Positions 1 to 44,178 of a stretch of DNA of 44,178 nt are shown in pieces. A program made the translations under genes and the position numbers. The notes beneath the pieces were generated by a model, which had not been told where the DNA came from, searched no databases, and saw only the letters and a program-made list of their open reading frames with translations. Origin of the DNA: a bacterium. Lineage in GTDB: Bacteria; B130-G9. Position 1 is the first letter of the stretch, and the number at the start of each line of letters is the position of its first letter. The stretch spans positions 1-44,178 of the forward strand of contig JAGHCW010000070.1 in assembly GCA_021160245.1 (NCBI GenBank). Direction: 5' to 3'.

Positions 1-19
1 CTTATTGGACAGCCTCTTC
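1..19. mobile_element. Terminal fragment of a second IS1182-type element
   Basis: The first 19 bases match, with one substitution, the right terminal inverted repeat of the intact IS at 5686-5705. The bases that follow (20-26, ATTCGGG) are exactly one arm of the CCCGAAT/ATTCGGG palindrome found at 112-131 and near 20.9 kb. The simplest reading is that another copy, or relic, of the same IS lies just outside the window and ends at base 19, at the tip of a palindromic repeat. A 19-base match alone cannot show whether that copy is complete. Confidence 0.55.
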
Positions 20-111
20 ATTCGGGTGACATGAAGATACGAAGCGCCCCTCCTCCCTCGCCGGCATCGTCATTTGAAGGGCATATAGGGGAGATATCTG
101 CCACCGCACAT

Positions 112-178
112 CCCCCGAATGAATTCGGGGGTTATGACAATATGAGCAGTTTGCATCGCCTCGGCTAAAGCCGGGCGA
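112..178. repeat. REP-like palindromic repeat, two hairpins
   Basis: Positions 112-131 form a perfect hairpin (9-bp arms CCCCCGAAT/ATTCGGGGG around GA). Positions 156-178 form a second one (TCGCC-CGGCT / AGCCG-GGCGA). The same two hairpins in the same order occur twice at 20889-21161. This copy lacks the closing inverted arm of those units, so it is a partial member of the family, likely damaged together with the IS end at bases 1-19. Confidence 0.75.
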
Positions 179-497
179 TGAGGCGCCAGGCCAGAGCTTC
201 TTCTTGCGAATCTCCGTTCTCGCCGGGGTGGGTCAAGAATTGACCCAGCTGGGGATCGCCTGCTACAGGGCATCGGGCTGGCGAGGCGCCTCGAAGTGGA
301 TCAATATAGAGCCATTTTGGGGAATGAAACTCAGCGCAGTGTCCTGCCCCAATATGCGCAGAGTCGGCAATATGGCGGGCATACGGCTGATCTAGGAAGA
401 AAGATCGGCACGTGGCACAAAACCTGCATGTATATTTAGGCGGTTAATAGTGTCTTAGCGGACATCTGTCACACTCGAATTGAGGGAGAAAAAGCTG
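179..497. other. Non-coding stretch, with a 19-bp palindrome at 229-247
   Basis: No convincing gene is present: short open frames here lack ribosome-binding sites and run through repeats. Positions 229-247 form a perfect dyad, TGGGTCAA-GAA-TTGACCCA, which could be an operator or a small hairpin. No clear -35/-10 pair was found ahead of the beta-helix gene that starts at 498. Confidence 0.5.
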
Positions 498-3041
498 ATG
501 AGAAGGGGAATGCTACTATTATTCGTGATCATCGCAGCGCTCGCGGCGAGTGTCTTCGCGGCGAAGTTCACAGTCAAGCAGGACGGGACGGGTGATTTCA
601 TCGCCATACAAGAGGCAATCGACCCCGCCCAAGAGGGCGACACGATCACCGTCTATCCGGGCACTTATTATGAGAACATCCACTTCGACGGCAAGAATAT
701 CGTGCTGCGCTCGACCGATCCGGAGGACTGGGATGTGGTCGAGGCGACGGTGATTGACGGCGACCGCAAGGGCAGATGCGTGGACCTCACCGACACAACA
801 GGGGACTCTGTGCTGTCAGGTTTCACGATCACGAATGGCCGTATCCGTGGCGCCGGTGGTGGGGTATATGGTGGTAGCGGCTTGCACGGCGCACCGCGCG
901 CTAACGCCTCCATAACCTACTGCATTATCACCGAGAACGAAGCAAGAGGGCTTTTTGGCGGCGGGGGCGTGTGGAGCTGCGATGGGCTGATCAAGAATTG
1001 CATCATAACCCATAACGATGCGACAGAACCGCCCGAGGATGGCGCCGCCGTTGGCGGTGGGTTGTGCAGCTGCAGTGGCCTCATTGAGAACTGCGTGATT
1101 GCGCACAATAGTGCCTTCTATGGCGGAGGCTTGGCTCTGTGCAATGGGACAATCAGCAACTGCGTCATCGCGGATAATGCGATCCCTGGTTCGATCGGTA
1201 CAGGGATGATGTCCTGCTATGGAGAAATCACAAACTGCATCATCTGGGGCAATCATTCTTGGCACGGCTTCGACAGCAACCAGCTGTATTGGACGTCAGC
1301 GCCGTCGTATTCGTGCCTTAAGGTCAAGCCAGAGGGCGGCAAGGGAAACATCATCCAGGACCCGCTCTTCGCTGCCGGTACCTATGGAGATTACTACCTT
1401 CATCCCGACAGCCCATGCATAAACGCGGGCAGCATGTCAGCCGAAGATGCCGGCCTCTCCGACCGCACCACCCAGATTGATGGGACGCCCGACTCCGGAG
1501 TGGTCGATATGGGATTTCACTACCCGATTCCAAGCGTCTCTATCGGGCCGGAGATATTCTGCTCGCTGAATGCCGAGGAGTTCGCGCCGGGCGATCTGAT
1601 GCAGGGCTATCTCGCGATTGACAACGCTGGAGTTGAGGCGACGGTGGATGTTTATGCCGGGTTCATTCTGCCTGATGGGACGTTTTACTCTTGGACGGAT
1701 GAAGGCCTTACGCTGGGCCTGTGGCCGTGGGTTGTCGATTGGGTTCTAACATCGGGCTTTTCTTTTGGGCCTGAGCTGGCCTTCCAGCTGAACCTCCCCC
1801 AAGTCGATCCGGGTTCATATACTTACGCCGCAGCGCTGGCTGAATCCGGCGGAACGGGCCTCGAATTCACGTCGATGGGCTCAATAGAGTTCGAGATCAT
1901 CGAGGCTATGCCCGTCCCGGGTTATCACGTGGACGGCGAATCAGGCGATGATTCGAACGACGGCTCGCAATACGCGCCCTGGAAGACTATAACGCACGCC
2001 CTCACCTCGATTGAGGGCTCGGAAACTGATCCAGTTACGATTCACGTCGCCGCCGGCACGTACAGCGCCTCAACCAACGGCGAGGCGTTTCCGCTGAACA
2101 TGAAGAGCTGGGTGTCGCTTATTGGCGAGGGCGCGGAGAGTACGATATTGGACGCCGAGCAGGGAGCTTGTCACGTAATCTTTTGCAGCGGCGTGAACGG
2201 ACTTCGAATATCCGGATTCACCATTACGGGCGGATTCTCAAGCGGGCATGCCGGCGGGATAAGCTGCGAGGATAGCTCACCCACGATTCACAACAATATA
2301 ATCTGCGGCAACATCGGCTATTGGGGTGGCGGGATAGACTGCTATGGTGGTTCTCCCACCATTCGAGACAACACGATTACAGGCAACTTGGCAATCTGCG
2401 GCGGCGGAATAGACTGCTTGCAGAGCGCAGCTGTGATCTACAACAACACGATAACGGACAATTTCGCTTACTGGGACGGCGGCGGTGGGATAGCTTGCGA
2501 GGATAGCTCCTGCATCATAGAAGACAACGCCATTATCGGCAATTCCGCTGAGTTGTGGAACGGTGGGGGGATTTACTGCGACCTGTCCGCTTCACCGATG
2601 ATAGTAAACAATCTTATTGCCGATAATTGTGCAGAAGACGACGGCGGGGGGATATACTGCTGCCAGGGCTCCTCAGCTATAATCCAGAATAACACGATCA
2701 TCCACAACTCCGCGAATGGTGGCGCGGGCGGGATAGACTGCTTCGGGAGTTCACCAACCATAACTGACTGCATCATTTGGGATAACGGTGATGATCTGGG
2801 AGGTTGCTCCGCGACGTTCTGCTGCATTGAGGACGACGACCCGGGCGAGGGCAACATCTCGGACGACCCGCTCTTCGTCCCGGGCCCGTTCGGCGATTAC
2901 TATCTGCATCCAGACAGCCCGTGCATTGACGCTGGCAGCCAATCGGCCAGTGCGGCGGGCCTTTCCGACCGGACAACACAGACGGACGGCACGCCCGACA
3001 CCGGCATCGTGGATATGGGATACCACTACCCCCTGCCATGA
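498..3041 (+). CDS. Secreted right-handed parallel beta-helix protein, 847 aa
   Basis: Predicted exported surface or extracellular protein; the ligand is unknown. The N-terminus (MRRGMLLLFVIIAALAAS, then VFA) is a signal peptide. A first beta-helix follows, rich in short turns of the type ITNGRxRGAGGG and NCIITHN. A beta-sandwich module (about residues 345-465) and a second beta-helix introduced by a DUF1565-like segment (HVDGESGDDSNDGS) come next. Each half ends with the same closing motif, DYYLHPDSPCI then AGLSDRTTQ and VDMGxHYP, so the protein is an internal duplication. I chose ATG 498 over the TTG at 480: GGGAGA lies upstream, and the decayed paralogue at 3096 starts with the same RRGMLLLFV residues after a similar GGAGA. 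Pectate-lyase-like folds may be carbohydrate-active, but no catalytic site is recognisable. Confidence 0.85.
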   Translation: MRRGMLLLFVIIAALAASVFAAKFTVKQDGTGDFIAIQEAIDPAQEGDTITVYPGTYYENIHFDGKNIVLRSTDPEDWDVVEATVIDGDRKGRCVDLTDTTGDSVLSGFTITNGRIRGAGGGVYGGSGLHGAPRANASITYCIITENEARGLFGGGGVWSCDGLIKNCIITHNDATEPPEDGAAVGGGLCSCSGLIENCVIAHNSAFYGGGLALCNGTISNCVIADNAIPGSIGTGMMSCYGEITNCIIWGNHSWHGFDSNQLYWTSAPSYSCLKVKPEGGKGNIIQDPLFAAGTYGDYYLHPDSPCINAGSMSAEDAGLSDRTTQIDGTPDSGVVDMGFHYPIPSVSIGPEIFCSLNAEEFAPGDLMQGYLAIDNAGVEATVDVYAGFILPDGTFYSWTDEGLTLGLWPWVVDWVLTSGFSFGPELAFQLNLPQVDPGSYTYAAALAESGGTGLEFTSMGSIEFEIIEAMPVPGYHVDGESGDDSNDGSQYAPWKTITHALTSIEGSETDPVTIHVAAGTYSASTNGEAFPLNMKSWVSLIGEGAESTILDAEQGACHVIFCSGVNGLRISGFTITGGFSSGHAGGISCEDSSPTIHNNIICGNIGYWGGGIDCYGGSPTIRDNTITGNLAICGGGIDCLQSAAVIYNNTITDNFAYWDGGGGIACEDSSCIIEDNAIIGNSAELWNGGGIYCDLSASPMIVNNLIADNCAEDDGGGIYCCQGSSAIIQNNTIIHNSANGGAGGIDCFGSSPTITDCIIWDNGDDLGGCSATFCCIEDDDPGEGNISDDPLFVPGPFGDYYLHPDSPCIDAGSQSASAAGLSDRTTQTDGTPDTGIVDMGYHYPLP

Positions 3042-3095
3042 GGCCTGCAAGACGTAACATGTATCAAACGCAGCCAAACGATAGGAGAAAACCTG

Positions 3096-3757
3096 ATGAG
3101 AAGGGGAATGCTACTACTATTCGTGCTCATCGCGGCGCGCGGCGAGCGCCTTTGCGGCGGAGTACATCGTGAAACAGGACGGGACGGGTGATTTCGCCTC
3201 GATACAGGAGGCAATAGACGTGGCCGATGGGGGTGACACGATCACAGTCTATCCGGGCACTTATTACGAGAATATCCAGTTTAATGGCACGAACATTATT
3301 CTGCGCTCGAGTCGACCTTGGAACAACTCTGTCGTTGAGTCAACGATCATTGATGGTGGGAGTAACGGGTCGGTAATCACATTGATTGGCACCGAAGCTC
3401 CCAGTTGCATGGTGTCGGGGTTTACCATAACGAACGGCAGGTCAGAAGGAAGTGGCGGCGGAGTATTGGGCGGAACACAAGAAGGGGATTGGTAAAGAGC
3501 CGCGCTGATGAACTGCAAGATCGTCGGAAATGTCGCATTGGACGGTGGCGGAGGCGGTGGCTCCTATCTCGGCGGTGATATCATGGACTGCGACATCAGT
3601 GGAAACAGAACTGGCTTCTCATTTGACGTAGGCGGAGGTTTGGCGTCCTGCACTGCGGCTATTACCCGATGTACTATTAGCGGTAACTCCTCCGACTTGT
3701 GCGGGGGCCTAGGAGGATGCGGCGGTACAATCAGCGACTCGATCATAAGGGCAGAAT
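3096..3757 (+). pseudogene. Decayed and truncated copy of the upstream beta-helix gene
   Basis: The start matches its neighbour (GGAGA, then MRRGMLLLFVLIAA), but two bases are missing in the signal-peptide region near 3138. The reading frame then continues from about 3140 as VKQDGTGDFASIQEAID, closely similar to the intact gene. An in-frame TAA at 3493-3495 interrupts it. The frame resumes as MNCKIVGNVALDGGGGG and ends at 3757, where the dispersed inverted element begins; everything downstream of the first beta-helix is missing. It is a tandem duplicate degenerating by frameshift, nonsense mutation and 3' truncation. Confidence 0.8.
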
Positions 3758-3762
3758 GACCA

Positions 3763-3898
3763 GGAGTTTTCGTATTTTAAGTTTGTGATTGGTTGTGTTG
3801 TTGGCTCCGGGGCCTGGTTTCGGTGAACAAAGAAGTGGAGTTGAGGTGATGCTGTGTCTCGGTTCCCTGAAAGGGGACTACAATAGTAGCCGCAGGCG
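3763..3898. repeat. Left arm of a long inverted repeat element
   Basis: It begins with AGGAGTTTTCGTATT and contains AACAAAGAAGTGGAGTTGA and CCCTGAAAGGG. It ends with TAGCCGCAGGCG directly against the IS. The arm at 5706-5797 is its diverged reverse complement, and a related uninterrupted element lies at 16503-16750. It marks the point where the decayed beta-helix gene is cut off. Confidence 0.7.
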
Positions 3899-5705
3899 GA
3901 AGAGGCTGTCTAATAAGTAAAAATGAGTGTTAGTGTGTAGCATTCATGTGATGCATTTTTTGGAGCGATTTAGGCGTGCGCTCCCGTGATCGGGCTGCTG
4001 TGCCGGGGTAGGCCCCGAAATCGTCTATGTTGAAGTGTCTTTGGGGCGAATTCGAGCACATACTTGCCTCCAAAGATCCTGGTTTTCGTTATTACATGGC
4101 CCTTTACCCCGCTAATCCAGGCGTTCGGGCCAGGCTAGCCCAACTACGCCCGCTTCGCTTGAGAATGTTGCATAGCCGCCTCAGGACTGAGGCGGTGGAT
4201 ACAAGGAAGGTCTCAACCTTCGCCCCGGAAAGACCTCTCAATAGCAGTTTCCTGAAGCCAAGGTTGTGCTTCCAATGCCCGAAAACCTTCTCAATCAATT
4301 TCCGACTCTTAAGCCGTGCCTGAAAACTCGGCTCAAGGAAACGCTTCCGATGCTTCCACAGCCATGGATAGTCCTCATGCTTTCTTATCACATGCCGCTT
4401 CAGTTTCGACGCCCCGAAACAACTCTCGCGGTGAACGCAACCGTCGCACCGGCGTTCTGATACATAGGCCCTCCTGAACGTCCCATCACCTTCGTTGTTT
4501 AGCCTCCTGAATACGTGTTCATTGCCCTCCGGACATACAAACACGTCACGATCGGCGTCATAGACGAACTTCTCATCATATACCAAAGCCTCTAACTCGC
4601 CCCTTCTCATTCTAGTGATCGCCAAGTTGTCCAATGCACAAATATCTTTCCCCAGCGACTCCAGCGATTGCACCGAATCGCTTCTAAAAAAGTCACTATC
4701 GGCATCTACCGCCTGAACTGTCTCGCGACAACATCTTTCCACCACCTCGATCATTCGGCCAAGGCTCCACGAATCGTTCGCGTCCTGCGTCACATCACAG
4801 CCGACGGGTATCCCTGTCTCCGCGTCAACCGCCGTCTGGACGTTATATCCAAGATTGATTCTGCCACCAACGCCGTCTCGCATGAAGCGACTATCAGGAT
4901 CGGTAGTCGAGACTTTCTTCGCCTTATCATTTTCGCCATCTTTCACCGCTTTGCCGCATCTATCTACCAAATGCTGCAGACCTTCAACGCCAAGCGAACT
5001 GGTCTTCACACCGACTGAAGACAACTTCTCACGCAGGTCTTCCGCAGCATCCAACTCAGAAGAAGAACTCATCCATTCTTCAATCGCATCTTTCACCTCG
5101 TCAAAAAACTTCTCTTGAATTATCCTGCTATTACTAGCGTTAGCGTGGACTTTGGTCCCATCAATGATTATGTGTGAAACGCCAACAACGCCAGCATCCA
5201 TCAGCCGACGAACCAACGACGAAAATGCCCGCTCCAAGAGCGGGCCGTTCTCTTTCCGAAAGAGAGCAATGGTCCTGAAATCGGGCTGCTGACCTTGTGA
5301 CAGGCGGATGAAGCCGATGTTCTCGCGGCACTCAGCGGCAAGTTTCCGGCTGCTTCGAATCCCGCGAGCATAGCCGTAGAATAGCACTTTCACCATCATA
5401 CACGGGTCGTAACATGGCGCGCCAAAAACACTGACGCCACGAGCCGATGGCCCCAATTCCAAATCGTCAACGACCTCGTCAATCAAGAAGCAGATATGCC
5501 CTTTGGAAAGCCGATCTTCCGCCTGATAGCCGAACATCTGCCTCTGCTTCGATAGATATTTTCTTGTGGACATGACCTCCTCCATTATATGTAACAGTAT
5601 ATAGTTCCTACTATTATACTAATGAAGAATCATGGCACACGTAATCACACAAATCAACATAAACAACTCCCTCAACTAACTCCTGACTTATTAGACAGCC
5701 TCTTC
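3899..5705 (-). mobile_element. IS1182-type insertion sequence, about 1.8 kb, apparently intact
   Basis: Perfect 20-bp terminal inverted repeats at 3899-3918 (GAAGAGGCTGTCTAATAAGT) and 5686-5705 bracket one transposase gene on the minus strand. The flanks are TAGCCGCAGGCG on the left and CGCCTACGGCTA on the right. These are near-perfect complements of each other, so the element sits exactly at the centre of a palindromic intergenic repeat. No ordinary target-site duplication is visible beyond this symmetry. The exact end could lie 3 bp further in (3902/5702), because the GAA/TTC step is shared by IS and flank. Confidence 0.85.
4104..5573 (-). CDS. IS1182-family DDE transposase, 489 aa
   Basis: Cuts and joins the ends of the surrounding IS. 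The N-terminal DUF772-type region (about residues 1-110) contains YDPCMMVKVLFYGYARGIRS and CRENIGFIRLSQGQQPDFRT. Likely catalytic acidic residues are the Asp in IIDGTKVHANAS, the Asp in VDADSDFFRS and the Glu in RKLIEKVFGHWKHNLGFR. A cysteine cluster (RRCDGCVHRESC) is usual in this family. I start the protein at the ATG at 5573 (MSTRKYLSKQRQ) because GGAGGAGG lies directly upstream, rather than at the ATG at 5585, which is inside that site. Full length for the family, with no frameshift, so potentially active. Confidence 0.92.
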   Translation of the reverse strand: MSTRKYLSKQRQMFGYQAEDRLSKGHICFLIDEVVDDLELGPSARGVSVFGAPCYDPCMMVKVLFYGYARGIRSSRKLAAECRENIGFIRLSQGQQPDFRTIALFRKENGPLLERAFSSLVRRLMDAGVVGVSHIIIDGTKVHANASNSRIIQEKFFDEVKDAIEEWMSSSSELDAAEDLREKLSSVGVKTSSLGVEGLQHLVDRCGKAVKDGENDKAKKVSTTDPDSRFMRDGVGGRINLGYNVQTAVDAETGIPVGCDVTQDANDSWSLGRMIEVVERCCRETVQAVDADSDFFRSDSVQSLESLGKDICALDNLAITRMRRGELEALVYDEKFVYDADRDVFVCPEGNEHVFRRLNNEGDGTFRRAYVSERRCDGCVHRESCFGASKLKRHVIRKHEDYPWLWKHRKRFLEPSFQARLKSRKLIEKVFGHWKHNLGFRKLLLRGLSGAKVETFLVSTASVLRRLCNILKRSGRSWASLARTPGLAG

Positions 5706-5797
5706 CGCCTACGGCTACCATTGCTCATCCCTTTCAGGGCTACAGGAAGAACGCCTTCAACGGAGCGGGTCGGGAACGAATACGAAGACTCCTCAGA
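5706..5797. repeat. Right arm of the long inverted repeat element
   Basis: It starts with CGCCTACGGCTA against the IS, contains CCCTTTCAGGG and AACGCCTTCAAC, and ends with CGAATACGAAGACTCCT. It is the diverged reverse complement of the arm at 3763-3898 and resembles the right part of the element at 16503-16750. Without the IS the two arms would join into a palindromic element of about 230 bp. Confidence 0.7.
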
Positions 5798-5895
5798 CCA
5801 AATGGTTGACATGCAAAGGTTCGTCTGGTACGTTGATTTCAGATAATTGGCGTAAGCCGTGAGCTTAACTTGGACTTTGTAGGGGCGTTAGGGCC

Positions 5896-7143
5896 GTGCT
5901 ATTCCGGGCGATACCGCGTTTTAAGCCGTCGGTTTCTGGCGGCGAGCTATTTACCGTATTCAGGCAAGTCTTCAACAAGAATGCCTTCACGGATGTGACG
6001 CTAGGCTATTTCGAGAGGGAATTTGCGAAGTACATCGGCGTGTCAGACGCAATAGCCGTTCCCTCGGCGAGAATGGGTCTCTATCTCGCTCTGTCCGCCT
6101 TGCCGGTTGAGAAGGGCGACGAGATAATCGTGCCCGCGCTGACTTATTACAGCATTCCGGCCATGCTCTCATTCATGGGTTTTGTGCCGGTTTTTGTCGA
6201 TATCGACCCAACCACCTGCACTTTAGACCTTGAGCAAGTTGAGCGGAGGATAACTTCGAAGACTAAGGCCATCATTCCGACGCATCTTTATGGCCTTCCG
6301 GTTGATATGCGATGGGTTATGGAGATAGCCGAGAAGCACGGCCTGCTAGTTATCGAGGACTGCGCGCAATCGTGTGGCGCCCGCTTCGACGGGATGCGCA
6401 CGGGCAGTTTCGGCGATGTAGGATATTTCACGTTCGGCCCGACAAAGCCGTTCACGACGCTCGGTGGCGGGATGATAACCTGCAATGATCCGAGTGTTGC
6501 GGAGAAGATACGGCATGAGATGAGCGGATTTCCGCCAGTTTCCCGAGGCGCCGTGTTGAAGGCTGCCGTTACTGCGTCGGCGATGAAGACGGCGACAAAC
6601 CGAAGTCTATTTGGGGCCTTTTTATGGCCAGCTCTTCGGGCATTTCGCCTTTTGGGGAAGGACCCGATTGAGGAGTCATTCCGGGAAGAGGTGAAGCCTA
6701 TCTCGGCCATTCCTGATTATTTCCGCAAGAAGATGACCTCTGTTCAGGGAGATGTCGGTGTTTCGCAGATCAAACGAATAGACGACTTGTCGGAGCTAAG
6801 GCATCGCAATGGCATGTATCTGCTTGAGCGATTGCAGGGAACACAGGACTTGATTGTTCCGAGCGTTACCGAGGGTTCGGAGCACATATTCACGAGCTTT
6901 GTGGTCCAAACTTCCGATAGAGATTATCTGGCTCGGGAGCTCTTGAGGCGGGGAGTTGACACCGCGAAGGGCTATATGAGCGATTGTTCTGGTCTTGAGA
7001 TGTTCAAGGACTATCGCTCCGAGTGTCCGCACACGACCACGGCGTTCCGGAACATGCTTCACCTACCGGTGTATCATACGCTGCGGGTCCCGCAGCTGGA
7101 ATATATAGTCAAGACCGTGAAGAAGATAATGGATGTGATTTAG
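5896..7143 (+). CDS. DegT/DnrJ/EryC1/StrS-family aminotransferase, 415 aa
   Basis: A PLP-dependent aminotransferase of the sugar-modifying family, which typically aminates keto sugars for surface polysaccharides or sugar antigens. The Schiff-base lysine is K184 in FGPTKPFTTLGGG, and IEDCAQ (D155, Q158) contacts the PLP ring. VPSARMGLYLALSAL and VPALTYYSIPAML are the usual cofactor-phosphate and substrate regions. Length fits the family. The start is a GTG with a weak AGGG upstream; the first residues, RAIPRFKPSVS, fit the family's usual N-terminus. It stands next to two glycosyltransferases, so a role in glycan assembly is reasonable, but the substrate is not readable. Confidence 0.88.
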   Translation: MLFRAIPRFKPSVSGGELFTVFRQVFNKNAFTDVTLGYFEREFAKYIGVSDAIAVPSARMGLYLALSALPVEKGDEIIVPALTYYSIPAMLSFMGFVPVFVDIDPTTCTLDLEQVERRITSKTKAIIPTHLYGLPVDMRWVMEIAEKHGLLVIEDCAQSCGARFDGMRTGSFGDVGYFTFGPTKPFTTLGGGMITCNDPSVAEKIRHEMSGFPPVSRGAVLKAAVTASAMKTATNRSLFGAFLWPALRAFRLLGKDPIEESFREEVKPISAIPDYFRKKMTSVQGDVGVSQIKRIDDLSELRHRNGMYLLERLQGTQDLIVPSVTEGSEHIFTSFVVQTSDRDYLARELLRRGVDTAKGYMSDCSGLEMFKDYRSECPHTTTAFRNMLHLPVYHTLRVPQLEYIVKTVKKIMDVI

Positions 7144-7194
7144 GAGTCTGAGAAGCACTAGTCTGAATGCGGGTCATAAGGGGAGGAAAGAATA

Positions 7195-7368
7195 GTGAAG
7201 GAATATGAAGTTATCTCCTGCTCTTCGGAGCTTAGCTCGAGGAAAATGGCCAGAACTGCAACACAGGAGATAAACGAACATATCAGGGATGGCTGGGAGA
7301 TATTCACGATTACCAGCACAACCAACGCGATAAATATAGTGTTTGTTCGTGAAAAGGGCGCCAAATAG
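7195..7368 (+). CDS. Small DUF4177-like protein, 57 aa
   Basis: A short gene with GTG start and a strong GGGGAGG 8 bases upstream. The product begins KEYEVISCSSE, contains TQEINEHIRDGWEIFTIT and ends VFVREKGAK. The pattern (Y-E-V-I near the start, a helix, then a G-W-E-hydrophobic strand and a closing strand) is that of DUF4177-type small proteins, whose function is not established. It lies 51 bp after the aminotransferase on the same strand and may be co-transcribed. Confidence 0.72.
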   Translation: MKEYEVISCSSELSSRKMARTATQEINEHIRDGWEIFTITSTTNAINIVFVREKGAK

Positions 7369-7444
7369 TAGTCATAGCGGTCTCGTCCTAATCTCCAGAA
7401 TGTAGGCTGAATGACATCTAGAGACACGTAGCTAACCAAAATGT

Positions 7445-7516
7445 GGGGCTGTGGCGCAGTGGGAGCGCATTTGTCTGGCAGACAAAGGGTCGCGGGTTCA
7501 AATCCCGCCAGCTCCA
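7445..7516 (+). tRNA. tRNA-Ala (anticodon GGC)
   Basis: A complete 72-nt cloverleaf. Acceptor GGGGCTG pairs with CAGCTCC and contains the G3-U70 pair that identifies alanine tRNAs. D stem is GCGC/GCGC, anticodon stem TTTGT/ACAAA with loop CTGGCAG, and T stem GCGGG/CCCGC with TTCAAAT. The discriminator is A. CCA is not encoded (CAA follows). The anticodon GGC reads GCC and GCU. Confidence 0.96.
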
Positions 7517-7608
7517 CAATTGTGAGTGGACATATCCTGGATTGCCCGTTCTCTGATTCATCAACTAAGCAAAGCCTTTTTGACAGGTAATCCCGGCAGA
7601 ACTCAGCC

Positions 7609-8943
7609 ATGAACTTCGAGCAATCTCTCAAGTACCTCTATGGATTCGTTGATTTCGAGCGAGCCAACGCCATCAAATATGATACTAAGGCCCTCGATCT
7701 CCGAGCCTTTTCAGAGCTCCTTCGCCGGCGGGACGACCCCCAAACTCGTTTCAAAATAGTCCACGTGGCAGGCACAAAAGGCAAGGGCTCCACATGCGCG
7801 ATGCTGGCCTCAATCCTAAAAGCGTCCGGCCTGTCGGTTGGATTATTCACATCGCCTCATCTGCTTGATGTCCGAGAGCGCATCCAGATCGATGGCTCTT
7901 GGATATCGAAGGATGACTTCGCCTCATTAATTTCAGAGATTGAGCCAATCCACACGGCGCTCGGCGTCGCGAGGCGCTGCTATCGGACGACCTTTGAGCT
8001 CTTGACTGCCACAGCGCTTCTTCATTTCGCCAAGTCAGGCGTTGACTTCGCTGTCCTCGAGACAGGGCTCGGCGGCAGACTTGATTCGACAAATGTGGTT
8101 GATCCTGCGCTTTGCGTCATCACGAAAATCGGCTATGACCACACGGGCACGCTTGGCAATTCAATTGAGGCGATTGCGAGGGAGAAATCTGGGATAATTA
8201 AGGCGAATGTGCCCTTAGTGCTTGCGCCTCAAAGGGCAGACGTCTTCTCCGTTGTTCAGAAGTTCGCGGCGGATGTGGAGGCGCCTGTGACGGACATCGC
8301 CTCGGAGTATCGGACTGTTACTCGTGGCTTATCCGATGGATTCCAGACGGTTAGGATTGAGGGCCCGGATGAGCTTGTGTGCGATGCTAGATTGCCGCTT
8401 CTGGGTTTGCATCAAGCGGAGAATGCGACCTGTGCTGTCGCCGCAGCTCAACTTCTTTCGAGGGAGCTGAGCGAGATAACCACGAAAACCATGTCCGACG
8501 GTTTGTCAAAAGTGGCCTGGTATGGCCGGATTGAGCCGCTCAATATCCGTCCTGACGTTATCGTCGATTGCGCGCACAACGAGGATTCGGCTGAGGCGCT
8601 TGTCGCAACGCTCAAAAGCTCATTTACACCAAGCAAGAAAATCGCTATCGTCGGCATCTCCGGCAATAAGGAGGCTCGAGTCGTGCTGACCATTCTGAAT
8701 CGGTACTTCGACTCGTTTATTGCAACGAGAGCGTCCACGCCTCGGGCGGCTTCTCTTTTGGCGATAACGGAGATTCTGGACGACTTGGGCGCGAGTTATG
8801 AGGCTTATGAACAAGCAGAGCGGGCTGCCGAGTCCGGGCTTTCTGCTCTGGGCAAGGGCGATCTGCTTTGTGTTACTGGGTCGGTTTATTTGGCTGGGGA
8901 GTTGAGACCGGTGTTAATTGATAGATTGAGGAGTAGCTCTTGA
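7609..8943 (+). CDS. folC: Folylpolyglutamate synthase / dihydrofolate synthase
   Basis: Adds glutamate to folates (and, in the bifunctional form, to dihydropteroate), in the cytosol. The Mur-ligase-like ATP loop is GTKGKGST (residues 55-62), followed by the family's SPHL-x-VRERI segment. LETGLGGRLDSTN and ITKIGYDHTGTLGNSIEAIA with EKSGIIK are further family signatures, and DCAHNEDSAEAL opens the C-terminal domain. At 444 aa it is the normal length. The stop codon overlaps the TTG start of the next gene, suggesting translational coupling. The Shine-Dalgarno sequence is weak. Confidence 0.95.
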   Translation: MNFEQSLKYLYGFVDFERANAIKYDTKALDLRAFSELLRRRDDPQTRFKIVHVAGTKGKGSTCAMLASILKASGLSVGLFTSPHLLDVRERIQIDGSWISKDDFASLISEIEPIHTALGVARRCYRTTFELLTATALLHFAKSGVDFAVLETGLGGRLDSTNVVDPALCVITKIGYDHTGTLGNSIEAIAREKSGIIKANVPLVLAPQRADVFSVVQKFAADVEAPVTDIASEYRTVTRGLSDGFQTVRIEGPDELVCDARLPLLGLHQAENATCAVAAAQLLSRELSEITTKTMSDGLSKVAWYGRIEPLNIRPDVIVDCAHNEDSAEALVATLKSSFTPSKKIAIVGISGNKEARVVLTILNRYFDSFIATRASTPRAASLLAITEILDDLGASYEAYEQAERAAESGLSALGKGDLLCVTGSVYLAGELRPVLIDRLRSSS

Positions 8944-11003
8944 AGAAGTGTGTTGGCCTACCGTTTTGGGCTGTCGCCATCATCGTCGCGCTTTTCGTCA
9001 TTGTGGTTTTCCACCAGACCATAGCAATTCCCCTGAGCGCCGAGGACCTTCAGGTCCATGTGAATTACATCTTCTTCACGGGTGACGATCTGCTTCCCGA
9101 GTCCTTTTACGGCAATGGTTTCGGGATTCTGCCCGGCGAATTCGTCCATAAATTGGGGCGTCGGCCAGACCAGATTGGCGGCGTCTATCGGCCACTCACG
9201 GCGGCGCTCATGGCGCTTGACTTCGCTATCTGCAGGACGGATTCGCTCTGCTATCACATGACGAATCTCTTGATCCAGATAGCTTGCTCGATAGCCGTTT
9301 TGTTGCTTGCTTGGCAGTTTACGAAAGGCAACTGGCTCGTTTCATTGGCCGCGGCGCTTCTCTTCACGGTCAATCCGACCCATTCGATGACCCAGGTCGT
9401 GATGTTGCAGCGCTCGGACATGCTCTGCACGCTCTTTTATCTGCCCTCCATTCTCTTTTTCGCTCGCTACGTGGACGACAGAACTCGCCATGCGAAGCTG
9501 AACTACTCGCTCTCGATGGTGTTTATGGTCTTGTGCTTGATGTCCAAAGAGATGGCGGCCAGTTTGCCGATCGCGCTCATACTCTACGACCTATTCGTTG
9601 TTCGTTCCGATAAGCCGTTCACAGCGACTGGCGCCTCGGAACTGGCGAGGCGCCATTGGCCTTTCTGGGCACTCCTAGTTGGCTACTTCGTCTTTAGGAT
9701 AATTGCGTTCGGAAGCGTCGGGGGATACCCCGCTCTGGAGGAGGGATCGGACGCTGCGCCGATAGCGCTCATGTTCGGTCGGCAGAATATCACGAATATC
9801 ATAACGGGGCTAAATCATCTCTTCGGCGTCTCGTCGAGTCTCAGGTTGGTCCGATACGCGCTGCTCTCGGTCATCTTCCTACCCCTCCTGTTCGGCACGG
9901 ACAGGCGCATCAGGTTCTCAATACTCGCTATCGTGGTCAGCATGTTCCCCATCATAACGCAGACATCCATTACTCCACTTTATATGTATATGTCATCGGC
10001 CTGGTTCTCAATCGGCATTGTTGGCTCGCTCTATTGGCTACTGGGACTTATTCCTCGGAAAAAAGCGGCGCAGGCGCTTTTTGGTCTCTTCATCGCATTC
10101 GGCATTTATTCATTCCTTGCAAAGATAAATCACGACATCCAGGTCACGAGGCGCCGCATAGATTTTGCGTATCAGACGGCTGACGTGGTTTTGGAAAAGG
10201 CCTCGCCAATTCCCAAGGGCGCGCGGCTTTATATGGTAACTCCGAGTATGATGGAGAGCGCGGGTCGCGTGGACTTTGACCCGGCGATTGAGACGGTTTT
10301 GCGGCTGAAGCAGGACGACAACTCGTTGAAGTTCTGGCCGATCCCGATAAATGTCGAGCGCGATGCGATGATGGAACTTCTGGACGCGGCGGCTTTGGAC
10401 ATGGAGAGACTGGATATTGGTAAGAAGACATTCTTCTTCGACAATCTCTCGGGCTCATTGAGGCTTCGGACGGATATTCTGGACCGACTGAAGTCGAGGA
10501 ATGCCATCAGAACGTTGCCCGGCACTTTGCCCGGCGATCATCTTGGATGGATGTTTGATAAGTCTGACCTGGGCTGGTCTGTTGTTGACGCTTCAGGGAA
10601 CGCTATTGAGACGAAGTTGTCATTGGGCGCTCTTGAGTTCAACACGGCAGGCATGGAAACTCATATCGTCTCCCCGGAGCTCCGCGTCAGCACTATCAGG
10701 GCGGATAGGTTTAGCTTCTCCCTGCTTGTCTCTGGGCCCAAAGCCCTGAACGAGATCCCCGCGCGGGTTCAGTGGGTGAGCGACACTTATCCTGAGTGGT
10801 CAGACGAGCAGACCAGGACGGTGATGATTGAGGTTGATGGCAAGCGACACTTATACACAGCCGAGACCGGCATGGACTTCCACTGGGTTACGGCAAACCG
10901 CGTCACCCGAATGCGACTTGTCCTTCCGCCATTTGGAGGCTCAGTCTCGCTTCGGGAGGTGATCATCCACTTTGGAGGACCAAGGGGAACTAAAAAGGAA
11001 TAA
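8940..11003 (+). CDS. Polytopic GT-C-type glycosyltransferase, TMTC-like, 687 aa
   Basis: Integral membrane protein with about ten transmembrane helices in residues 1-400 and a hydrophilic C-terminal domain of about 270 residues. The first loop (AEDLQVHVNYIFFTGDD), VYRPLTAALMALDF, HMTNLLIQIA, AALLFTVNPTHSMT and SKEMAASLPIALILYDL follow the pattern of TMTC/PMT-like enzymes. Those transfer sugars from lipid-linked donors on the outer face of the membrane. The TPR repeats of eukaryotic TMTCs are absent; the C-terminus instead ends in a beta-rich region. The TTG start overlaps the folC stop and has GAGGAG six bases upstream. Donor and acceptor are unknown. Confidence 0.75.
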   Translation: MKKCVGLPFWAVAIIVALFVIVVFHQTIAIPLSAEDLQVHVNYIFFTGDDLLPESFYGNGFGILPGEFVHKLGRRPDQIGGVYRPLTAALMALDFAICRTDSLCYHMTNLLIQIACSIAVLLLAWQFTKGNWLVSLAAALLFTVNPTHSMTQVVMLQRSDMLCTLFYLPSILFFARYVDDRTRHAKLNYSLSMVFMVLCLMSKEMAASLPIALILYDLFVVRSDKPFTATGASELARRHWPFWALLVGYFVFRIIAFGSVGGYPALEEGSDAAPIALMFGRQNITNIITGLNHLFGVSSSLRLVRYALLSVIFLPLLFGTDRRIRFSILAIVVSMFPIITQTSITPLYMYMSSAWFSIGIVGSLYWLLGLIPRKKAAQALFGLFIAFGIYSFLAKINHDIQVTRRRIDFAYQTADVVLEKASPIPKGARLYMVTPSMMESAGRVDFDPAIETVLRLKQDDNSLKFWPIPINVERDAMMELLDAAALDMERLDIGKKTFFFDNLSGSLRLRTDILDRLKSRNAIRTLPGTLPGDHLGWMFDKSDLGWSVVDASGNAIETKLSLGALEFNTAGMETHIVSPELRVSTIRADRFSFSLLVSGPKALNEIPARVQWVSDTYPEWSDEQTRTVMIEVDGKRHLYTAETGMDFHWVTANRVTRMRLVLPPFGGSVSLREVIIHFGGPRGTKKE

Positions 11004-11077
11004 GCCCCGGTTTGGGGAGCGGATTTGTCGGGCGCCGCAGCCATGAAATCCAAGTCCTTAATCAACCGGGGCTTATT
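10999..11077. repeat. Perfect 14-bp inverted repeat across the end of the glycosyltransferase gene
   Basis: AATAAGCCCCGGTT (10999-11012) and its exact complement (11064-11077) are separated by 51 bases, and the first arm includes the stop codon. It could form a long-looped hairpin acting as a transcript end or stabiliser. There is no T-run, so it is not a canonical intrinsic terminator. Confidence 0.6.
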
Positions 11078-11363
11078 CTCACCAGAGCGTTCTGCGATCG
11101 ACAGCTTGAGGCGGTTAAGATGCGCCTCATTCCGCAAACACCAACACTTTGGACGACTTAAATATACCGAAAATCCAGCCTTTCGTCAATCGACAGGGCC
11201 GGATGAGTTGTCGTCCGATGCGACACGAATAGGCACGAGAGATGGCTTGTTTAGCCAGCCTATGCTCGCGAAGTGGGGACTATCCCAAGCTCGCGTGGAG
11301 AATGTTGAGCTTTTTGGGAGCAGAGATGCTGAATCGGCGCGACCGGAATGTGCCCCGGGGCTT
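11078..11363. other. Gene-free gap between convergent genes
   Basis: Apart from the inverted repeat at 10999-11077, I see no gene, RNA or clear terminator between the two convergent glycosyltransferase genes. The one long open frame here (11025-11381) has no ribosome-binding site and no recognisable domain. Confidence 0.5.
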
Positions 11364-12749
11364 TCAGACCGAGCCCAATAGCGCCGGGACGCTCAGACCA
11401 ATGTCGATTAGCCAGCCAATCGCATAGAAAGTGATGAGCGATGCGCAGATGACTATTCTCTTTTTGGCAGATTTGTCTCCCAGGTTCTTGATGTCAGCAA
11501 GCACCTCCTTGCGCCTCAGGATTGCTACGGCCGCGAAGAGGCACAAGAACGGCAGGAGCGGGTAGCGCTGGCGATACAGGATGTACGCTGCGAACGCAAG
11601 CAGCATGAAGTAGCCGAATAAAAGGAGCACGATTCTCATCGCAAGCCCTCGTCTATCAGTATAAACGAAGCCAATTATAGCAAGAGGCAGGAGCAGAATG
11701 AACGGCAGGCCCATATATGATCCCGCAATGAGCATCAGCCACTTCGGCACGTCACCATAATAGCCTCGCCTCATGTTCACAAAAAAGGTGCGCTCCAGCG
11801 AGAAGAGATTCCACTGCTGGCGGATGCCTTTGACAACGAACAGAAATGGATGCTCTTTGATCCAGCGGAACGCCAGACTCTGGCAGACCCGGGATAGTCT
11901 TATCTCGTCGATATAACCCTCGCTATCCATCGCGAGTCTGTCAGCCTCGTCCTCCCCAGGCGCATCGGAGATGTTGTGCATAATGTAAGAGAAGCCCGAG
12001 TGGTTGTGTTGGAAAAAGTCCCAGCCGACTTTGGAGTTTATCGGGACGAAGGCGTCGAGAACGAGATAATTCCTGATCGTCCAGGGGGATATGACGGCGA
12101 ACATCAGGAGAGTTACCACGAGCACTCTGCCAGTTATTGCCCTCCTTCTCACGAAGGCGACTACGTAGGCCAGAACTAAGAGCATGAAGAACATGATTAT
12201 GCTCCGGACAAGCGCAGTTGCCCCGAAGAGTACTCCCGCCGCGACTACGACCCGCCAAGAGCCGTTATAGAGGCTCTTCATGAAGCATAGCATCGCCAGC
12301 AGGAAGAGAAACAGAAAGAGAGTCTCCGTCTGAAGCAGGTCGGCGAACTGGACCGATTGGGGATAGAAAGCCAGTATCCAAGCGCCGAGCAACGCAACCT
12401 TCTTGTCAAACATCCGCACGCCGACAAGATATGCTAGAATGACACTCAATGCTCCGAGCAACGACTGGACAACTCGAGACGCGAAGTAACTGTGTCCGAA
12501 TACACCATAGATTCCGGCCAAGAAAACGGAATATCCCGGAGGAAGAAACGCCCTGAACGGCCTGTAGCGCTTGTCTTGCAGGTCAACCTCAACAGAATAA
12601 AGACCCTTGCCCTGAAGGAGCGTCCGGGCGCCATAATCGTAGCCGTTCATCTCGTCCACGAGCTTCACGTCAGTGTGGATAAGCACCAGAAAGAGCCGGA
12701 CTGCAAGTGATGCGATGAACAGCCAGATTATCGCCCTGTGACGCGACAT
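11364..12749 (-). CDS. GT39-like (ArnT/PMT-type) membrane glycosyltransferase, 461 aa
   Basis: A polytopic membrane protein of the GT-C superfamily that would transfer a sugar from a polyprenyl-phosphate donor. After the first helix, the loop KLVDEMNGYDYGARTLLQGK carries the acidic residues typical of the active site. PPGYSVFLAGIYGVFG and YFASRVVQSLLGALSVILAY follow the ArnT/PMT pattern (PPLYPLL, RLxQxLLG). About eleven helices are visible, ending at KKRIVICASLITFYAI. AGGAG lies 9 bases before the ATG. It converges on the TMTC-like gene, and with the DegT aminotransferase makes this a likely glycan-modification region. Confidence 0.82.
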   Translation of the reverse strand: MSRHRAIIWLFIASLAVRLFLVLIHTDVKLVDEMNGYDYGARTLLQGKGLYSVEVDLQDKRYRPFRAFLPPGYSVFLAGIYGVFGHSYFASRVVQSLLGALSVILAYLVGVRMFDKKVALLGAWILAFYPQSVQFADLLQTETLFLFLFLLAMLCFMKSLYNGSWRVVVAAGVLFGATALVRSIIMFFMLLVLAYVVAFVRRRAITGRVLVVTLLMFAVISPWTIRNYLVLDAFVPINSKVGWDFFQHNHSGFSYIMHNISDAPGEDEADRLAMDSEGYIDEIRLSRVCQSLAFRWIKEHPFLFVVKGIRQQWNLFSLERTFFVNMRRGYYGDVPKWLMLIAGSYMGLPFILLLPLAIIGFVYTDRRGLAMRIVLLLFGYFMLLAFAAYILYRQRYPLLPFLCLFAAVAILRRKEVLADIKNLGDKSAKKRIVICASLITFYAIGWLIDIGLSVPALLGSV

Positions 12750-12856
12750 AAAAACAACTCCTAGTATTTTGCAGCGCCCGATCAGCGACTGGCCTGATGT
12801 CCGGGGACTCGTAACCCGACTAGTAACAATATCTCATGTATGACAATACGCGGTAA

Positions 12857-14476
12857 CTACGCCAAGACCGACTGCGCTATGAACTTGGTCGGCAAAGAGC
12901 CATAGCTCAACAATTCGTTGTGGAATTCACGGAGGTTGAACTTGTTCCCCAACTTGGCCTGAACCTTCGACTTGAGCGTCTTGATCTCGGCCTTGCCCAT
13001 TAGATAGCTCATCGGCTGTGTCGGGGAAGTAGTATATCGCCTGACCTCCGTCTCAGCGTTCGATCTCTCAAGAAGCGCCTCGTTCACGAGGAAATCAACT
13101 CCCTCGTCGATGGACATCTTGGCGGTGTGAAGCGAGGCGTCTATGACGACACGGCAGGCGCGCCAGAGCTGTGCTTTGAGCTGCAAAACGTAGCTCCTGG
13201 GATCGGACAGGAATCCCTGCTCCCGCATCATCTCCTCGCAATAGAGCGCCCAACCTTCGATGAAGACCGTGTTGTGAGAAAATTGCCTCAATCTCGATGG
13301 GTACTTATTCGAGCGGAGTAGTTGCAGGTGATGCCCCGGATATGCCTCGTGCAGAGCAACGACCTTGATATTCGGTATCGAATGGTCGCTCAGTATCTTC
13401 TCTTGGGTCTCCTTGGGCAGCCTTGAATCAACAGGCGTTACGTAAAACAGACCCACTTGCTCCTTCTCAAATGCACCAGGCATGCTATACGCGGCATAGG
13501 GGATCAAAAAACGAATGAAGGCCGGCGTGTCAACAACACGAAGCTCCTCATCTTTCGGGAAATCCACCAGCATCTTCTCAACAACGACCTGCTTCGCCTG
13601 CTCCATATAGGTCTTATACGTATCTTTGAGCTTGTCAGCTTGTGGGAAGTCTTTCTTGATATCATCGACCACTTCATTCCAAGCTTTGGAAGAATCGATC
13701 TCCGCCGCCGCGCGCTCGAGCTCCTTCTTCGTTGACTGAACCGCATCCCGACCGAATTGAAGAAGCGAGTCGACGTCAAGGTCAAGAAAATGCTCCTTCT
13801 TGAGCTTTGCCTCGAAGAGGTCTCGACCGATTACGAATGTCCCGTCAGACCGAGGCAACAGGTCCCGCTCAAGAAACGCCTCGAAATCCGTCAGCGCTGC
13901 AAGCGCATCTGCGTTTGCTTGAAGCAGCGCTTCTGCGCCCTTACCGGCGTCCTTTGCGAGCTTCGGTATCGATCCGGTCAAGAACGTCTGACCACCTTTA
14001 ACCAGTTCGATGGCGATTTGTGTGAATATCCGGGGAGGGCGCCCGAGGTTTTTCTTTCCCTGTTCGAGCAATCTCTTGAATTGGCTCAAACGAGAGGTTG
14101 CGGCGTCGATTACATCGGCGTCTGGATTGGGATTCCTTGCAAGAAGGGAGTGCAGACCGTTGATCGCCACGCCCGGATAGATGGAGGGTTTGTTGTCTAG
14201 CGGGCAGAAGCGCTCAAACAATAGGACTTCAAGCTCCAAGGCATTCTTGGATATCTCGACTTCTATGCGATCCTGCAACTCAAGCGACGGTTGGTCCAAT
14301 GCGCCAAGCCTGCGGATGAACTCCCGGTCCCTTTCAATATCGCCCTCAACCTTCTCCCGGCTGAGATCATCGAGCTCGCCGTCCGCAGTGTGAGCCCCCA
14401 TGTGTGTCGCTCCGACTGGGGAGCCTGCAATGAAAGAATCCACCATCTCATCGGCCAACGCCCTAAAGTTATCCAT
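12857..14476 (-). CDS. DUF885-family zinc metallopeptidase-like protein, 539 aa
   Basis: Member of the DUF885 group, generally regarded as zinc metallopeptidase-like. The metal-binding segment is HEAYPGHH (residues 376-383), followed 24 residues later by EGWALYCEE (407-415), which would supply the third ligand. The N-terminal half is mostly helical (DGELDDLSREKVEGDIERD, with the LELQDRIEVEI region). No signal peptide is visible, so it is probably cytoplasmic. GGGAGG lies upstream of the ATG, and a 21-bp palindrome lies 58 bp before the start. The substrate is not known. Confidence 0.88.
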   Translation of the reverse strand: MDNFRALADEMVDSFIAGSPVGATHMGAHTADGELDDLSREKVEGDIERDREFIRRLGALDQPSLELQDRIEVEISKNALELEVLLFERFCPLDNKPSIYPGVAINGLHSLLARNPNPDADVIDAATSRLSQFKRLLEQGKKNLGRPPRIFTQIAIELVKGGQTFLTGSIPKLAKDAGKGAEALLQANADALAALTDFEAFLERDLLPRSDGTFVIGRDLFEAKLKKEHFLDLDVDSLLQFGRDAVQSTKKELERAAAEIDSSKAWNEVVDDIKKDFPQADKLKDTYKTYMEQAKQVVVEKMLVDFPKDEELRVVDTPAFIRFLIPYAAYSMPGAFEKEQVGLFYVTPVDSRLPKETQEKILSDHSIPNIKVVALHEAYPGHHLQLLRSNKYPSRLRQFSHNTVFIEGWALYCEEMMREQGFLSDPRSYVLQLKAQLWRACRVVIDASLHTAKMSIDEGVDFLVNEALLERSNAETEVRRYTTSPTQPMSYLMGKAEIKTLKSKVQAKLGNKFNLREFHNELLSYGSLPTKFIAQSVLA

Positions 14477-14534
14477 ACTCTTTCCTCCCTGAGATCATCC
14501 CACTATCCGTAAATTACGGCAAACTTTTAGGCAA

Positions 14535-14555
14535 AATGCACTAATATAGTGCATT
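14535..14555. promoter_or_regulatory. 21-bp perfect palindrome upstream of the DUF885 gene, operator candidate
   Basis: AATGCACTA-ATA-TAGTGCATT has 9-bp arms and a 3-base centre. On the minus strand the centre contains TATATT, which could serve as a -10 element, although no matching -35 is evident. It lies 58 bp ahead of the DUF885 start. A smaller dyad, CCGTAA-A-TTACGG, sits between them at 14507-14519. A dimeric repressor site is the likely meaning; the regulator is unknown. Confidence 0.55.
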
Positions 14556-14725
14556 ACCATTCCCCGTGCGCCAAGTCGGAAGGTTACCTCCGACAATAAG
14601 ACTCATGCGCCCAGCACTGGCTTCTTAGATTGCAGAGCTTGAGTCTCGCTTTGATCCGCGGATGACGGCCGGTTAGCGCGGATTTCTCAGCGTGTTCTCC
14701 GCCTGTTTCGCTGACCGCGAACTTC
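14556..14725. other. Gap between DUF885 and the EutN operon
   Basis: No gene or clear terminator is visible between the end of the EutN gene and the palindrome ahead of the DUF885 gene. Confidence 0.4.
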
Positions 14726-14998
14726 TCAACCCGAGTCCACTTTGATCTCGTCAACTATCGCAATGATTGCTGCGTCCAAGGGGACATCCTTGCTCAAGTG
14801 CGCCATGCGCGCGGACGAACCTTGCACCACGATCACCGTCTCACCAGCTCCCGCGCCGACGGTATCCTTTGCGATCAGCAAACTTCCACCTAGGGAGCCA
14901 TCCAGAGCGACGGGTTGAATAACCAAGAGCTTGGCGCCTCGCAGCTTCTCATCTTTGCGGGTGGCGACGATATTGCCGACTACTTTTGCCAGAATCAT
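14726..14998 (-). CDS. EutN/CcmL-type bacterial microcompartment vertex protein, 90 aa
   Basis: Forms the pentamers that cap the vertices of bacterial microcompartment shells. The start MILAKVVGNIVATRKDEKL, LLVIQPVALDG, DTVGAGAGETVIVVQGSSAR and DAAIIAIVDEI match the family almost throughout, and 90 aa is the normal length. What is odd is the setting: no hexameric shell (BMC-H/T) gene or encapsulated enzyme is visible anywhere in the window. It is the last gene of a three-gene operon behind a toxin-antitoxin-like pair, and its ATG overlaps the previous stop (ATGA). Shell genes may lie elsewhere in the genome. Confidence 0.93.
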   Translation of the reverse strand: MILAKVVGNIVATRKDEKLRGAKLLVIQPVALDGSLGGSLLIAKDTVGAGAGETVIVVQGSSARMAHLSKDVPLDAAIIAIVDEIKVDSG

Positions 14999-15294
14999 TC
15001 TATGACGCCCTGCTTGCGCAATGCGGACACATAATCACTATAGGTGGCGGGGCATGCCAAAAGGTCTTCGAAAAGCCTCTTGTTCCTGCTGCCTCGGAGT
15101 CGCAATTGCTTGCGCATCTCAGACTGGAGTTGGTCACCATATTCAGTTTTCGGAGAGCGACTGACTTTCGTTCGAATGTCCGTTTTCAATCCCCCAACCT
15201 TGAGAAAGAGCCATGTGTGATCCTTACCTTCCTTCTTTCTGAAGCCCTTGGAAGTGAGAACGGATTCTATCTCTTGGGATTTATACGGCTTCAT
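14995..15294 (-). CDS. HicA-like small protein, putative toxin, 99 aa
   Basis: HicA toxins are small dsRBD-fold mRNA interferases. Here the N-terminus IESVLTSKGFRKKEGKDHTW, with a basic stretch, the DH in place of the usual S/D-H, and LQSEMRKQLRL resembling the closing helix, fits a divergent HicA or YcfA-like fold. The C-terminal 35 residues (LFEDLLACPATYSDYVSALR) are extra compared with a typical 60-80 aa HicA. AAGGAGGTGA, a full complement of the 16S tail, sits inside the end of the upstream gene, so translation should be strong. The 14-bp overlap with the HicB-tailed gene and the 4-bp overlap with EutN make this a coupled operon. Toxin activity is inference. Confidence 0.55.
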   Translation of the reverse strand: MKPYKSQEIESVLTSKGFRKKEGKDHTWLFLKVGGLKTDIRTKVSRSPKTEYGDQLQSEMRKQLRLRGSRNKRLFEDLLACPATYSDYVSALRKQGVIE

Positions 15295-16357
15295 TTTGAA
15301 TCACCTCCTTGACGAGCTGATTCAGGACTTCTTTCAGTCTCAATCCGGACGGAGCCAATGCAGAGTCATCCTCAATTGCATATTCGTCAAAGATCAATGC
15401 AAATTCGGCATGGAGATCATTGAGAGCCTGCTCTCTGGATTCATCGTAGCTATGCAGGCCCAGCGCCTCGCATTCATAGACCCAGAGGCCATTGCGAAAA
15501 TCCGGGACACAAGTGACAGGATGCCGGAGAATGAATGTCCGCCCTTGATATGAGAATTGACTCAAGCGAAATGGGGAAAGCCTTACAGGCTCTATGGAAT
15601 GGACCTCGTCGATTCTCTTAAGAGCGCCACTGGGCTCTAACAAAGGCCGGCCCGTAACTTCGACAATGGAACCCGCGACCATCTGCGAGATCGAATCCTC
15701 CATCTCAGGGGGATAGTCGCAGCGTATATACTTGTCTTTTGTCCGAACTCCTACTTCCTTCCTGCCCGCTCGCACGCTTATGAGGTCCAGCTTGCCGGTT
15801 ACAGTCTGGACTGATGTGGAGTCTTCCGGTTGATCGATAAATGATTCATATTTAAGAAACATTTGTGTTTTCCGTGTGAGCGTTGCCCAGTTGCCGGCGC
15901 CGTTTCCGATCTCAACCACGTAGTCATCTTCAACTCCGGGACAAAGCAACTGGATTGCTTTGGCCGCCCTGAGTCTCGCAGAAGAATCACGTAACACTGC
16001 TGCGACACGTTCGGGGTCTTCTTGATTGATCCCGAGCATAACATCGCGGAACGCATTTCTTGCCTTCTCTGCTTGAGTCTCGCCTAGTAGTGCTGGCTGT
16101 GGCTCAGCAATCTCTGATACTAATTCAAGAGGACTGCCGTATGCAGAATATGAAAACAAGAGCTCGCAGGTGGACATAACATGACTCGACCATCTCCCCC
16201 TGCGGCCCAACGGACCCTCAAGCACACCCGACGCCACGTTATAGAATGCCTTCTGCAGGGCATCGAGTTTCGAGGCGAGAACGGAAAGCGAGACCTTGCC
16301 GTCTTCCGCGGTCGGCCCCGAGAGCTTCAGGACTATTTTGCGTTCTTCAGATTTCAT
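15281..16357 (-). CDS. 358-aa protein of unknown function with HicB-like C-terminal segment
   Basis: I do not recognise the first 270 residues. They begin with EERKIVLKLSGPTAEDGKVS and a helix LDALQKAFYNVAS, continue with a helical region (RDVMLGINQEDPERVAAVLR), and then a beta-rich stretch (GKLDLISVRAGRKEVGV). Residues about 285-335 read VPDFRNGLWVYECEALGLHS then YDESREQALNDLHAEFALI. That is the strand-strand-helix pattern of HicB antitoxins, in which a PDLPG-type turn precedes a T/S-x-EEA helix. It overlaps the HicA-like gene by 14 bp. I infer an oversized antitoxin or a sensor fused to one. No signal peptide or membrane segment is present. Confidence 0.6.
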   Translation of the reverse strand: MKSEERKIVLKLSGPTAEDGKVSLSVLASKLDALQKAFYNVASGVLEGPLGRRGRWSSHVMSTCELLFSYSAYGSPLELVSEIAEPQPALLGETQAEKARNAFRDVMLGINQEDPERVAAVLRDSSARLRAAKAIQLLCPGVEDDYVVEIGNGAGNWATLTRKTQMFLKYESFIDQPEDSTSVQTVTGKLDLISVRAGRKEVGVRTKDKYIRCDYPPEMEDSISQMVAGSIVEVTGRPLLEPSGALKRIDEVHSIEPVRLSPFRLSQFSYQGRTFILRHPVTCVPDFRNGLWVYECEALGLHSYDESREQALNDLHAEFALIFDEYAIEDDSALAPSGLRLKEVLNQLVKEVIQNEAV

Positions 16358-16502
16358 TACCTATCTTCTTTCACTATCAATAAGAGAAATCCTCCGCAGT
16401 TTATAGAAATCCATCCACCCGGAAACGAATCAAATATAGCACGGACCTCCTGCATATCAAGAGCAGGCGCTTCTCCCCAAAAGCACCAAGACAAATAGGC
16501 CC

Positions 16503-16750
16503 AGGAGTTTTCGCTTATCAATGGGCAACAAAGAAGTGGAATGCAATCCTGGGAGGCTAGTATCTTGGCTCCACGTAGGGGAGCGATTCGAATAGTAGTA
16601 GGTGTCAACCTACGGAGTCGGATGACGCCGGAATCAACGGCCCCAAATAGGTCGAACAGACCCATCTACAGGGCTATGTTCAGCCTCTTTCAGGGATAGA
16701 GAAAGAATGCCTTCAATGAAGCATGTCCGGAAGCGAATACGAAAACTCCT
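16503..16750. repeat. Palindromic dispersed element, about 248 bp, MITE-like
   Basis: It is bounded by a perfect 11-bp inverted repeat, AGGAGTTTTCG (16503-16513) and CGAAAACTCCT (16740-16750). Inside are AACAAAGAAGTGGAAT, a central hairpin GTAGGTgtcaACCTAC, and CTCTTTCAGGGATAGAGA with GAATGCCTTCAA. Both halves match the arms that flank the IS at 3763-3898 and 5706-5797. No coding capacity is apparent; an open frame on the minus strand (16357-16665) merely runs through it. Confidence 0.7.
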
Positions 16751-16889
16751 CAAACACATCATCTTGATGTTGCGGATATTTTTGGATGAGACTATACTAT
16801 TTGACGCAGGGAACAGTAGGGCGTTCTGAGTGTTACTATGGTACAGATGTTGAGAGCAAGTAGGGCCGAGTAACCATTCCCAAAGGTGC
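16751..16889. other. Gap upstream of the groES promoter
   Basis: No gene or structured element is evident between the dispersed element and the groES -35 box. Confidence 0.4.
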
Positions 16890-16919
16890 TTGACAGTTGA
16901 ATAGTTTGGGGTCTATATT
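16890..16919 (+). promoter_or_regulatory. Sigma-70-type promoter of groES-groEL
   Basis: TTGACA (16890-16895), 18 bases, TATATT (16914-16919). The -10 box overlaps the first bases of the CIRCE operator, as expected for HrcA repression. GGAGG at 16961-16965 precedes the groES ATG by 7 bases. Confidence 0.85.
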
Positions 16920-16944
16920 AGCAGCATCAATTGTAGAGTGCTAA
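16918..16944. promoter_or_regulatory. CIRCE operator (HrcA binding site)
   Basis: TTAGCAGCA-N9-GAGTGCTAA. The right half-site is the consensus and the left half keeps TTAGCA but has GCA instead of CTC. The spacing of nine is exact, and the position between -10 and groES is typical. It implies heat-shock control by HrcA, whose gene is not in the window. Confidence 0.88.
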
Positions 16945-16972
16945 CAACAAGAGAGAAAGAGGAGGTTTCCTT

Positions 16973-17260
16973 ATGAAACTCAGACCGTTGAGGGACCGCG
17001 TTGTGGTCAAGAGACTGGAGGAGCAGGAGATTATCAAGGGTGGTATCATCATCCCTGATACGGCCAAGGAGAAGCCAGACCAGGGAGAGGTCATGGCTGT
17101 CGGGCCGGGTCGCAAGGACGATGCGGGCAAGCTGATCCCGATGGAGCTAGAGGTCGGCGACAAGGTGCTTTTCGGCAAGTATTCGGCGACCGAGGTGAAG
17201 ATTGAGGGCGACGAGTTCTTGATCATGCGTGAAGACGACATCCTCGGAGTTTTGGCATAG
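16973..17260 (+). CDS. groES: Co-chaperonin GroES, 95 aa
   Basis: Forms the seven-membered lid of the GroEL chamber. [19 protein letters not shown], the mobile-loop region [20 protein letters not shown], and [20 protein letters not shown] with the closing DILGVL are all typical. Length is normal. It is followed after 62 bp by groEL with its own Shine-Dalgarno sequence (GGGAGG). Confidence 0.98.
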
Positions 17261-17280
17261 GTGCAGTTTGTTCGAGTTGA

Positions 17281-18951
<1,671 letters not shown>

Positions 18952-18983
18952 CGATCAGCTAGCACTTAAGACAGTCTATCTGA

Positions 18984-19019
18984 GGGCGCTGCCAAGTGGG
19001 CGGCGCCCTTTTTGTTTTT
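18984..19019 (+). terminator. Intrinsic terminator of groESL
   Basis: GGGCGCTGCC (18984-18993) pairs with GGCGGCGCCC (18999-19008) in a 10-bp stem with one G-U pair and a 5-base loop. It is followed by TTTTTGTTTTT. A strong canonical rho-independent terminator. Confidence 0.93.
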
Positions 19020-19053
19020 ACCGGTCGAGGCAGATTATGATTGCGATAAATGA

Positions 19054-20697
19054 AAACTGGCCCTGAAGGTGTCGCCCACCGATGATTACAATTTCGCAGT
19101 CGTCCTGACATATCCCGGCGCTTTCGGCTGGGCAAGCGACCTGAGTCTCGCCCCGTTCACAGTCGCGGGGACAGGCCTCACCGGCACGGTAGAGGGCCAT
19201 GTCTATGAAACTGGCACAAGCACGCCCATCTCTGGTGTTCAAGTCACCATCGGTTCCATCTCCGATACGACCGGCGCAAGCGGGTTTTACGAATTGGCCT
19301 CGGTTCCAGTCGGCCAACGCACGATTGAGGCGTCCGCGTCCGGATATCAACCGTATAGTGCAAGTATGAATGTCTCAGAGGGCAATAACTCTCACAACAT
19401 ATATCTCACGGCCTCTGTTGACACAACCAACCTCCACGGCACTGTCATGGAGTGGGACGACAGCCCCATCCAGGGAGCGCGCGTGGAGATTGCCGGTATG
19501 TTCGAATACACGGACGCAACCGGCCACTACCAGTTCCCGAACGTGCCCCAGGGCAATCGGACGCTGACGGTGACGGAGGTCGAGTGCTATGAGGACTTCT
19601 CAGCCGAGGTCTATCTGTACACAGCCGAAAAGACGTATAGCGTGCGACTCGATCTTGAGGAGCTCGCCGCGCCAACGACCTTCGGGGGCGTTCCCGAGTA
19701 TGCGCTTCGGAACGTCCTTGATTGGGAATCTGTCGAATGCGCAGAGGGCTACAACGTCTATCTGAGCAGAGACGGCGGCTCGCACGACGAACTGCTTAAT
19801 ACAAGCCCCATTTCTGATAGCGACTACGAGCACACGTTTGACACCTATTATCTCTGTTGGTATGCGGTCTGCGCGGTTCGGGCAGATGGCGAAGAAGGCC
19901 CAATGACAGAGTGGATCGAGGTCGATCCGATCCAGCGCATCACCATGGTCCCCATCCCTGCCGGGTCGTTCACGATGGGTTCGCCTTCGGATGAGTCGGG
20001 GCGTGATTCGGACGAGGGACCTCAGCGGACGGTGAATATCTCGGCTATCGAGATGTCGCAGACCGAGTTTACACAGAAGCAGTTTGAAGACATCATGGGC
20101 TGGAATGATTCGTCCTTCAGCGGCGATGATCGCCCGGTCGAGGAAGTTACTTGGTTCGACTGCGTCTATTTCTGTAATCAGCTGTCGCAGGCTGATGGAC
20201 TAACGAATTGCTACACAATAACCAACATCGACTGGTCAGGGCATCACATCGAGGACGCATACGTAACGTGCAATTTTGAGGCGGATGGGTATCGCTTGCC
20301 GACGGAGGCGGAGTGGGAATATGCTTGCAGGGCGGGGACTACGACGCGTTTCAATACCGGTGATTCGGAGTCAGATTTGAGCGCCGCTGGTTGGTGGGAT
20401 GATAATTCGAGCAGTCGGACCCACGATGTCGGCGAGAAGCACCCTAACGCTTGGGGGCTTTATGACATGCACGGCAACGTTTGGGAGTGGTGCTGGGACT
20501 GGTATTTGTCGGGCTATTATGGGACCAGGCCGGATCCGGACAGCGATCCGACGGGGGCTAGTAGCAGCTCCTACCGGGTCATACGCGGCGGCAGCTGGAG
20601 CCTCGACGCCCAGATCTGCCGTTCCGCCTACCGGTCCTGGTACTACCCGTGGAATCGGGACAGCCGCTACGGTCTCCGCGTGGCCAGGTCTCGTTAG
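19054..20697 (+). pseudogene. 5'-truncated FGE/SUMF1-domain protein with carboxypeptidase-regulatory-like repeats
   Basis: The open frame begins after a TGA at 19051-19053; the first possible start is GTG 19069, without Shine-Dalgarno sequence or signal peptide. The opening residues (ALKVSPTDDYNFAVVLTYPG) look like the interior of a beta-sandwich. Two carboxypeptidase-regulatory-like repeats follow (GTVEGHVYETGTSTPISGV and HGTVMEWDDSPIQGARVEI). A fibronectin-like segment comes next, and a C-terminal FGE-like domain: MVPIPAGSFTMGSPSDESGR, VEEVTWFDCVYFCN, RLPTEAEWEYACRAG, GLYDMHGNVWEWCWDWY and VIRGGSW. Such proteins are normally exported. Starting 34 bp after the groEL terminator, the gene appears to have lost its 5' end. 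The alternative is an unusual GTG-initiated cytoplasmic product. Confidence 0.65.
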
Positions 20698-20740
20698 CCA
20701 CTTGCTCACTTTGCTACCTAGCTACTTGCGGTTGTTTTGC

Positions 20741-20778
20741 GAAGGGTCAAGAAGGGCGCACGCCCAAGAAGACCCTTC
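20741..20778. repeat. Symmetrical stem-loop after the FGE-like gene
   Basis: GAAGGGTC, AAGAA, GGGCG, CA, CGCCC, AAGAA, GACCCTTC read in order. Two perfect stems are separated by matching AAGAA/AAGAA internal-loop strands. It lies 44 bp past the stop codon. No T-run follows, so it may be a structured repeat rather than an intrinsic terminator. Confidence 0.6.
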
Positions 20779-20888
20779 GGGCGTTGAGTGATAGTGGTGT
20801 GAGGCCAAGAAGATGGGTTTCAAGGGGATTTATCCTCTTGATCGCGAGCACATCCGGCTTCGGGGAAGTGGCGTCGGGCGCTCTACGT

Positions 20889-21006
20889 CCCCCGAATGAA
20901 TTCGGGGGTGAATACAATGGTAGCCCCTCTGCATCGCCTCGACTAAAGTCGGGCGATTATGCGCACATGCCTCTAATTGTATTAACAGCCGAATTCATTC
21001 GGGTGG
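20889..21006. repeat. REPIN-like unit 1
   Basis: It opens with the hairpin CCCCCGAAT-GA-ATTCGGGGG, contains the hairpin TCGCCTCGACT/AGTCGGGCGA, and closes with CCGAATTCATTCGGG, the reverse complement of its own opening. A REP pair in inverted orientation of about 118 bp is the architecture called REPIN. Its middle and right parts (from GCATCGCC on) are nearly identical to unit 2, while the stretch after the first hairpin differs. Confidence 0.78.
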
Positions 21007-21043
21007 ATATGAGAGGGCGAGTCGCGGTCCATTCTCTCCAGAT

Positions 21044-21161
21044 CCCCCGAATGAATTCGGGGGTTAGGATCATAGTAGCCTTTTGCATCGCCTCGACTAA
21101 AGTCGGGCGATTATGCGCACATGCCTCTAATTGTATTAACAGCCGAATTCATTCGGGTGGA
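21044..21161. repeat. REPIN-like unit 2
   Basis: Direct repeat of unit 1 at a 155-bp offset, in the same orientation and with the same three palindromes. It ends 6 bp from the murA stop codon, so its hairpins would lie at the 3' end of the murA transcript. The 37 bp between the units (21007-21043) is unrelated. No RAYT transposase gene is present in the window. Confidence 0.78.
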
Positions 21162-21167
21162 TATTAT

Positions 21168-22430
21168 CTAATCATCCACCGTCTCTACTGCGGCGCCTAA
21201 GCCTTTGAGCTTCTCCTCGATACGCTCATAACCGCGTCTTAGATGATAGATTCTGCTGATTATCGTTGTGTTTTTCGCTGCGAGGCCGGCGAGAAACAGG
21301 GACGCGCTCGCCCGGATATCTGTGGCCATCACCGGGGCGCCCACAAGACGCTCAACGCCGGTTACGGCCGCTGTGTCGCCATCTACTCTGATCTCTGCGC
21401 CCATGCGACGAAGCTCCGGAACGTGCATGAAACGCCGCTCAAAAACAGCCTCCCGAACGATACTCGTGCCCTCTGTAAATGCCATCAAGGCCATCCATTG
21501 AGCCTGCAGATCAGTTGGGAAACCCGGATAGGGATGCGTTGCGATGTTGACCGGCCTGGGTCGCTTGCAGCCCCGGACGGTGATCGAATTATCTGTCGCA
21601 GAGACGTAGCATCCCGCCTCAGCTAGCTTCTCCAAAAGGACTGTCAAATGGCCCGGATTGCAGTTCTGAACCACAACCTCACCGCCACACAGCGCGCCTA
21701 CAATCGCGTACGTGCCCGCCTCAATCCGATCGGGCATAATCGTATAGTCCACGCCAGAGAGCGACGCGACTCCCTCGATCTCAATGCGACTCGTCCCGGC
21801 GCCTTCGATTTTCGCGCCGGCCTTATTCAGAAAGGCCGCAAGGTCTGCTATCTCAGGCTCGCGCGCCGCGTTGTCAATGACCGTAACGCCGTCGGCCAGA
21901 ACTGCTGCACAAATCGTGTTCTCCGTCCCACCCACTGTCGGATAGTCGAGGCAGACCTCCGCGCCTCGTAGCCTCTTTGCCGAAGCCTCAACATATCCGT
22001 GATTCATCTCGATTTTCGCTCCCATCTTAGAAAACGCCGCAAGGTGCATGTCGATTGGTCTCTCGCCTATCGCACAACCACCCGGCATACTAACCCGCGC
22101 TCGGCCGTACTTCGCCAGCATCGGGCCAAGAACACTAACCGAGGCGCGCATCTTTCTGACCAGATCGTAAGGCGCCTCAAGGCTTGTGAGTGAGTCTATA
22201 TTGATCTCGACCGCGTCCCGCCGCCCCTCCACCTCCTTCGCCTCAACACCGAGGTTCTGCAGGATTTTTCGCATTGTGATCATATCGACAACGCCCGGGA
22301 CGTTGAAGAGCCTTGTTCTTCCCTCCGTCAAGATCGTCGCCGCAAGTATAGGCAGGGCCGCATTTTTTGCGCCCGATGTGATTACGCTTCCGGAGAGCAC
22401 TCTGCTTCCGGTGATTTTGAGTTTCTCCAT
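21168..22430 (-). CDS. murA: UDP-N-acetylglucosamine 1-carboxyvinyltransferase MurA, 420 aa
   Basis: First committed step of peptidoglycan synthesis: transfers enolpyruvyl from PEP to UDP-GlcNAc in the cytosol. K22-N23 in [11 protein letters not shown], the [12 protein letters not shown] region, and the catalytic loop [16 protein letters not shown] with C119 are intact. Having the Cys (not Asp) at this site predicts fosfomycin sensitivity. [17 protein letters not shown] and [15 protein letters not shown] are further family signatures. Normal length. AAGGA precedes the ATG by about 10 bases. The gene is followed immediately by REPIN-like repeats. Confidence 0.97.
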
Positions 22431-22497
22431 GTCTGGACGTTCCTTATTTATTCATGGCGGGTTTCTGCCTGCCACACAATCGTCTGCATTCTACACC

Positions 22498-22521
22498 GAT
22501 GGACAGACTGGAAAGTCCATC
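22498..22521. repeat. Small stem-loop repeat upstream of murA
   Basis: GATGGAC and GTCCATC pair around the loop AGACTGGAAA, with CTACACC flanking on both sides. It has the form of a small dispersed palindrome. It lies in the 213-bp gap between murA and the spermidine-synthase-like gene, where I see no other feature. Confidence 0.5.
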
Positions 22522-22643
22522 CTACACCACAATACCGCGCGAGATGTAAAGAGGTAAGATAGTCGATGTTTGGAATATGAACACCTGAAATTCTGCTGTC
22601 TCGTCTGAGAATGGGGCTCAATTCGGCGCGACTGCCAGCCGGG

Positions 22644-24944
22644 TTATACTCGCTCGCAGAGAAGCGCGGAGACGAGGCACAGAGCTCCGATCAAAGCGAC
22701 GCAGGAGGCGATGATAAGCGATTGCACGACACCAAAGACAGGCAGAAGAAAGGAGGTTATCGCAATTGCCCCGACCGCGGAGCCCAGAAGATCTGCGAAG
22801 TAAGTCGTCCCGGCGACCCGGGACTCGCCGAGGCGCGTTACCGATGAGTATGCGGCGTTTGCGTGAACAAAAAGCGCGCCGCCGACTGCGCCTGATGCCG
22901 CGATCAGGGCAATGAAGACAATCTTGGCCCAAGCGCCCGGTTCAAGCGATTGCATTGCAGACAAAAGAGCGATCACAAGGATGGGAAATGCCGCGGCAGC
23001 TGCCTGGAAGACGAGGAGGCTCTTCAAGGGATTCTCGTCCTTTTTCAAAACAACGCGCCGCCTCGCCCAATATGCTCCAACGGCAATACCGGCCATATAT
23101 GAGCAGACCAGAAGGCCCAGCATCGAATAGACGTTGCCGAAGAAGACCTGATAGGAGATCAACATTATCATCTCGACAGCAATCTCCAGGAATCCGACCG
23201 AGGCGAGTGAGATGAGCGCTGCTATCTGCGTTGGCCTATTTGAGGACCTTTGAAATAGGAGTGTTATGAAGAGAACCGCGCCGAGCAGCGCAAAAACCTG
23301 TGCAAGAGTGATTCTCCCCAAGGCCTCGTATGCGGTAGCGACAGACCCGCTCGACTCCCGCCCCCAGAGCACTAGGGCGTAGTAATAGCAGACCGGCGAA
23401 AGGTCTCGATTTATCCGCGAGGAAGACCGCGAGCACTCGGAGAGCATCTCTTCTACCATTCTTATCCTGAGAGTCTCAAACCTTGACGGAATGCTCCAAT
23501 CGGCTATGTGATCAGTCTCGATCTGTCGTTGGGCGAGACGAGAGACCAGCGTGTTTGGGTCGATGGCAAATGAATCGTCGTCAGATGCCAAGAAATGGGC
23601 GGTATCCCCCGGCGTGAGAATGACTTTGTTGAAGACGGTCTTGAGCGATTTGTGGATGCTACATAGAAATTGCCTCGTCTCATCGGAGATGTAGCTTTCA
23701 GAGGACGCGACCTGTAGGGCAAACAGACCACCGGGCAGGAGCCTCCGATGCACTGCGCGGAAGAACTCAACTGTGAAGAACCGGTTCAAGAGGGCGGTCG
23801 TTGGCGAGGGTAGATTCAGGAGGACGACGTCGTATTGCCTCTTATCCTGCGCCACGAAGCGCCTCGCGTCACCATAGTGAACTCGAACCGCCGGCGCCCG
23901 CATCGCCTGCCTCTCTTCAGGCGGAAGGAACGCATCCGATATAGCGATGATCTTATCGTCAAGCTCGACGTAATCGACGCTCTTCGGCTTGTGTTTGAGA
24001 ACCTCAGTCAGGACACCGCCACAGCCACCGCCCAGAAGCAGCACGGATTCAGGCTTTTTGTGTGCCAGCATCGGGATATGCACGGCCTCCTCCGCGGCCA
24101 GCCGGTCCGGGAATGAATAGAGTAGCAGGCCGTTCTGGAAGAGGGACTTCTGCTCAAATCTCTCGGCGAGCACCAACCGTCCATATTTACTCTCCCTAAC
24201 GTCAACCACCTTTGCGCCTCCGAACGAGAGCTGCGCCGACCGTATCTCTATTGATGATGAAAAGAGAGCGAGGACGACCAAGGCGGGTATCATTGCCCAT
24301 AGGATCACAACCGAGAGGCGCGAGCGGCGACTGTTGTCGCGGAGTTGATAGGCCCCGGCAAGGGCTATTGAGGAGAGAATGAGCATAGATGCGAATGGCA
24401 GAACTCGGCCAACGAGTATGAAGTGGCACACTATGCCGCCGACTACTGCGCCCAAACCCTCGATTGTATAGACCGTGCTAGTTCTCATTGGCCGCCCGGC
24501 TTGGCGTTCCGATGGCGCAGGATGGCAGTAGATTGCAAACAATGCGCCTTGAGCAAGCGATAGCGGGGCGAGGCAGACTATGGTGGCTGCGAGGATCGGG
24601 CCGAGGCCCACGATCTCCCCCGGCTCGACGCCGAGCGCCGGTTTGGCGAGCCTCAGGGCGATTAGCGTTAGGGGAAAGAGGCTCGTGAGCGTCAACAGCG
24701 CCCAGAAGAGCAGACCGTCCCTTCGAGCCTCCATGATGCGGCCAACACATCTGCCGGCGACGAGGCTGCCTATCCCGCCAAACAGCAGCCACACAAACAG
24801 CACAAGCCCTATCGAGAGCTCGTTGCCCGAAAAGACGTTGATGCACTCCCGCTGAAGCACCACCTGCGAGATAAGCGCGCAAAACCCCAGGCTAAACCAG
24901 AGGAATATGTCAGTTGAGCGATGATCCGTTGCGTCCTGAGGCAT
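22644..24944 (-). CDS. Membrane protein with spermidine-synthase-like methyltransferase-fold domain, 766 aa
   Basis: Three parts: about seven transmembrane helices (residues 12-230), a soluble SpeE-like domain (about 240-480), and another group of about seven helices (550-765). The SAM-type loop is VLLLGGGCGGVLTEVL (301-316), with YVELDDKII (325-333) and YGDARRF (357-363). Two features argue against true spermidine synthase. GGGCGG replaces the usual GGGDGG. The segment that normally reads D-S-x-D-P and binds putrescine reads LNLPSPT here, without either Asp. Proteins of this fused type are common in environmental bacteria and their reaction is unknown. The Shine-Dalgarno sequence is weak (AAGAGAAC). 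Confidence 0.8.
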   Translation of the reverse strand: MPQDATDHRSTDIFLWFSLGFCALISQVVLQRECINVFSGNELSIGLVLFVWLLFGGIGSLVAGRCVGRIMEARRDGLLFWALLTLTSLFPLTLIALRLAKPALGVEPGEIVGLGPILAATIVCLAPLSLAQGALFAIYCHPAPSERQAGRPMRTSTVYTIEGLGAVVGGIVCHFILVGRVLPFASMLILSSIALAGAYQLRDNSRRSRLSVVILWAMIPALVVLALFSSSIEIRSAQLSFGGAKVVDVRESKYGRLVLAERFEQKSLFQNGLLLYSFPDRLAAEEAVHIPMLAHKKPESVLLLGGGCGGVLTEVLKHKPKSVDYVELDDKIIAISDAFLPPEERQAMRAPAVRVHYGDARRFVAQDKRQYDVVLLNLPSPTTALLNRFFTVEFFRAVHRRLLPGGLFALQVASSESYISDETRQFLCSIHKSLKTVFNKVILTPGDTAHFLASDDDSFAIDPNTLVSRLAQRQIETDHIADWSIPSRFETLRIRMVEEMLSECSRSSSRINRDLSPVCYYYALVLWGRESSGSVATAYEALGRITLAQVFALLGAVLFITLLFQRSSNRPTQIAALISLASVGFLEIAVEMIMLISYQVFFGNVYSMLGLLVCSYMAGIAVGAYWARRRVVLKKDENPLKSLLVFQAAAAAFPILVIALLSAMQSLEPGAWAKIVFIALIAASGAVGGALFVHANAAYSSVTRLGESRVAGTTYFADLLGSAVGAIAITSFLLPVFGVVQSLIIASCVALIGALCLVSALLCERV

Positions 24945-25062
24945 TGTTCTCTTAACCGGCCTTCATCACTTGATCTGATGGTGCTTTCAACAGATGATTA
25001 GATTACTCTATTATAGTCAGTATCGGGGAGAATACAGCAGAATTGATGAACGGGGTGAGAAG

Positions 25063-25269
25063 GTGCGACAAGTAGTAATCTACCCGGGTGAGATAGGGTA
25101 TTTCGTCGCTGAATGCCCGAGCTTGCCGGGTTGCATAAGTCAGGGCAAGACCAAGGAGGAGGCCATCCAGAACATCAAGGAGGCGATCGAGCTCTACGTA
25201 GCGGTGCTCAAGGATGATGGCCTTCCCGTCCCTGAAGAGAACTTCGACGTTCTTACGATTGTTGTGTGA
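25063..25269 (+). CDS. Orphan HicB-family antitoxin-like protein, 69 aa
   Basis: Small protein of the HicB/UPF0150 type. QVVIYPGEIGYFVAECPSLP, then GCISQGKTKEEAIQNIKEAI, is the family's core. I prefer the GTG at 25063 (preceded by GGGGTGAGA) to the upstream ATG at 24994, which has no ribosome-binding site and adds a non-conserved tail; 69 aa is the normal family size. No HicA partner is found on either side. The closest downstream gene is the aldehyde dehydrogenase 100 bp away. Solitary HicB-like proteins are common and may not be antitoxins. Confidence 0.8.
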   Translation: MRQVVIYPGEIGYFVAECPSLPGCISQGKTKEEAIQNIKEAIELYVAVLKDDGLPVPEENFDVLTIVV

Positions 25270-25369
25270 CCACGCTTGCCTCGACAATGCTCTTGCGAAG
25301 TTGAGGCCAAGCGGAGTATAACAGGTTCTAAGAGGAATTGCTGAATTAACCCATAATCGGAGGATAGAG

Positions 25370-26923
25370 ATGATACCGGAGTTCAAGAATGAAGTTTACC
25401 TTGATTTCTCCCTGCCGGAGAACAGGAAGAAGCAAGAGGATGCGATTGCGAAGCTGCAGTCGGAGATAGGCAAGGAGTATCCGAGCGTAATCGGTCAGGA
25501 GCAGGTTATGCTCGATGCGAAGCTCAAGAGCTACAATCCGGCGAACAAGGACGAGGTCGTGGCAGTTTTCCAAAAGGCTGGCGCCGACCTTGCGGACAAG
25601 GCGATACAGGCGGCGGATGAAGCGTTTGCCTCGTGGAAGCATACCTCGGCGGACAAGCGGGCGGATTACGCATTCAAGGCTGCAGAGCTGATGCGTCAGC
25701 GCCGGTTTGATTTCAATGCGGCAATGGTACTCGAAGAAGGGAAGAACTGGCTTGAGGCGGACGCCGACACGGCTGAGGCGATAGATTTTCTGGAGTTCTA
25801 TGGCCGCGAGGCGATTCGTTATGCCAAGATGAATCCGGTCACGAAGGTGCCTGGCGAGGATAACGAGGTTCGCTATATCCCACTTGGCGTCGGCGTGGTG
25901 ATTCCCCCCTGGAACTTCCCGAACGCGATCATGGCGGGGATGACGTCAGCGGCTTGGATATTCGGCAACACGGTCGTTTTGAAGCCATCGAGCGACGCGC
26001 CTCTTGTTGCGGCCAAGTTTTTTGAGCTGCTTCAGGAGATAGGCCTTCCGCCTGGCGTAGTCAATTTTGTGCCGGGCAGCGGCGCGACTTTTGGCGCTGA
26101 GCTAATCAAGCATCCGAAGTGTCGGTTTATCGCCTTCACAGGCTCAATGGCGGTTGGGCTTGAGATCAATGTTGAGGCGGCCAAATTGGCCAAGGGCCAG
26201 ATATGGATCAAGCGAGTGATACTGGAGATGGGCGGCAAGGACACGATGATCATCGATGACAACTACGACCTTGACGAGGCGGTTGATGGTGTCTTGGCGG
26301 CCGCGTTCGGCTTCCAGGGCCAGAAGTGCTCCGCGTGCTCCAGGGTGATACTGCTGGATTCAATTCATGACGAGTTCGTCAAGAAGCTGATCCCGAAGGT
26401 CGAGTCGATCAAGGTGGGTGACCCGGCAGATCCGAACAACTACATGGGTCCGGTCATCAACAAGGCGGCCGAGGAGATGACTCTTCGATACATTGAGGCG
26501 GCGAAAAAGGATGGCAACAAGCTTCTGTGCGGCGGAGAAAAGGCTGCAGGCCCCGGCTACTTCATAAAGCCGACGGTCTTCGACGATGTGAAGCCGGACG
26601 ACACAATCTCTCAAGAGGAGATATTCGGTCCCGTGCTCGCGGTTTTGACCGCGAAGGATTTTGTTGAGGCGCTCAAGATAGCAAACAACACGATCTATGG
26701 ACTCACGGGCGCTGTGTATTCGAATTCCAGGGGGAACCTGGAGCGGGCACGGCGGGAGTTCCACGTGGGCAATCTCTACTTCAATCGCAAATGCACGGGA
26801 GCTCTTGTGGGCGGCCATCCGTTCGGTGGCTTCAACATGTCCGGAACGGACTCGAAGGCTGGGGGGCAAGACTACTTCCTCCTCTTCACGCAGGCCAAGT
26901 GCATCTCAGAGAAGATAAAATAG
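25370..26923 (+). CDS. L-glutamate gamma-semialdehyde dehydrogenase (1-pyrroline-5-carboxylate dehydrogenase type), 517 aa
   Basis: NAD(P)-dependent oxidation of an aldehyde to the acid; for this subgroup, glutamate semialdehyde to glutamate in proline catabolism. VIPPWNFPNAIMAG and VVLKPSSDAPLVA bind the cofactor, FTGSMAVG closes the Rossmann part, the general base is E286 in LEMGGKD and the nucleophile is C320 in FQGQKCSACSRV. The N-terminal 50-residue extension (NEVYLDFSLPENRKKQEDAI) is characteristic of the RocA/PruA branch. GGAGG precedes the ATG. No proline dehydrogenase gene lies nearby, so the pathway cannot be confirmed from context. Confidence 0.88.
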   Translation: MIPEFKNEVYLDFSLPENRKKQEDAIAKLQSEIGKEYPSVIGQEQVMLDAKLKSYNPANKDEVVAVFQKAGADLADKAIQAADEAFASWKHTSADKRADYAFKAAELMRQRRFDFNAAMVLEEGKNWLEADADTAEAIDFLEFYGREAIRYAKMNPVTKVPGEDNEVRYIPLGVGVVIPPWNFPNAIMAGMTSAAWIFGNTVVLKPSSDAPLVAAKFFELLQEIGLPPGVVNFVPGSGATFGAELIKHPKCRFIAFTGSMAVGLEINVEAAKLAKGQIWIKRVILEMGGKDTMIIDDNYDLDEAVDGVLAAAFGFQGQKCSACSRVILLDSIHDEFVKKLIPKVESIKVGDPADPNNYMGPVINKAAEEMTLRYIEAAKKDGNKLLCGGEKAAGPGYFIKPTVFDDVKPDDTISQEEIFGPVLAVLTAKDFVEALKIANNTIYGLTGAVYSNSRGNLERARREFHVGNLYFNRKCTGALVGGHPFGGFNMSGTDSKAGGQDYFLLFTQAKCISEKIK

Positions 26924-26934
26924 ACGGGAAGAAT

Positions 26935-26976
26935 ACGGGGGCAGGCTCAATGGACTCGGGTCCAGCCCCCGTGTTT
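26935..26976 (+). terminator. Probable terminator hairpin after the aldehyde dehydrogenase
   Basis: ACGGGGGC (26935-26942) and GCCCCCGT (26965-26972) form a stem of eight G/C-rich pairs, extendable by AGG/CCA, closed by a loop of about 16 bases. Only GTTT follows, so the T-run is weak. Confidence 0.6.
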
Positions 26977-27167
26977 CATATCGCGGTCGGCGTTGTTTGC
27001 CCGCCTGCCATTTGTTATATGCCAACGTCCTGCCCGCGCAATCGCCAGCCGTTTGTGCGAGCCGGATAGATAAACCCATGCTCGATCCTCCCAGGGCCTC
27101 AAGATGGCCTCTACGCACTGGAACTTTGCGGACGAGAGATAGATAGAAAGGGACGGCGGATCTAGAG

Positions 27168-28217
27168 ATGTTCGAATATGCGGGCGCAATACACATTCAC
27201 TCTCACTGCTCAGATGGATCGGGCTCGCTGAAGACGATTGTCAAGGCCGCAAGGAGGGCTGGCGCCCACTTCATAGTCATCTCCGATCACAACAACATGA
27301 AGATAAAGAGGGAGCGCAGATCGGCCTGGTCTGATGATGTTCTCGTCATAGTTGGCGAGGAGATCTCCCCACGATACAACCATTACCTAGCGCTCGGCAT
27401 TCAGGATGAGATACCTCCCAATCAAGAGAGCGCGCAGGCAAACATCGACGCGGTCGCCTCGCAAGGGGGCGTCGGGTTCATCTCGCATCCATTCGCGACC
27501 CATAAGGCGCAGCCAACCTGCAAGCGGTTAGACAAACTGCTCGGGCTTGACGTAACTGTCTATCCGTGGGACGACCTCGACGTTGAGGGCTTTGATGGTA
27601 TCGAGGTTTGGCAATATATGTACGACTGGGTGAAGCATGTGAACACCTTTAATGCCGTCACACACGCTATCGCGCCCGGCCGCTTCATAACTGGCCCCGA
27701 CCACCGGGCGCTCGCGATGTGGGACGCTGTCAATCTCAAGCGCAAAGTTGTCGGCATCGGAACGCTTGATGCACATGCAAAACCAAGAGTTCTCGGCATG
27801 TTCAAGGCCTGCTCATACAGATACCTATTTAGCACAATCAGGACGCACATTTTACTGCCCAAAGAGCTCACCGGAGACGCCGAAGAGGACGAGGCGGAGG
27901 TTATCGCCTCGCTTCGCTATGGAAGCTGCTTCATTGCTAACGACAGTCTGGCGGACGCATCTGGTTTCGGCTTTCAGATTCGCTCGGGAGGTTTTCGATA
28001 CCAGATGGGCGATGAGTGCCCGCTTTACAACAACGCGGAGCTCTTTGTGGTCTTGCCGCGCGACGGTGAGATTCGCATTCTGTGCAACGGGCTTCTCATC
28101 TTCAGTCGTGAGGGCGGGTCCCTTTGCATGCCAATTAGTCACGCCGGGAACTACCGCATCGAGGCGCGGCTGAATGGCCGGCCGTGGATATATTCCAATA
28201 TGATATATGTTGTGTAA
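27168..28217 (+). CDS. PHP-domain metal-dependent phosphoesterase, 349 aa
   Basis: PHP proteins are metal-dependent phosphoesterases, including nucleases and histidinol- or nucleotide-phosphatases. The metal-binding set is visible: HIHSHCSDGSGS (H9, H11), VISDHNNMK, VGEEI, ISHPFA and the late GTLDAH, which corresponds to the family's final D-x-H. The C-terminal third (FRYQMGDECPLYNNAELFVV onward) looks like a beta-sandwich accessory domain. No signal peptide. The next gene downstream encodes a lipoprotein, 31 bp away. The substrate cannot be inferred. Confidence 0.85.
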   Translation: MFEYAGAIHIHSHCSDGSGSLKTIVKAARRAGAHFIVISDHNNMKIKRERRSAWSDDVLVIVGEEISPRYNHYLALGIQDEIPPNQESAQANIDAVASQGGVGFISHPFATHKAQPTCKRLDKLLGLDVTVYPWDDLDVEGFDGIEVWQYMYDWVKHVNTFNAVTHAIAPGRFITGPDHRALAMWDAVNLKRKVVGIGTLDAHAKPRVLGMFKACSYRYLFSTIRTHILLPKELTGDAEEDEAEVIASLRYGSCFIANDSLADASGFGFQIRSGGFRYQMGDECPLYNNAELFVVLPRDGEIRILCNGLLIFSREGGSLCMPISHAGNYRIEARLNGRPWIYSNMIYVV

Positions 28218-28248
28218 ATCCATCGACGGATTCTAATGAGGCGATCTG

Positions 28249-28947
28249 ATGAAGGTGAAGCTGTTCGGTCTTATGACTTTGGCTTTTTTGGGAGCGCTGT
28301 TGTGCGCATCTTGCGCCTCAGTACGCTTTGGCGATAATGCCGCCGAAGTTAGCGCGCCGGAGGGAATGATATACATTCCGCCCGGCAAGGTGAAGGTGCG
28401 AGTATTTGAGCGGCGCCACAAGCGCGGCGCTTGGCTTGCTGGCTATGAGACAGAGAGGGTTGAGAGGGGCTTTTTCATAGACAAATACGAGTATCCCAAC
28501 GTGGAGGGCGAGTTTCCACTGAGCAACGTGACCTACGTTGAGGCGATGAGCACGTGTGCTGAAGAGGGGAAGCGGCTCTGCGAAATGCGCGAGTGGCTGA
28601 GGGCGTGTCAGGGGCCGAAGAGGAGGCGATATGGCTACGGCAATCGGTATGACGAGAACTGCTGCAACGCCTTCGAGGGAGAGAGCGCTCGGCTGGAGAG
28701 ATCGGGAAGCAGGGAATGCTGCAAGAGCGACTTTGGCGTCTATGATATGACGGGGAACCTGTGGGAATGGACTTCAGGAACCGTCGTCAGGCGGTATTCG
28801 CGACGTAGCGATCCGAAGCGCAGAGTTCAGTTGGGGGGCTGCTATGGGATTGAGGGCAGGAACTTCCCCTGCTATGTCACAAATGGCAACTTGATGGATT
28901 TTAGCGCCCCGACCTTCGGGTTCCGGTGTTGCATGAACGTTGAGTAA
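28249..28947 (+). CDS. Lipoprotein with FGE/SUMF1-like fold, 232 aa
   Basis: The signal sequence MKVKLFGLMTLAFLGALL ends at CASC, so a lipid-modified Cys22 (or Cys19) is likely, although Cys at -3 is unusual for a lipobox. The mature part carries the outline of the formylglycine-generating-enzyme fold: MIYIPPGKVKV, FFIDKYEYPNV, VTYVEAMSTCAEEGKRLCEM, FGVYDMTGNLWEWTSG, VQLGGCYG and FGFRCC. It has many cysteines (CCNAFEGE, CCKSD). The family includes many non-enzymatic members, and the active-site Cys pair of true FGE cannot be assigned by eye. GAGG precedes the ATG. Confidence 0.8.
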   Translation: MKVKLFGLMTLAFLGALLCASCASVRFGDNAAEVSAPEGMIYIPPGKVKVRVFERRHKRGAWLAGYETERVERGFFIDKYEYPNVEGEFPLSNVTYVEAMSTCAEEGKRLCEMREWLRACQGPKRRRYGYGNRYDENCCNAFEGESARLERSGSRECCKSDFGVYDMTGNLWEWTSGTVVRRYSRRSDPKRRVQLGGCYGIEGRNFPCYVTNGNLMDFSAPTFGFRCCMNVE

Positions 28948-29199
28948 GGAAAAGTCCTTTAAGATCTCGCGGGTTAGCCTGTTCATTCCCGTCTAAGCGG
29001 ACTCAAAGCCCCGGTCTTATGAGGGGGAAAGCGATCGAACGGAGGCGGATCTGTATAGAACCTCCTTTACAAAACATTGCGGTAGTTATATCGTTTTCGC
29101 CAGGAAACGGCTCAAATATACCGGCTGGCGCAACCGACCGGATTATCTAGACTTAGAAGTGAGAATAGCTAGAGAATAGAAACCAGTGAGGTATGCGGC
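28948..29199. other. Gap between two lipoprotein genes
   Basis: No gene or clear terminator is visible. GAGG 10 bases before 29200 serves as the next gene's ribosome-binding site. Confidence 0.4.
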
Positions 29200-29649
29200 A
29201 TGGCGATGATCAAGTGTAAGGCTGTTATCAGCATGGTGGTGATAGCGCTTCTCAGCTTGGGCTGCGCAACGCTTAAGAAAGGCCCGCGTGAGCCTGTCTG
29301 GATTGAAAGCGAGCCATCAGGCGCCGAGGTCTGGATCAATGGCCGCTTGCGGGGCCCGACACCATTTCTCCAGGATTTGCTCTCTGCTCGAACATATCTG
29401 TTCGAGGTTAAACTAAAGAACTGTGGCGTTGCCAGCTTCGTCATCAGTGGTCACCTCGGCGGGAGCTATGTAGCTTTTGATTTATTCAGCGGCGTATGGC
29501 CGTGCATTGTAGATGGTGCAACCGGCAGCTGGTATGTCCTGGATGCAACTGGCGCATACATAACATTTCACTGTGAATCCGGCGAGCGGCCAGACGTATT
29601 AATCAGGCCCCGATCACCCCGAGCGAAACGAGCACCTTTTGTTCCATAG
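29200..29649 (+). CDS. PEGA-domain lipoprotein, 149 aa
   Basis: Signal peptide with a good lipobox, LSLGC (Cys24 in this start), so probably anchored to the inner or outer membrane. The mature N-terminus contains a PEGA motif: VWIESEPSGAEVWINGRLRG, then TPFLQDL. The rest (GSYVAFDLFSGVWPCIVDGA, then TGSWYVL) is a hydrophobic-helix-plus-turn pattern that accompanies PEGA in small lipoproteins. PEGA proteins are surface or S-layer-like modules of unknown exact role. An alternative start is ATG 29206. Confidence 0.8.
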   Translation: MAMIKCKAVISMVVIALLSLGCATLKKGPREPVWIESEPSGAEVWINGRLRGPTPFLQDLLSARTYLFEVKLKNCGVASFVISGHLGGSYVAFDLFSGVWPCIVDGATGSWYVLDATGAYITFHCESGERPDVLIRPRSPRAKRAPFVP

Positions 29650-29713
29650 ATTCGAAGACCACAAGGAAAATACTTGAATCACAAATCGACAGCTCGAAAA
29701 CGAGGAACACGCT

Positions 29714-31276
29714 ATGAAATATGACGATGTTGTTGAGGCGATAGGGACTATCACGGATCTTAGACGGATTGCATCGGCGCACGTTGTCGATTACAGGAAC
29801 CTCGAGGAGAATGAGATTCGCGCGGCTCTGGTCAAGGTTCGAGGTCAATACTTGGACGCGGACAATATCGAGCGCGCGGCCAATGAGGCCATGTGTGAGC
29901 ATGAGTCTCTCAAACATCGCGTCCTTTCAAAGCTGATTCTCACGGATGTGATGTTGGCGGCGCATGGCTACGTCCTCCCGAAGCGCGAGACCGGTGAGCG
30001 CTTGATAGCCTTTGAGCAGATGGTCATCGATAGAGCAAATGAGATGGACGTCTCCTCACTCGCTTGGGGCAAGAGAGATTCAGAGCGATATAAGCACTTG
30101 GAGCTTTACAATTTCGTTCTGGGTGTGGCGTGGGCGCATCAGGACACTAAATCGATTGACGAGGCGAACCTGCTGCGAAAGCTGAGAAAACGACTACACA
30201 TCAACGAATGGACTCACCGCCTCCTTGAGGCGAAGCTCGGCAAGTACCCGAAGGCCGATAATGAGGTTCATACGCAGAGGGAGATCGACGAAACTCGACG
30301 GCTGTTGCAGTGCAAGGGCATTCTCTTCGCTGTTCGAGATAACGATGGCGACGATTTCGATGCAATCCCGGAGGAAATCGGCGACAAATTGCGAGGCATT
30401 TTGGACATCGAGATGCGCCCCAAAAACTACATCGAGATGCTCCATCAGAAGTTCATTCGCAGCAAATCATATATGCGCTCGGCTCTTGAGGCGGTTGGGC
30501 TTGGCTATTCGCCAGGTGAGAGGCTTGATGAATTAATCGAGCGCGTAACCAGGAACATTCGCCCTTCGAGGTTGCTCATCGGCCCGGGTCCGCTTGGCCT
30601 TCAGAAAGAGAGGCTGCGCGACTGGTGTTCGAGCCTGGGTTTAGCTGTCAGCGGCTCCAAGCAGGAACTCTCCCACAGGATTATTGCACACTACGACAAT
30701 CTAAGGTTGATTCCAACGACAGCCGATGAGCGCATTCGGTTCTACGATCTTTTCGAAACTCTAGCTGCCCGCGATTACAACGCCCTCAGAAGCGCCGGCA
30801 TCATCACCAAGGAAATCAATACAGAGGCCAGATTCGAGGACGCCACAACGTACCTCTTCGAGACTAAATTGCGCCACAGCCCGTTGAAACAGCCTGGAGT
30901 GAACCGTCCGGACGGGCTTCTCAGCTTTAGGAATATGTACTTGATGTGGGACTGCAAGACGAAGGAGCCGCCGGGTGAGGTGCACCTTAAGGACCACTTG
31001 AGACAATTCCACGATTACATGGAGAAGTCGGACAGGCCAGTTCCTATCTTCATGGTAATCGCGCCGGGCTTCACGCAGCAATCAGAGGCCGTTGCCCTGC
31101 AATACTCTGCGGAGCAGATTAACCGTAACATTCTGCTTATCACTGCACAGGAGCTAAAAGAGCTCGCGGAGGAGTGGAGTTCTCAGAAGAACAAGCGAAG
31201 GGACGAGCCCTTCCCGCTTGGCTTATTCAATCGAACAGGTCGGTTTAGGCGTGAATTGCTCGGGAAGTTCATTTGA
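29714..31276 (+). CDS. SAP-domain protein with putative PD-(D/E)XK nuclease domain, 520 aa
   Basis: The N-terminal 290 residues are mostly helical and unrecognised (REIDETRRLLQCKGILFAVR among them). Residues about 297-330, KERLRDWCSSLGLAVSGSKQ then ELSHRIIAHY, match the two-helix SAP DNA-binding motif. The C-terminus contains VNRPDGLLSFRNMYLMWDCK. Here P399-D400-G401 followed by a strand with D413-C414-K415 has the spacing of a PD-(D/E)XK nuclease core, with E383 as a possible extra acidic residue. A stand-alone DNA-cleaving enzyme, possibly a restriction or defence nuclease, is the best inference. GAGGA lies 7 bases before the ATG. No methyltransferase is adjacent. Confidence 0.7.
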   Translation: MKYDDVVEAIGTITDLRRIASAHVVDYRNLEENEIRAALVKVRGQYLDADNIERAANEAMCEHESLKHRVLSKLILTDVMLAAHGYVLPKRETGERLIAFEQMVIDRANEMDVSSLAWGKRDSERYKHLELYNFVLGVAWAHQDTKSIDEANLLRKLRKRLHINEWTHRLLEAKLGKYPKADNEVHTQREIDETRRLLQCKGILFAVRDNDGDDFDAIPEEIGDKLRGILDIEMRPKNYIEMLHQKFIRSKSYMRSALEAVGLGYSPGERLDELIERVTRNIRPSRLLIGPGPLGLQKERLRDWCSSLGLAVSGSKQELSHRIIAHYDNLRLIPTTADERIRFYDLFETLAARDYNALRSAGIITKEINTEARFEDATTYLFETKLRHSPLKQPGVNRPDGLLSFRNMYLMWDCKTKEPPGEVHLKDHLRQFHDYMEKSDRPVPIFMVIAPGFTQQSEAVALQYSAEQINRNILLITAQELKELAEEWSSQKNKRRDEPFPLGLFNRTGRFRRELLGKFI

Positions 31277-31321
31277 GAAGCTAGCAATAAGCAGTCTCAG
31301 GACACATATAGGAGGTTGCCA

Positions 31322-32674
31322 ATGCCAAGATTCTTCTCGCTTGTGCTTGCTGTTTCCATCCTAATTCCCACATCCATCTGTGTTGGAGTCGAGGAAGACT
31401 TCTCATTTCCTGAGCCGGGCGATGAGGTGTGGGAACTCATCTCGGAGACCGGCGCCTCGCGCTTCGAGAACTCCGACCGCTGCTGCGCCTTTGACTGTAA
31501 GAACCGGCTCTACGTTTGTGATACTGGGCCCTCAAGCGCCCAGACATTGAGGCGCTGGGACGGCGAGTCTTGGGCGAGGGTGGACGTTCCCGATGATATA
31601 TGGAGCATCTGCAGTGGTCCGGACAATATCGTGTTGCTTGGTGAGGGCGTAGGCATGGGTTACGTGCGGGATGATGAATACCACGAAATTGAGATGGCCT
31701 TTTGGTACCCCGATTGTCAGTACACAACGTGCTTTGAGGACGAGACCTGGGTGCTGTCCGGGGGGCCCGAGGACGGTTTGCAAAGGACTAACTGGCGCGA
31801 CGGAGGCGGCGATTGGCTCCCGATTCCCCCTGTGACCTCCTTCGTGTGGGAGATCGATGCCTGGCGGGGCTTGTGTAGGTGGGCCACGTGCAGTGATGGA
31901 CTATACTACCAGCAGGCCGGGGGAGATTGGGTCAATATCAGTGAGCAAGCATCTGTGGGCTATCCTGTTCGGATTTCCCAATTAGAGCCTTTTGCTGCAG
32001 GTGTGGCTTGGGCGCACGGGAGTGGCGATCTCTACGCCCACAATAGCACTGGGTTTTACAGCCTGTTTGACAAGGGCTATCCGATACCCAATGGGCCAGT
32101 CGAAAGAATCGTCATGGATAGATGTCTCCAGCCGTGGTGCTTTTTGGGCAACGGCCAGATAGCGCGGTGGGACCGCAGCAAATGGACTCATTACACGTGC
32201 GAATTCCTGACGGGCGCTGTCCAGGACATAGTCTTCGATCATTTCGAGAACCTATATATCATTACCACCGACATGATCGTGAGGATGCGGAATGACTGGT
32301 TCGGGATTGAGCTCGACTTTCATTGCACGAAGCAAGTCTATATGCCGGGCGAGACCGTAAGCGTCGAAGGCCTCGTCAAGAACGGTTCTTGGGTGGGCGT
32401 TTTAGCGGACCTATACATCGCATACTGGAACAAGCAGACCGGGGAATGGCTTTTCTTACCCGACCTATCGAGCGGGCCGACGCCCGTCATTGAGAACCGC
32501 TGGGTCCGCAAAAGGAGCCCGTTCTTCATAGGGGAGATCGAGATCGGCCCGGCGCCTCATGCAACCGGCGAGTATAAGGTCTTCGTAGCCTTCACATTCG
32601 CGGGCCGGTTCGACGCGATAAGCAGCAACATCGTCTCGTCCGACATCACCGTCCTCGGCACACCGGATAACTGA
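31322..32674 (+). CDS. Secreted protein, probable beta-propeller plus CARDB-like C-terminal module, 450 aa
   Basis: Signal peptide (PRFFSLVLAVSILIPTSICV) and then a repeated strand pattern with RLYVCDTG, TLRRWDGESWARVDVP, ICSGPDNIVLLGEG and GQIARWDRSKWTHY, suggesting propeller blades that read out as W-D-G/S-x-W turns. The last 120 residues (KQVYMPGETVSVEGLVKNGS then ADLYIAYWNKQTGEW) resemble the central module of the beta-helix protein at 498 (EFAPGDLMQGYLAIDNAG). The two exported proteins therefore appear to share a module. I moved the start from TTG 31316 to ATG 31322 because GGAGG at 31311-31315 fits the ATG with six bases' spacing. The ligand is unknown. Confidence 0.75.
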   Translation: MPRFFSLVLAVSILIPTSICVGVEEDFSFPEPGDEVWELISETGASRFENSDRCCAFDCKNRLYVCDTGPSSAQTLRRWDGESWARVDVPDDIWSICSGPDNIVLLGEGVGMGYVRDDEYHEIEMAFWYPDCQYTTCFEDETWVLSGGPEDGLQRTNWRDGGGDWLPIPPVTSFVWEIDAWRGLCRWATCSDGLYYQQAGGDWVNISEQASVGYPVRISQLEPFAAGVAWAHGSGDLYAHNSTGFYSLFDKGYPIPNGPVERIVMDRCLQPWCFLGNGQIARWDRSKWTHYTCEFLTGAVQDIVFDHFENLYIITTDMIVRMRNDWFGIELDFHCTKQVYMPGETVSVEGLVKNGSWVGVLADLYIAYWNKQTGEWLFLPDLSSGPTPVIENRWVRKRSPFFIGEIEIGPAPHATGEYKVFVAFTFAGRFDAISSNIVSSDITVLGTPDN

Positions 32675-32724
32675 AATTAGGGTGGAGATTGAGTTTTTTG
32701 TGACAGCGAATCTCATCGCGTAGC

Positions 32725-33012
32725 CTACAACGTGGCCAGCGCAAGTCGCCTCAAGAACTGTTGTATCAGGAATAGGAGCAGGATCGCCACCATAGGAGAG
32801 AGATCAAAGCGACGAATTCCAAATATCATCTGAAGCACCCTTCTTATAGGACGGAGCATTGGTTCCGTAATGCTATAGAGGAACTGCACAATCGGGTTGT
32901 AGGGATTCGGACTGAACCAAGAGACAATCGCCCGCGCGATAATCACGTAGTATAGCATCTGCACGACTATCAGGACGACTTCCATCAATGATACGACAAA
33001 GGCATTAGCCAT
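32725..33012 (-). CDS. YggT-family membrane protein, 95 aa
   Basis: Two hydrophobic halves: FVVSLMEVVLIVVQMLYYVI and SPMVAILLLFLIQQFL. Between them are the conserved ARAIVSWFSPNPYNPIVQFL and ITEPMLRPIRRVL segments of YggT proteins, which are linked to osmotic stress and cell-division membrane functions. The frame is open further upstream, but I start at MANAF (33012) because GGAGG lies 8 bases before it. A promoter at 33042-33071 also places the transcript start about 20 bases upstream. Confidence 0.9.
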   Translation of the reverse strand: MANAFVVSLMEVVLIVVQMLYYVIIARAIVSWFSPNPYNPIVQFLYSITEPMLRPIRRVLQMIFGIRRFDLSPMVAILLLFLIQQFLRRLALATL

Positions 33013-33041
33013 GTATTGGGCCTCCAAATGGTTTCGCATGT

Positions 33042-33071
33042 AATATAGTGCTAACGTCAACACGCTGTCAA
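33042..33071 (-). promoter_or_regulatory. Sigma-70-type promoter of yggT
   Basis: Read on the minus strand: TTGACA (33071-33066), 18-base spacer, TATATT (33047-33042). The spacing and -10 box are the same as in the groES promoter. It fixes the YggT start at 33012 rather than further upstream. Confidence 0.7.
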
Positions 33072-33227
33072 CTTTCGGTACCGTTGAAACTAACTCACAT
33101 CTCAGGCAAATGCCCGACCGCAAACACATTGCCTCTGCCGCGGGCATTCCATATTCCCTTTATCCCTTTTGTCCTTTTTCGCCCTTCTCCCGCATCCGTG
33201 GAACGGAAACTCCTCACCTTTGCGTGA

Positions 33228-33256
33228 TTGACTCGCAGATGCAGTCGATCTATGAT
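33228..33256 (+). promoter_or_regulatory. Sigma-70-type promoter of the acyl-CoA synthetase
   Basis: TTGACT (33228-33233), 17 bases, TATGAT (33251-33256). A transcript from here would begin near 33263, which excludes upstream starts of the following gene and supports ATG 33320. Confidence 0.6.
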
Positions 33257-33319
33257 TCAGATCAAATTACCGACCTCTTTAATCTAGAATGTTCAGATGG
33301 CTTGGGAGTTAAAAAGCGG

Positions 33320-35599
33320 ATGACAGAGATTGATTTTGCAGGAATTGACGAGTTATTTTCAGCTGTTGAAAGGGAAGGCAGAGACACCCTTACGGAGGGC
33401 GAGGTTTACGTGCTGCTTGACGTCGTCGGCATCGCGCGGCCCCGCTCGGAGTTCATCCCGATAGACAAGATTGGTTCAGGGCAATTCGATCCAGACCTCA
33501 GCAATCTCAAGGCCAAGAGATTGGTCGCGAAGGTCATGTCGCCGGACATCCTGCACAAGACCGACGTTGGCGGTGTTGCCTTCGTCAGAAACGACGTCGG
33601 CGAGCTGAAGACTGCCGCCGAGACCATTGTTCAAAACGCAAGAAAGGCGGCGCCGACAGCCAAGATCAAAGGCGTAATGGTGTCGGAACTGATTGGCTAC
33701 CGCAAGGAGCTCGGGCGCGAGTTGATTCTCAGCTTTCGCCAGGACGACTCTTTCGGCCCTGTCGTCTCATTTGGCCTCGGGGGCATTGACACGGAGAGTT
33801 TCGCCAAGTGGATGCAAACGGGAAAGAGCATTACGAGCCGCGCGGCCCTTTTCTTAGAAGATGACGAGATCAAGCGGATGGTTGAGGGGACGGTTGCCGG
33901 TGATAAGCTCTTAAAACCTGGCCGCGGAGAGAGCAAGAGCCTTCTGTCCGAGAAGATTCTCAGCTCCACATTGAGAGCACTCTCGGAACTCGCCTGCGAG
34001 TTCTCCGCGCTCTCGAACGAGCAGGTCTTCACGATTGAGGAGTGCGAGCTGAACCCAGTCGTTGTCACGGACGAAGGCCGGCTCGTGGCGGTCGATGCGC
34101 TTCTGAAATTCAGCAGGAGAAAGCAATCTCGCACGAATCGCCCAGTGCATAAGATCAAGAAATTGCTCCAGCCTCAGAGCGCGCTTGTTATAGGCGTCTC
34201 AGCAAAATCAATGAACGTAGGTCGGATTATCTTGAGGAATCTAATCGAGGGCGGCGGCATTGAGCAGGACAAGATATTCGTGCTGCATCCCAGGGAGAGC
34301 GAGATCGACGGCTGTAAGTGCATCGCCTCGGTTGCGGACATATCCTCCCAGGTCGATATGACCATCGTGACGATTCCGGCGGGCGATGAATGCGTCGGCA
34401 TAATGATCGACCTAATAGAAGGCCGGAAAACCCACTCTATCACGCTTATCTCCAGCGGCTTCGGCGAGACCAAAGAGGGCAAAGGGCTGGAGGAGCGGCT
34501 GGTCGAGGCCATCCGACGCGGCCATGAACAGCAGGATGGCGGAACCATAGTCAATGGCGGAAACTGCCTCGGCATTGTCTCACTGCCCGGCAAATACAAC
34601 ACGTTTTTTCTGCCGAAATACAAGCTGCCATTCAGCACGGCAGCCGCTCAAAACACCGCCTCGATCAGCCAGAGCGGAGCGTATCTCGTGACACAAGCGA
34701 GCAACCTCGATGGGATCATAAATCCCCGGTATTCAATCTCGTTCGGCAACCAGATTGACCTAACAGCCGGCGACTACCTCGAATACCTGATGCAGGACGA
34801 CAACATCAGCCTCTATTCTGTCTATCTGGAAGGCTTTAAGCCGCTCGATGGCATTGGTTTCTTCGAGGCGTGCCAGGACATCAAGAAGAGTGGGCGGGAG
34901 GTTCTGGTCTATAAGGCCGGTCGCAGCGCGGAGGGCGCAATGGCCGCCGCCTCGCATACGGCCGCGATGGTCGGCGACTACTCGCTGAACCGAGATATCT
35001 TGACTCAGGCCGGCGCGATCGTCGTCGAGACGCTGGACGATTTCTTCGACTATTTCAAGACGTTCACGCTTCTTGCGGACAGGAATGTTACTGGCCTTGA
35101 CGTGGGGATCATCTCGAACGCCGGGTTTGAGGCGACTGCGGCCGCGGACAATCTAACTGACTTGAAGCTGGCGAGGCTTGAGGCCGGGACGATGACGAGG
35201 CTGAAGGAGCTTTTGCCGCCCGGGATAGTCGTTGCCAAGAACCCGATCGACACGACGCCCATCGCGAACACTGAGGCGTTTGAGCTTATTTCTCGGGCGC
35301 TGCTTGATGATGAGAACGTCCAGTGCGCCGTAATCTCGATAGTATGTCCTACGCCATTCTTAGAAAATCTCGAGAGGGGCGAGGCGCATCGGGAGGATAT
35401 TGAGCGCGACAACAGCCTGCCGAGCCGGATGATCCGCGTCTTCAAGGAGACGAAGAAACCGGTTGTGCTCGCCATCGACTCTGGCGCGCTCTATGACCCT
35501 TTCGTCGCGATGATGGAGCGCGCGGGCGTGCCCTGCTTCCGCAAAATAGACCGCGCAATCCGAGCTCTCTCGAACTTCGTGACGATCAAGATGCGTTAG
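33320..35599 (+). CDS. ADP-forming acyl-CoA synthetase (beta-alpha fusion), about 759 aa
   Basis: Interconverts acyl-CoA plus ADP and phosphate with acid, CoA and ATP. The N-terminal third is the ATP-grasp (beta) subunit: VAKVMSPDILHKTDVGGVAF, KGVMVSELI and EECELNPVVV. The CoA-binding domain (PQSALVIGVSAKSMNVGRII) and the succinyl-CoA-ligase-like part (GGNCLGIVSLPGKYNT, ASISQSGAYLV) follow. AAASHTAAMVGDYSLNRDIL probably carries the phosphorylated histidine. The order, beta before alpha, is the less common fusion. The frame is open to 33110, but that extension is low-complexity, and a promoter at 33228-33256 plus GGGAG ahead of ATG 33320 support the shorter form. Substrate (acetate or another acid) unknown. 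Confidence 0.85.
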   Translation: MTEIDFAGIDELFSAVEREGRDTLTEGEVYVLLDVVGIARPRSEFIPIDKIGSGQFDPDLSNLKAKRLVAKVMSPDILHKTDVGGVAFVRNDVGELKTAAETIVQNARKAAPTAKIKGVMVSELIGYRKELGRELILSFRQDDSFGPVVSFGLGGIDTESFAKWMQTGKSITSRAALFLEDDEIKRMVEGTVAGDKLLKPGRGESKSLLSEKILSSTLRALSELACEFSALSNEQVFTIEECELNPVVVTDEGRLVAVDALLKFSRRKQSRTNRPVHKIKKLLQPQSALVIGVSAKSMNVGRIILRNLIEGGGIEQDKIFVLHPRESEIDGCKCIASVADISSQVDMTIVTIPAGDECVGIMIDLIEGRKTHSITLISSGFGETKEGKGLEERLVEAIRRGHEQQDGGTIVNGGNCLGIVSLPGKYNTFFLPKYKLPFSTAAAQNTASISQSGAYLVTQASNLDGIINPRYSISFGNQIDLTAGDYLEYLMQDDNISLYSVYLEGFKPLDGIGFFEACQDIKKSGREVLVYKAGRSAEGAMAAASHTAAMVGDYSLNRDILTQAGAIVVETLDDFFDYFKTFTLLADRNVTGLDVGIISNAGFEATAAADNLTDLKLARLEAGTMTRLKELLPPGIVVAKNPIDTTPIANTEAFELISRALLDDENVQCAVISIVCPTPFLENLERGEAHREDIERDNSLPSRMIRVFKETKKPVVLAIDSGALYDPFVAMMERAGVPCFRKIDRAIRALSNFVTIKMR

Positions 35600-35766
35600 A
35601 GGGAGGCGGCTGGAGTAGTGTTTTGAGTTTAATGACCTATGTCGGAGCTGCAATTTTCGATTTATGAGAAGAAGACGATAGAGATATGAAAGTGTTAAGA
35701 GCTATCTAGCAATAGGGCTTTAGCCATCAGGTCCAATACTACAGCTAAGCGTCGGTAGGCAACTAA

Positions 35767-36642
35767 GTGAAAGTGCAGATTACGGGATATCAGAAGCGAC
35801 TACGAGGGCTTCTCCAAGCTCACGCGGTTCGCGCATCAGATGGAAGACTGTTTTCTGGACAAAGTTGACATTGATATGAGCCACGTTGGCTGGTTCGACG
35901 CCAATATGTGCGCACCTTTCGGCGCAGTCCTGCACAGGGCCAGGCAAGCGCTGAATGCAATCTCGATTGTTAATGTCCGGGACGATGTCGAGAAAATCCT
36001 ATGCAAAAATGGTCTTCTAAGAGATTATGGGCATATACTTGTGTTGGACACTTATGGGACGACCGTCCCATACAAGAGTTTTCAGCCGTCGGACCTACGA
36101 TACTTCAACCATTACATTAAGAAGTACTTGAGGGGCAAGGGAATACCGACCATGACGCAAGCGCTTCGCAAGAAGTTCTACGAGGGTATTATGGAGATAT
36201 TCACCAATGCCGCAACTCATTCAGAGACCAAGATGGGCATACATGCTTGCGGCCAGTTTTTCCCGAAGAAGAACAGTCTTGACTTCTCCATTGCGGACCT
36301 TGGCAGGGCATCCGCAAGAACATACTACGGAGTCTGGACATTGATCTGCCGGCTGGGGAAGCCATTCAATGGGCGATCTCCGAGCGAAACACGTCAAGAA
36401 CAGGGCCCGTTCCGGGTGGATCAGGACTAAAGATCCTGCGAGAATTCATAGCTTTGAACCGGGGCCGTATGCAGATCGTCTCTGACAGGGGCTATTGCGA
36501 GCTTAATTCCAACAGAAAGACATCGAGAATGATGGATTGGCCCTTTCCTGGCACAGTTGTTAACCTAGAATTTAACACTGCGGACCCTAAGTCATATAGA
36601 TTGGCTTCTGAGATGCATCACGAAAGACCTCCCATAATATAA
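35767..36642 (+). pseudogene. GHKL-type ATPase (HATPase_c) with STAS-like N-terminus, two frameshifts
   Basis: Reading begins at GTG 35767 (VKVQI). It shifts after an extra base near 35782 into RDIRSDYEGFSKLTRFAHQ, and shifts back near 36305, where one base is missing in a G-run. With both repaired the product is about 291 aa. The N-terminal part ends in SHVGWFDANMCAPFGAVL, a STAS-like strand-helix. The ATPase boxes are N (FYEGIMEIFTNAATHSETK), G1 (ADLG-x-GIRKN, split by the second shift) and G2 (GGSGLKILREFIALNRGRM). It resembles RsbW-type anti-sigma kinases and sensor-kinase ATPases. The two shifts restore the original frame overall. Sequencing error is possible; otherwise it is a recent pseudogene. 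It is 14 bp upstream of the STAS-like gene. Confidence 0.75.
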
Positions 36643-36656
36643 ATCGAGGGCTTAGC

Positions 36657-37019
36657 ATGAATGAGCAGATAACGATTAAGGTGTATGAAATCATTGGTGG
36701 CACAGACTGTATAGCCGCTGAGGACGGACAGACGGTTTATGAGCTCATCGTCAAGGCTTTCAGGAACGGTCGTCGCGTGAACCTGTCCTTTCAGAACATT
36801 AATTATATGATATCCGCCTTTTTGCACCCGGCGATTGGTCAGCTATATGGTGGCGAATTCGATGAGGAGTTCATAAACTCCCATTTAGATTATTCGGACA
36901 TGAGCGAGGATGACGAGGAAACGCTCAAGAGGGTGATCAGGGACGCAAAGGCCTACTTCAAGGACCCCCGGCGAGCGGAAGCCGCCCGAAAGAGTGTCTT
37001 GGAGGAAGATGATGGGTAA
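36657..37019 (+). CDS. STAS-like DUF4325 protein, 120 aa
   Basis: IKVYEIIGGTDCIAAEDGQT, YELIVKAFRNGRRVNLSFQN and MISAFLHPAIGQLYGG follow the DUF4325 pattern: strand, helix, strand, then a serine-containing loop leading into a helix, as in anti-sigma-factor antagonists. The C-terminus (SEDDEETLKRVIRDAKAYF) is helical. GAGGG lies six bases before the ATG. It sits between a GHKL ATPase and a PIN nuclease and overlaps the latter. A partner-switching role with the ATPase is inference from the RsbW/RsbV analogy. Confidence 0.85.
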   Translation: MNEQITIKVYEIIGGTDCIAAEDGQTVYELIVKAFRNGRRVNLSFQNINYMISAFLHPAIGQLYGGEFDEEFINSHLDYSDMSEDDEETLKRVIRDAKAYFKDPRRAEAARKSVLEEDDG

Positions 37020-37575
37020 GGCTCGGGCATTTCCGATTAAACATTGTGACTTTAGAAGACACCGCCGCCTGCTAATCGACACCAACGTCTGGATCTACCT
37101 CAATGGTCCCCAAGTGTGGGACAATCCCGAGAAGCGCGAATACTCCGAGGCACTTAAGAAGATCAGGCAAGCCAAATGTGACGTCTTCATCGACGTCGTG
37201 GTTCTTTCTGAGTTTATGAATAGATACTTGCGGATAAAATTCGAGGCGTGGAAGCCGGACAAGAGCGCCGAATTCAAGGACTTCCGAAGCAGCACGGATT
37301 ATCCTGCCGTGGCAAAGGATGTGGCCGACGCAGTGCGGGGCATTCTTAGAACTTGTCAGCTCGTGGATTCTGGATTTGAGTCGATCGACATGGAAGCTTT
37401 ACTCGCCGATTTCGAAGAAGGTCGCCGCGACTTCAATGATCAGATATTGGCTGAACTCTGCAAAACTAAGGATCTGACACTGATCACTCACGACAGCGAT
37501 TTCAAGGGCTACGGAATTACTGCTCTGACGGCAAACCAGAAGATGATCAAGGCCGATGACGAGTCGCCATCATAA
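37012..37575 (+). CDS. PIN-domain nuclease, VapC-like, 187 aa
   Basis: PIN domains are Mg-dependent ribonucleases. RLLIDTNVWIYL (D23) supplies the first acidic residue, VVVLSEFMNRYL the second (E near 66), and DFNDQILAELCKTKDLTLIT then HDSDF the C-terminal Asp pair, so the active site is complete. ATG 37012 has GGAGG at 37001-37005, six bases upstream, and overlaps the end of the STAS-like gene by 8 bp, implying coupled translation. No VapB-type antitoxin is present: the neighbours are the STAS-like protein and the ATPase, which may control it instead. Confidence 0.9.
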   Translation: MGKARAFPIKHCDFRRHRRLLIDTNVWIYLNGPQVWDNPEKREYSEALKKIRQAKCDVFIDVVVLSEFMNRYLRIKFEAWKPDKSAEFKDFRSSTDYPAVAKDVADAVRGILRTCQLVDSGFESIDMEALLADFEEGRRDFNDQILAELCKTKDLTLITHDSDFKGYGITALTANQKMIKADDESPS

Positions 37576-37615
37576 GCGCTGCATTTTCATGCTGAACGCA
37601 CGCCCCGGCGTCGCG

Positions 37616-38891
37616 CTATAGCCCCGACGATTTCCGTAGAACCACAATGTATTCATATCTCATTGTGAGGTCTTTCTGGCCGACGACGTTTGAGGGGGAG
37701 TTCTGGGCGGGCATTCGTTTGTTGGAGATAGCGCGCACTTCTGTCTTGACGTGCTCGAAGCCATTGTGCTCAAAGAAGTCGGCGGAGACCTTGTCCGTCG
37801 GCAGCTCGATCCCCTTCACCCGTCGATTTCCGACGACGAAGCAGACGTATCCCCCAGTTTTCACTTTCTCGGCGATGATCTCAACCGCTCGATATAGATC
37901 AAAGTAGAACGAGAAGACATCTCTTGCGCGCCTCGCATCCTTCTCCGCAATCATGCCGACGAAATCGTCCAGCACGCGGGACGGCAGGTCGCGTGAGATG
38001 TCCCGCGCCTTGCCGCCGAGCGAGGTCTTATCGACCCAACCCCAGCCACCTGAGCGAGAGCCGTGAGAACTGACCGTAGGCCACAGTCGTTTTCGAGTCG
38101 CCGTAGGGAGGGGAAGTAACGACCAGATCGACTGATCCGTCGTCCACTGGGATGCCGCCAGTTATGTCCCTTTCCTCTAGCAGGAAGCGCCTCGCCCCTG
38201 GCGGATCGTCGCGATAGAATCGAGCAAGCATCCCTTCGTTTTTCAGAGCAATGTCACGAAATGTCTTGACAACGTTTAGGTTCTCTTCGTCATTCTTCTT
38301 TCGCAGGAGCTTGAACTCATTGAACCGGGTCCTAGAGACTCTCCTCACAGTCTCCGAGAAGGCGACCTGAAAGAAGTCCCGCAGACTGGCGTCCTCAATT
38401 GCAGCGATGGCTTCTCGCAGATTGGAGAGCTTCTGAATCACGTCATCGTGAAACCAATAGTGAATGTTATGAAACTCAACCGGCGAGGCGCTGGCGTGTT
38501 CGTATCGCGAGATGACGGCGGATAGGGCCTTTTCGATGTGCTGGGCGTCGATCGGAGTCGTCCTGACCCTTGATATCAGAACGGCCAGCGGGTTGATGTC
38601 GAAACCGGCATAGATCCTATTGTGAATCAGGCATTCCACCGCAGTTACGCCAGAGCCCACGAAGGGATCAAGAACCGCCGCCCCCTCTTGCGAATAATCA
38701 TCGATAAGCTCTCTCACAACCGCGAAATGCAGCATTGCCGGATAGGGGTGCAGGCCATGGACGCCGGTGGAGGCGCGAGTGCCTCTGAAGTCGAGGCGGG
38801 GTTCCCTGATCCTTTTGAATGGTTGTGACTCAGCCACTGTCGGATGCGAAACTAAAGCCGATTGTTGCGGGAGCAGGCTCGTTTGGGTCAT
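37616..38891 (-). pseudogene. DNA methyltransferase (TSPPY type), split by one frameshift
   Basis: Amino-group DNA methyltransferase, adenine-N6 or cytosine-N4. The SAM motif is VLDPFVGSG (residues 73-81) and the catalytic motif VVTSPPYGDSKT (259-264 for TSPPYG). The frame stops after RWLGLGR. One extra base at 38038-38039 explains this: removing it joins RWLG to WVDKTSLGGKARDIS and gives a 424-aa product ending YEYIVVLRKSSGL. Motif order (SAM site first, TSPPY later) resembles the alpha arrangement. No restriction enzyme is recognisable beside it, but an AbiJ-like gene lies 4 bp upstream. Sequencing error, programmed shift and real inactivation cannot be told apart from one sequence. Confidence 0.85.
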
Positions 38892-38895
38892 CGCC

Positions 38896-39735
38896 TCAAA
38901 GATTCACGCCGGCCTTCTGAGCCTTCTCAGTCAAGTAGTTCGCGAAAGCCGAACACGAGACAAGGAAGTATCGAGCGTTTTCAGAAGGTAGATTGGGCTC
39001 GTCCATCAGCGCGTGTCTTATGCCGTCTGTTTTGTTCGTGTACTTGTAGATCCACTTGAATCCCTCTTTTAGGTCATCATTCAGACCTATCTTCCGTTTT
39101 ACGACCTTCAACGCTTGGCTCAACGTGGCTTTCTCGTTGCCAGCGATGACTTTGCAGATTGCTTCAACTGCCGAGATGGATTCTTTAATCGCGTTTCTGT
39201 AATCGGGATCTTCCCTGTCTGCAAATCGCGACCTGGCAATCCTGAAGTGTTCTCTAACACCTAGTACTGGGTTGCTGTCTATGACCTCCTCAATGGCCTT
39301 GATCTCTAATTCATTTGTGATCGGCGCAATCAAATCGCCGATGAAGCGGTAGCCGGAAACCTCCCTCTCAAGCACCTTATTACAGTGGATCTTGAAGATA
39401 TTTCTCCGTATAGTGTTGTCGTTTTGGTAAGCAAACTGAATTAGATCGAACACTTCTCTCCACAGCGCATTCGAGAACCATGCCTTAAACTCTCGAAACG
39501 CATTGATCAATGGATTGGGGATCTCGTCCGCGGGGCGCTTAAGGAAGTCAATCCACAACCTGATCACGAGACGCGCGACCGCGCTTTCATTCACGGAGTC
39601 ATACGCCTGATCCTTTGGGAAGAACGTGCTATAAAACGCATTCCACAATGATGTCCTGAGATCATCATCCATGCACTCAAGCTGAATCTGCTTGGGCTGT
39701 GTATAGCCATACCTTTCCGAGAAGCTCTTCTCCAT
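38896..39735 (-). CDS. AbiJ-like abortive-infection protein (AbiJ N-terminal domain plus HEPN-like C-terminus), 279 aa
   Basis: The start FSERYGYTQPKQIQLECMDD, then LRTSLWNAFYSTF, is the signature of AbiJ-type N-terminal domains. The C-terminal half, DYRNAIKESISAVEAICKVI, ATLSQALKVVKR and KTDGIRHALMDEPNLPSENA, then YFLVSCSAFANYL, is an Abi C-terminal HEPN-type helical domain, typically an RNase toxin. The family is known from phage-defence islands. It lies 18 bp after the HEPN gene and 4 bp before the methyltransferase, so all three are likely on one transcript. The ribosome-binding site is weak (GGCGG). Confidence 0.85.
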   Translation of the reverse strand: MEKSFSERYGYTQPKQIQLECMDDDLRTSLWNAFYSTFFPKDQAYDSVNESAVARLVIRLWIDFLKRPADEIPNPLINAFREFKAWFSNALWREVFDLIQFAYQNDNTIRRNIFKIHCNKVLEREVSGYRFIGDLIAPITNELEIKAIEEVIDSNPVLGVREHFRIARSRFADREDPDYRNAIKESISAVEAICKVIAGNEKATLSQALKVVKRKIGLNDDLKEGFKWIYKYTNKTDGIRHALMDEPNLPSENARYFLVSCSAFANYLTEKAQKAGVNL

Positions 39736-39753
39736 TAAGTATCCGCCATGGAA

Positions 39754-40161
39754 CTACAGGACGTCGCTTGGAAGATAAGACTGAATCCACTCGATCACCT
39801 GTTTGGCATTCGCGATGGCTTGTTCTGCCTCATCGCGGGTGACCGGAACTGTGGGGCCGGGGTAGCGCGTCTCTACGGCAAAAGCCGAGAGAATATCTGC
39901 GTCATTGATAGCACTCACGTCCACGTTTGGTAAGGCCTGACAAGCCTCCATTAGCTCAGTCAGATCGTGAGTCTTACGAAACTCAACCTCGTGCCAGATC
40001 AGCAATGCCTTCAGGGCTTTTTCCGCAGCTTGTTGGCAATGAAATGCAATGGCACTCGGCCAACCATCGACCCGGAGAAGCTTGCTTGCGGTCTCAAGGT
40101 CTTTACTACTATGCTGCATCCATTCCGCTACAAGCAGACGTTTGGCCTCGCTATCACCCAT
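39754..40161 (-). CDS. HEPN-domain protein, MNT-HEPN type, 135 aa
   Basis: AIAFHCQQAAEKALKALLIW, RKTHDLTELMEAC and AVETRYPGPTVPVTRDEAEQ are the conserved blocks of the HEPN family PF05168. Members are usually the partner of a minimal nucleotidyltransferase encoded just upstream, as here. The nucleotidyltransferase stop overlaps this start region. Two ATGs are possible, 40176 and 40161; I prefer 40161 (MGDSEAK), which overlaps by 8 bp. In characterised pairs the HEPN partner is an RNase toxin and the nucleotidyltransferase neutralises it by adding nucleotides. That activity is not shown here. Confidence 0.88.
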   Translation of the reverse strand: MGDSEAKRLLVAEWMQHSSKDLETASKLLRVDGWPSAIAFHCQQAAEKALKALLIWHEVEFRKTHDLTELMEACQALPNVDVSAINDADILSAFAVETRYPGPTVPVTRDEAEQAIANAKQVIEWIQSYLPSDVL

Positions 40162-40516
40162 ACAGCACCCGCCCATGCTTCAGCGCGGTGTAGAAGATCG
40201 AGCCGACAACGTCCTTGAAACGATCGAACTGCTCTTGGGATTTGACGAGTATGTCGAATGGAAAAGGCAGCCCGCGAAGCTTGCGGCGTATCTGCACGCT
40301 TTGCGCCCTCGGGTTCTCGGCATCCTGCGTGATGATTAAGAGGTCTATGTCGCTATCGGGGCCCATCTCATCGGTGGCTGCGGAGCCAAAAAGAAATATC
40401 TTGCTGGGCCTAACCACCTTGCGCACGCGAAGCACGATCTCTTCCTTGACCCTCTCGCTCAGCGCCGTCAAATCCCTACTCTCGTTTTGATTCATTTCTT
40501 GGTCGCCTTTTGACAT
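40154..40516 (-). CDS. Minimal nucleotidyltransferase (MNT antitoxin type), 120 aa
   Basis: The polymerase-beta-like motif is FLFGSAATDEMGPDSDIDLL, with the GS and the D-x-D metal ligands intact. FDILVKSQEQFDR supplies the third acidic strand. I start at ATG 40516, preceded by GAGAGGG. The upstream ATG at 40540 lies inside the end of the exbD gene, without a ribosome-binding site. It pairs with the overlapping HEPN gene as a toxin-antitoxin module. The start within a TolR/ExbD operon, with no gap, is unusual. Confidence 0.88.
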   Translation of the reverse strand: MSKGDQEMNQNESRDLTALSERVKEEIVLRVRKVVRPSKIFLFGSAATDEMGPDSDIDLLIITQDAENPRAQSVQIRRKLRGLPFPFDILVKSQEQFDRFKDVVGSIFYTALKHGRVLYG

Positions 40517-40529
40517 TTCAACGTCCCTC

Positions 40530-40937
40530 TCACCTCTCATCTGACGGCTCGGTTAAAAGATAGACATTGTCGATGCCGGAGCGGCGGATGCTGGAGAGGA
40601 GCGCCATGACCCGGCCATAGTCGATGCCCCTGTCGGCGGCTAGCATCACGGGGGCCGAGGGGGAGCTGGCGAGGCTCTTGCTCAGAACGACTCCAATGTC
40701 CGACAGATTCACCATCTTCTCCTGGACGAAGACCTGACCATCCTTGCGAAGGGACACGATTACCGCCTGACCCGTCTGTCGCTTCTGTAGCGTCTCTTTC
40801 GGTAGGCCGATTTCTAGACCATACCTGATCGACGGCGCCGTGAGGATGAATATGACAAGAAGCATCAGCATGACGTCAACGATCGGCGTTATGTTGATGT
40901 CCGAAATCGTAGCACGCTTGCGCCTCGTGAGCCTCAT
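40530..40937 (-). CDS. ExbD/TolR-family biopolymer transport protein, 135 aa
   Basis: Inner-membrane proton-channel partner of ExbB/TolQ. Short cytoplasmic start (RLTRRKRATISDINITPIVD), then one transmembrane helix carrying the functional Asp (VDVMLMLLVIFILTAP). The periplasmic part has VMLAADRGIDYGRVMALLSS, as in TolR. Length is normal. It follows the ExbB-like gene after 2 bp. No TonB, TolA, TolB or Pal gene is visible nearby, so the outer-membrane end of the system is not defined here. Confidence 0.92.
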   Translation of the reverse strand: MRLTRRKRATISDINITPIVDVMLMLLVIFILTAPSIRYGLEIGLPKETLQKRQTGQAVIVSLRKDGQVFVQEKMVNLSDIGVVLSKSLASSPSAPVMLAADRGIDYGRVMALLSSIRRSGIDNVYLLTEPSDER

Positions 40938-40939
40938 CG

Positions 40940-41728
40940 CTATCCGCCCTCGTCACGCGTTCCGGAGAGGGCTTGGACGAACCATCTTCCGGCGAGGCGC
41001 TGGAATCGGTCGATGAAATCGTCGATTTTGGCGCTTAAGAGCTGGCCTTTGTGCACGAAGATGTTGTGGGAAATGAGCGCGGGTATTGCCGCGACGAGTC
41101 CGGCGACTGTGGTCATCAGGGCGCTCGAGATGCCGGCGGCCACAACCTTGAAATCCGCACTCCCGAGCGAGCCCATGCTATAGAAGGCGACCATGATACC
41201 CCATACTGTGCCAAGGAGTCCGATGAAGGGGCTGGCAGCGGCGATTGTCCCCAGCACACCGAGCCGTTTTTCAAAGCTGGTCGCCTCTTCATCAGCGAGC
41301 GTCGCTAGGCTTTGCTTGAGGAGGTCTAGCTGCATCTCAAAGGTCCCTGGATGCGGTTGTTCAATGCCGCCTTGTCCCGAACGGCCGACCTTCAAGAGGT
41401 CGAATCCCTCTTTTAGAAGGGCATAGCCGCGCTCAAAGAGCCTGGAAAGTGAGTTCTTTGGAACCTCCTTCAGCCCTTTTGCGACCTCAGCGAGGTTGCG
41501 CGATCCTCCAAAGACTCGCTCAAACTCCGCGAAACCTCTCTCGGTTGCTCTGAAGAAGAGTATCCGCTCCAAGATCATCGCCCATGAATAAACTGAGACG
41601 AGCACAAGCAGGATAGAAATGCCGATTCCCGCCGGGTCCATACGGGAGAAAAGCGATAGGACTATACTCTCCTCAGCACCTGACACAGCCCAACTCCGAC
41701 ATCGTTCTTGCGTTATTCGCAGCTTCAT
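40940..41728 (-). CDS. MotA/TolQ/ExbB-family proton channel protein, up to 262 aa
   Basis: One transmembrane helix near the start (GIGISILLVLVSVYSWAMIL), a cytoplasmic loop, and a pair of helices after EKRLGVLGTIAAASPFIGLL, with GTVWGIMVAFYSMG and ALMTTVAGLVAAIPALI. These are the TolQ/ExbB core. The N-terminus is uncertain: ATG 41728 has no Shine-Dalgarno sequence and adds 29 residues absent from typical members, and ATG 41641 (MDPAGIG) would give a standard 233-aa protein. It heads the minus-strand chain that continues through exbD into defence-type genes. Confidence 0.9.
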   Translation of the reverse strand: MKLRITQERCRSWAVSGAEESIVLSLFSRMDPAGIGISILLVLVSVYSWAMILERILFFRATERGFAEFERVFGGSRNLAEVAKGLKEVPKNSLSRLFERGYALLKEGFDLLKVGRSGQGGIEQPHPGTFEMQLDLLKQSLATLADEEATSFEKRLGVLGTIAAASPFIGLLGTVWGIMVAFYSMGSLGSADFKVVAAGISSALMTTVAGLVAAIPALISHNIFVHKGQLLSAKIDDFIDRFQRLAGRWFVQALSGTRDEGG

Positions 41729-41880
41729 TATTTTGGCGTTCTTTAGGCCAGAAGCTAATTCGATGAGGCGGAGATGTCAACGCCCGTGCTTCAGTCGAGA
41801 ATAATCAGAGCAGCGGTGAAGCCGTTCAGCCTGCAACACGCATCGCCGTCAATCTGATTCTCCGGATCTGACGAAATGTG

Positions 41881-41909
41881 TTGATCATGCACTGTCAGTT
41901 GACTATCTT
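41881..41909 (+). promoter_or_regulatory. Promoter of the REC-GAF-HisKA gene
   Basis: TTGATC (41881-41886), 17 bases, TATCTT (41904-41909). Transcription would start near 41916, only about 8 bases before ATG 41924. GGAGG at 41931-41935 lies after that ATG and would better serve a TTG at 41948, so the start of the next gene is ambiguous. Confidence 0.5.
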
Positions 41910-41923
41910 GTGGTTACACAGTC

Positions 41924-43261
41924 ATGTACTGGAGGACTCTTTCGGAATTGAAGCAATCTGACGAGAGGCTGGAACCGCGCGGCGTGGTTCTTGTCGTGGA
42001 TGACGCTGATTCGGTGGTGCAGATGACGCCGGGTCTAGCCGAGGCCGGCTATGAGGTCATCAGTTTTCGTGAGTCGGAGCAGATTGCATCCTGCCTCAGC
42101 CGGAGAGCATGCGACGTGGTCATCGCCGATCTGGAGTTCTGCCAGGGCCAGGGATTTAATATCTTTGATAGCGTTGCTCACGATGAAAACAGCATCGCCA
42201 CGATCGTCGTCTCGTCAAAGCCCACTCTCGGCAAGGTTTTGAACTCATGGAACCGCGACGCATCGTTTTTTCTGAAGAAGCCGCTCGATTTCGAGCGCAT
42301 GCTCAACGCGGTCAAGAAGGCGGTGGAGAACAAACGCTTTTACGAGCGCATGGTCAGCCGTCTTGATGAGCTTCAGAAGTCCAATGATGAGCTTTTGCAG
42401 GAGAGCAAAGAACTCAAGCGGAGTCGGAAGCAATTTAGGACTATCGAGAAGATCGCCAAGTCGATTGCGAGCTCCTTGGAATTGGACAAGGTCCTGAGCG
42501 GAATACTTGAGAGTATCGCTCACGCCAGTCGTTTTGACCGCATTCTCCTCTCCATGATTGATTGGAATCAAGAGGTCGAAGAGGCGGCCATGGCAATGGG
42601 GGTGAGCAAGGACCAATACGAGACAACTCTGTCCGAGATGACTTGGCCCCTTGCCGGCGAGGATAGGGCGCCATGGGCGGACCAGGTTGTGCATTCAGGG
42701 AAGAGCTACATATCCGACGGGACGTTTGGCGATGGCGCCGTTTCGGAAAAAGCTGCTCGGCTGTTCCCGGGTCCAATGGCCAAGATACCTCTAGTTGTAA
42801 AAGATGTTGTAGTCGGTACGATCACGGTTGACAACATTATCTCCAAACGCCCGATCAGCCAGGAGCACACGGAGGTCATAGAGCGGTTCTCGGAATATGC
42901 GGCAATTGCTATAATGAACGCGAAGCTCTACATGCGAGCGGTTGAGGCGCAGGACGAGCTTAAGAAGGCTCAGGGCAAGCTGCTTGAGGCGGAGCGATTG
43001 GTGACCATTGAGCGACTCGTTGCGACAGTAAGTCACGAGATAAACAATCCGCTGTGCAGCATTCTGCTTTCCGCGCAGATGCTAGAGACAATGGTTGCAG
43101 ATGAGGGGGCGCCCATCAGTAAGAAGGCCAAAGCCATACTTGCGGACGTGGAGCAGATATCCGCAATAGTTGGCAAGCTCCAGAGCATTCAGAAGGCCTC
43201 GCCCATGCTCACTACGGAGACGTGCGACATGTTTGATCTTGATGGGATTGAGGATAACTAG
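41924..43261 (+). CDS. REC-GAF-HisKA signalling protein lacking a kinase ATPase domain, 445 aa
   Basis: Order: response-regulator receiver (residues 20-130) with D26-D27, phospho-acceptor D69 (VVIADLEF), S97/S98 and K118 (FFLKKP). Next come a coiled coil (140-175), a GAF domain (about 178-335, KIAKSIASSLELDKVLSGIL to EYAAIAIMNAKLY) and a second coiled coil. Last is a HisKA dimerisation motif with the phosphorylatable H371 (LVATVSHEINNPLCSILLSA). The protein ends 75 residues later with no N, G1 or G2 box. It may be a phosphotransfer or scaffold protein that needs a separate kinase. The start may be TTG 41948, which has GGAGG upstream. Confidence 0.85.
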   Translation: MYWRTLSELKQSDERLEPRGVVLVVDDADSVVQMTPGLAEAGYEVISFRESEQIASCLSRRACDVVIADLEFCQGQGFNIFDSVAHDENSIATIVVSSKPTLGKVLNSWNRDASFFLKKPLDFERMLNAVKKAVENKRFYERMVSRLDELQKSNDELLQESKELKRSRKQFRTIEKIAKSIASSLELDKVLSGILESIAHASRFDRILLSMIDWNQEVEEAAMAMGVSKDQYETTLSEMTWPLAGEDRAPWADQVVHSGKSYISDGTFGDGAVSEKAARLFPGPMAKIPLVVKDVVVGTITVDNIISKRPISQEHTEVIERFSEYAAIAIMNAKLYMRAVEAQDELKKAQGKLLEAERLVTIERLVATVSHEINNPLCSILLSAQMLETMVADEGAPISKKAKAILADVEQISAIVGKLQSIQKASPMLTTETCDMFDLDGIEDN

Positions 43262-43478
43262 CTGGCCTGAACGGATGTCGGCACGAATTCAGAATTATCC
43301 GGGCTAACACATGTGCCCATAAGGGCATTCCATGGGTAGCCGCAGGCGTTAGCCTGACGGTTCGGGGAGATGATGAATAGCATTCCTCACCAGCACGTTC
43401 TCGTAGCGTTTCACGCACAGCTACCGACGGTTTCCCCTCTCGGGGAGCGGATTGGGGATTGATCGTAACTACGCTTTC
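43262..43478. other. Intergenic gap with a REP-like hairpin
   Basis: No gene. Positions 43340-43360 contain CCGCAGGCG-TT-AGCCTGACGG, an imperfect hairpin preceded by AGGGCATTCCATGGGTAG and followed by TTCGGGGAG. It shares TAGCCGCAGGCG with the palindrome that carries the IS at 3887-3898, and is another partial member of that intergenic repeat family. Confidence 0.6.
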
Positions 43479-43868
43479 TCAGCCGGTCCCGTCTGCATCA
43501 GGCGCCTGCATCTCAGATCGTGCCCTCGCCTTCCTCTTGCGAATGCTCAAGACCACGAGGTAGCTCAGAATGCCTGTCCATGTGATGATCATCGGGATGC
43601 TGCTGGGGTAATCTGTCACCAAGTGCCACAACGGCGGCCGAATGTGGGACCAGAATGACGCCTCAAACGGGGCCACACCGGCAGGAAGCCTAGACTCGAT
43701 CAAGACACCTTCGAGAATCACGAATGGCGCGAATATCCTCAACTCTCTAGTGCTGACGTGCCGTCTCCTGATCAGAAAATAGACTACCCTTCCAATGAAC
43801 ATAGTTATCAATATATACGCAAGTCCTTGCGTAATCCAATACGACCATTGCGCCTCTCCAGGTTGCAT
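43479..43868 (-). CDS. Small membrane protein of unknown function, 129 aa
   Basis: I do not recognise a family. There are three hydrophobic stretches: SYWITQGLAYILITMFIG, IFAPFVILEGVLI (weak) and IPMIITWTGILSYLVVLSI. The last is followed by a basic tail (RKRKARARSEMQ), so the C-terminus is probably cytoplasmic. GGAGG lies about seven bases before the ATG, which supports a real gene. The gene entering from the right edge encodes a protein with a similar ending (hydrophobic helix, then poly-Arg), so the two may be related neighbours. Confidence 0.65.
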   Translation of the reverse strand: MQPGEAQWSYWITQGLAYILITMFIGRVVYFLIRRRHVSTRELRIFAPFVILEGVLIESRLPAGVAPFEASFWSHIRPPLWHLVTDYPSSIPMIITWTGILSYLVVLSIRKRKARARSEMQAPDADGTG

Positions 43869-44036
43869 ATTATGCCTCCACCGTCATAATATCCAAATGC
43901 TGGCCTAATAAGACACAGGATATGGTACATCTGTCACAGTTGGTCTAAAATCATCCGCAGTTCCAGGTCAGAGCATGTGGCTCAACAGCGGAATCATCAG
44001 GATCATGTATCAGACGAAATGGGCCCTGCACCTATA

Positions 44037-44178
44037 TCAATTGCTGACCGGATTGCTGCTTTCTGTCGGCGATGTCTGAGGTTCGGCCTCAATGAGTCTC
44101 CTCCGGCGCCTCCTTTTTTCAAGAATGCACACGGGGGCCAGCATAAGCGTCACGAATAGCGAGATTTCCCAAAAGAAC
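44037..44178 (-). CDS. C-terminal end of a membrane protein, partial
   Basis: The visible 46 residues read FFWEISLFVTLMLAPVCILE then KRRRRRRLIEAEPQTSP, ending at a TGA at 44037-44039. A hydrophobic helix followed by six arginines is a clear cytoplasmic anchor pattern and resembles the end of the 129-aa protein downstream. The gene continues beyond the window, and no family can be assigned. Confidence 0.5.
   Translation of the reverse strand, partial: FFWEISLFVTLMLAPVCILEKRRRRRRLIEAEPQTSPTESSNPVSN

Follow-up and report, generated by a model that had tools for sequence, protein, structure and literature searches.

The three-gene cassette at positions 35767-37575 of the DNA analysed here (the window, a 44,178-nucleotide stretch of a bacterial contig) is, judged from its sequence, very likely a VapKSC anti-phage toxin-antitoxin system, and we extend the same high confidence to this reading as a whole, with the mechanism set out below and a kinase gene that is broken in this assembly. 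The first-pass annotation of this DNA had taken the layout to be undescribed, but it is already published as VapKSC (Chambers et al., EMBO J, 9 June 2026, PMC13373217; structure PDB 9Z7O), and the system was thus found again independently, from sequence alone, a few months after that publication. The regulatory idea offered then was a good one, and the interest that remains lies in a form of the cassette embedded in BREX operons and in VapS-VapC pairs that have no kinase. The known range of VapKSC now also includes a candidate phylum and possibly archaea, the latter on short metagenome contigs.

The published work covers CapK/CapS and the related three-gene VapKSC, which it finds 289 times, with another immune gene less than 10 kb away in 36% of cases (PMC13373217). 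Escherichia VapC is toxic, and its toxicity needs D28; VapS neutralises it and requires its C-terminal region to do so, a phosphomimetic S48E VapS neither binds VapC nor neutralises it, and VapS leaves the active-site metal of VapC in place in the published structure (PMC13373217). The Escherichia operon protects against phage Bas42 by about 2 logs, and this protection is abolished by VapS S48A, VapC D28A or VapK F54A, each alone (PMC13373217). That VapK phosphorylates VapS was deduced there from the CapK/CapS pair, with no direct demonstration, and activation of VapK by ssDNA was likewise deduced, F54 being the proposed DNA-binding residue (PMC13373217).

The antitoxin and toxin genes

The window carries the VapKSC gene order of kinase, STAS and PIN, with the kinase gene disrupted (Table 1). 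The genes are as tightly packed as first described, with 14 bp from the ATPase stop codon to the STAS start codon and an overlap of 8 bp between the STAS and PIN genes. The assignment of the middle gene to DUF4325 also holds, its PF14213 match lying above the Pfam cut-off, as does the complete active site attributed to the PIN gene, whose PF01850 match is above the cut-off and whose acidic residues D23, E67, D140, D143 and D161 are invariant in 28 homologues. PADLOC and NCBIfam contained no model matching the kinase pieces or VapS, and NCBIfam gave weak generic VapC matches, below the cut-off, for the window VapC.

Table 1. Predicted features of the vapKSC cassette and its neighbours in the window
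Feature	Coordinates	Strand	Evidence
vapK: GHKL kinase with N-terminal STAS-like domain, disrupted	35767..36642	+	ORF reading, relatives' HMM, coding model
Longest open piece of disrupted vapK (196 codons), with the N box, a G1 box cut by the frame change and the G2 region in another frame	35840..36430	+	ORF list, alignment to relative
vapS: STAS-like (DUF4325) antitoxin, 120 aa	36657..37019	+	PF14213 E=1.6e-11; PDB 9Z7O VapS E=1.2e-25; STAS-like fold
Ser53 codon; equivalent of phosphorylated Ser48 of Escherichia VapS	36813..36815	+	Alignment to 9Z7O
vapC: PIN-domain RNase toxin, 187 aa, ATG start	37012..37575	+	PF01850 E=7.4e-10; PDB 9Z7O VapC E=4.4e-13
Asp23 codon; equivalent of catalytic Asp28 of Escherichia VapC	37078..37080	+	Alignment to 9Z7O
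Type II DNA methyltransferase, split by frameshift ~38051; not part of VapKSC	37616..38891	-	PADLOC MTase_II on both halves; coding model
AbiJ_NTD4 protein, PADLOC candidate PDC-S32	38896..39735	-	PADLOC, Pfam
HEPN (39754-40176) and MNT nucleotidyltransferase (40154-40540)	39754..40540	-	PF05168 E=7.1e-29, PF01909 E=7e-11

Both intact proteins lead to the same published structure. A profile of the VapS family matched Escherichia VapS (9Z7O chain A) far above all other PDB entries, and Escherichia VapC (9Z7O chain C) was the sole PDB match of the PIN profile, although the window VapC is only weakly similar to this solved protein. We infer that the numbering of the VapS chain in 9Z7O is offset by a tag. 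The predicted model of the window VapS (mean pLDDT 80) resembles STAS proteins, namely the SLC26A11 STAS domain, RsbS, RsbV and SpoIIAA, at a modest Z of 6-7. Foldseek also returned aminopeptidases for this model, which we set aside as partial matches to larger proteins, RsbS, RsbV and SpoIIAA being the ones that share its size and topology. Beyond the STAS-like domain the 120 residues hold only a C-terminal helix, the single-chain model placing helices at 84-102 and 104-116, the second of these at low confidence.

This short architecture bears on whether the first two genes could instead be a transcriptional regulator pair of the CapKS type that happens to stand beside an unrelated PIN gene. 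CapK and CapS are likewise a GHKL kinase and a STAS protein adjoining immune genes, but CapS has a winged-helix DNA-binding domain and CapK an N-terminal HTH, neither of which was found in the window VapS or in the intact VapK relatives; moreover, in the PDB search the window STAS protein found VapS, and it is encoded by a gene that overlaps vapC. We regard such a regulator pair as extremely unlikely.

Position 53 of the window VapS would be the site through which the kinase acts. Ser or Thr occupies this position in 28 of 30 VapS relatives and is kept wherever an intact kinase is present, and the two exceptions are cyanobacterial loci for which the genome search found no kinase homologue or just a fragment.

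The kinase family and the proposed switch

Kinases of the related loci give a picture of what an intact VapK would look like. The residues of the N, G1 and G2 boxes are invariant in 25 kinases, and the intact relatives, of 286-300 aa, have a STAS-like domain right at the start; HATPase_c was matched in 23 of 25 and Pfam STAS in one. When the structure of one intact relative's kinase was predicted (mean pLDDT 88.5), its best structural match was SpoIIAB, with five entries at Z 10.2-10.7 covering nearly the whole SpoIIAB chain, while the rest of the match list stood at Z 8.3 or below, the entry at 8.3 being another anti-sigma factor and histidine kinases and topoisomerases falling below 8. This modelled SpoIIAB-like fold favours a kinase that phosphorylates Ser/Thr in a STAS protein above the other activities known for GHKL proteins. 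The kinase and STAS folds of a partner switch are found, together with a phosphorylatable Ser. No sigma-factor gene was noticed next to the cassette, and in the homologous system the target is VapC.

If the family works as published, VapS would bind the RNase toxin VapC and keep it silent, with the C-terminal helix of VapS near the active site. VapK, as a SpoIIAB-class kinase, would be activated by a trigger that is probably single-stranded DNA arising from phage infection or DNA damage, and triggered VapK would then phosphorylate the conserved Ser/Thr of VapS (Ser53 in the window). Phosphorylated VapS would release VapC, which would stop growth. The earlier proposal, in which the ATPase gates the PIN RNase by phosphorylating the STAS protein, matches this published logic for the family, but the copy assembled in the window cannot be triggered in this way, because its kinase gene is broken. 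If this copy acts at all, it would do so simply as VapS paired with VapC, without a kinase to trigger it. Such a pair would be harmless to its host since the kinase is an activator and not a restraint; loss of the antitoxin would not be tolerable.

A disrupted kinase gene

The first gene had been read as an intact GHKL ATPase. Its family stands, by homology to the SpoIIAB-like VapK, but the open reading frame does not, since the frame shifts twice and translation from 35767 meets many stop codons. Aligned to an intact 289-aa relative, the window matches residues 2-179 in one frame, to 36304, and residues 180-283 in another, from 36307, so that the frame change falls inside the ATP-binding G1 box. 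A coding-statistics model that takes no homology input placed a frameshift at 36303, and an HMM of the relatives' kinases matches the window gene in two frames, at 4.2e-67 and 2.5e-37. The second shift likely lies near 35785, where it separates the GTG start from the rest of the gene, because the first codons (35767-35784) share a frame with the 3' half. Besides the longest open piece in Table 1, the other longest piece lies in the frame ending at 36642, and no intact, translatable VapK is present in the window assembly. Since VapS and VapC match by sequence, the window VapK appears to be a decayed or misassembled member of the VapKSC family.

Which of these two it is depends on how far the assembly can be trusted. 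The genome, of 3.43 Mb, is in 244 contigs, and a survey with a coding-potential model, which took in the window together with 20 contigs sampled from the genome (266 kb in all), gave 19 candidate frameshifts, or about 0.7 per 10 kb, some of which are surely false. Isolated indels are therefore not rare, and the break in vapK could be an assembly error. If the frameshifts in vapK and in the methyltransferase gene were sequencing or assembly errors, then the organism would carry a working VapKSC, and this would fit the intact state of vapS and vapC, the position of both vapK shifts in or beside short G runs, and the fact that the two together restore the original frame. On the other hand, these shifts form a local cluster, two within about 520 bp of vapK and one in the adjacent gene, while other long genes of the window look open, and kinase loss is seen at other, unrelated loci too. 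We put the chance of such an error at a little under even.

The defence-type neighbours noted in the first description are confirmed as a DNA methyltransferase, an AbiJ_NTD4 protein and a HEPN plus MNT pair, all on the opposite strand. Two adjacent defence-type genes, vapK and the methyltransferase gene, are broken, and most long genes of the window are open. Further on, at 41924-43261 (+), a Response_reg-GAF-HisKA protein ends after HisKA with no ATPase domain matched and is possibly interrupted.

Distribution of the cassette

A four-sequence VapS alignment, run once against GTDB genome contigs, yielded 28 loci in Coatesbacteria, Chlorobi, Thermodesulfobacteriota, Cyanobacteria, Delongbacteria, Cloacimonadota, Verrucomicrobia, Nitrosomonas, an actinobacterial genome and others. 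Two of these are on short contigs of archaeal genomes (Methanothrix, L023, and Thermoplasmata, L027), where mis-binning is possible. The nearest relative with a cassette, among those searched, is a metagenome-assembled genome of Candidatus Coatesbacteria in the same family (G002, locus L011 = L021), and its kinase is the intact 289-aa protein. A PIN profile match adjoins VapS in 27 of the 28 loci and a kinase profile match occurs in 25, one of them just a fragment; the overlap between vapS and vapC was measured in 28 cassettes and is 8-17 bp in 25 of them. The co-occurrence of the three families across genomes is thus borne out in many phyla and is not a peculiarity of this genome, and because ATPase and PIN homologues adjoin most STAS relatives across phyla, we conclude that the trio is not a product of chance.

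Mobile elements carried few relatives. One VapKSC was found on plasmids, on plasmid P5 of Deinococcus gobiensis; viral contigs scanned with the four-sequence VapS alignment gave no relatives, and phages gave two weak matches to Escherichia VapS and no others. In a broader sample, DUF4325 is present in 39 of 386 genomes, and eleven close VapS-like copies in this sample have a PIN gene adjoining in nine cases, one of these nine PIN genes being split and another truncated.

Other DUF4325 proteins are built differently. Single-chain proteins of about 345-435 aa, in which an HTH-like N-terminal region and a GHKL-like ATPase region precede a C-terminal DUF4325 domain, occur in L003, L004, L005, L006, L007, L010, L013, L052, L053, L060, L062, L064 and L068; their phosphosite region reads G-Q-(G/A)-F, with no Ser/Thr, and they seem to be relatives of the kinase/STAS pair joined in one protein. 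Two further loci (L067 276-2332 and L009 326-1704) are GHKL ATPase and DUF4325 pairs that have no PIN gene, and the pair in L067 is followed by a protein, hydrophobic over a stretch near its N-terminus, that could be a different effector.

Repeated loss of the kinase

The kinase has been lost or broken in at least four places, the window being one. In a cyanobacterial clade of three loci (L042, L043 and L046; support 100/100) vapS and vapC are kept and no intact kinase is recognisable; searches for the kinase through the whole genomes gave no homologue in one and weak or partial matches in the other two. Pro stands at the phosphosite in two of these three VapS proteins. Comparison of L042 with L046 gave a dN/dS of about 0.3-0.4 for VapS and 0.25-0.3 for VapC, which points to purifying selection. 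At a second vapSC locus of one of these cyanobacteria, Argonema antarcticum (L088, 7082-8252, -), a 77-aa open piece matches the C-terminal part of vapK; the place of L088 in the tree is unsure owing to a long branch. The VapS and VapC of L088 are closer to the Escherichia type than are the other cyanobacterial ones. At L037 only the N-terminus of the kinase is left, and vapC is cut short as well. Repeated loss of the kinase with retention of antitoxin and toxin is what would be expected if, as in the published mechanism, the kinase is only the trigger, and this pattern is absent from the main text of PMC13373217.

The cyanobacterial clade, with a vapS and vapC retained under purifying selection and no recognisable intact kinase in the genome, is also what one might expect if the cassette were an ordinary VapBC-type pair, with the DUF4325 protein simply its antitoxin and the kinase a chance neighbour. 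We consider this very unlikely, since in 25 of 28 loci (a truncated remnant included) the kinase stands ahead of vapS, in unchanged order and with the same tight spacing, the phosphosite has been preserved alongside every intact kinase, and published mutants show the kinase to be important for phage protection (PMC13373217). The gene upstream of vapC is, in addition, a DUF4325/STAS-like gene and not a small DNA-binding VapB-type antitoxin gene. The remark that the PIN gene has no VapB-type antitoxin was correct to this extent, but the STAS protein itself would be the antitoxin, as expected of VapKSC.

VapKSC inside BREX operons

In six loci (L028, L030, L034, L038, L040 and L048) vapKSC stands between BREX genes, flanked by a PglX-type methyltransferase and, further on, a BREX helicase. 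The extended form of one of these (L081, from L040) reads BrxF, BrxC, PglX, AAA protein, VapKSC, BrxH, PglZ and BrxA, the BREX genes having been called by PADLOC, and this BREX system is complete, with every core gene present. In all of L080, L081, L082 and L083, VapKSC lies inside the BREX operon between PglX and the helicase. L082 also has a second PglX-type gene and a MADS3-like AAA ATPase 3' of the cassette, and the Nitrosomonas genome of L038 has a second, non-BREX vapKSC (L084 4588-6361). Short BREX fragments lie beside the cassette in three further loci (L026, L029 and L032), and all nine BREX-associated loci fall in one supported clade of 11 (97/98) that includes several phyla, which suggests horizontal spread. 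Elsewhere, L025 adjoins a type I restriction operon, and L033 a type I restriction subunit gene and a DS8-like gene.

A recent survey of BREX counts PIN RNases among the embedded backup effectors, as one of the less frequent kinds (Rakesh and Krishnan, NAR 2026, PMC12839542), and its main text makes no mention of STAS or GHKL partners. In the main text of PMC13373217 the term BREX appears in the introduction and references only and PglX nowhere, so that VapKSC cassettes between BREX genes are an observation that this main text does not contain. Some of the PIN nucleases reported inside BREX operons are kinase-gated VapKSC modules, which suggests a role in backup immunity. More speculatively, and with odds that we place well below even, VapKSC in the BREX lineage might be a dead-man switch that kills the cell when BREX fails, while elsewhere the kinase would have been shed repeatedly and the VapS-VapC pairs left behind would persist as simpler toxin-antitoxin modules with another trigger.

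Comparison with known systems

The window cassette is most like the published VapKSC (PMC13373217), with which it shares the order of kinase, STAS and PIN genes, homology of VapS and VapC, the phosphoserine and catalytic residues, and immune genes nearby; it differs in its frameshifted vapK, in its low identity to the Escherichia proteins and in its uncultured host, from the family of the Candidatus Coatesbacteria genome. CapK/CapS offers a similar GHKL kinase with a STAS substrate bearing a conserved Ser, both SpoIIAB/SpoIIAA-like, but CapK begins with an HTH, the winged HTH of CapS binds DNA, and the output is transcription and not an RNase. SpoIIAB/SpoIIAA and RsbW/RsbV agree with it in the folds of the kinase and the STAS protein and in where the phosphorylated serine lies, but there the kinase inhibits a sigma factor, whereas in VapKSC it is the STAS protein that inhibits, and its target is a toxin. 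The type II VapBC systems also have a PIN RNase toxin with an overlapping antitoxin gene upstream, but the VapKSC antitoxin is a kinase-regulated STAS protein in place of the DNA-binding VapB. Finally, the nucleases embedded in BREX operons (PMC12839542) are likewise RNase effectors with a proposed backup role, but the PIN genes described here are recognised as parts of VapKSC, and the window copy lies outside any BREX operon.
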